In this document: positions 1 through 43,152 of the stretch, in pieces
Layout: every line of letters begins with the position of its first letter
Numbering within the stretch: the first letter of the stretch is position 1
NCBI GenBank assembly: GCA_947626635.1
Contig: CANQSY010000007.1
Span: forward strand, 1 to 43,152
From: an uncultured Akkermansia sp.
GTDB taxonomy: Bacteria > Verrucomicrobiota > Verrucomicrobiia > Verrucomicrobiales > Akkermansiaceae
DNA length: 43,152 bases
Direction: 5' to 3'
Made by a program: the position numbers and the translations under genes
Notes under the pieces: model-generated
Databases searched by the model: none
The model's input: the letters and a program-made list of their open reading frames with translations, nothing else
Told to the model about the DNA's origin: nothing

Positions 1-114
1 CCATAAGCGGAGCTACGCTGATCTTCCTTAGCGTAAAATAAAAATTCTCCCACCTAATTATTATAGTTGACTTCGTAAATCGTAAATCGTAAATAGTTAC
101 GGAATCAGCTTCGA

Positions 115-3100
115 TTAGAAGCTGATTCTGTAACCGGCTGTTGCGTCGAAGGAGGTTTGTCCTGTGCGCCACTCCACCGAGCCGTCCAGGAAGAACGTCC
201 CCAGGTCGGCTCCCAGCGGTATGCTCAGTCCGGCTCCTATTTCGATACCTACGGCACCCACCTCCGCCGACTCCACCTCGGCGAAGTTCTTGCTCCCTAT
301 AATCGCATTGTTCGCCGTCCCGCTCCGGTCTCCCAGATCCGTCTTGAGCAGCACTCGTCCCTCGAAGATCGAGTAGCGGTTCCACGCGTTCGCTCCCAGC
401 GCCGCCTGCATCCTCGCTCCCACTCCCAGCGTCACCGTCGTCTGGTCGATGTCGTCCACCTGCAGTCCCGCGTCGCTTCCCTTCTCCTTATATCCCTTCA
501 CCGCCGCGTGCCTGACCTCCACGTTGATCACCGGCTGCATCGCCAGCGTCCCCGCTTCGTTCATCAGCTTCGTGTAGCCGATCTCATACAGCGCGCCCAC
601 GGCGTAGCCGTCCGTGTCGCCCTTCGTCGTGTAGCTCCCGCTCCCGTAGTTCACCGTCCGGTTCAGCTTGATGTCCGCCAGACCTCCGCTCACGATGAAC
701 GTGTGCGTCCACGGTCCGCTCGACGTCCTCGCAAACGCGCTCACGTACGCCGTATCCATATCTCCCTTGCCCATATCGGCGGAATCCGTCTTCAGGTCGC
801 CGTACATCGCCGTGAGGGCAAGACCGATGGTCGTCCCTGCCGCCACGTCCATATCCATCCCCACCGTGCCGCCCCAGCTGTTGACGGTGTAGCCCGGGGC
901 GAAGCCATCCGCGTCCAGCTTGCGGTACGCGCCCTCGCCGTTGATCCATGCGTGGACCAGCGGGAATTCATCGTAGCCGTCGTAGCGCAGCTCGTTGGCC
1001 ATGGTGGTGGTGCGGTTGCGGATGGTGGTGAGCTGGCGATGCAGGTCCTCCGAGAGCGCCGGACCCAGCGTCGAGATCGACGAGCCGGCTATCGATGCCA
1101 GCGCCTTCTCCAGTCCCTCCTTCTCATTATTGTCCAACATCTCCACCAAACCGAAGATCATTCTCGCGTAGTCCGATTTCGGATTCAGCAACGCGTTGAA
1201 GAACAGGTTAAGCGTATCGCGTTTGTCCTTGATGGAATCCCAGACCATCACCGCGCCGGCGTGAGAATTCTTCTCCATGTTCGGCAGGGTGCGCTCGAAG
1301 GGGTTCTCCTTCGCCGCAGTTGCCCCCACTGTAATCTTACCGTCCTCATCAACCGTTATATTGTGGTCGTTCAGGAAACCATCGAGACCGGAGAACGTCA
1401 CGTGATCTCTGGCAAATTGTTGCTTATCACCTTTAACGTCACCTACCGTGAAATTGGTCGTCAGACTCTGACCCTCCGACATGACCGAATCGCTGTGGAA
1501 ATCGATTGTTCCGTTGCTACCCTGCGCCCCGATAATCGTTCCGGAAACGACATCCGAACTATAACCCTTCTCGCCGTAGTTCACCGTCGTCTTGCCGTTA
1601 CCGAGATCAACGTTGCCCAGCGTCAACTTGCTACCATCCTCCATCTCACTCACGTCGATCGTCAGCTCCGAGTCATCTCCAACCTTCACATCCCATTCAG
1701 CGCCGTCATCGCTCTTGGCGTTGTCCAGCGTGAAACTCGCCCCGTCTGCCACCGCCAAGGTGCCGGCAGAAGACGCCGTGTCACTCATCCCTAGCGTACC
1801 CGAGAACGAGCCGCCGCCCACGGTCAAAGCTCCACCGTCGGCACTCTTCAACGTGCCGCTGCCTGCGAGAGCATCCACGTGGTTAGCCGCGCCGCTGCCG
1901 ACATCCAGCTCTCCATCCACCGTCACCACACCGGCATCCATACCGGCCTCATCACCCACGGTCAGTTTCCCTCCATTCGTGAGATTCACATCCACCCCGG
2001 AGAGTTGTGCTCCCGTGATCTTCCCGTTCTCATCCACCGTCGCCCCCGTTCCGTTAAGTTCGAGCGAAGCCCCTCCTCCATCCAGCGTCACCGAGCCGCT
2101 TCCGTCGCCCGTGATCTCTGTATTCCCCAGACCACTCTTACCCGTCAGGGTCAGATTACCGCCGCTGCTCACCTCAACCTTATTCTCGCCCCCGGTCACA
2201 TCATCATCGTTGATGGAACCTACCGTGGTTTGTCTCCCACCGACCGCAAACTCGCGTTTTTCCTCACCCGTCGCATCATCCGCTTGGTTGAACACAACAT
2301 CTTTCAGCGTGTTCGTGTCGCCGTTGAGCACAAGCGCCCCGTCCGTGATGGTGGTCGTATTGTTCTCCACCTTGTAATCACCCCCTACGGTCAGCGTACC
2401 CGCACCGGTCTTCTCCACATCCACGTTTGTGGAAGTGATACTCCCCTCGAAGAGCGTATCCATCCCTGCGGCTTTTTCTTTTTGTCCCGGCGTGAGTCGC
2501 TCGTCATTTACCGGATCGTACGTATTATTCAATGCCACCTTACCGCTCGCATCGGCATGAAGAGTCAGTCCGGATCCCTCTCCGCCCACAAGGTTGTGCA
2601 GGACACCATCCTCACCCGTCACTGTGACATCAAGGTTCTGTCCCTCGTCCACCAAAACGGCCCTCTTATCCGCTAAATCTGCCACGTTCGCCTCCGTAGC
2701 ATCACCACCTTTCGTCACGAAGTACACATCATCGAGCCTCAATTCCCCTTGAAGCACGATATCTCCACCATCTGCTTTCACTCCATCTTTTGCCAACCCG
2801 AGCATTTGAAGCATCTGTGCAGCACCTTGTCCAGCGTACATCAATTCTGAGGCATCGAAAGTTTCACCGAAATGCAACGTGCCGTTTTCTAATACGTGCA
2901 AACGCGTTTCCTTGCCACCATTAATGGCGTCCTTGAGCGCCCTGAAGAAGGCCGAGTTGGAGAAATTGAGCGTGACACCATCCGCACTGTTGATCGTGAT
3001 TGTCGCGCCCTCACTCTCGATGAGATAGTCCTCTCCACCCGCTGTATTTAAGTTAGACTCCGTGAATGTCAGCGTGAGCTTCTTATCGGACGAGGTCTCA

Positions 3101-6100
3101 TACGTTCCCGTGAGACCGGTGAGCTTGCCGTACTCATTGATCATGATACCATCCAACTTTTCTGCCTCCATTCCGTTCACGTTCACGATGCCGCCCTGCG
3201 GAGTCGCCGCACGTGCAGCGGATCCAGCCGCAGCCGTGTCCACATAGATTTTGCCTGTTCCCTTTGTTGTGAAGCCCTTCTCGCCTGTCAGCGTCACGTT
3301 GCGCAGATAGATGTCACCGGCTCCCTGCGCAGTGGTACCGGCCCATTGAGCTTGCTGTCCCAAGGCTCCGAGCTCAATGCGCGAACCAGCCTCCGTTGCC
3401 CCCAAAGCTCCGGTCGTTCCGTTCTTCCCGGTAAGCACCAGCTTGCCCGTGCCATCCTTCACCACGGACGCCGAATCGGACACCACGCCGCTCATCGTCG
3501 TTTCCTTCTCCGAAGCGAAGTGATAACTCCCCTCGCCTCCCATATTCGTCGCGATCTCAGAATCACCGCCGGACAGCGTCCACTGCGAGTCCGTCTCGGT
3601 GCTCAGCGAACCCTTGTACTCCGTCAAACCGCCGGAGATCGTCAGATCCGCCCCTTCCTTCGCCGTGAGTACGGTATCCGTTCCCTCTGCCTTGAGAACG
3701 CCATCGATGGACATCTTGCCGCCCATGGAGGCGCTGCCTTTCACGTCCACCGTCCCCGTCACCGCCGCACCGTCCGCCCCGGCGAGAGTGCTGCCCTCCT
3801 GCAGCGTGATCGTCGTGTCCGCAGTACCGAGTGCACCGTTTGCCGATCCCTTCAGGGTCGCTCCGCCCGCCACCTCGATGTTCTTCACATCATTTCCCTC
3901 GTTGCTCAGCGTCACCTCGCCGTCAGCCACCTTCAGCGTACCGTCGCCGGTGACCTTGCCGGACAGCGTTGCCGAGCCGCCTACGTTGAGTCCCAAGACT
4001 CCGTCCTTCACGGTGATGCCGCCCCCATGCTCGCCGTCAGTGTCGCTCCAGGCGAGATCAAATTCGCCCGCGCCGTCCTTCTCCATGCCGTTTGTGAGGC
4101 CGAGTTCCACGCCTCCGGTCGCTGAATTGCCGTTCTCTCCCCAGCTCAGGTTATTTGTCCCTACGTCCACTCTCAGCGGGCCGGAGCTATTCTTAGCATC
4201 CACCTTGTCGTTCCAGTCGTTCGCAGAGGTCACGTCGTCGCCAAGGGCGAGCTGTCCGCCGTTGAACTCAATCTTGCCCTCATCACCCACAGTGACATCG
4301 GCATTGAGCTTTAGATCACCTCCCAACACAATACCGCCCGCAAACGAACCCTTCACCTGCATGTCGAGACTCGCGCCTTCGGACACTTCAAGCTTGCCGC
4401 TCGAGGTCAAACTATCATCTCCCACTCCATCTCCTTGGAAGGTGTAAGCCCCGCTCTTCACCTTCACATCGCCGGATTGAATCGGTCCATCAAGCACGAC
4501 ATTCTTTTTCTCTGCCTTATCCGTGAACACAACAGGCGTGTCATCAGCAGGCTCCTCACCTTCCTTCCAGTCGCCTCCCGCTGACCACGTTCCGTTCCCT
4601 TCACCCGTCCATATCGAACCTTCGATCTCTGAGAACGTCAGCATGCCCTGTTCATCCAAGTTCCATTCCAACAAGGAATCACTCGATTCTACCTCGATAT
4701 CGAAGAAATCCTTCCACGTCTTACCGCTAGCACTAGCTCCGAGCTTCTCCCACAGCGTTTCAAAGTCCGTTTGACTGAAGAGTTGGTACGTCGTCTGCCC
4801 GGCGTTATGCCACGTGTCATACCCCTCCAACGTGATGCTGAGCTTGCCGTCGACACCCAAGGTCAACTCCGTAAAGTCGAGATTCTCGCCTTCAGCCGTC
4901 ATGGTGAGCGTCAACGAACCGCCGCCCTCACTCGCGTCAATCGTCGTCCCCTTCAACTTCCCGCTGCCGACCGTCAGATTCGCATCCGCCCCCAATGTGA
5001 GCGTGGTGAGTGATCCGGATCCGGTGATTTGAGAAATCTCCGTGTTCGCGTTAATCGTGAGAGAACCACCCGTAACTACAAGATTGCTGATCGTGGAATT
5101 CTCCCCTGCAACAGTCATGGAACCACCGGAAAGTTCTGTCGTTCCACTCAACGTTGCCTTCCCATTCAACACCAAACTCCCTGCTTTCACATTCACCTTT
5201 GCGTCCGATGCACTCGTCGCCGTACCTCCTACTGTTACATCGTATGTGGAGCCATCCACATCGAGAGAGCTCGTACCGTTGACTTCAAGCTGGGCTGCCA
5301 GTGTCGCGCCGTGTTTGAGAATGAGACCACCCTCGTCCACAACCAAAGCCTGAATCGACCACCAGCCGCTAGTTGGAACATCTTTCTCTGCTCCTATATC
5401 CGAGGAATCCAGTGTTATGATGTTAGTTCCCTTTTTCTTAAGACCGACGCCATCAAAAGTAAAATGCCCTTTACTGAATTCACTATCTGAATCGTGCCAG
5501 TTAAGCACAAGTTTTGTATCATCTCCATATGCTCCATTTGTGAACATCTCTTTATCGTTACTATTCAACACAAGGAAAACATCTCGCGTTGTACCTTGCT
5601 TCTTGCTGAAGGTGATACCCTTACTGTTATTGTTAAATGCCATGGCCTTGACCGTCAAGTCGCCGCCAAGTTCAATCTTTGCACCCCAACTCACATCAAG
5701 CGTCCCGATACTGCTGTCCGAACCGAGACTGACAGTACACGCAAAGCTCGACAAGGTTCCCGCTCCGGACAGAGAGCCGAAGCTGTTGCTCCCGCTTACA
5801 AAAACTTTTGCGCCGCTGGCTATTTCGAGATTTCCATCCACAGTGAGAGTCGCAGCGCTCAACGTTAACGTCGTTCTTTCACCCACGCTCATATTCCCGG
5901 TCACGGTCACCGATTTACCTCCGCTGAATGTGTAGGCAGGCGAATCTTGAGCACTTGCCGCCACGGTCAAATTATTCATTGTCGCATGCTCCCCCACAGT
6001 AACTGCAATCGAACCACTCTCTGCCTCAAGATGCACGTTCTTGTTCGCAGCCCACATAACATCACCGGCCTTCCCGGATTCATTACTCCATGCCCCGCCG

Positions 6101-9100
6101 CCATCTCCCAGGGTCAGTTTTGTGAGATCTCCCTCACCTTTTCCCCAGTAGAGATTCTCTCCCGGTTCCGGTCCCGTCCAGGTCAAGTAGCCATTATCAT
6201 CAATCGTGATTCCTTGATACTTGTCCTCTGTATCATCTGACACCACAAACTTAAAATAGTCATGCCAATCTTTGTTCCAGTGTTCACCGAAAATCTGGAA
6301 GCTTCCTCTTTCCACTCCTTCCAGATAGGACGTCCCAAACTGTATGGCCAGTTGATTATTCTTGCTCGCGCCGGTAAAGCTCAGCCTCTCGCCCAGAAGA
6401 ATCTGCTGTCCCTTTGCCGAGAGCGTGATGGAGCTACCCGACTCCCAGCTCATACCATCGGTAATCGTAATGCTTCCATCCGTGAGCGTAAGTTGTCCGG
6501 CTTGCGCCTGCTCGCCGAGTTTCAGCGTATGCAGCGAGAGAGAGTCTTTGATACTACTCACTGTCACCGCTTTTCCCCCTGCTATCTCCAGTGTGCCGCC
6601 TGTCCCTTTCATCGCCGCAATCTTCGTATTCTCCTTCAGCACGACCGTTCCATCAGTTTTCAAGTCCAACGTTCCCGCAAAATTTGTGGAAGAGAGGTTG
6701 AGAGTGGCTCTCGTCTTCACCGCAAGCGTTCCCTTGAACTGCGACGTGTCGCCACTCAAGTCGAGAGTTACGGTCTTACCAGCGTTCTTTTCAATCGCTG
6801 TGGCGTCCAACTCGAGACTCGCGCCCTCCGCGGAAGACAGCTTCTCCGTCAGGGTATAACTCTGCGTTGCGTCAGCTCCTGAATTTGTCGAGAGGACAAT
6901 GGTCCCCTCCTGAATATCGAACGCTACGTGTTCACCAAAGTTTCCTTGATAATTGCCGCTGGTGTTTTTCCCGGCGAAGATGAGACTGCTTGTCCCTTTC
7001 TTCGTGAAGGTTCTCGTAGTGTTATCAGCAGAGGAAAGCAGGCTGTAGAATTTCAAATTATCACCGGTCACAGAGACGGTCGCGTCGGCATCAAGAAAGA
7101 GATCGACCCACGTGTTGGCGGAATGCGTATTTGTTGCGCTGAAGATGAGAGCTCCCGCCCCCCCTCTCCCGCTGCCTGCAAGATGCACATCCTGTCCATT
7201 TGCAAAAACGGCATATGCAGTGTCGGTGCTACTGCTCCCTGATATCTCTATCGAGGAGCCACTTTCAACATTTATGAGTTGCTCAGACACAAAGGGAGTA
7301 TTCTGACAATGCAAAGTTAACTTTGAATTGTTCTTCAACGTAATAGCAAGAACCTTCTGCAGGTTCCCGTAATTACTTGTGGAAGTCCCATTAAATTGCA
7401 GCGTACTTCCGTCTAATTCCAACTCGCCGAGTCTATAAGTTGCTCCCGGTAGGAAACCGCACGCCAATTCCCCACTTAGTCCTTTATAGACCAGTTTGCC
7501 GCTGTATCCTTGACCATCACCAAGAGAAACGCCATAAACGGGATGTACGGTTCCGGGAAGAACCTCAAGCACGAGGGTTCCGCCATTACCTAACCGCACA
7601 AAGCCCAAGTTCGTTGCAGTCACACCTGAACCAATGGTCACGGTACCAGATACAATATCTATCCCCTGTGTGTTTGTGATATCGCCATCCCCCATATTCA
7701 CCGTTCCGCCGGAGAAGGTAATACTGCCGCCGTTAAGAGTGATACCTGTAGCCTCCGTGCCATTACTGAGAGTGAGACCGTTTTCAAAGGTGATATCCCC
7801 TGCGTTCACGACGAGCTGTTTTGCCGAAACCGTGAGACCGCTTTTAAAGTTCACATCCGTGTTCAGCGTGAGAGACCCCGTAACCTCAAGCGGCTGGCTT
7901 CCGCTAAAGTTGTACGTCGCTCCTTCTCGAATCGTGAGATTGGCCATGGTGGCATTTTCAGCGACTGTCACCTCTACGGCACCCGACTCTGCTTCCAGAT
8001 AAACGTTCTTGCTTTGCTCCCACTCCCCCTCTCCGCTTTTTCCTGCTTCCTCACTCCATTGATTGCCTCCCGTTCCCAGGGTCAACGTTGTGTGTTCTCC
8101 ACCACCTTTTCCCCAGAAAAGCCCTTGTTCGATTTCCGTCCAGGTCAATGTTCCGTCCGCATTAAGAGTAACGTTAGTGATCGTCTTGCCGCTCTGATCA
8201 ACAAATGTAAACATACCTGTCTTGTCGGCAAGCCAGCTCAAATCATCCCCTCCAAAGAGCAGGAAGGAATCATGCGCATCTCCAAATGTATAATCGGTCA
8301 ACTGGATCGTTAATGTTTCAACACTGCCGCCTTCGTCAAACTCCAGCCCGGTGAGAGTCAGCACACCCTCAGCGTGCTCCCCCATGTTGAGCGAAATCGT
8401 CGATCCGGTCGTTCCTCCCACGCTAAGCGTCCCGGCGGTGAGCGTGTGATCCCCCAGCACGAGCGTGGAATCAACCAGCTCCAGCATCTTTAGGGTACCC
8501 TCTACCCCCTCAATTCCTTTCGTGCCGATGGTGAATGACTTTTCAGTGCCGCCATCAAGTGTCACCTTGGCTTCGCGAATCTTGAAGTCGTAGCCCGTCT
8601 CAGCCTTATTTGCCAGGCTCAGCGTTACATTGCTCTCCTCCCCCTTTCCGGCAATGCCGTAGCCTACGCCGTCTCCGACCTGCTCCGATCCCTTGGGGGC
8701 AAAGGCATCGTACATGCTATTCAGGTTACTCACATTGCTCCCCGCTGCCTCGCTGAAGAGAATATACACGTTTTGCTCTCCAGTGCGTGAAATGTGCCGC
8801 ACTTGACCTGCAGGCTTGTTTTGCGCCGTACCGCGGTGTAAATCGCCAACCTCCAGATCACCCCCAAGCGTCAGGGAAGAATTCGCCCATGCAACGTGGA
8901 ATGTACCGGATATCTTGCCACCTTTGGACAAAGTCAACCCATTGTAGAGAGCCCAGTTGCCTTCCACGTCCAACTTCCCTTTGATGGTCGTTGCGGCATT
9001 GATCAACAATCCTTTTGTGACAACAAAGCTCTCATTAAGATTTGCTTGTTCCACTGTAACATCTCCCTCAATCGTGGTCTCTGCACCTGTCAGTTCTAAG

Positions 9101-11439
9101 AGACCTGCCTCTATGGTCACATTTCCCCAAAGGTGTGTCCTGTTATAAACACTCGTGTAATTGTCTCCATCCACTGCATAACCGGTGAGGGTCTGCGTAC
9201 CACTGCCTCTTTTCACCAAATTAACGGCATCATTCACCGACGTGCCGAGCCAGAGTCCCGCGACGCTGTAATTAGAGCTATTGTTAATGATCAGGTTCTT
9301 TTTCTCTGATGAAGACGACTTGAACTGACCGGCTCGACCTACTGAAATGTTTCCACGCTCCAACCCACCGATCTCAAGATCACCACCTAGACTCACCTGT
9401 CCGCCCCATTCGGATATCCCCATAGTACCTTTCAAGTTGCCGCCGTTGGTGAGCGTGACCCACTTATTGTTGCTGGCGTCTGCCGTAGCGATGATGACTT
9501 TTGCCCCGCTTTCCCCGGTCAAACTCTGAATCGTGTAGGCCTGACCGTCAAACTGCACCGTGCCGGAATCAATTTTCAGATCGGTCGCGCTGAAGAGATT
9601 TCCGTCTATTAAAAACTTTTTATTATGATCCTCACTTGCGTCATATGCTCCTTTGAAAATGATCGTATCTGCATTCGCCACTGAAATACCCAGACCTACC
9701 CCCTCGCCAAGGGTACCAGTTTTCAACCATGTAAACGCATCGCTGTTGCTGGCGTCCACGTCAACAGTAAGCCACACCGTATCCGCCTCTGTCTCCTCAG
9801 ATTTGCTGAAGTTCAACTGACCCGTCAACGCTCCCTGCACATGCATGTCCTTACCCAGCACGACATTGGCAGCTGCGCTTGAACCACCCTGCAGACTTTC
9901 CTTCACGGTGGTCGCAACCTCAAAGGTCGTTGTGGTGGAATCAGCCAATGACAATGTTCCTTCTACCTCTAGCGTATGATCATCGGAGCCTTTGAAGCTG
10001 TAATCGCCTCCGGTCACCTGCATGTCATCCGTGATTACCGAGGAAGTGATATTGACTGTTTTTTGCACTGCGTCCGCGCCAAACACGACGCTGGAGCCAT
10101 TCTCCCACGTACCCCCAGTAAACGATTCTTCTTCACCCCAGGTGTCTTTCGTGCCGCTCCATGTGAGTGTCGATAGAGCAGTCGTTAATTGCCCGTTCTC
10201 CTGAAGTTTCCACTTACCAGCAACTCCGGTGAAGGAGATCTTTTCATGCCAGTCGTTGTACCATTCAGCAGTCGATGTAAAAAGCTGAAGACCCTCTAAT
10301 GATGAAAATTCAATACCGCTCAAGTCGATGACCAACGATCCACTTCCGGAAAAATCCGAGAAAGTCAATTGACCATCTTCGGCCAATTTCAACGTAGCAG
10401 TTCTGTTGAGCACAACCGTGTTTGCCGTCAACGTATTCCCCCCAATATCCCATGAAGCCCCTTCTTCCAACGTGAGCGTCCCAATCGCTCCTGAAAGCTC
10501 CGTCACGCTAAAGTTTGCAGACGCAGCAAGAGTAAGTGACGCATTGTCGGCAAACTCCAGCTTGCCTTGCATGTCGCCACCACCCAATGTGTAAGTCTTA
10601 TTCGAACCTCCGAGCTTTACTACGGTTTTTTCTGTGCTGTTGAGTTTGCCCAACACACCGCCTCCCTCCAATGCCAGTGTACCGCCGTTATCCGTCCATA
10701 TATTTGCAATTTTAGAAAAATCTAATGTCTTATTTGCACCCTTTACTTCTCCTTTAATGGTGAACGTGCCTTTTTCGGAGGCAATTTTTGCATCTTCAAT
10801 CAACTCAAGATATCCCGTTGTCGTAATATCTACTTGATAGGCTAGTGCTGCATTTACAGCCGTGCCCAATACTTCATCACTTATAGAGGACCCTCCCAAG
10901 TGGAAGTTAGTCGAAATGTTCGTTGCCTGAGTAACGCGGAAGAATGCTTGCGCTGCACCATTCACGTACAAATCCTTAATATTATTGAACGCAGCTCCAT
11001 CATCGTTATCGCCCTCGAAAGAAAATCGCGCAGGTCCGGTAAGCCACACTCCATCAAAATTACTCAATTTTAAACGCAAGCCCCCCTTAGAAGTCTCCCA
11101 TGAACCACCCTCTATTTTGATGCTTGTGCTGTCGTTACCTGAAAGCGTGTAGCCTTGACTCGTATTGTCAGCAAATTTTATTGCAGGCAGCGTAATCACC
11201 GTATCAGTACTGTATGCTGCCTCCTTCTTTCCCTCGTTAAGTGTGTCGTCCGTCGCCCACCCATCCGTGTCCGGCCAGGAAGGCTCCTCCGCATTCGCCC
11301 GCTGACTCGCGATGAGGAACACCGCGGCGATGCCTGAGGCGGAGGCAATGGTGGTGGGGATGGTGGCAGCGGGCAGAGCTACCGCAGCAAGGCAAGCCAG
11401 GAGAGCCTTGCGAAGACCCGAAGGAAGATGCAGTTTCAT
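115..11439 (-). CDS. Giant autotransporter (type Va-like) adhesin: long N-terminal signal region, about 3400-aa beta-helical repeat passenger, C-terminal autotransporter beta-barrel
   Basis: Single 3774-aa ORF. N-terminus MKLHLPSGLRKALLACLAAVALPA...RANA is an extended signal sequence. Passenger has repetitive G/T/S/L-rich PATR-like repeats (e.g. VVKDGTGKLVLTGKNG). The last ~280 aa are barrel-like (LVHAWINGEGAYRKLDADGFAPGYTVNSWGGTVGMD...) and end in F (TAGYRISF). Confidence 0.93.
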   Translation of the reverse strand: MKLHLPSGLRKALLACLAAVALPAATIPTTIASASGIAAVFLIASQRANAEEPSWPDTDGWATDDTLNEGKKEAAYSTDTVITLPAIKFADNTSQGYTLSGNDSTSIKIEGGSWETSKGGLRLKLSNFDGVWLTGPARFSFEGDNDDGAAFNNIKDLYVNGAAQAFFRVTQATNISTNFHLGGSSISDEVLGTAVNAALAYQVDITTTGYLELIEDAKIASEKGTFTIKGEVKGANKTLDFSKIANIWTDNGGTLALEGGGVLGKLNSTEKTVVKLGGSNKTYTLGGGDMQGKLEFADNASLTLAASANFSVTELSGAIGTLTLEEGASWDIGGNTLTANTVVLNRTATLKLAEDGQLTFSDFSGSGSLVIDLSGIEFSSLEGLQLFTSTAEWYNDWHEKISFTGVAGKWKLQENGQLTTALSTLTWSGTKDTWGEEESFTGGTWENGSSVVFGADAVQKTVNITSSVITDDMQVTGGDYSFKGSDDHTLEVEGTLSLADSTTTTFEVATTVKESLQGGSSAAANVVLGKDMHVQGALTGQLNFSKSEETEADTVWLTVDVDASNSDAFTWLKTGTLGEGVGLGISVANADTIIFKGAYDASEDHNKKFLIDGNLFSATDLKIDSGTVQFDGQAYTIQSLTGESGAKVIIATADASNNKWVTLTNGGNLKGTMGISEWGGQVSLGGDLEIGGLERGNISVGRAGQFKSSSSEKKNLIINNSSNYSVAGLWLGTSVNDAVNLVKRGSGTQTLTGYAVDGDNYTSVYNRTHLWGNVTIEAGLLELTGAETTIEGDVTVEQANLNESFVVTKGLLINAATTIKGKLDVEGNWALYNGLTLSKGGKISGTFHVAWANSSLTLGGDLEVGDLHRGTAQNKPAGQVRHISRTGEQNVYILFSEAAGSNVSNLNSMYDAFAPKGSEQVGDGVGYGIAGKGEESNVTLSLANKAETGYDFKIREAKVTLDGGTEKSFTIGTKGIEGVEGTLKMLELVDSTLVLGDHTLTAGTLSVGGTTGSTISLNMGEHAEGVLTLTGLEFDEGGSVETLTIQLTDYTFGDAHDSFLLFGGDDLSWLADKTGMFTFVDQSGKTITNVTLNADGTLTWTEIEQGLFWGKGGGEHTTLTLGTGGNQWSEEAGKSGEGEWEQSKNVYLEAESGAVEVTVAENATMANLTIREGATYNFSGSQPLEVTGSLTLNTDVNFKSGLTVSAKQLVVNAGDITFENGLTLSNGTEATGITLNGGSITFSGGTVNMGDGDITNTQGIDIVSGTVTIGSGVTATNLGFVRLGNGGTLVLEVLPGTVHPVYGVSLGDGQGYSGKLVYKGLSGELACGFLPGATYRLGELELDGSTLQFNGTSTSNYGNLQKVLAITLKNNSKLTLHCQNTPFVSEQLINVESGSSIEISGSSSTDTAYAVFANGQDVHLAGSGRGGAGALIFSATNTHSANTWVDLFLDADATVSVTGDNLKFYSLLSSADNTTRTFTKKGTSSLIFAGKNTSGNYQGNFGEHVAFDIQEGTIVLSTNSGADATQSYTLTEKLSSAEGASLELDATAIEKNAGKTVTLDLSGDTSQFKGTLAVKTRATLNLSSTNFAGTLDLKTDGTVVLKENTKIAAMKGTGGTLEIAGGKAVTVSSIKDSLSLHTLKLGEQAQAGQLTLTDGSITITDGMSWESGSSITLSAKGQQILLGERLSFTGASKNNQLAIQFGTSYLEGVERGSFQIFGEHWNKDWHDYFKFVVSDDTEDKYQGITIDDNGYLTWTGPEPGENLYWGKGEGDLTKLTLGDGGGAWSNESGKAGDVMWAANKNVHLEAESGSIAVTVGEHATMNNLTVAASAQDSPAYTFSGGKSVTVTGNMSVGERTTLTLSAATLTVDGNLEIASGAKVFVSGSNSFGSLSGAGTLSSFACTVSLGSDSSIGTLDVSWGAKIELGGDLTVKAMAFNNNSKGITFSKKQGTTRDVFLVLNSNDKEMFTNGAYGDDTKLVLNWHDSDSEFSKGHFTFDGVGLKKKGTNIITLDSSDIGAEKDVPTSGWWSIQALVVDEGGLILKHGATLAAQLEVNGTSSLDVDGSTYDVTVGGTATSASDAKVNVKAGSLVLNGKATLSGTTELSGGSMTVAGENSTISNLVVTGGSLTINANTEISQITGSGSLTTLTLGADANLTVGSGKLKGTTIDASEGGGSLTLTMTAEGENLDFTELTLGVDGKLSITLEGYDTWHNAGQTTYQLFSQTDFETLWEKLGASASGKTWKDFFDIEVESSDSLLEWNLDEQGMLTFSEIEGSIWTGEGNGTWSAGGDWKEGEEPADDTPVVFTDKAEKKNVVLDGPIQSGDVKVKSGAYTFQGDGVGDDSLTSSGKLEVSEGASLDMQVKGSFAGGIVLGGDLKLNADVTVGDEGKIEFNGGQLALGDDVTSANDWNDKVDAKNSSGPLRVDVGTNNLSWGENGNSATGGVELGLTNGMEKDGAGEFDLAWSDTDGEHGGGITVKDGVLGLNVGGSATLSGKVTGDGTLKVADGEVTLSNEGNDVKNIEVAGGATLKGSANGALGTADTTITLQEGSTLAGADGAAVTGTVDVKGSASMGGKMSIDGVLKAEGTDTVLTAKEGADLTISGGLTEYKGSLSTETDSQWTLSGGDSEIATNMGGEGSYHFASEKETTMSGVVSDSASVVKDGTGKLVLTGKNGTTGALGATEAGSRIELGALGQQAQWAGTTAQGAGDIYLRNVTLTGEKGFTTKGTGKIYVDTAAAGSAARAATPQGGIVNVNGMEAEKLDGIMINEYGKLTGLTGTYETSSDKKLTLTFTESNLNTAGGEDYLIESEGATITINSADGVTLNFSNSAFFRALKDAINGGKETRLHVLENGTLHFGETFDASELMYAGQGAAQMLQMLGLAKDGVKADGGDIVLQGELRLDDVYFVTKGGDATEANVADLADKRAVLVDEGQNLDVTVTGEDGVLHNLVGGEGSGLTLHADASGKVALNNTYDPVNDERLTPGQKEKAAGMDTLFEGSITSTNVDVEKTGAGTLTVGGDYKVENNTTTITDGALVLNGDTNTLKDVVFNQADDATGEEKREFAVGGRQTTVGSINDDDVTGGENKVEVSSGGNLTLTGKSGLGNTEITGDGSGSVTLDGGGASLELNGTGATVDENGKITGAQLSGVDVNLTNGGKLTVGDEAGMDAGVVTVDGELDVGSGAANHVDALAGSGTLKSADGGALTVGGGSFSGTLGMSDTASSAGTLAVADGASFTLDNAKSDDGAEWDVKVGDDSELTIDVSEMEDGSKLTLGNVDLGNGKTTVNYGEKGYSSDVVSGTIIGAQGSNGTIDFHSDSVMSEGQSLTTNFTVGDVKGDKQQFARDHVTFSGLDGFLNDHNITVDEDGKITVGATAAKENPFERTLPNMEKNSHAGAVMVWDSIKDKRDTLNLFFNALLNPKSDYARMIFGLVEMLDNNEKEGLEKALASIAGSSISTLGPALSEDLHRQLTTIRNRTTTMANELRYDGYDEFPLVHAWINGEGAYRKLDADGFAPGYTVNSWGGTVGMDMDVAAGTTIGLALTAMYGDLKTDSADMGKGDMDTAYVSAFARTSSGPWTHTFIVSGGLADIKLNRTVNYGSGSYTTKGDTDGYAVGALYEIGYTKLMNEAGTLAMQPVINVEVRHAAVKGYKEKGSDAGLQVDDIDQTTVTLGVGARMQAALGANAWNRYSIFEGRVLLKTDLGDRSGTANNAIIGSKNFAEVESAEVGAVGIEIGAGLSIPLGADLGTFFLDGSVEWRTGQTSFDATAGYRISF
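118..965 (-). other. Autotransporter beta-barrel domain within the giant ORF
   Basis: Alternating amphipathic strands from LVHAWINGEGAY to the terminal aromatic-ending strand FDATAGYRISF. Confidence 0.8.
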
Positions 11440-11482
11440 TGCTTGAAAATACTAAGAAATGAAGGGACCGTCGAATTAGAAG

Positions 11483-11530
11483 CTCTGTCGCCGGACAGAG
11501 TACAACTTCTTCCACGATTCCGACAGTATA
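11483..11530 (-). promoter_or_regulatory. Putative 5' UTR hairpin and -10 element of the autotransporter gene
   Basis: Minus-strand -10 TATACT (plus AGTATA 11525-11530) with TTGCGC about 18 nt upstream. Downstream is a perfect 7-bp hairpin CTCTGTC-N4-GACAGAG (11483-11489/11494-11500), inside the inferred ~80-nt leader. Confidence 0.45.
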
Positions 11531-11742
11531 TCTCTTTTGGAAAGCTGTGCGCAAGAAAAAAATTGCACTTTTTTGAAAAAAATATTCTTATGCCGGCGCG
11601 ACCTTTTTTTCTTGAAAGGAATCCCTGCTGCAGCGCTCCCTACTTTCTCTTCACATTGAATTGGAAATCAGTCTCCAACGACTTTCCCTCCCCGCCACAT
11701 CATTCCAAAAGAGGTGTACAAACCCCGGACGCCTCCGCGCCT

Positions 11743-11984
11743 ATTTACAAATTACGTTGACTCACCGCCGCCGCATTGACTCAGCACCGCCGCATCGGCG
11801 CTGAGCCCTTCGGGCAACGCTTTCGCGTTGTCCAAGCCCACTCCGATCCCCCGGGGACTTTGCCTATTTACAATTTACGATGTGGATGCTAGCGCGCTGC
11901 GCGCGGGGAGGCAAAGCCGCCTGTGAAGCGCATGAGATATGGGTTCAATGATCGCGGAGAGGATTTTATGGGGACACGTGCTGC
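11743..11984. repeat. Intergenic mosaic of dispersed short repeats (ATTTACRA motif, double hairpin, GATATGGGTT...TTTTATGGGGAC motif)
   Basis: Shares blocks with 19660-19970 and 26890-27330: 'tatttacaatttacga', 'gcccttcgggcaacgctttcgcgttgtcc', 'gatatgggttcaatg...attttatggggac'. Confidence 0.7.
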
Positions 11985-11997
11985 GAGCAGGGAGACT

Positions 11998-13122
11998 TCA
12001 AAAGCTCGTGGGGTAGCGGAACAGATCGCCCCGGAAGTTGCGCAGGAGAAGTTTGCCATCCTCCTCGCCGACGACGTAGTGCGGGTTAAGAGGAATTTTT
12101 CCTCCGCCACCGGGGGCATCGATAACAAACTGAGGGACTGCATAGCCGCTGGTGTAACCACGCATGGCGGCAATCATGTCCACGCCGACGTGAGGGTCCG
12201 TTCGGAAGTGACGCGTACCCGGGACGGGGTCGCACTGGTAGAGGTAATAAGGACGGACCCGGCACTGCAGGAGACGATGAGCTAGCGCCAGTTGCACCTC
12301 CGTCCTGTCGTTGACCCCGCGCAGCAGGACGCTTTGATTTCCGAGGGGCAGCCCATGGTCCACGAGCAGGCCGAGAGCTCGCTGCGCCTCGCTACCAAGC
12401 TCGCGGGGATGATTACAATGGATGGAAACAAAAAGCGGTGCGTGACGACGCAGGGTGGCGCATAAGTGCGGCGCAACACGACGGGGCAGCATAATAGGCA
12501 CCCGGGTTCCCAAGCGCAGCAGCTCAACGTGCGGAATGGTACGCAGGTCGCTCAGCATGGCGTCCAGTCGCTCGTCAGCAAGCAAAAGAGGGTCTCCGCC
12601 GGAGAGAAGAACATCGCGCACCTCGGTGTGCTCGCGCAGGTAAGCCAGGACGGCCTCCCAATCAATGTGTCGGCCATGTCCGGCGGCTCCTGAAACAATC
12701 CTCGAGCGCGTGCAGTAACGGCAATACGTGGAGCAGCGATCCGTCACAATGAGCAACACGCGGTCCGGGTAGCGGTGAACAAGACCCGGGACTTTCTCGT
12801 CGCGTTCCTCGGCACACGGATCACGCATTTCCTCCGGGTGAGTCTCCAGCTCTTCAGAGCGAGGAATAACCTGCAGCCGCAGGGGATCCGCCGGGTCTGC
12901 CGGATCCATGAGACTGAGAAAATGCGGGGTGACACAGACATCAAGACGTCTGCCGACTCCGCGCAGGGCACGCCGTTCGGACTGCGTGAGATTCAGGACA
13001 CGTTGCAGATCATCCTCTGAACGGCAGCAGTGCTGCAACTGCCACGTGGGGTCGTACCACTGCTCGGCAGAAGCGCCCCAAAGAGCGGCGAGAGGAGGAG
13101 GCTTGGGGAAAGAGCTGCTCAT
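11998..13122 (-). CDS. kamA: KamA family radical SAM protein (lysine 2,3-aminomutase-like)
   Basis: Radical SAM motif DRCSTYCRYCTRS; PLP-lysine motif FVIDAPGGGGKIPLNP; YLYQCDPVPGTRHFRTD. Start chosen at internal Met (MSSSFPKPP) of ORF 11998..13170. Confidence 0.88.
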   Translation of the reverse strand: MSSSFPKPPPLAALWGASAEQWYDPTWQLQHCCRSEDDLQRVLNLTQSERRALRGVGRRLDVCVTPHFLSLMDPADPADPLRLQVIPRSEELETHPEEMRDPCAEERDEKVPGLVHRYPDRVLLIVTDRCSTYCRYCTRSRIVSGAAGHGRHIDWEAVLAYLREHTEVRDVLLSGGDPLLLADERLDAMLSDLRTIPHVELLRLGTRVPIMLPRRVAPHLCATLRRHAPLFVSIHCNHPRELGSEAQRALGLLVDHGLPLGNQSVLLRGVNDRTEVQLALAHRLLQCRVRPYYLYQCDPVPGTRHFRTDPHVGVDMIAAMRGYTSGYAVPQFVIDAPGGGGKIPLNPHYVVGEEDGKLLLRNFRGDLFRYPTSF

Positions 13123-13197
13123 TGTCCGGTGAGGGGAGGCGCACATGCGCAAGCTGAGGGTATACCTCAACGACTAAAAAGTCAAATCTGCATCATG

Positions 13198-13425
13198 TCA
13201 CGCCTGTTCGGCAAAGGGAGGTCCCTCGCCCGCCTCATCAATGCAGCGCACGAGCTCAAACAGATCCAGAGAGTGTTGTTCCGGTTTCTCGACGAAATCA
13301 AGAAATTCCTCGATGGCGCCGGAAATCACATGGGTACGTGTGGCGGATTCTCGTGCCCGGATATTTTCCTGGAGACGGTGAAATTGAGCTGCCGAGCAAC
13401 GGAAGGTTATCGATTTTTGTTTCAT
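13198..13425 (-). CDS. Small ribbon-helix-helix-like protein (75 aa), possible regulator
   Basis: MKQKSITFRCSAAQFHRLQENIRARESATRTHVISGAIEEFLDFVEK: N-terminal strand followed by two helices in RHH-like order. A -10 TATACT (plus AGTATA 13434-13439) lies 8 nt upstream of the ATG. Confidence 0.5.
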   Translation of the reverse strand: MKQKSITFRCSAAQFHRLQENIRARESATRTHVISGAIEEFLDFVEKPEQHSLDLFELVRCIDEAGEGPPFAEQA

Positions 13426-13602
13426 GGCGCATCAGTATAATTCTAACGACATGAATAAGAAAGGAAGTTCTTTTGTCCTACAAAAAACAGAAGAAACGCC
13501 GGTAGAGTCGCGTCCGAATCACGGGTCCCGTACTCCCGTCCCCCCTACTCCCTCCCAGCAAACAGGAAAGACGCGGGGCGGCAAAGGGACGACGGAATAG
13601 CC

Positions 13603-14685
13603 TCACTCGCCGAGCACAGAAGCCAGCGCTCCCGCCACCGCGCTGAAGGCGGCCGACACCTGACTCTTTCCCGGGTCCTGCAACGCAATGGGTTTGCCTG
13701 CATCCCCTGCTGCCCGTGTATCGATATCCAACGGTATTTTGCCCAACAGGGGCACGCCGAGCTTCTGCGCCTCCGCCTCGCCTCCGCCTTCTCCGAAAAT
13801 GTGGTAGATAAGTCCGTCGCTCGGACACACAAAGTAGCTCATGTTCTCAATAATGCCGAGGATCGGGGTCTGCACGCGGTTGAAGAGACCGACGGCTTTC
13901 CGCGCATCAATGAGAGCAACCTCCTGCGGCGTCGTCACGATAACGGCTCCCGCGAGATCAACGGTTTGCACAATGGTGAGCTGGATGTCGCCTGTTCCCG
14001 GCGGCAGGTCCAAAATCAGGAAATCGAGACCGCCCCAATCCACATCGCGCAGAAATTGCTGAACATATCGCGTAGCGAGCGGACCGCGCACAGCCACCGG
14101 CGCATCTTCATCCACCAACAGACCCATGGAAAGCAGCTTGATTCCCGCCGTCTCCACGGGTAAAAATTGCTCCTTCTCGCTGCAGCCGGGTCGCTCCTTC
14201 GTCCCAAACATCAATGCCATGCTCGGTCCGTAGATATCCAGGTCCAGCAGCCCTGTCCTGTACCCCAATCGTGCGAGAGCCACAGCGAGGTTAGCGGATA
14301 CGGTGCTCTTACCTACACCGCCTTTGCCTGAAGCGACGGCAATAACGTGTTTCACGCCGGGGACGGACGATTTCCAGTCCGCCGGATTATCCGTCGCACC
14401 CGGCTTCTTCTGAGTCTGTGGGGCATGATGCTCGATGTTGACATCGAGTTTTTTCACTCCCGGAAGCTCCTTCACCGTGCCCATCACGCTCTCGTAGATG
14501 TAGCGCGGCACATCGGAGTTGGCGCTCTCGACCACGAGATCGACAACGACCTCTCCCTCCGCGCTCACCCGCACATCCCTGACAAGACCGAAGGACACAA
14601 TGTCACGCGAAAATCCGGGGTATTTCACGGTGGTGAGGGCAGCGCGTACAAGCGCAGACGTCAGAGGAGGAGGTTCAGTTGTCAT
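13603..14685 (-). CDS. mrp: Mrp/ApbC-family iron-sulfur cluster carrier P-loop ATPase
   Basis: GKGGVGKSTVSANLAVALARLGYRTGLLDLDIYGPS; DFLILDLPPGTGDIQLT; N-terminal MIP18-like domain (RAALTTVKYPGFSRDIVSFGLVRDV). Start at MTTEPPPL, trimmed from ORF 13603..14859. Confidence 0.93.
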   Translation of the reverse strand: MTTEPPPLTSALVRAALTTVKYPGFSRDIVSFGLVRDVRVSAEGEVVVDLVVESANSDVPRYIYESVMGTVKELPGVKKLDVNIEHHAPQTQKKPGATDNPADWKSSVPGVKHVIAVASGKGGVGKSTVSANLAVALARLGYRTGLLDLDIYGPSMALMFGTKERPGCSEKEQFLPVETAGIKLLSMGLLVDEDAPVAVRGPLATRYVQQFLRDVDWGGLDFLILDLPPGTGDIQLTIVQTVDLAGAVIVTTPQEVALIDARKAVGLFNRVQTPILGIIENMSYFVCPSDGLIYHIFGEGGGEAEAQKLGVPLLGKIPLDIDTRAAGDAGKPIALQDPGKSQVSAAFSAVAGALASVLGE

Positions 14686-14692
14686 AAGTATC

Positions 14693-15553
14693 TTAATGTT
14701 GCGATGGAGAAGAAAACCATTTCCACGGCATGAGCACGCCTTCCACGCAGAACACCACACCCGTGCAACACGCCCGGAACACCTGCACCGCCGGACGTAG
14801 CACGCGGTGCAGCCCCCCCCAACGGTCGTAGAGCAGGCTGAGCACCACAATGGACGCAATGCTGTAAAACTTCACGTCAATCCCCATGTGCCAGTGAACT
14901 CCCCAGTGCTCCAATCCCATCTCTGTACACAGCGCCAACCCCACAAAGCCTACCAGCAGGAAGGCCGTGAACTTGAGGACAGGGTAGCGCTCGATGAGTC
15001 CTATACACCATCCCGCCACGACCCGCAGCGCCGCTATCCCGATAAACACTCCCACGCAGACTACCCAGATGTGCAGATGCTCAGGTATCTCTCCCACGCC
15101 GTTCACCATGCCCACCGCCGCCACCACATTGTCCAGCGAGAGCGACAAATCCATGAGCTCAATGCTGCAAACCGTCGCGAGAAAGCCTTTCCCTGCCGTG
15201 TGCGTTGCCAGGTCCTCCCTCTTACGACGGGCCGGGTGCAGCTGCAGGTGAGCACAAGCAAGGTAAATCAGGTAGAGGGCGCCCAACCACTTGACCCACA
15301 CATTGTGCATGAGCCAGGCAACCAGCGCCAGAGCTATGCCGCGGAAGAGATAGGCCCCTAACAGACCCCAGCGCAACGCCGCCTTCTGCTGGCGTTTGGG
15401 GAGATGCGAAGCCATCGCCGCTATCCCCAGCGCGTTGTCCACCGACAGCAACCCCTCGATGAGCACCAGACCCACAACGACCTTTCCACTCGCGCTCAAA
15501 AAGGCCGACATGTTCTCAATACCTGCCCACGTCGCTATGTCTGCCATCGGCAT
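14693..15553 (-). CDS. TerC-family integral membrane protein
   Basis: [23 protein letters not shown]...; [19 protein letters not shown]: duplicated S-x-DN TerC motifs in TM segments. Start moved to MPMADIATW, just downstream of a promoter. Confidence 0.87.
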
Positions 15554-15560
15554 GCCGCGT

Positions 15561-15589
15561 ATTCTACCACGTCCTCTTCTTTTCTGCAA
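15561..15589 (-). promoter_or_regulatory. Sigma70-like promoter of terC-like gene (TTGCAG-N17-TAGAAT, 7 nt before ATG)
   Basis: Reverse complement reads TTGCAG aaaagaagaggacgtgg TAGAAT acgcggc ATG. Confidence 0.65.
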
Positions 15590-15597
15590 GTCTGCAC

Positions 15598-15626
15598 TTG
15601 AAGAAACAGCCGCCCTGTGCTACAAT
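15598..15626 (+). promoter_or_regulatory. Sigma70-like promoter of trpB (TTGAAG-N17-TACAAT)
   Basis: TTGAAG aaacagccgccctgtgc TACAAT, about 31 nt before the ATG at 15658. Confidence 0.55.
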
Positions 15627-15657
15627 CCGCCGCGCCAAGGTCCTTTTTCCCTGTTGT

Positions 15658-16851
15658 ATGGATACGATTCCTCACACGTCACGTCCGGGATACTTCGGCG
15701 AATTCGGCGGTCGCTTTGTTCCGGAAACGCTCATGCCTCCCTTGCTGGAGGTGGAGGAGGCACTGACCTCCATCCTCCCGTCCGAAGCCTTCCGGAATGA
15801 GCTGCAGGAATTACTCGCCGAATACTGCGGACGTCCCACTCCCATCACTCTATGCAAGAACCTCTCCGCTGAACTTGGATTCGAACTCTTCCTCAAGCGC
15901 GAGGACCTCCTGCACACCGGGGCCCACAAAATCAATAACGCGCTCGGGCAAGCCCTCCTCGCCCGCATGATGGGCAAATCCCACGTCATCGCGGAAACGG
16001 GCGCCGGTCAACACGGCGTGGCCACAGCCACGGCCGCCGCCAAGTTCGGTATGCGCTGCACGGTTTTCATGGGCGCCAAAGATGTGGAGCGCCAAGCTCC
16101 CAACGTCCAGCGCATGAAACTCCTCGGCGCTCAGGTCGTGGCCGTGCAGAGCGGCTCCTGCACCCTCAAGGACGCCATCAATGAAGCGCTGCGCTACTGG
16201 ATTTCCCATCAGGCCGATACGATGTACGTCTTCGGCACGGCTGCCGGACCCCACCCCTTCCCTACCCTCGTGCGCGAGCTGCAAAAGGTGATCGGCACCG
16301 AGGCCCGTGAGCAGATGCTGACCCGCGTCGGAACCCTGCCGGACTACGTTGTGGCCTGCGTCGGCGGCGGCTCGAATGCCATCGGCATGCTGCATCCTTT
16401 CATCCACGACAAACAGGTCAGACTCGTCGGTGTAGAAGCCGGAGGCACCGGTGAGCCCGGCTGCGAAAACTCCGCTGCCATCAATCTCGGCACACCGGGC
16501 GTGCTCCACGGCGCACGCATGAACCTCCTCCAAACGCCCGATGGCCAGATCTGCGAGTCGTCCTCCATTTCCGCCGGTCTCGATTACCCCGGAGTCGGTC
16601 CGGAACACGTCCACCTCCACCACACCGGAAGAGTCCTCTACTCCATAGCCTACGACCACGAAGCGCTGGATGCCTTTCGTCGTCTCTCGCGGGCGGAAGG
16701 CATTATCCCCGCGTTGGAGAGCTCGCACGCTCTCGCGTGGGTCCTGCGCGAAGCGAACTCGATTAAGCCGGATTCTCGCGTACTGGTGAATCTCTCCGGA
16801 CGCGGCGACAAGGACCTTGCGCACGCCCTTCACTACATCGATCTCGACTGA
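15658..16851 (+). CDS. trpB: Tryptophan synthase beta chain
   Basis: [76 protein letters not shown]. Start at [12 protein letters not shown] rather than the ORF start 15598. Confidence 0.97.
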
Positions 16852-16864
16852 CCTTTTCCCTCCC

Positions 16865-17629
16865 ATGAAAGAGACTATTTTAGCTGCCCGAAGAAACGGT
16901 CGATGCGCTCTCATCCCGTTCATTACCGCGGGATTCCCTTCGCCGGACTCATTCTGGGATACGCTCGCCCAAGTCGATGCCGCCGGCGCGGATATCATCG
17001 AAATCGGCATCCCCTTTTCCGACCCCGTTGCCGATGGTCCGGTCATCGAGGAAATCAGTCGTAAGGCTCTCCATGATGGCGTCTCACTTGATTGGGTCAT
17101 CTCCGGTCTGCGCGAGCGCAAGGGTTCTTTCCACGCCAAAATTGTCCTGATGGGCTACATGAACCCCTTTGTTCAATACGGACTCGGGCGGCTGGCTGCC
17201 GATTGCGCCGCTCTGGACGTAAGCGGGTTCATCGTCCCCGACCTCCCGCTCGAGGAGACACCGGAATTCCGAGCAGCCCTCGCCCCTCACGATCTAACTC
17301 TCATCACCCTCGTCGGTCCCAATACGACTTCCGAGCGAATGAAGCTGTACGCTCCTTTTTCTGAAGAGTACGTGTACATCGTCTCTGTTCTCGGTACGAC
17401 AGGAGGAGTAAATGAACACGTCGATGCTGTAGCCGACACCATCCGCCGGGCTCGTGCCATCTTTGACGTACCGCTTGCCCTCGGTTTCGGTCTACGTGTC
17501 CCGCAACAGCTGGACTCCCTTCCACCCGACGCCCGCCCCGATGCCGCGGTCATCGGCACCGCCCTGCTCCAACACATTCGCTCCGGCGGCTCTCCATCCT
17601 CTTTTCTCGCCCCCTGGCTGGGAAAATAA
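16865..17629 (+). CDS. trpA: Tryptophan synthase alpha chain
   Basis: LIPFITAGFPSPDSFWDTL; GADIIEIGIPFSDPVADGPVIEEISRKAL; YVYIVSVLGTTGG; 13-nt gap after trpB. Confidence 0.96.
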   Translation: MKETILAARRNGRCALIPFITAGFPSPDSFWDTLAQVDAAGADIIEIGIPFSDPVADGPVIEEISRKALHDGVSLDWVISGLRERKGSFHAKIVLMGYMNPFVQYGLGRLAADCAALDVSGFIVPDLPLEETPEFRAALAPHDLTLITLVGPNTTSERMKLYAPFSEEYVYIVSVLGTTGGVNEHVDAVADTIRRARAIFDVPLALGFGLRVPQQLDSLPPDARPDAAVIGTALLQHIRSGGSPSSFLAPWLGK

Positions 17630-17831
17630 GGCCGTGCGCCCACGCTTCTTTCCCGCCCCGACTTGCGTTAGCGGCGCTGATTGACTTCCTCCCGCGCTCG
17701 ACCTATCTCCACGCGATGCCCGGGAATGGGGGCGAACGAACCAGGAGAAATTTTATGGAGATGGGTGTAGAGCTGAACAGTTGGGGATATAGATTGCATT
17801 TGCAGGGGAACTGTGGGAGAAAGGAGGGAAT

Positions 17832-19580
17832 ATGGAGAAAAACGTATCGGATTGTTTGGTGGAAATGCTGGCGAGCCAGGGAGTGCAGCGGATGTACGGA
17901 CTGGCGGGGGACAGTTTGAACCCGGTGATGGAAGCGTTGGAGAGGGATGGAAGCATCCGCTGGATTCACGTGCGGCACGAAGAGACGGCAGCCTTTGCAG
18001 CGGCGGGGGAGGCGATGATCAGCGGCGGGCTGGCTGCTTGCTGCGGAAGTTGCGGTCCGGGAAATATGCACCTCATCAATGGTCTCTATGATGCCCACCG
18101 CAGCGCCGTCCCCGTTTTCGCCCTCGCCTCGCACATTGCCACCATCAATATCGGCACCGATTACTTCCAGGAAACTCACCCTACGCAATTTTTCGCGGAA
18201 TGCACCCGCTACTGCGAACTCGTCAACAACCCCGCACAAGCCCCCACCATCATCGGCTCCGCCATCCGCAGCGGACTAGCCGAGCCCGGAGTCGGGATGG
18301 TTGTCCTGCCGGGAGACATAGCCTCCCGGGCTCTACCCAAGGGAACGACACGACCCATGCCCGTGAAACCCCAGCGCGCCCCACGCCAGCCCTCCGAAAC
18401 CGCACTCGAGGAACTTGCTCACCTCATTAACGCGGTCAAACGAGTAACCTTTCTCTGCGGGGCGGGCTGCGTTGCCGCTCAACGCGAGCTTATCTCCCTG
18501 GCGCGTAAAACGGCGGCTCCTATCGCCTATACCTTACGCGCCAAGGAATTCATGGAACCTGACAATCCTCTCGGCGTCGGCATGACAGGTCTCATCGGCT
18601 GGGGAGATGCGACACGCGCGATCCACGAGGCAGAGCTGCTCATTCTGTGGGGCACCGATTTTCCGTACAGCTCCTTCCTGCCGCGCCACGGACGAGTCGT
18701 TCAGGTGGATACACGAGCAGAAGCTCTCGGTCGAAGGGTTCCGCTATGCCTGGGCATCCACGCGGATGTTCTGCTCACGGCTCGTGGACTCCTCCCTCTC
18801 ATTCGCAGCGACCGTGAAGAGGATTTTCTTGACCGCTGTCTCTCGCGGCACGGCAAAGAACTGCTGCGCCTGCAGGCGCGGGTGCGCAGTGTGGATGAAC
18901 AGGCGCCTATTCGCCCGGAATATCTCACCAAACTCGTAAGCGACCAAGCGGAGCCGGATGCCGTGTTCACCGTGGACACGGGGACGCCGGTCATCTGGGC
19001 AGCGCGTTTCATCCAAGCCATGCCGCAGCGGCGTGTGATCGGTTCATTTAAGCACGGGTCCATGGCCTGCGCCCTCGCTATGAGCATCGGCGCCAAGGCG
19101 CACTCCCCTTCCCGTCAGGTCATCGCCCTCTGTGGCGACGGCGGTCTCTCCATGCTTCCGGGGGATTTGCTCACCCTGCTGCAGGAAAATCTGGCCGTCA
19201 AGATCCTTGTCTACAACAACTCCTCCCTCGACTTTGTCGCACTGGAACAGGAACTCGGCGGGATGCCCCACATGGGTACCGCTCTTCCCGGGACCAATTA
19301 TGCCGCCATCGCTCGCGCCATGGGGCTCACCGCCTATCGCGTCGAAACCCCCGGCAGCCTCCCCGCCGCCGTCCATGACTGGCTATCCACTCGCACGCCC
19401 GCCCTCCTGGACGTCGTCATCGACACGCATGCGCTTGGGCTCCCGCCAAACACCGACTTCCTTTCCTCCCTCGACTACTTCCGACACCCCCAACCTCCGG
19501 CGGATCCTGAGGCCGAGCTCTCTCCCGTGCGGCGGATGCTCTATGCCTTCCCTCCGTCCAACCACCGCTCCACGAACTGA
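17832..19580 (+). CDS. poxB: ThDP-dependent pyruvate dehydrogenase (quinone)/pyruvate oxidase (PoxB-like)
   Basis: VQRMYGLAGDSLNPVMEALERDGSIRWIHVRHEETAAFAAAGEA; GDGGLSMLPGDLLTLLQENLAVKILVYNNSSLDFVALEQ; SD aaaggaggg upstream of the ATG. Confidence 0.88.
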   Translation: MEKNVSDCLVEMLASQGVQRMYGLAGDSLNPVMEALERDGSIRWIHVRHEETAAFAAAGEAMISGGLAACCGSCGPGNMHLINGLYDAHRSAVPVFALASHIATINIGTDYFQETHPTQFFAECTRYCELVNNPAQAPTIIGSAIRSGLAEPGVGMVVLPGDIASRALPKGTTRPMPVKPQRAPRQPSETALEELAHLINAVKRVTFLCGAGCVAAQRELISLARKTAAPIAYTLRAKEFMEPDNPLGVGMTGLIGWGDATRAIHEAELLILWGTDFPYSSFLPRHGRVVQVDTRAEALGRRVPLCLGIHADVLLTARGLLPLIRSDREEDFLDRCLSRHGKELLRLQARVRSVDEQAPIRPEYLTKLVSDQAEPDAVFTVDTGTPVIWAARFIQAMPQRRVIGSFKHGSMACALAMSIGAKAHSPSRQVIALCGDGGLSMLPGDLLTLLQENLAVKILVYNNSSLDFVALEQELGGMPHMGTALPGTNYAAIARAMGLTAYRVETPGSLPAAVHDWLSTRTPALLDVVIDTHALGLPPNTDFLSSLDYFRHPQPPADPEAELSPVRRMLYAFPPSNHRSTN

Positions 19581-19659
19581 CCCCGGAAGGGAGCACATCT
19601 GTCCCCATAGAAAACGACATCAATAGGAATTTAACGGTGCATCATAAAGCATAAGCCTT

Positions 19660-19970
19660 TTATTATTTACGAATTACGAATTACGATTTCAGGGAATTCG
19701 CGCGCTAAAGGCGCGGGGATGCCGAGCAAAAGCACCGGTAGTGGGTAAAAATATACGTGGTGACTGTTCAGAAAGGTTCGTGGTAACGTCTTGCCTCATG
19801 CTCGCCCCACGAGCTTGAGGCAAGCGGAATTTCCGGGGTCAATGGTAACTAGGTAGGGAAGGGTGTTAGGCAAAGCTAGACTCACAGCCTTACTTCCTTC
19901 CATCCGTAGAAATCGCCCAGGATATGGGTTGAATGCGTGCGGAGTAGTTTTTATGGGGACGCGTATGCGT
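19660..19970. repeat. Intergenic repeat mosaic
   Basis: 'atttacgaattacgaattacgatttcagggaattcgcgcgctaaaggcgcgggg', 'agcggaatttccggggtcaatggt' and 'gatatgggttgaatg...ttttatggggac' each have a related copy elsewhere in the window. Confidence 0.7.
19790..19824. repeat. Long imperfect inverted repeat / hairpin
   Basis: cttgcctcatgctcg-cccca-cgagcttgaggcaag: 14 of 15 positions paired (one T-T mismatch), 5-nt loop. Confidence 0.8.
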
Positions 19971-20053
19971 CATGGCTCTTTTTTCCGGATCTCCGCAGCA
20001 TTGCAGCGTCTTCATTCTTAGAACTGAAAGTTAGATTTGTTATCAATATCGGC

Positions 20054-20081
20054 TTGATTTATACAGAATGTGTGGTAGAAT
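20054..20081 (+). promoter_or_regulatory. Sigma70-like promoter (TTGATT-N16-TAGAAT) of phosphatase gene
   Basis: TTGATT tatacagaatgtgtgg TAGAAT, 18 nt before the ATG at 20100. Confidence 0.55.
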
Positions 20082-20099
20082 GCCGCGGCAAGTTTTCGC

Positions 20100-22232
20100 A
20101 TGCGACGTAAATTTTTGACATGGCTCTCAGCGGTGATCTTCTCGGCCTTCCTCATGACGGCTGTGCTGGTCTATACCCAGTACTCCGCTCATGTCGAGGA
20201 ACGGGCGGAACAACTCATGAGCACGCGGATCAACGACATGCTTGACTTCCTTCGGCATACGGAGAAAGCCGTCAACTTCCTCAGCTCCGCAAACGACACG
20301 AGCACCCAGGACCGTGCCAGCGCCGTCGCCGAAATTCTCAAACTCGACCCGGGAATCATTCACCATCAAGAAAAACTGCAAGGTCTCTGCAACCGCATCG
20401 GCGCCGAACAGTTGGCTATCACCGATGAAAACGGCATTGTAGAAGCCGCTGTGCCTCAAAGCTACGTCGGCCTCAATCTTCAGGATGGCGACGACATCCG
20501 CCCTATTACCACGCAGCAGGACGATGGTTCGCAAATGGTTGCTGTGGTCAGCGAGCAAGACATCGGCTCCATGCAGTTTGCCGCAGTCGACCGCCTCGAG
20601 CGTCCGGGGAAAATTCGGCTCGGCTTCATCACCCGCCTCGAGCAGGAATCGCGCGCCGAAGCCTCCCTGCGCAGCGACGGCGTCAAACTGCGCATCGGCG
20701 ACCAAGGGACCATCATCGTTTACCGCCGAGGGGTACGACTCACCCAAGCCACCCCCGAGTTTTCTGACACCGAACTCCTTACCCTGCCCTTGGGCAAGGT
20801 AAGCGAACTCTCTTCTGAGGAAGGCAACTCTTTTGCGTACGCCGTGGACGGCAACGGCTTTCGCATCATTGGTCTCGTCCCGGTTAAAGAGGTTCACCGA
20901 GCTGTCCTGCGAACTGTGCAGTTGACCCTGGCGAGCAATCTCGTGCTGTTTATCATGATGTTCGGTGTGGTGAGCTGGCTGCTCCAGCGCATTGTCCTCA
21001 ACGGCATTTCCAGTGTGAACGAGACGCTCATGCAGATCACGGAAGGCGACCTTGAGAAGAAGGTGGAAGTCCGTACCTCAGAGGAATTTGAAAAGCTCTC
21101 CAATGGTATCAATTTCATGGTGGACTCACTGCGCTCCGTCGGTGAGGAGCGCCAGTTCCAGGTCAAACGCGACCTCAAGCTGGCCCGCGCCATCCAGAGC
21201 GCTTCTCTCCCCAGCAAATTCCCTGCTTTCCCCAACGTGCCGGAGTTTAAGCTGTGCGCCACCTGTCTGCAAGCCAACGATGTAGGCGGGGATTTTTACG
21301 ATTTCTCCATGCCGGATGACAAGCACCTGCGCTTCCTCGTCGCGGATGTCGACGCTTCCGGCATCCCGGCCGCCCTCTACATGATGCGAGCCATGGCGCT
21401 CATCCGCACCCTCGCCCGCTCCGGCGGCTCCCTCCAGGACCTCATTCATGAAGTCAACCGCGAACTGAGCGAAGACAACCAGTCCGGCATCCACATGACC
21501 CTTTTCTACGGCAGCCTCGACATCGTTACCGGTGACCTCATCTACGTGAATGCCGGCAGGGTGCACGGACTGCTGCAACGCTACGGCCTGCCATACGATA
21601 CCCTGTCAGATGCCACCCCCAACCCCGGCATCGGGGAAGATATCAACGCCGGTTTCCGCGCAACCTCAATGAAGCTGTCCCCCGGAGATCGCCTCTTCCT
21701 CTACACAGCCGGCGTCCTCAGCAACAACTCTTCCACAAACATCCCCTACAGCGAAAGTCAGCTCAAGGAGGCCCTGCAGGAAGATGCGCCGGAGGTAGCG
21801 GATGTACTGCGCATCGTCCGCACCTCTCTCCGGCACTATAACGAAGGAGAAAATCTCATGAAGGACGTCACCATGCTGTGCCTCGAGTACTGCGGCGCCC
21901 CCTCCAATCAGGAAGAACTGGAATTCACGGCGGCTGACAGTCAACAAGCCGTCGATTGTGTGTCCCAACAAATGGAAGAGCTCTTCGCCTCTCCGCCGGA
22001 TATCGAAGCCGTGCAGAATGCCGTGCGCAGTGTGCTCAGCGTCCTGCCGCCGGACAGGAATGTGCGAATGTTCAGCAACTGCACGGAAAAACGGATGGAC
22101 CTCCAACTCTCCTTTGCAGCTCCTCCTTTCAACCCTCTGGAACAGCTTTCCTCCCTCCCGGTGGATGAAACTTCATACGAGCTGTCTGTCAACAACGAAA
22201 ACGTGGTGTGCCTATGCAAGAATCTGACCTGA
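20100..22232 (+). CDS. Membrane sensor with HAMP and SpoIIE/RsbU-type PP2C phosphatase, plus C-terminal RsbW-like remnant
   Basis: N-terminal TM, periplasmic sensor region, second TM, HAMP-like region (VNETLMQITEGDLEKKVEVRTSEEFEKLSNGINFMVDSL), PP2C/SpoIIE (VGGDFYDFSMPDDKHLRFLVADVDASGIPAALYM...), C-terminal PPFNPLE...VDETSYELSVNNENVVCLCKNL. Confidence 0.88.
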   Translation: MRRKFLTWLSAVIFSAFLMTAVLVYTQYSAHVEERAEQLMSTRINDMLDFLRHTEKAVNFLSSANDTSTQDRASAVAEILKLDPGIIHHQEKLQGLCNRIGAEQLAITDENGIVEAAVPQSYVGLNLQDGDDIRPITTQQDDGSQMVAVVSEQDIGSMQFAAVDRLERPGKIRLGFITRLEQESRAEASLRSDGVKLRIGDQGTIIVYRRGVRLTQATPEFSDTELLTLPLGKVSELSSEEGNSFAYAVDGNGFRIIGLVPVKEVHRAVLRTVQLTLASNLVLFIMMFGVVSWLLQRIVLNGISSVNETLMQITEGDLEKKVEVRTSEEFEKLSNGINFMVDSLRSVGEERQFQVKRDLKLARAIQSASLPSKFPAFPNVPEFKLCATCLQANDVGGDFYDFSMPDDKHLRFLVADVDASGIPAALYMMRAMALIRTLARSGGSLQDLIHEVNRELSEDNQSGIHMTLFYGSLDIVTGDLIYVNAGRVHGLLQRYGLPYDTLSDATPNPGIGEDINAGFRATSMKLSPGDRLFLYTAGVLSNNSSTNIPYSESQLKEALQEDAPEVADVLRIVRTSLRHYNEGENLMKDVTMLCLEYCGAPSNQEELEFTAADSQQAVDCVSQQMEELFASPPDIEAVQNAVRSVLSVLPPDRNVRMFSNCTEKRMDLQLSFAAPPFNPLEQLSSLPVDETSYELSVNNENVVCLCKNLT

Positions 22233-25006
22233 ACAAGAACGTCGTTCCCAACGCTCCGACCCAACTGCCCACCGTACCCATGGAGGCGCCTCCTGTGCCC
22301 GTCCCTGACGCCGTGGCTCCTGCGCCTGTCGTCCCACCTCTTCCTCCTATCCCTGCCGGTCCCGCATCCACTCCGGGGAGCGCTCCGACAGCTCCCGCAG
22401 CCCCCGCTACTCCGGCAACCGTTCAGGCGGCGCCATCGGCAGAGCCGATCATACCGGCTACGGCACCCGTTTTGACTCGTGAACAGACGTCCTCGCGCAG
22501 CCGCGTACGGCGTTCCAGCTCTTCCATAACGGCGAAGAAGAGCGCAACATCGACCCAAGATGAGCGGACGCCTCTGCCCTCCGGCACCCAGGTGGGCGAC
22601 TACGTCATCAAGGAAAAAATCGGCATCGGCGGCTTTGGTATCGTGTACTCCGCCACCAACGTCAAGGACGGCAGCGACGTTGCCATCAAGGAGCATATGC
22701 CGGAAGGTCTCGCCGCGCGCGAGCCGGGCGGTTTTTACGTCATTCACTCCACCCCTGAGTCCGAGGAACGCTTTAAGGCTTCCGTCAACGAATTCCTCCA
22801 GGAGGTGTCCGTACTCATGGGCATCTCGCATCCCGGCATCGTACCTATTCTTTCAGCTTTCGAGGCCAACGGCACGGCCTACTACGTGATGCCCTTCATG
22901 AAGGGCGAGGCTCTCAGCGTCCCGGCCCAGGCCTCACTGAGCTTTGACCTGCAATCCCAGGAGGCGCGCCATAATCGCAGGCTTTTGCTCAGTATGCTCT
23001 CCATCCTGGATTATCTGCGCATGCATAACATTGTGCACCGCGATATCAAACCGGACAACATTCTGATCACGCCGGAGGGCAACCCGGTGCTGCTCGACTT
23101 CGGCTCCGCTCGTCAGTTGCAGGAAGGGAAGGTTTTCACCAACGTCTTTACGCCGGATTTTGCCGCACCGGAGCAAGCCCAGGCTGAAAACGATGAAGAA
23201 ATGTCCGCCAACATCGGACCGTGGACAGACATCTACGCACTGGGAGCATGCTTCTACTACATGGTCACGCGCCTCTACCCACCGCGTGCGGAACTGCGCG
23301 TGCTTTCCGGCGAGGGGGCCGACCCCTACACCCCGCTTGCCGACCGCTCGGATCTTGAAATTCTGTACGGGTCCGCCTTCTTGCGGGCAATTGACCGCGC
23401 TCTTTCACTGCGTCGAGAAGATCGCTGGCAAACGGCCGCCGCGTGGAAAATAGCGATCGGGGAAGGGACGGTGACCCAGCCGGAAGAAAAAAAGAAACGC
23501 TTCGGCCTCACCTCACTGCTCCCCCTCGGCGTGCTCGCCATCCTCGGCGGCATCAGCTTCTGGGCCCTGTGGGAACGCCGAGCCGCTATACGCGCTTACG
23601 ACAACAGCGCTCAATTTACCGAACGACTCCTCTACGATTTCAACCAGGAAATCGCCGATATCCCCGCCTCCACACGCCTCCAGGGAATCCTCGGCGACCA
23701 CCTCAATTCTTACCTCAACAACATGGGGCGTCCACCGGGCGGACGCGACGAGAAGCTCACGCTCTCACTCGCCGCTTCGTGGCGTAACCTCGGTGTGCTG
23801 CGTCTCCAACAGGGTCTGCTCTCGGAAGCCGATACAGACCTCCGCAACGCTGAAGGCTATTTCCGGCAACTCTGCAACGAACATTCATCCAAAATCAACT
23901 ACCAATTTGACCTGGCCGGCGTGCTGCTCAACCGCATTGAGGTAGCCCGCAGCCGCAACCAGAGCAAAACGCAGACCGATTTGCTCTGGGAAGCCATGCA
24001 GATCCTCGAGCATATTTGCCAACGAGTTCCCTATAACCCTGAGTTCCGATGCGCCCTCGGTCAGGCGCTTTGTGAGCAAGCCCTCCTTGCCCACAGTGAA
24101 GGCAATACTCAGCTCTACAAGTCCTCCCTGGAGAGCATGCTCGCTCTGTACCGCGACCTCCTCTCCACCTTCTCCGACCACGTCAAGGCCCGGCAATGGC
24201 TTGGCTATGCCCTCGTGTACAATGCCCAATTTGCCATGGGGCAAAACGACATCGCGGCGGCAGACAAACTACTGGATGAAGCGAAAAGAGTCTTCACCGA
24301 TCTCTCCAATCAACATCCGTACCGTCTTTCTTTCAAAAAAGGTCTCTCCCTGACCCTCTACAACCTGGGACGCCTCTATTCCCGTGCCGGGGAAAACGCC
24401 TCACCTGAGAAGCGCAGCTTCTACGATGAACGCGCGCTGGAGGCCTACCGCAAACACAACGACATCGTGCGCTACCTCGAGACCCAGGACGAGAAAAAAA
24501 CCGAGTACCCCTACATGTACTGTCAGGCTCTCTCCAACATGGTGGATATCCTCCTGCGCAATGATCAACCCAACCTCGCGGAAGCCTACAGTCGGACCAT
24601 CATGCGCAAGATGGAGAAATTGCGCAAGAATGCTCCGGATAACGTTGACTACGCCATGCTGGAGGCCGCGGCCTGGCGCGGCATGGGGCTTGCTCATAGC
24701 CGCTCCCCTTATTTCTCTCAAAAAGCTGATGAGGAATTCACCAACTACCGAAGGCTCGCCGAAAAACTCCTCCAACAGAGCCCCGCTAACACCACCCTCC
24801 AGTTCATCTACACCGACGCTCTCATGGAGTCCGCCAACCTCGCCCTCAGTCAAGGAAATCCCCAACAGGCTATCAAATGGTACTCCCATGCCCAAGACCT
24901 CCTCGAAAAACTGATCCAAACCGACCCCCATCAGTCAGATTACAAGGAACGTCTCGAGCTGATCAAGGGGCTCCTGCAAAAAGCTAAGGAAACAAAGAAA
25001 AGCTGA
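22214..25006 (+). CDS. Serine/threonine protein kinase with Pro/Ala-rich N-terminus, one TM and C-terminal TPR-like region
   Basis: GDYVIKEKIGIGGFGIVYSATN; VHRDIKPDNILITPEGNPVLLDFGSARQ; TM SLLPLGVLAILGGISFWALWE; helical repeats. ATG at 22214 overlaps the upstream stop by 19 nt (ORF track starts at GTG 22208). Confidence 0.9.
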   Translation: MQESDLNKNVVPNAPTQLPTVPMEAPPVPVPDAVAPAPVVPPLPPIPAGPASTPGSAPTAPAAPATPATVQAAPSAEPIIPATAPVLTREQTSSRSRVRRSSSSITAKKSATSTQDERTPLPSGTQVGDYVIKEKIGIGGFGIVYSATNVKDGSDVAIKEHMPEGLAAREPGGFYVIHSTPESEERFKASVNEFLQEVSVLMGISHPGIVPILSAFEANGTAYYVMPFMKGEALSVPAQASLSFDLQSQEARHNRRLLLSMLSILDYLRMHNIVHRDIKPDNILITPEGNPVLLDFGSARQLQEGKVFTNVFTPDFAAPEQAQAENDEEMSANIGPWTDIYALGACFYYMVTRLYPPRAELRVLSGEGADPYTPLADRSDLEILYGSAFLRAIDRALSLRREDRWQTAAAWKIAIGEGTVTQPEEKKKRFGLTSLLPLGVLAILGGISFWALWERRAAIRAYDNSAQFTERLLYDFNQEIADIPASTRLQGILGDHLNSYLNNMGRPPGGRDEKLTLSLAASWRNLGVLRLQQGLLSEADTDLRNAEGYFRQLCNEHSSKINYQFDLAGVLLNRIEVARSRNQSKTQTDLLWEAMQILEHICQRVPYNPEFRCALGQALCEQALLAHSEGNTQLYKSSLESMLALYRDLLSTFSDHVKARQWLGYALVYNAQFAMGQNDIAAADKLLDEAKRVFTDLSNQHPYRLSFKKGLSLTLYNLGRLYSRAGENASPEKRSFYDERALEAYRKHNDIVRYLETQDEKKTEYPYMYCQALSNMVDILLRNDQPNLAEAYSRTIMRKMEKLRKNAPDNVDYAMLEAAAWRGMGLAHSRSPYFSQKADEEFTNYRRLAEKLLQQSPANTTLQFIYTDALMESANLALSQGNPQQAIKWYSHAQDLLEKLIQTDPHQSDYKERLELIKGLLQKAKETKKS

Positions 25007-25056
25007 CGTTTTTTGCCTTTTTTGACAAAAAACTCTCCCCGGACGCATGTTTTTGC

Positions 25057-25084
25057 TTGCCATTCCGGAATTCGCGTCTATAAT
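25057..25084 (+). promoter_or_regulatory. Sigma70-like promoter of rpmI (TTGCCA-N16-TATAAT, 9 nt before ATG)
   Basis: TTGCCA ttccggaattcgcgtc TATAAT gctcccacc ATG. Confidence 0.75.
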
Positions 25085-25093
25085 GCTCCCACC

Positions 25094-25303
25094 ATGACCC
25101 GTAAAGGTGGTATCAACAAGACACGTAAGGCTGTCGCCAAGCGTTTCAAGGTAACCGGCACGGGCAAGGTTCTGCGCCGCAAGCAGGGCAAACGCCACAT
25201 TTTGCAGAAGAAATCCAGCAAACGTAAGCGCGCCCTCGGCAAACCCGCCCTCGTGGACGCCACGCAGGTCTGGGCCGTAAAGCAGAACATGCCCTTCGCC
25301 TAA
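25094..25303 (+). CDS. rpmI: 50S ribosomal protein L35
   Basis: MTRKGGINKTRKAVAKRFKVTGTGKVLRRKQGKRHILQKKSSKRKRALGKPALVD. Confidence 0.93.
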   Translation: MTRKGGINKTRKAVAKRFKVTGTGKVLRRKQGKRHILQKKSSKRKRALGKPALVDATQVWAVKQNMPFA

Positions 25304-25332
25304 CCGCGATTCCAGGCAACAGACCGAAAATC

Positions 25333-25351
25333 CCGTCCGCTCCTCGGACGG
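25333..25351. promoter_or_regulatory. Hairpin in the rpmI-rplT spacer
   Basis: CCGTCCG-ctcct-CGGACGG, perfect 7-bp stem in a 147-nt intercistronic region. Confidence 0.5.
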
Positions 25352-25450
25352 CCTTCGTGCAGCCTTCCTTCCCCCGCGAAGGAGTAACGAGCGAGACTGC
25401 AAGGAGGTGAGGTAGAACAGCTCGTTGACATCCAGAAATACAGTTAAACT

Positions 25451-25822
25451 ATGGCACGTGCTACAAATGGGCCGACTTCCCGCGCCCGCCGCAAGCGCAT
25501 CCTTCAGCGTGCTAAGGGCTTCCGCGGTTTCCGCAGCAAGCTCTTCCGCTACGCTAAAGACGCTGTCTACAAGGCATGGCAGTATCAATACCGCGACCGC
25601 AAGAAACGCAAGGGACAATTCCGGCGTCTGTGGACTGCTCGTATTTCCGCCGCCGTGCGTCCCTTGGGCCTGACCTACTCACGCTTTATGGAGGGTCTCA
25701 AGCGGGCCGGGGTAGAGTTGGATCGAAAGTCGCTCTCTGAGCTGGCTATCGCCAATCCGGAGGCCTTCAAGGCTGTCTTCGATCAGGCTAAGAAAGCCCT
25801 CGAGGATAAGACCGTTGCTTAA
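25451..25822 (+). CDS. rplT: 50S ribosomal protein L20
   Basis: MARATNGPTSRARRKRILQRAKGFRGFRSKLFRYAKDAVYKAWQYQYRDRKKRKGQFRRLWTARISAA. Confidence 0.97.
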   Translation: MARATNGPTSRARRKRILQRAKGFRGFRSKLFRYAKDAVYKAWQYQYRDRKKRKGQFRRLWTARISAAVRPLGLTYSRFMEGLKRAGVELDRKSLSELAIANPEAFKAVFDQAKKALEDKTVA

Positions 25823-25851
25823 AACTCTATCGCAGCAGTATTCATCAAAGC

Positions 25852-25895
25852 GCCGACGCTCCCCGTCATGAACGGGATGAGCGTCGGCTTTTTTT
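25852..25895 (+). terminator. Rho-independent terminator after rplT
   Basis: gccgacgctc ... gagcgtcggc perfect 10-bp stem (25852-25861/25879-25888), inner cccgt/acggg stem, then ttttttt. Confidence 0.92.
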
Positions 25896-25903
25896 ATTTG
25901 AGC

Positions 25904-25931
25904 TTGCCATTTTTGGGCGAGGTGTTAGGAT
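25904..25931 (+). promoter_or_regulatory. Sigma70-like promoter of prs (TTGCCA-N16-TAGGAT)
   Basis: TTGCCA tttttgggcgaggtgt TAGGAT, 24 nt before the ATG at 25956. Confidence 0.55.
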
Positions 25932-25955
25932 AGGTGACACACACCTGTCTCTCTC

Positions 25956-26885
25956 ATGAAACTGATCAGCGGCACCGCCCATCCCCACCTGGCTCAAGAT
26001 ATTGCAAATGTAATGGGACTTCCCCTCTGCGACGCAGCCGTCAACACCTTCCCTGACGGTGAAAGCTTCGTCCAAATCAAGGAAAGCATTCGCGGAGCCG
26101 ACGTATTTATCATTCAGCCGACGTGTCCGCCCACCAATCACAACATGATGGAATTGCTGGTGATGGTGGATGCCGTGCGGCGGGCGAGTGCGAGTCGAAT
26201 CACGGCGGTGATGCCGTTCTACGGGTATGCGCGGCAGGACCGCAAGGATAAGCCGAGAGTACCGATCACCTCCAAGCTCGTGGCCAATCTGCTCACCGCC
26301 GCGGGTGTCAACCGTGTACTCACCATGGATCTCCATGCCGCGCAAATTCAGGGATTCTTTGAAATCCCGGTGGATCACCTTTACTCTCTCCCCGTTCTTA
26401 TCAAGCACCTCAAGGAGCATTACGTGAATGACCTTAAGAACCTCGTCGTCGTTTCCCCGGATATTGGCGGCGTCAAGACGGCAAAAAACTATGCCAACAT
26501 CCTCGGTACAGAGCTTGCCATTGTGGCAAAGCAGCGCATCTCCGCCACCGAAGTGGATGCCCATGCGGTCATCGGCGACGTGGAAGGCAAGGATGTCTTG
26601 CTCGTGGATGACATGACGGAATCCGGCGGAACCCTGTGCGCGGCCGCCGCGATTTTGAAGAAGCATGGAGCCGCGCGCATCTTCGCCGGCGTCTCGCACG
26701 CCGTCCTCAACGAGAAGGCTCGCGCGCGTCTGAAAGAAAGTCCCATTGAACACCTGCTCACTTCGGATTCTGTCCCGATGGCTTATGGGGATCATGTGGA
26801 CACGGTGAGCATCGCTCCGCTTTTTGCACAAGCGATTGCCAATATTCACAACAACGATTCCGTGACCCACCTGTTTGAGGTGTAA
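25956..26885 (+). CDS. prs: Ribose-phosphate pyrophosphokinase
   Basis: FPDGESFVQIKESIRGADVFIIQPTCPPTNHNMMELLVMVDAVRRASASRITAVMPFYGYARQDRKDKPRVPITSKLVANLL; VLLVDDMTESGGTL. Confidence 0.97.
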   Translation: MKLISGTAHPHLAQDIANVMGLPLCDAAVNTFPDGESFVQIKESIRGADVFIIQPTCPPTNHNMMELLVMVDAVRRASASRITAVMPFYGYARQDRKDKPRVPITSKLVANLLTAAGVNRVLTMDLHAAQIQGFFEIPVDHLYSLPVLIKHLKEHYVNDLKNLVVVSPDIGGVKTAKNYANILGTELAIVAKQRISATEVDAHAVIGDVEGKDVLLVDDMTESGGTLCAAAAILKKHGAARIFAGVSHAVLNEKARARLKESPIEHLLTSDSVPMAYGDHVDTVSIAPLFAQAIANIHNNDSVTHLFEV

Positions 26886-26889
26886 AACC

Positions 26890-27330
26890 CAGGGCGGCGT
26901 TCCGCCGCCTATTTACGATTGACGATTTACGATTTACGATTTCAGGGAATTCGCGCGCCGGTGGCGCGGGAAAGCGAAAGCGCCCGACGGTCCCGTATAG
27001 GGCACACGCGAAGCGGGCGGGAAGGGCGATTGGACAACGCGCATGCGTTGCCCGCAGGGCGCTGAGGTAGTGGGGTACCGAAGCGTCAAGACGCCCGACG
27101 GCCCCGTATAGGGCGCACGCGAAGCGGGCGGGAAGGGCGGTTAGACAACGCGTAAGCGTTGCCCGAAGGGCGCTGAGGTAGTGGGGTACCGAAGCGTCAA
27201 GCTGTAGCGGAGCGGAATTTTCGGGAGCAATGGTGAGGGGTGGTAGGAAAGCGGCCGGGCGGTGTTCCACCGCCCATTTACGACGAATTACGATTTGGGG
27301 AATTCGCGCGCGAGTGGCGCGGGGGTACTG
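26890..27330. repeat. Intergenic repeat cluster: two GC hairpin + ATTTACGA + GCGCG modules flanking a 111-bp tandem duplication
   Basis: GGCGGCG-TTC-CGCCGCC (26893-26909) and GGGCGGTG-TTC-CACCGCCC (27257-27275), both followed by YATTTACGA...GGGAATTCGCGCGC..GCGCGG. Confidence 0.85.
26981..27202. repeat. Tandem duplication, unit 111 bp, two copies
   Basis: cgcccgacggYcccgtatagggcRcacgcgaagcgggcgggaagggcg...ggtaccgaagcgtcaag at 26981 and 27092, about 8 mismatches. Confidence 0.95.
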
Positions 27331-27438
27331 GGTTGATGCGTATCAGCGATCCTATCAGCCAACAAAAGCATTCCCTCCGTTGATGAACTTCTCTCAAATG
27401 CGGTTACCCCCGAGGGTTCGACACGGAACGCGACCAAT

Positions 27439-27579
27439 TCACTCCGAGAGGCTCTTTTTGCGTCTGTTCTTCGGCTGCTTTTCCTCGTCGCGGCTGAGAA
27501 GGCGTCTCATACAGACGATAAGCAGAATCCAGACAAAGCCGATGGAAAGGAGCATGGTGATGATACCGGGGAGTGTCAT
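27439..27579 (-). CDS. MetS-like small subunit (46 aa) of the NSS-family transporter
   Basis: Hand translation: MTLPGIITMLLSIGFVWILLIVCMRRLLSRDEEKQPKNRRKKSLSE*. Single TM plus basic tail; ATGA overlap with the stop of the upstream NSS gene. Below the ORF-track length cutoff. Confidence 0.8.
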   Translation of the reverse strand: MTLPGIITMLLSIGFVWILLIVCMRRLLSRDEEKQPKNRRKKSLSE

Positions 27580-29294
27580 GATGCAGCGGGGGGATCAATC
27601 GGTTTTCTTTTGTGGAATCGCTTGGAAGTACGCACGACGAATACCATGAAAATATAAATAAGCGCCATCCACGCCATAGGCAGCACCGCACCCGGTTCGC
27701 CTTCTTTTAAGTGCGTGATGTGCTCACACGTTGTGACAAACATGCTCTTGTAGAGCCATGAGCAAAAAATGACGGCCAGAATGGTCGGCGTGATCCAGTT
27801 GATCACAAACCCCAGTCCGCGTGGGAGAGGGATGCGCGAGCCCCGTCCCAACTCCCTCAGCCCATTTTTCGTACCCCACACCCCGCGAAATATCGAAAGG
27901 TAGAGCGTGGAAATCAGGTAAAGACACATGGTGCCCATCCAGAAATCCAGGGTGTTGAGAGCCATCATGTCGCCCGTGAACCACGACACGGCAAATGACC
28001 CAAGCAGCATCAGCATCCCTACCACCACCACACTCTGCGTACGTCCCAACCTCCAAAATTCCTCCAAAAACGCCACCGTCGGCTGCAAAATCGATATCGA
28101 ACTGGTGACCGACGCCAAGAAAAGGAGTCCGAAAAAGAGCGTCCCAAAAAGGCGTCCTCCCGGCATCGCCGCAAACACCTCCGGAAGGACGGTAAAGCCA
28201 AGTCCGAAGGTGCTCGCTCCGGCCGCCGCCGCCACGCCCAGCAGCGACACCGCCGCAGGAACAATCATCATCCCGGCTATTCCCACTTCCACCACCTCGT
28301 TCGCCGCATTGGCCGTCACCGACACAAGAGCTATATCCTTTCGTCGCGCTACATAACTCGCGTACGTCAGCACCGTACCGAATCCGATGGAAAGCGAAAA
28401 AAAGATTTGTCCGGCCGCTGCAATCCAGAGCTCCGGATTCAGGAGGCCCTGAAGCAAGGAGATATGCTGTTTTTCCACCATTTTGCCGGGATGCTCCTTC
28501 TGCACCTGTTGCACAAGTTGTTCCTCCTGCGAAGCTGTCGCCATAGCCGGCACCATGTCGACCGTCTGTCCATCCACCACAAGGATCGTTTTGGAAGGAT
28601 TCCACATATAGCCAAGTCCCTGGTCAACGCTGCGGTTCGGATGCGCAGCATCCGGCGTCCCGAGCGTTAATACACGCACGAGCACAATGAGAGCCGTGAT
28701 GAGCAACACCGGCATACTCCACCGGCAAAACCACTCAATCCCTTTCGTCACTCCCCGGTAAAGCAAATACAAATTCGCGATGATAGCGATAAAGAAGAAG
28801 ATCGGCAAATTGCTCTGCCCGCTGTACACAGCGCCATCACTGCTACTTCCCGTAAATTCCTCAAAGAAAGCGGCGAACTCGGAGGAATGGTGCAGGCTAA
28901 GTGCACCGGTAGCCGTGTTGATGCAATAGCCCAACGTCCACCCCTCCAAGTACATATAATACATCCCTATACCGAGCGGCGCCAAGACACCCGCAATGCC
29001 GAGGTACTTCCATACGGATGAATGACTGATGAGCATAAAGGCCGATGCGCAACTGTGTCCGCCAAGCACCCCTCCCCGCCGTCCTATCGCCCACTCCACC
29101 CAGCACAAGGGAACCCCCAACAGCAGGAAAGCACAAAAATAGGCTATCATAAACGCCCCGCCACCGTACTGCGCAGCAAGCCCCGGAAACCTCAGGAAAT
29201 TGCCGAAACCCACAGCACTCCCGGCCACAGCCAACATTGTCCCCAACTGGGTATCCCATGTAACGGCTGCTACCGACTGTCGCGGCTCACTCAT
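27576..29294 (-). CDS. Sodium-dependent transporter, NSS/SNF family
   Basis: WDTQLGTMLAVAGSAVGFGNFLRFPGLAAQYGGGAFMIAYFCAFLLLGVPLCWVEWAIGR: NSS TM1-TM2 signature. Start set at MSEPRQSV; the promoter lies inside the ORF-track extension. Confidence 0.92.
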   Translation of the reverse strand: MSEPRQSVAAVTWDTQLGTMLAVAGSAVGFGNFLRFPGLAAQYGGGAFMIAYFCAFLLLGVPLCWVEWAIGRRGGVLGGHSCASAFMLISHSSVWKYLGIAGVLAPLGIGMYYMYLEGWTLGYCINTATGALSLHHSSEFAAFFEEFTGSSSDGAVYSGQSNLPIFFFIAIIANLYLLYRGVTKGIEWFCRWSMPVLLITALIVLVRVLTLGTPDAAHPNRSVDQGLGYMWNPSKTILVVDGQTVDMVPAMATASQEEQLVQQVQKEHPGKMVEKQHISLLQGLLNPELWIAAAGQIFFSLSIGFGTVLTYASYVARRKDIALVSVTANAANEVVEVGIAGMMIVPAAVSLLGVAAAAGASTFGLGFTVLPEVFAAMPGGRLFGTLFFGLLFLASVTSSISILQPTVAFLEEFWRLGRTQSVVVVGMLMLLGSFAVSWFTGDMMALNTLDFWMGTMCLYLISTLYLSIFRGVWGTKNGLRELGRGSRIPLPRGLGFVINWITPTILAVIFCSWLYKSMFVTTCEHITHLKEGEPGAVLPMAWMALIYIFMVFVVRTSKRFHKRKPIDPPAAS

Positions 29295-29302
29295 ACGTAT
29301 CC

Positions 29303-29330
29303 ATTCTATCCATTTCTCATCGCATTGCAA
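29303..29330 (-). promoter_or_regulatory. Sigma70-like promoter (TTGCAA-N16-TAGAAT, 8 nt before ATG) of the NSS transporter
   Basis: Reverse complement: TTGCAA tgcgatgagaaatgga TAGAAT ggatacgt ATG. Confidence 0.7.
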
Positions 29331-29404
29331 GCGCAATCCATCCGCCCGCCCATGCTCATCTCTGCGCGCCTACCATCGGCGTCTTCATGGTTGAGGCGTG
29401 GATC

Positions 29405-30919
29405 TCAACGAGGTTGACGGAAGAGCAAACTGTAGAGGAATACCACGGCAAAGCAAATCGCCGGCACCACAAATGATGCGCGCAGCGCCTGTGAGCTCGT
29501 CCTTAAGTCGATGTTCCAGGTAGAATCAAATCCCTGAGTCAACATCAGCCAACAGCTTGAATCGCTGCCGATGACGCCTGCCATCCACGGAGTGATAACG
29601 GCTCCGCCGAGGATGGCCATAATGAGACCGGCGGCGCCCAGCTTCACCACTTTCGCGTCAAGCCCACCTAAAGCCATGGCATAAATCGTCGGGAACATCA
29701 GGCTCATACATCCACTGATCCCCACCAGGCAGATGACATTGGCGCTAAAGGGCAACCCTGCTATGCTGAAGAGAACGCTGCTCGGCAAATACATCGCCCC
29801 GGCACAGAAAAGAATAGCCACCGCCGCGAAGAGTGCCATCATCAGCGCCGGGTTATATTTCTTCATGAAGCCGGTTGCGACCCATCGGCATAGGATAAAG
29901 AGAGCAATCGCCATGGTGTAGTAGATAGCCGCCGTCCCCGGACTCACCCCCAACTCTTGCTGACAGTACACATTCAGCCACGTCCAGATCGCTATCTGCA
30001 CCCCGACGTAAAAAAATTGCGCCACCACTCCACACCCATACCGCGGATGCCTCAACAGCTCGCCGAGCGTCCGTCGATAACTACCCATCGTCAATAGGTA
30101 CGCAACCGGTCCCAGCATGCCGCTCAGTATCCAGAGCACCTTGTCCATTTCCGGCCACACAAAGTAAAATACGGTCAGCGGCACTACCGAAAAAATCGCC
30201 GCCACCAGGACTCTCAACCAACCGCCGCCCGATGCGCGCGAGGTGTCCTGCTCATTGCGTCCACTCCGCAGGAAGAAAAGCCAGATAAGGAACGCGATGG
30301 CGCACAACCCGACGTATGGCGCGCACACCCAAAAGAGCTCATTGTTGATGATATGAGCTCGCATCTCCTGAGGCATTTGCGCGCGCTGCTCGGCCGTCGC
30401 GGGGTTGAGATTACTCAGGATTAATTGTTGAGCCAGCAGGATGCCGACCATCGAGCCCAGGGGGTTAAACGCCTGCGCAAAATTCAACCGGCGGACGGCT
30501 GTCTTATCGGGACCCAGCGAGATAACGTACGGGTTGCAAGTAGTTTCCAAAAGGGCGCAACCTCCCGCCACCACAAAGATCGCGATGAAATAGATATCAA
30601 AACTCTGCTGCACGCATGCGGGGATGTACATCAGGGCCCCCACGATATACACGCCCAATCCGATCAGCAACCCCACCCGGTATGAAAACTCCTCGACCAA
30701 AATTGATGCGAAGATAGCCAGCACCGCATAAGCCCCGTAAAATGCCACCTGCACTAATCCCGCACGTTCCTGGTCCATCGTAAAGATCCGCTGAAACGCC
30801 GGCACCAAATTATCCGTCATATTGTTGAGCAGTCCCCACAGGGCGAAACACGCCACCAACATAAAAAATATGCTCCTCACCCGTCTGGGCACCACCGGTG
30901 TTAAATCGCCTGCACTCAT
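29405..30919 (-). CDS. MFS sugar transporter, FucP (L-fucose:H+ symporter)-like
   Basis: FALWGLLNNMTDNLVPAFQRIFTMDQERAGLVQVAFYGAYAVLAIFASILVEEFSYRVGLLIGL; CALLETTCNPYVISLGP; FAQAFNPLGSMVGILLAQQLIL. Confidence 0.88.
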   Translation of the reverse strand: MSAGDLTPVVPRRVRSIFFMLVACFALWGLLNNMTDNLVPAFQRIFTMDQERAGLVQVAFYGAYAVLAIFASILVEEFSYRVGLLIGLGVYIVGALMYIPACVQQSFDIYFIAIFVVAGGCALLETTCNPYVISLGPDKTAVRRLNFAQAFNPLGSMVGILLAQQLILSNLNPATAEQRAQMPQEMRAHIINNELFWVCAPYVGLCAIAFLIWLFFLRSGRNEQDTSRASGGGWLRVLVAAIFSVVPLTVFYFVWPEMDKVLWILSGMLGPVAYLLTMGSYRRTLGELLRHPRYGCGVVAQFFYVGVQIAIWTWLNVYCQQELGVSPGTAAIYYTMAIALFILCRWVATGFMKKYNPALMMALFAAVAILFCAGAMYLPSSVLFSIAGLPFSANVICLVGISGCMSLMFPTIYAMALGGLDAKVVKLGAAGLIMAILGGAVITPWMAGVIGSDSSCWLMLTQGFDSTWNIDLRTSSQALRASFVVPAICFAVVFLYSLLFRQPR

Positions 30920-30936
30920 AGCTCTGAGTTTTCATG

Positions 30937-30964
30937 AGCTTACCACACTCCCCCTCCCTGTCAA
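30937..30964 (-). promoter_or_regulatory. Sigma70-like promoter (TTGACA-N16-TAAGCT) of FucP-like gene
   Basis: Reverse complement: TTGACA gggagggggagtgtgg TAAGCT, 17 nt before the ATG. Confidence 0.5.
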
Positions 30965-31100
30965 GGCCGAAAAAAGCGGCATTCCCCCTCCCGTTCCGGC
31001 GGAAAACCGCGACGTTTGTTCCGGAACGTGGCAGCGCAGGAGACACGCCTCCCGGGGCTTTTTCTCTATGGCTCGTCAAACGGAGAGGAGAAAAAGATCT

Positions 31101-32627
31101 TCAGCTCTTTTTCCTGGGTCCCGCGGACGCGGACTCCTCCTGTGCAGGAACACCCTTTTTGCCGAGATAGCCGGGCAGTTCAACACCGACGGATGAGGCA
31201 AGCTCATGCAGAGGAAGAGTTCCTGTCACGAGATTTTGAACAAAGGAACCCACGGAACCGCTCTGTGAATCGGCACCTCCCCCCATAACGATCACCTTAT
31301 CGAAGGAGAGACCGCGCACGGCCGAGGCCTGCGTCTCCACGATTTTCGGGAGTTGCTCAGTGACAAGCAGACCGGAGGCGGCCTTGGCATCTCCGGCAGC
31401 TTGTACAATACTGCGGAAACCACTAGCCTTTGCCTCAAGAGCGGCTTGAATCGCGGCGGCCTGACCGCGTCCCACCATCTCCACGCCCTCGCCTTCTGCC
31501 TTCTTCTTGAGCAGCAAGGCATCCGCCTCGCCCTTCGCAAGTTTGATGGCGGCATTTCCTTCCGCCTCCTTGGCAATGACCAGGGCGTCCGCCTTACCTT
31601 GTTCCTCCTTCACCCGCACGGCAGCCGCTGCCTCGGCTGCAATTTCCTGCTTTCGTTTGAGAATTTCCGCGGCCACAATTTCGTTGGCGGTTTGCTTGGC
31701 TCGCTCGAGGTCGGCGCGCTTCATTTCAGCCTCACGGGACGCGATGTAGCCCGCTTCTTCCGCTTTGGCGGCCTGCTCTCGTTCAGCGACGAGCGCGATG
31801 CGTCGAGCCTCCGCCTGGCGCACCTTGAGTTTAGCGTTGGAATCCGCCACCTTCATCTCGGCCTCGTTGTTACCTTCTACGGCAGCGGCATTCGCAAGAG
31901 CCACCTGAATCGTCTGGTCGCGCAGCGCCTCTGCCTTGCCTATCTCGCCGCGCCTCGTTTCCTCCGCTACCTTGATCATGGCGTCGTTAATAGCGCGCGC
32001 AGCCGCTTCCTGACCGAGGGCTGCGATGTAACCCGATGCATCGCGAATATCGGTGATGTTCGCGTTGATGAGGTAGAGCCCCACCTTGTGCAACTCCACA
32101 TCCACGCCGCCGGTGATTCCCTTGATGAGCTTTTCGCGGTCAGCATTGATCTCCTCAATCGTGAGCGATGCAATAACCACGCGCATCTGACCCATAATGA
32201 TTTCGGAGGCAAGGTCGCGGATATCCTGTCTGGAGCGTCCCAAGAGACGGCTGGCCGCGTTCTGCATGATCTCCGGTTGGGTACTGATCCCCACGATGAA
32301 CGAGGAAGGCACGTCCACGCGTATGTTCTGGCTGGATAGGGCCCCCTTAAGAGGCACGTCGATATTGATGGGGTTCAAATCCATGAAAGCATAGCTCTGA
32401 ATAACCGGCATCACGAACGTGGCGCCACCGTGGATACACTTTGCCGACCTCCCCGCACCCACATTGCCGTACACGATAAGAATCTTATCCGAGGGACACA
32501 TCTTGTAGCGGCTGAAAAGGAAAGCGACCGAACCAACAATCGCAAGCACGATGATGAGAATGCCGATGATTGCCGAGGCCGGAACATCCGGGGATTGCTG
32601 AGCGAGGGTAATGATTGATGAGGTCAT
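31101..32627 (-). CDS. Flotillin-family SPFH protein (YuaG/FloT-like)
   Basis: TM then SPFH (MCPSDKILIVYGNVGAGRSAKCIHGGATFVMPVIQSYAFMDLNPINIDV), long Ala/Glu/Lys coiled coil, C-terminal GLSFDKVIVMGGG. Confidence 0.92.
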   Translation of the reverse strand: MTSSIITLAQQSPDVPASAIIGILIIVLAIVGSVAFLFSRYKMCPSDKILIVYGNVGAGRSAKCIHGGATFVMPVIQSYAFMDLNPINIDVPLKGALSSQNIRVDVPSSFIVGISTQPEIMQNAASRLLGRSRQDIRDLASEIIMGQMRVVIASLTIEEINADREKLIKGITGGVDVELHKVGLYLINANITDIRDASGYIAALGQEAAARAINDAMIKVAEETRRGEIGKAEALRDQTIQVALANAAAVEGNNEAEMKVADSNAKLKVRQAEARRIALVAEREQAAKAEEAGYIASREAEMKRADLERAKQTANEIVAAEILKRKQEIAAEAAAAVRVKEEQGKADALVIAKEAEGNAAIKLAKGEADALLLKKKAEGEGVEMVGRGQAAAIQAALEAKASGFRSIVQAAGDAKAASGLLVTEQLPKIVETQASAVRGLSFDKVIVMGGGADSQSGSVGSFVQNLVTGTLPLHELASSVGVELPGYLGKKGVPAQEESASAGPRKKS

Positions 32628-32633
32628 GATGAT

Positions 32634-33257
32634 TCAGGAGTTAGAGGAATTGAGAGGACGAACGGTGAGACAAGTCGTGCTGGCCTGCACCACGATGATA
32701 CGAGTTTGGGCCGGAAGCGGAACATCGCCGAACTGGATGGCTTCCATCGTGACGAGACGGCTGGGGTGCGATACCTGCACCTGACCACCCGGTTCGCCAT
32801 GCGGCGGGATAGTGACATAGACAGAACCCGTGGCGCCCACGAGTTCAGCATAATTCAGCGAACCGTCGGACTTGAGACTGTAAATGAGGCGCATGAGACC
32901 GGCTATGATAAAGAAAAGGAACAGACCGAGACCCAAACCCACCAAAATGGCCGAGAGAACGCCAAGCCCCATTTGCACGGCAATGTAGCCGCCCCACCCA
33001 AGACCGAGCAAAAAGCCTACGACGGCACGTACGGAGACAGCCCCCGTCGCCCCATCGGGCGTGTCGCTTGCAACGTCAACATCCGCATCTCCCCCGAAAT
33101 CCATGAAAAAGGAAAGCACCATGCTGCCCAACGTCAGCAATGTCGCTATCCACGCTATCGCACAAAATATACCACGTGCCGACGAAAAGTCCGGCAGTAG
33201 ATCCGCCGCACGCAAGAGGTCCATGATAGAGGACAGTATCCTGAGGCATGTTTCCAT
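32634..33257 (-). CDS. NfeD/YuaF-like membrane protein partner of flotillin
   Basis: Several TM segments followed by an OB-like domain (GATGSVYVTIPPHGEPGGQVQV...TRIIVVQASTTCLTVRPL), immediately upstream of flotillin. Confidence 0.75.
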   Translation of the reverse strand: METCLRILSSIMDLLRAADLLPDFSSARGIFCAIAWIATLLTLGSMVLSFFMDFGGDADVDVASDTPDGATGAVSVRAVVGFLLGLGWGGYIAVQMGLGVLSAILVGLGLGLFLFFIIAGLMRLIYSLKSDGSLNYAELVGATGSVYVTIPPHGEPGGQVQVSHPSRLVTMEAIQFGDVPLPAQTRIIVVQASTTCLTVRPLNSSNS

Positions 33258-33266
33258 ACGCCCCTT

Positions 33267-33296
33267 ACTCTATCACCTCCCACGCTGTTCCGTCAA
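33267..33296 (-). promoter_or_regulatory. Promoter of NfeD-like/flotillin operon (TTGACG-N18-TAGAGT, 9 nt before ATG)
   Basis: Reverse complement: TTGACG gaacagcgtgggaggtga TAGAGT aaggggcgt ATG. Confidence 0.5.
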
Positions 33297-33309
33297 TGAT
33301 ATTTTGCTC

Positions 33310-33338
33310 TTGCATGCCATGCACTCAAGGTCTAAAAT
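33310..33338 (+). promoter_or_regulatory. Promoter of PutA-like gene (TTGCAT-N17-TAAAAT)
   Basis: TTGCAT gccatgcactcaaggtc TAAAAT, 10 nt before the ATG at 33349. Confidence 0.5.
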
Positions 33339-33348
33339 GGGGGCAGAC

Positions 33349-36300
33349 ATGGGGGAGACCGATATTCGCATTATCCTGAGTGACGCCCGCAACAAAGGCT
33401 GGAGTGATCAAGCGCTGGTTCAGCGAGCTATGGATTTGACGCGCCTCGTCAATGGGGCTTCTCTCAAATATTTGCATACGGAAGAACGCCTCTTTCTCTC
33501 TGCCATGGCGCGGCTCGTGCAGGATCCCACGGAGCGCCGCTTCGTGCAGCAACTCTGCAAAAACGTGCTCAACGGCAAGGCAGAAACGGCAAACGAGGAG
33601 CTTCGACGACTGTTGGACCAGCATGGCGGCGTGCCCACGTTCTTCAGTTCAATGGGACGCTTGCGCATCAAGGCTGCGGGGATGGCGCCGCGGGGGATGC
33701 AGGGCGCCGCGATAGCCGAGGTGAAGCGGGTTTTTCGTGCCACGTTCGGGGAGTTGCTCCTACCTGCGCAACCGAGCAAAATCTACCGTCGCGCCGATGC
33801 CTTTCTGAAGGATGGACTTCGACTGCTGCTCTCCCCCCTCTCCCCCGACGTTTTCGGCAACAAGAGCGCAGAACGCTACGCGCAATGCCTGCGCGCCCTC
33901 ATCCAAAAGCAGAAAGGCGTTGGTATCGTCGTGCAAACGCACCGACTCTGTCCGACTCTCTCCCCGGCGTCTCCCGAGTTCGGCACCCGACGTCTCGCAG
34001 AATCCCTCATTCCCATTGTTCACGAGGCGCAGCAGACGACAAACTGTCCGGTCGTGATACAGCCACACTGCGGGGATACGCTGGCTCTCGTTGCGGATGC
34101 CGTCAGACTCGTGCTGGACAACCAGGAGACCCGGGATGCCGACGTGTGGCTTGAGCTGCCGGCGTACTTGCGCACGAGCATGATCGTGCTGCGTGGGCTT
34201 GTGGAATGGGCTGAGGCGCGGGCAAAGCGCGGAGCTTCTCCGCTCAAGATTCTCTTGGTTAAAGGCGACCGATGGGAGACCGAGCGCGCAAGCAGCGCTT
34301 ACTACGGCACATCTTCCCAGCTCTGCGCCAGCAAGGCAGAGACGGATATCAGCTACACCCGCCTGCTCAACGCCGCCATGGACAGCCCCTCGGCAGCAAT
34401 CGTGCCCGTCATAGGCACGCAAGACCTCGTGCAACTCTGCTATGGTGTTCTGCGTTGGATTCGGTCCGGTCGCGACAACCTGCCGCCGCTCTCCCTCCTC
34501 TACGGCTTCGGCAATCACGTGGGGAGACTATTTTCTCACCTCGGATGTCCGGTCCATCTTCTTTCGAACGTGGCGACGGAAGAAGCGGAGGATCGCCTCT
34601 TCGAGCAGCATCTCCTCGACGTGCTGCACGAGCTTTCGCGTCCGGGAGGCTTCCTCACAGCCGGTTATGCGCCGGATGCCTCCGAAACGAATTGGGCGGG
34701 TAAATCCAAGCCGCTCATGGCGGCAAACAGTCCGCTTGAGACACACGGGGAGTCAACGTCCACGCCGACGGGAGATTGGCAACCCGGCAATATGGGCAGT
34801 CTCCTCAACCGCGCCGAGGTCAACCGCTTCTATGCCGTCGCTCAGGCCGAAAAAGAACGCACGCAGGCTCCCATCCCTCTCGTGGTCGGTGGCGAGCAGC
34901 TGCAAAGTCCCCTCATCTGTATCCATCGCTCTCTCACCGTTCCCCGCCTTGAAGACTACCGCTTCACAAGCGCCGACTACGCCGCCGTGGAACGCGCCGT
35001 GGAGCTGGCGGGTAACGCCGCGCGCGCACGCATCCCCGACGCGGAAGAGCGACGGGCGGCATTACGCCGCGCCGCTAAGGAGCTGCGCCGCCGCCACGTA
35101 GAGATATCGGCGCTACTGGCACGCGACGCAGGATTCACCCTGCCGGATGCCGAACGCGAGGTCCGCGATGCGGTGGATGCCCTCCGCTACCACAGCGCAG
35201 AGGGCGAGGACATCAATGGCTTGTTGGACGGCACGTCTCCGGACCCGCTCGGCATTGTTGTTGTCTCCACCGGCTCGGCAAATCCGCTCACTGAGGCGGC
35301 GAATTCTATCGCGGCAGCCTGGATGGCGGGCAACAGCATCATCTACAAACCCATCGCCTATACGACCCTCCTCGGCAAAAACTTTGCTGAGTTGCTGAAA
35401 GCCGCCGGTGTCCACTTGATTTTTCTTCCTTGCATCGACAACGAGATTGCTCAAAAGCTCGTGACGGACCCGCGGGTGAAAGCCGTGCTCTGCACCGACA
35501 CGCAGGAAACGGCCTACCATTACAGCTCGCATGCACCGCGCTCATCGGTCTTTTGCTCTCCCCTCCACGGTCCATCCGTCTATCTCGCTGCATCGTGCGA
35601 CTGGCAGAATGCCGTGCGTGAGTTAGTCTCCGTGGGTCTTTTCCGCAGCGGACAGAGCCCCTCGTGTCCGCACGTCATTCTCGTGCACCAAGAGCTCTAC
35701 GAGAGCCCCGACTTCCGCACCGCCATTGAGGATGCCGTCAGCAGCTACGAGGCAAAACCAACTTGGCTGGAAGGGGCCGATCTGGGTCCACTGTCTACTC
35801 CCCTTCATGAGGGAGAGCGTCAGCTGCTCACCTCCCTCTCCGCCTCGGAGAACTGTCGGGTCAAGCCGCGCGGCGCCGAGCCGGGCACTCAGATCTGGAG
35901 TGCCGGACTGGTGGATGAAGTGCTCCATCAACCCGCTGTTCTGCAGCATGGGATGCGCCTTCCTTTGCTCGGTCTCGCCCGCGTGTCGGGTTCAAAAGAA
36001 GCCGCCGACATCCAGCGACGACTTGCGAACGGCTCCCGTGCTGTGATCTACTCACGCGACAAGGAGGAAATCGCAGAGTGGGAGCGAGAGGTGGCCTGCC
36101 GCGGCATTGCCGTCAACTGCGCTCCTTACTGGCGACCCGGCATTCTTCCCGTCCCGATGTGGACCACTTCGCTCCACGCGGCCACGGGGCCGCTCTGCGG
36201 TTCAACAAACGCCACGGTAGCGCTCTGCAACTGGACGGAATCAGCACGCCCATCTGTACGTAGCGCCAGACGCCACCTCAACTTTGACCCCAAGGATGTT

Positions 36301-36825
36301 CTGCCGCCGTCCTCCGGAGTTGAGGGAGCGATGCGTCTTTCTTCAGCAGCTGACTCCCTATCCTATTGGTGGGAAAATGAGTTTTCGGTCACCAAGGAAT
36401 TTTCGGCGGCGGACGGTCTGTCCGTGGTTACTTTTTATTCGCCTGTGCGGCAAATGTTGCGCGTAGAGAAAACCATGTCGGACGTTGACTTGGCGATTTA
36501 CCTGATGGCAGCGATGCAGGTACGCAGTCAGGTGGAGCTCAGTCTCGCCGCGCCGCGCTCATGGCTCACGATGTTTGCGGAGCAGTACGGCGTTTCCGTT
36601 GACGTTCAGAATCGAGATGAATTTGAGGCGGGTTTCCCCGCCCTCGCAGCGCACGCTGTCCTCCTGCGCGACCCGGCAGCCGATGACCAAACGGTGGCGC
36701 TTGCCGCCGCCTGCGGACTGCGCATGCAGACCTCGCCTGTGTTGGCCAATGGACGCATTGAGATGCTGCGTCACGTGGTGGAGCACGTGCGCGTTACACG
36801 TCTCTCCACCGAGCAGGAATTTTGA
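33349..36825 (+). CDS. PutA-like bifunctional proline dehydrogenase / P5C dehydrogenase fold protein with divergent active sites
   Basis: PRODH-like: PLKILLVKGDRWETERASSAYYG...SKAETDISYTRLLNAAM. ALDH-like: NPLTEAANSIAAAWMAGNSIIYKPIAYTTLLGKNFAELLKAAGV. ORF opens at 33061; an ATG at 33337 or 33349 fits the upstream promoter. Confidence 0.78.
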   Translation: MGETDIRIILSDARNKGWSDQALVQRAMDLTRLVNGASLKYLHTEERLFLSAMARLVQDPTERRFVQQLCKNVLNGKAETANEELRRLLDQHGGVPTFFSSMGRLRIKAAGMAPRGMQGAAIAEVKRVFRATFGELLLPAQPSKIYRRADAFLKDGLRLLLSPLSPDVFGNKSAERYAQCLRALIQKQKGVGIVVQTHRLCPTLSPASPEFGTRRLAESLIPIVHEAQQTTNCPVVIQPHCGDTLALVADAVRLVLDNQETRDADVWLELPAYLRTSMIVLRGLVEWAEARAKRGASPLKILLVKGDRWETERASSAYYGTSSQLCASKAETDISYTRLLNAAMDSPSAAIVPVIGTQDLVQLCYGVLRWIRSGRDNLPPLSLLYGFGNHVGRLFSHLGCPVHLLSNVATEEAEDRLFEQHLLDVLHELSRPGGFLTAGYAPDASETNWAGKSKPLMAANSPLETHGESTSTPTGDWQPGNMGSLLNRAEVNRFYAVAQAEKERTQAPIPLVVGGEQLQSPLICIHRSLTVPRLEDYRFTSADYAAVERAVELAGNAARARIPDAEERRAALRRAAKELRRRHVEISALLARDAGFTLPDAEREVRDAVDALRYHSAEGEDINGLLDGTSPDPLGIVVVSTGSANPLTEAANSIAAAWMAGNSIIYKPIAYTTLLGKNFAELLKAAGVHLIFLPCIDNEIAQKLVTDPRVKAVLCTDTQETAYHYSSHAPRSSVFCSPLHGPSVYLAASCDWQNAVRELVSVGLFRSGQSPSCPHVILVHQELYESPDFRTAIEDAVSSYEAKPTWLEGADLGPLSTPLHEGERQLLTSLSASENCRVKPRGAEPGTQIWSAGLVDEVLHQPAVLQHGMRLPLLGLARVSGSKEAADIQRRLANGSRAVIYSRDKEEIAEWEREVACRGIAVNCAPYWRPGILPVPMWTTSLHAATGPLCGSTNATVALCNWTESARPSVRSARRHLNFDPKDVLPPSSGVEGAMRLSSAADSLSYWWENEFSVTKEFSAADGLSVVTFYSPVRQMLRVEKTMSDVDLAIYLMAAMQVRSQVELSLAAPRSWLTMFAEQYGVSVDVQNRDEFEAGFPALAAHAVLLRDPAADDQTVALAAACGLRMQTSPVLANGRIEMLRHVVEHVRVTRLSTEQEF

Positions 36826-36909
36826 CGTCCTTTCTCCTCCCGGGCACGAAAAAGATCATGCTGCCTCGCTTTCCCTATAAGAGCGCGCAGCATCGCCGAT
36901 CCGCCTGAC

Positions 36910-36937
36910 TTGCAATTTGCCCGTGCTGTGGTATGAT
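36910..36937 (+). promoter_or_regulatory. Sigma70-like promoter of queD (TTGCAA-N16-TATGAT, 6 nt before ATG)
   Basis: TTGCAA tttgcccgtgctgtgg TATGAT gacggc ATG. Confidence 0.75.
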
Positions 36938-36943
36938 GACGGC

Positions 36944-37396
36944 ATGTACCGCATCTGCAAGAGGATTGAGTTGGAGAGCGGGCACCTCCTCTCCAAGCAC
37001 CCGGGCAACTGTCAATTTCCCCACGGCCACACCCGCAGCGTGGAACTCGTATTCGTCGCCGATTCGCTCGACTCTCATGATATGGTGGTGGATTTCAAGG
37101 CTGTCAGCGAAATGCTTAACCCTTTCCTTCAAACCTTCGACCACTCGCTCTGCATGAACACGGATGATCCGCACTTCCCGACCTTCCGCGAAGTGTACGG
37201 CGAGCGCATCATCCCCTTCCCCCACAAGGACCCGACGAGTGAAGCCATGGCCGAGCTCGTCTTCCGGAAAGCGCAGCAGGCTCTTCGCGCTGCGATGGTC
37301 GGCGAATGCTCCTTCCCGGTGCGCGAGTGCGTGAAGCTGGAGCGTGTGCGCGTGTGGGAAACCAGCTCAAGTTGGGCAGAGTACAGCGAATCATGA
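36944..37396 (+). CDS. queD: 6-carboxy-tetrahydropterin synthase / 6-pyruvoyl tetrahydropterin synthase family (QueD-like)
   Basis: MYRICKRIELESGHLLSKHPGNCQFPHGHTRSVEL: H + C...HGH metal/catalytic motif; MVVDFKAVSEML; DHSLCMN; PTSEAMAELVF; VWETSSSWAEY. Confidence 0.88.
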   Translation: MYRICKRIELESGHLLSKHPGNCQFPHGHTRSVELVFVADSLDSHDMVVDFKAVSEMLNPFLQTFDHSLCMNTDDPHFPTFREVYGERIIPFPHKDPTSEAMAELVFRKAQQALRAAMVGECSFPVRECVKLERVRVWETSSSWAEYSES

Positions 37397-37592
37397 ATCG
37401 AGGGAAGAGCAGGATGCTCACCCATCATTCCCGCTTCTCGTCGGAAGCGACAAACGGACATAGAGCCGTTGGGTCGGCGAAAAGAAATCCGGCTCACCGT
37501 TATCCGTCCATGCTACCTGCCGACAGCGCCCTCATCCGACTTTCACCGCATGACGAGTTGCCTCCTGAACACCTCAATCACGCCTTCCCCCT

Positions 37593-38279
37593 ATGCAACA
37601 AAGTTGGTTAAAACGAAAGCAACAAAGTGATCTCGTGCTCTATATGCTCGGCTGGGCGTCTAACCCCAATGCGGTTCTGCATATTGATCCACCCAACTGT
37701 GACGTGCTGGCCGTGTATGATTACCGGGAAGCGGCGCCGCTGCGAGCGGAGGATTTTGCAAATTACCGACGCATTTACTTATTCGCATGGTCATTCGGCG
37801 TATGGGCTGCGGAGCAATATTGCAGGCAGTTGCCGCTCTACCGAGCCATCGCCCTGAACGGCACGCCGTACCCGGTTTCCGATGAATACGGCATGCGCCT
37901 GCGTGTGGTGTTGCGCACGATGCAAGGCCTCGCCCGCACAGGAGCGACGCCTTTCGATGAACAAGCCTACGAAAAGGGGCGCGTCATGCCTTCGGGACCC
38001 TACCCGGATCGCACGATTGATGAAAAAATCGATGAGCTCACCACACTGGCGGAACAAAGTCGCCAAAACTCCTCCGCGAACATTCATTGGCACAAGGCCT
38101 ACATCGGCGATAAAGATGAAATTTTTCCCCCGGCAAAGATGGAAGCCTATTGGAGCCGCGTAGGGCTCGGCACCCATTTCTCCTCCTATCACTACCCATT
38201 CGCCCATGCGCACATTGTGCTCGATCATCTGGAGCCGTCCCAAACGGATGACGCACGGTCGTCTGTTGAACTTCTGTAG
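37593..38279 (+). CDS. DUF452/BioG-like alpha/beta hydrolase (putative pimeloyl-ACP methyl ester esterase)
   Basis: LVLYMLGWASNPNAV...DVLAVYDYREA...YRRIYLFAWSFGVWAAEQ: BioG-like nucleophile elbow; C-terminal FAHAHIVLDHL. Confidence 0.7.
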   Translation: MQQSWLKRKQQSDLVLYMLGWASNPNAVLHIDPPNCDVLAVYDYREAAPLRAEDFANYRRIYLFAWSFGVWAAEQYCRQLPLYRAIALNGTPYPVSDEYGMRLRVVLRTMQGLARTGATPFDEQAYEKGRVMPSGPYPDRTIDEKIDELTTLAEQSRQNSSANIHWHKAYIGDKDEIFPPAKMEAYWSRVGLGTHFSSYHYPFAHAHIVLDHLEPSQTDDARSSVELL

Positions 38280-38446
38280 AGTTACCACAGACGCTTTGCG
38301 GACCCATCGGACAAGCTTTCGTTTACGTGACATCCCATCATTCTGCTCGTCACCGTCCAGCGAAAACTCACAGATGCCGGATAAACCCGCAAAAAAAGGT
38401 TGCCAAACATGTAATTTCGGAGTACCCTAGGGGCGCGAAGGTTGAT

Positions 38447-39790
38447 ATGGACGAAAGCAAACAAGAAGCAACGGTTGCCTTTGATCTTTCAGAGTTGACG
38501 GAATTTCAGTTCGGACCGGATTGGGCTCGGGCGAGCGCCTCTTCCCCCCAGACGCGTTTTGCTCAGACGAACCGCGCGGAGCGGGAGCGCAAGCATTCCT
38601 CCGGTCCTCGTGACAACCGCAATCGTCCGCCGCGCCACCGCGAGGGCTCACTCTCCCACGGACGAGGAGAACGGCGGGATGCCCAGCGCCGCGAACTGCC
38701 GGAACCGGCCACAGGTCTGCGCGTCGAGGTTCGTCCCTGCAACCCGATTCTTGCTCTCTTTGCCACCGAGATACAGCGTCAGAAACGCGCCCTTTCCCTG
38801 CTGGATCTCTCTCGTGTGGTCGTCGCCAAAAAGGAGCGATATGATCTCGTCTTCATGAAGCAGGAGGGAGGTCCGATGCTCATCCACTCGCTGCGCGAAG
38901 ATGGCGCATGCTGGCTTACTGAAGCCGAGGCCCTCGCCTACATCCACCGGGCCCCGTGGTTGAGTGAATTTTATTCGACTGAGCAAGTGCAGGTGGAGCC
39001 GCCTAAAGGTACATTCACTGCCATCGCCGTCTGCTCGCTCGGCGGAGAGGTCATCGGACCCGTCAACTGGCATGGCTACCAGCCCACCATTACTCAGCTC
39101 TACAAGGAGAAATACTCTTCGATGCCCATGAGCGCCTTCCGCGCGGCCATCAACGTCAACAAGGATGAAACCGCCGTCCAGCAGTGGCTGCAGGACGCGT
39201 CCACTCGCACGGTCTGGCACCCCACTCGCGAAGAGGATCGTCAAAAAGTCCTCTCCGATATGAAGGAGGTCGAGCAGGACTTCCGTGATCACCATTATTC
39301 GCAAGTCTACGAAGTGGTGGAGAAGGTGTTTATCAACGGAGCAACACCTCCTTCTCGCCTCTCTCCGGGACTCGCCGCGCACCTCTCTATCCTTTCCGGC
39401 AAGCACCGCCGCAACCCCCAAATCCTTATCCCCAACCTCTGCCACGGTCTCGCACGGCATCACATGCCTATCTACAAATGGCACGGTCACCACTACACCG
39501 GACCCAACCGCATTCGTGCCGTTCCGGCTGAGACAGTGCTGGCAGATCGCATGGCTGCTATTCTGAAGTGGAGTCAGGAGAACTCCGGTAAGAAAGCGGA
39601 TGCCATGTTTGCTGAACTCTCCGGCGTACCGGCCGGCACTGATGAGGCTTCCAAGCAAGCGGCAGCCGATGCGTACGCTCCCTATACGGCTGACATGATC
39701 TGGCTCATGGAACAGGGCTTTATTCTCGTGACCAACGACAACTCTGTTTGGTTCCCCAAGGGTGACGCCTCCCCGGAGAAAAAGGCGTAA
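38447..39790 (+). CDS. Uncharacterised protein, basic Arg-rich linker N-terminus and conserved-looking C-terminal region
   Basis: Long ORF downstream of bioG-like. MDESKQEATVAFDLSELTEFQFGPDWA, then RAERERKHSSGPRDNRNRPPRHREGSLSHGRGERRDAQRR, then folded region VIGPVNWHGYQPTITQLYKEKYSSMPMSAFRAAI.... ORF track begins at 38327. Confidence 0.75.
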   Translation: MDESKQEATVAFDLSELTEFQFGPDWARASASSPQTRFAQTNRAERERKHSSGPRDNRNRPPRHREGSLSHGRGERRDAQRRELPEPATGLRVEVRPCNPILALFATEIQRQKRALSLLDLSRVVVAKKERYDLVFMKQEGGPMLIHSLREDGACWLTEAEALAYIHRAPWLSEFYSTEQVQVEPPKGTFTAIAVCSLGGEVIGPVNWHGYQPTITQLYKEKYSSMPMSAFRAAINVNKDETAVQQWLQDASTRTVWHPTREEDRQKVLSDMKEVEQDFRDHHYSQVYEVVEKVFINGATPPSRLSPGLAAHLSILSGKHRRNPQILIPNLCHGLARHHMPIYKWHGHHYTGPNRIRAVPAETVLADRMAAILKWSQENSGKKADAMFAELSGVPAGTDEASKQAAADAYAPYTADMIWLMEQGFILVTNDNSVWFPKGDASPEKKA

Positions 39791-39977
39791 TGAATCAACG
39801 TTCTTCTGACTGCGGCGACATTCTCGCTCGGTTCAGGATGTCGCTTTATCGCAAGGGGGAGCTCGTGGCGTCTGTGTCTTCTTCGCGTTTTCCGTCCGGA
39901 AGTTCCGTCTCTATCATGATGGACTGAATGGTTCTTGAAAATGACGTGTAACGACAATCAAACTTTCTGAAATTTTT

Positions 39978-40008
39978 ATTTGTCAACCGACAAATGCTAG
40001 AGTAGAAT
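39978..40008 (+). promoter_or_regulatory. Promoter (TTGTCA-N17-TAGAAT) overlapped by perfect inverted repeat ATTTGTC-aacc-GACAAAT
   Basis: Inverted repeat 39978-39984/39989-39995 spans the -35 (39980-39985); -10 at 40003-40008; ATG at 40019. Confidence 0.6.
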
Positions 40009-40018
40009 AAGGTTTGTT

Positions 40019-40480
40019 ATGAAGGGGACAATCCTTATGTTGGCGTGTGCAACGGCTGTTGGCATCATGCTCGTGATGTGTTCCACACCGTATGGGTCGG
40101 TGAGCGAGCACGGTGTACGAGAGGCCTTGGCGTCCCCGCAGCTTGCGATTACGCCGCGCATTCCGGGCTGGCTTCTTTCGAAGCGGGAGGTGTACAAGCT
40201 GACTGCCGAGCAGGCGGCGCGTGTACGAGAAATTCTCAACGTGGATAAAGTCCGCGAGGTAGGCGAAGAATTCTACCGTTCAGAAACGCAGGGAAACCGC
40301 AAGGACGACTCCCCCTACATCTTTTACTTGTACGCTCAGAATGGTCAATCACTGGGCGGCAGAATCCTGGGGGAGCGGGTGCTTATGGATGACTTTACGC
40401 TCTCGGACCAGGAGTGTGCGGAGCTCTACACGCTGCTCAAACCCCAGTTGGCCCGGATTTTTCCGAAGGTTGTTCGCTAG
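40019..40480 (+). CDS. Uncharacterised secreted or membrane-anchored protein (153 aa)
   Basis: Hydrophobic N-terminus MKGTILMLACATAVGIMLVMCS; own promoter. Confidence 0.65.
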   Translation: MKGTILMLACATAVGIMLVMCSTPYGSVSEHGVREALASPQLAITPRIPGWLLSKREVYKLTAEQAARVREILNVDKVREVGEEFYRSETQGNRKDDSPYIFYLYAQNGQSLGGRILGERVLMDDFTLSDQECAELYTLLKPQLARIFPKVVR

Positions 40481-41387
40481 CCCGGCGAGAGGCGAGTTGC
40501 TCCTCCCGGGTGGCTAACGCCAGTTGAACCGCGTTGGCAAAATTATGGCAGAACACGTAGCACACGGGTCCGATGTATGCGAGAGGCGACGCATAAGGTT
40601 GATTGGCGATGTAGAGGGTGAGCACGGTATTTTTCTGTCCAAGACCTTGTGAGCATTCGCGTTTGAGATCCGGGTAGCCCAGCCGATAACCGGCAATGAA
40701 CCCGAAGGCGCAGATAACGGCTGCCCCCAGCATCATGGGCCACATATCATGAAACTCATACCCGCGGTCCACAATCTTTTGCACCCCACTGCTGGAAACG
40801 ACGAGAAGGTTCAGCACCCAAATGCCCAGCGAAACGTCCCGAAGCTTGGGCGCCCACCCACGGCACGCCGGGTACACCCAACGCAACAACGCAGACACGA
40901 GCGCCGGGATGCAAAGTACCATGAATATCTGCTGCGCCACAAGATAACATACCTCCCCATAACTCATCTCCCCACCATGCACCACGAGCGGCAACACAAA
41001 CGGCGTTACCACGGCAAAGACAACCTGACTGATAATCATCGCCGTCGTACAGAACTCGACATCCCCCCTCAATAAGGCCACAATGATAGGTATCGCTGAG
41101 GCGATGGGCGCTGCCGCGCAGTAGTACAACGACTCCGCCAAGATGGGATATCCCGCCCATGACACCGGCAGCCAAAAGCCGATACCCGTTAGCTGAATCG
41201 CCAAAATGAGCCACAAATGCATGCGCCTCGGTTTGAGCTTCTTGACATCCAACCCGATAAAGGTAATGCTGAGCATAATGGCTATGCCGATAGGCAGCCA
41301 CCAGACGAAGGGAGCTATCTCGCGATGGAAGCAAGCCCCCACGACAAAGGCCAGCAGCATACTCAGACTGCGTATATGCTGAATCAT
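40437..41387 (-). CDS. BASS-family (bile acid:sodium symporter-like) transporter
   Basis: 9-10 TM segments; GLGQKNTVLTLYIANQPYASPLAYIGPVCYVFCHNFANAVQLA resembles the BASS/SBF C-terminal TM motif. Confidence 0.75.
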   Translation of the reverse strand: MIQHIRSLSMLLAFVVGACFHREIAPFVWWLPIGIAIMLSITFIGLDVKKLKPRRMHLWLILAIQLTGIGFWLPVSWAGYPILAESLYYCAAAPIASAIPIIVALLRGDVEFCTTAMIISQVVFAVVTPFVLPLVVHGGEMSYGEVCYLVAQQIFMVLCIPALVSALLRWVYPACRGWAPKLRDVSLGIWVLNLLVVSSSGVQKIVDRGYEFHDMWPMMLGAAVICAFGFIAGYRLGYPDLKRECSQGLGQKNTVLTLYIANQPYASPLAYIGPVCYVFCHNFANAVQLALATREEQLASRRASEQPSEKSGPTGV

Positions 41388-43000
41388 TCCTCCTCCTTCT
41401 TGTCCTTCGCATCCGCAGCCTTCTCCGCCGCCGCCTCGCGAGCTTTCTCCGAGGGGACAACTTCCTCGGGTTCGGGCTCAGGATCCGGGTAAGCGATACG
41501 ATTATGATTCATCTTACTCAGCGTCGTGAGGAAAGAATCCTTCATCTTTGCTATGTCCCCCAGTGTGATCTGGCAATCCTGAAGATGTCCGTCCAAAATG
41601 CGTTCCCGAAAGATTTTCTCCACCAAGTCACGTATCTGATCCTCGGTGGGATGGGAGAGAGACCGGGTTGCGCTCTCAACAGCATCCGCCATACTCACGA
41701 TGCCGGACTCACGTGTTTGCGGGATGGGGCCCTCATAGCTGAAGTCATTCTTATTGACATCTTCAGGGCATGTGTCGATGAGCCCTTGGTCGAATTTAGC
41801 CTTTTGCTCCTTATAGTGATCCATCGCTTTGCGATAGAAGAAGTAAGTGAGGAGTTTACCGTGGTGTTCGCGAATGACGTTGATGATGCGTATATTGAGG
41901 TTGTTTTTGCGGGCAATTTCAACACCGCGCTGCACGTGGCCAATGATGATTTTGGCGCTTTCTTTCGCCGTGAGTGCATCGTGCTTTGATTTGGCCTGGT
42001 CGGGCATGTTTTCCGTGAAGTACTCGGGATTTTCCAGCTTGCCGATGTCGTGGTAAAGACCGCAAACGCCGGCGCGGGTGACATCCGCGCCGATGGCCTC
42101 AGCCGCTGCCTCTGCGAGGCGCTGCACCGACAAGCTGTGGTGGAAGGTACCGGGCGCATTCAACTGAAGCTGCTTGAGCACAGGCTGGTTGATGTCCGCC
42201 CACTCCAACCATCTGATGTACGTCGATAGATTAAAGACTTTCTCGAGCATCGGCATCACCCCGCCAATCACCACGCTCACAAGGAAATTGATGAATACAG
42301 TCGCGACAAACTCCACCGCAAAGCCCGCCATGTTAAATCCCCCGCGAAGAGTCTCCAACCCATTCTCGCGAAAACACCCAAGAGCTACGGCGGCAACAAA
42401 GACCGTTACGCCCGTCGCAAAGCCGGCATAAAGAATCCTGTCTCGCTTGTGGACCCGACTGTCAATCTGGGCAGTGATGAGTCCGGCCAGGAGGCTGATG
42501 ACCAGGTAATCTCCCAAGATGATGCCGGGACAATCCGCCGGCATAAGCGCCATGCCAAACAGAGCCGTACACAGTGCGACAAATACTCCCTGTTCACGAC
42601 CGATCATCACCGCTGTCATGCCCGGCGCAAAGGCGTACGGCAACCCCAGCAGCATCTGTCCCAAAGTGATGTGGACCGGCAGGACACTGCGCAGCAGGAA
42701 AAAACAGTGATTCACCGCGATCTGCGCTATCACAAGCAAAATGATGAGCATCCACCGCACCATGTTCATCTCACGCTTGTTGTGATTCACACTGTACACG
42801 ATGGCCAGCGCTACCCCTATCAGGACAAGCCACGCCATCCGGTACGCCCCCTCTGTCATATCCTGTACAGAGTTCGTTACCAAATAGCACAGAACGATCA
42901 CACCCATCACTCCCATCAGCAGCATCTTCTGCCGCCCACTGAGCCACGCTCCCTTCTTCCCTTGGTCTTTATTCCTCTTGAATGATAGGATCTTTGACAT
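41384..43000 (-). CDS. 7TM-HD phosphohydrolase (PgpH-like, putative c-di-AMP phosphodiesterase) without large extracytoplasmic domain
   Basis: Multiple TMs, then NAPGTFHHSLSVQRLAEAAAEAIGADVTRAGVCGLYHDIGKLENPEYFTENM...IREHHGKLLTYFFYRKAM...SMADAVESATRSL. Confidence 0.88.
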   Translation of the reverse strand: MSKILSFKRNKDQGKKGAWLSGRQKMLLMGVMGVIVLCYLVTNSVQDMTEGAYRMAWLVLIGVALAIVYSVNHNKREMNMVRWMLIILLVIAQIAVNHCFFLLRSVLPVHITLGQMLLGLPYAFAPGMTAVMIGREQGVFVALCTALFGMALMPADCPGIILGDYLVISLLAGLITAQIDSRVHKRDRILYAGFATGVTVFVAAVALGCFRENGLETLRGGFNMAGFAVEFVATVFINFLVSVVIGGVMPMLEKVFNLSTYIRWLEWADINQPVLKQLQLNAPGTFHHSLSVQRLAEAAAEAIGADVTRAGVCGLYHDIGKLENPEYFTENMPDQAKSKHDALTAKESAKIIIGHVQRGVEIARKNNLNIRIINVIREHHGKLLTYFFYRKAMDHYKEQKAKFDQGLIDTCPEDVNKNDFSYEGPIPQTRESGIVSMADAVESATRSLSHPTEDQIRDLVEKIFRERILDGHLQDCQITLGDIAKMKDSFLTTLSKMNHNRIAYPDPEPEPEEVVPSEKAREAAAEKAADAKDKKEEE

Positions 43001-43029
43001 AGTTCTATCAGTGTTCGGAATGAGCCCCT

Positions 43030-43058
43030 ATTGTAAGGCTCGCTCCTCACTTTGTCAA
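43030..43058 (-). promoter_or_regulatory. Strong sigma70-like promoter of HD-BASS operon (TTGACA-N17-TACAAT)
   Basis: Reverse complement: TTGACA aagtgaggagcgagcct TACAAT, 29 nt before the ATG. Confidence 0.72.
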
Positions 43059-43152
43059 GCCACACTCCCCACGACCCAGGGCAAACGCATTTGAAAACCT
43101 GGGGGCAGAATTGGACGTATGGAATTTAGCATCAATAAATTATTTAAATTAT

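Follow-up and report, generated by a model that had tools for sequence, protein, structure and literature searches.

The open reading frame on the forward strand between positions 33349 and 36825 of the window (the whole 43,152-nucleotide stretch analyzed here, from contig 7 of a draft Akkermansia genome of 2.16 Mb and 98.8% completeness) is unbroken over more than 3.4 kb, as a sequence-only reading of the locus had reported, and its features are collected in Table 1. The homology to PutA noted in that reading turned out to extend over the full length of the protein. A proline dehydrogenase (PRODH) barrel and an aldehyde dehydrogenase (ALDH) domain were recognized in one chain both by Pfam (Aldedh, 2e-36; Pro_dh, 2.4e-16; both over the curated cut-offs) and by profile-profile alignment, and no RHH family was found among the Pfam matches, unlike what is expected of a type C PutA. 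The NCBIfam PutA equivalog model gave the protein 97 bits against a cut-off of 747. The frame is the sole Pro_dh match in its genome; a second, canonical putA, the search for which had been proposed, was thus not found there. The same reading had credited the gene with its own promoter, a claim that found no backing in a consensus scan of the forward strand, where no sigma-70-like site was seen, although scans of this type cannot exclude one. Elsewhere in the window, a single unusually long frame of 3774 residues occupies positions 115-11439 of the reverse strand, and a 487-residue frame on the forward strand (38327-39790) has no convincing Pfam or NCBIfam family match.

Table 1. Features of the putA-like gene and its divergent neighbors in the window
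Feature	Coordinates	Strand	Basis or remark
PutA-family pseudoenzyme gene	33349..36825	+	Intact ORF, 1158 aa; type B architecture without RHH domain
N-terminal helical region, residues 1-150	33349..33798	+	Constraint relatively higher in the derived clade than in canonical proteins (per-domain divergence)
PRODH-like barrel, residues ~150-440, active site lost	33796..34668	+	Pro_dh match, alignment columns
HLLDVLHE, equivalent of YLVRRLxE, Arg pair replaced by Asp-Val	34609..34632	+	Alignments
P5CDH-like (ALDH) domain, residues ~540-960; Cys, Glu, Asn and EFGP lost	34966..36228	+	Aldedh match, alignment columns
GQSPSC, Pro771 at the catalytic Cys position	35650..35667	+	Alignments
C-terminal domain, residues ~960-1158; R967, R971, R975 and W1007 newly invariant in the derived clade	36226..36822	+	
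NfeD-like membrane protein, weak Pfam match	32634..33257	-	Divergent neighbor; adjacency to putA' conserved in the window's subclade alone
Flotillin/SPFH protein	31101..32627	-	Divergent neighbor; adjacency to putA' conserved in the window's subclade alone

An AlphaFold2 model of the window protein, built from 16 sequences comprising only the window protein and sequences of related loci, predicted that the whole PutA fold is retained (pLDDT 79, pTM 0.76). When this model was used in a structure search, the 50 PDB matches listed were all PutA structures, the best being Corynebacterium freiburgense PutA (5ux5; TM 0.71/0.85 over 1067 columns), and 5kf6 likewise matched as a full-length PutA fold.

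Using the residue numbering of E. coli PutA (locus L070), and canonical Verrucomicrobiales PutAs as a further reference, we found both active sites of the window protein to be dismantled. The motif HLLDVLHE lies exactly where it had been read and aligns with YLVRRLxE, such that the Arg-555/Arg-556 pair becomes D424-V425; GQSPSC, also located as described, aligns with GQ(K/R)CSA and places P771 in the column of Cys-917. The suspected loss of the segment carrying the P5CDH glutamate was equally borne out, the Glu-883 column being occupied by S737 in FCSPLHGPSV. The damage goes beyond these sites. In the PRODH barrel, Lys-329, Asp-370, Gln-404, Arg-431 and Tyr-540 are replaced in the alignment by Q196, Q238, P271, L302 and L405, respectively; in the ALDH domain, the oxyanion Asn of the PWN motif is replaced by A644, and the EFGP motif is gone, the protein reading GMRLP where canonical enzymes have EVFGP. 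Crystallography of Sinorhizobium meliloti PutA has assigned roles to Arg488, Arg489, Lys265, Tyr473, Cys844 and Glu810 (PMC12398946): the window protein lacks the equivalents of the first four, which are PRODH substrate residues, and those of the P5CDH catalytic Cys and Glu, together with the oxyanion Asn.

The same losses run through 38 related sequences, hereafter referred to as derived. None of the 38 has Cys in the Cys column, Glu in the Glu column or the Arg pair, and a single one retains the PWN Asn; each catalytic residue checked was present in 20 of 20 canonical sequences. Over the PRODH domain as a whole, 89 of the 105 columns invariant in canonical PutAs are lost in the derived clade, where other residues have become common at the sites concerned (Pro at Gln-404 in 35 of 38, Leu at Arg-431 in 32, Glu at Asp-370 in 30). 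That the true catalytic residues merely sit a few positions off, as the Cys found two residues past the lost position in GQSPSC might lead one to think, is a reading we hold to be most improbable and have rejected. Eighteen of the 38 derived sequences have no Cys at all within three residues of the Cys column, the four positions on either side of the Glu column are free of Glu in 35, and 33 have neither Arg nor Lys within three residues of the Arg-555 column; since Cys, Glu and Arg are not consistently found nearby, rescue by a local shift, which the sequence-only reading had named as grounds for giving up its interpretation, can be ruled out across the clade. When the derived and canonical families were aligned profile to profile (1146 columns, 100% probability), the register of the first alignment was recovered, so that two methods concur.

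When 59 relatives were searched, homologues turned up in nearly all of the same-genus genomes. A Pro_dh survey of 59 genomes of the genus yielded at most one match per genome, with a bimodal distribution of scores: 180-212 bits in 12 genomes with canonical proteins and 28-95 bits in 44 with derived ones. The derived copy in genome G014 is so divergent that the Pro_dh model misses it, and no putA was found in G016 and G071 by either homologue search or Pro_dh survey. Full-length open frames with ~35-71% identity to the window protein were found in some 30 species. In a class-wide profile search of 140 genomes, scores at the derived level were confined to Akkermansia. The canonical residues are preserved in A. 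muciniphila-type species and in other Verrucomicrobiales. A scan of genome contigs returned 15 records from Akkermansia or Akkermansiaceae, and the titles of many of these name the gut of ruminants or deer as the source; the derived clade is a large group of gut Akkermansia, mostly from animals. The 38 derived sequences fall on one side of a single branch of the protein tree (SH-aLRT 100), and in the rpoB tree the derived genomes group with G016 and G071, which are without putA', in one clade (100/100), to which G027 is sister (98/94) and G013 next (100/100), both with a canonical-type PutA. Because the protein clade matches an rpoB clade placed beside canonical Akkermansia, descent appears to have been vertical, and a horizontal origin is unlikely.

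The PutA of the sister lineage is half-decayed. In G027, every PRODH residue tested is present, as is the P5CDH Cys, but the P5CDH site is broken by N779R, E883G, F1020S and two further changes around the PWN motif, and unusual changes number 15 in the ALDH region versus 5 in the PRODH region. By this comparison, decay was stepwise, and the ALDH site appears to have been the first to die. Genes for proline synthesis are missing too: proA and proB were absent from the sampled derived genomes and from G027, as was proC from nearly all of these, whereas all three were present in canonical genomes wherever tested. Judging from these absences in draft genomes, the derived lineage seems to have abandoned P5C metabolism and to rely on scavenged proline, and would accordingly be a proline auxotroph. 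Clear ornithine cyclodeaminase-family genes were seen only in G071 and G074; the former, a basal genome of the derived clade without PutA, is also the one member of the clade in which proC was seen. A replacement P5CDH encoded elsewhere was considered and rejected: the second ALDH of G000 (~436 residues; contig 27, L071:3076-4383) fails the P5CDH cut-offs, its best NCBIfam match being a benzaldehyde dehydrogenase model, itself below cut-off. Comparable strong, separate ALDH matches were obtained from the derived genomes tested and from G016, and not from canonical ones.

Pairwise dN/dS ratios among orthologues, another check that had been called for, were computed by the Nei-Gojobori method, with some synonymous distances near saturation, and lay between 0.07 and 0.13 for most derived pairs, with similar values in every domain (0.05-0.10 for canonical pairs). 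The derived protein is therefore under purifying selection while lacking its catalytic residues, the combination by which a pseudoenzyme is recognized. One exception was the G003-G030 pair, with a ratio of 0.35; the G030 gene (L031/L069) appears frameshifted, which suggests a recent loss of putA' in that branch. This case and the absence of the gene from G016 and G071 are what could be said for a decaying pseudogene whose frame stays open by chance. Full-length frames in some 30 species and ratios near 0.09 elsewhere contradict such a reading, which we reject as scarcely credible. How constraint is distributed along the protein has also changed. The ratio of divergence in the terminal domains to that in the PRODH and ALDH cores was 1.58 (95% interval, 1.47-1.70) in canonical and 0.87 (0.81-0.94) in derived proteins, two sets whose differing depth and taxonomic breadth weaken the exact comparison of rates. 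Constraint is thus inverted in the derived clade, the terminal domains being more conserved than the catalytic cores. Together with the newly invariant residues of the terminal domains, this inversion of rates points to a role that falls to the periphery of the protein and not to its pockets.

In its genomic setting, putA' is immediately preceded at 39 derived loci by an exosortase gene (xrt, assigned from matches to PF09721) and a gene that we take from its sequence to be epsI-like, all on one strand, the gap usually being less than 70 bp, with prs standing divergently upstream. The prs/xrt-epsI block also occurs in canonical Akkermansia, devoid of putA; the block is thus ancestral, with putA' a later arrival in the derived clade. 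This relocation, and the same-strand position that goes with it, would fit an accessory factor of an exosortase-based surface-protein sorting operon, co-transcribed with xrt-epsI in most of the clade. We nevertheless regard this reading as improbable. Most other Akkermansia have a PF09721 exosortase, yet no match was found in the window's subclade (G000, G025, G020, G033, G008, G014 and G063), which has kept putA'; G061 and G073 carry the gene elsewhere; and adjacency by itself is not function. Strict dependence on the exosortase is thereby rejected and, putA' having outlived the exosortase in the window's subclade, a partnership would be optional at most. The PTPS/QueD-like and BioG-like neighbors were also dismissed as partners, as they were not found beside putA' in the close relative L003.

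A more serious contender is an enzyme with a new function, in which the barrel would bind FAD and act on a different substrate. The derived sequences retain K434, G435, K459 and E559, and mostly H487, which we presume from E. coli structures to be FAD contacts in canonical PutAs; FAD binding in the barrel is thus possible, and the barrel may still perform some chemistry. Clade-specific conserved polar residues (Gln/Glu at Lys-329, Glu at Asp-370, H780 and R766) may contribute to a new site, and the newly common residues listed above speak in the same direction. A new specificity built on Gln/Glu at Lys-329, Glu at Asp-370, Leu at Arg-431 and Arg-556 and the GQxPxxPH segment nevertheless strikes us as unlikely, if clearly less so than the exosortase reading: divergence in the derived clade is faster in the cores than in the terminal domains, a reversal of the canonical pattern, most canonical-invariant PRODH columns are lost, the ALDH domain has no conserved nucleophile, and the Arg-555 position is free to vary. 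Of the two outcomes proposed in the sequence-only reading, a bifunctional pseudoenzyme is well supported, by the clade-wide double loss, purifying selection, the lack of a second putA and the half-decayed sister; for the other, a new specificity, no conserved replacement catalytic set was identified.

We consider it probable that the window protein belongs to a clade-wide double pseudoenzyme, descended vertically from a bifunctional PutA and kept for a non-catalytic role. At the root of a single Akkermansia clade, an ordinary proline-catabolic PutA would have been stripped of its two activities. In a lineage dependent on scavenged proline, burning proline would have been useless or harmful, and catalysis would no longer have been selected; a second, non-enzymatic property, perhaps that of a partner- or ligand-binding scaffold or of a regulator, would have been retained and refined, working through the N-terminal helical region and the C-terminal domain. 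To the fuller proposition, that a two-site enzyme was turned clade-wide into a scaffold or regulator in gut bacteria without proline/P5C metabolism, its initial recruitment perhaps owing to joint expression with the exosortase operon, we would give an even chance.

The presence of PutA is normally taken as a sign of proline catabolism. Annotation based on Pfam would name the derived genes proline dehydrogenases and so put errors into metabolic models of Akkermansia from animal guts. The derived clade, its half-decayed sister and the canonical outgroups also constitute a natural series leading from a channeling enzyme to a pseudoenzyme, which should be useful for finding out what the PutA scaffold does without chemistry.

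In a search of open-licence papers, no description of a PutA or PRODH pseudoenzyme came to light, nor of a PutA with both sites dead. In architecture, the closest known system is type B PutA (defined in PMC5293562), exemplified by the C. freiburgense protein (5ux5), with which the window protein is homologous over its full length and shares a helical N-terminus, a PRODH barrel, an ALDH domain and a C-terminal domain, devoid of RHH, in a modeled fold that is alike over about 1070 columns; it differs in lacking all tested catalytic residues of both sites. In a related family, the second PutA paralogue of genome G048 (L068, contig 273) has degenerated independently and resembles the derived proteins in its degenerate P5CDH site (Cys replaced by Gly, Glu by Ser) and the loss of Arg-555. 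Unlike them, it sits on a long branch of its own in the tree, keeps PRODH Lys-329, Asp-370, Arg-431 and Arg-556, and shares its genome with a canonical PutA (L054). Among ALDH-superfamily pseudoenzymes, a single-domain kind is already known in ALDH16A1, which has lost its catalytic residues, maintains the ALDH fold and is thought to act by protein-protein interaction (PMC10650815). ALDH16A1, however, lies outside the PutA family and lacks a PRODH domain, whereas in the window PutA two unrelated sites are dead in one polypeptide.
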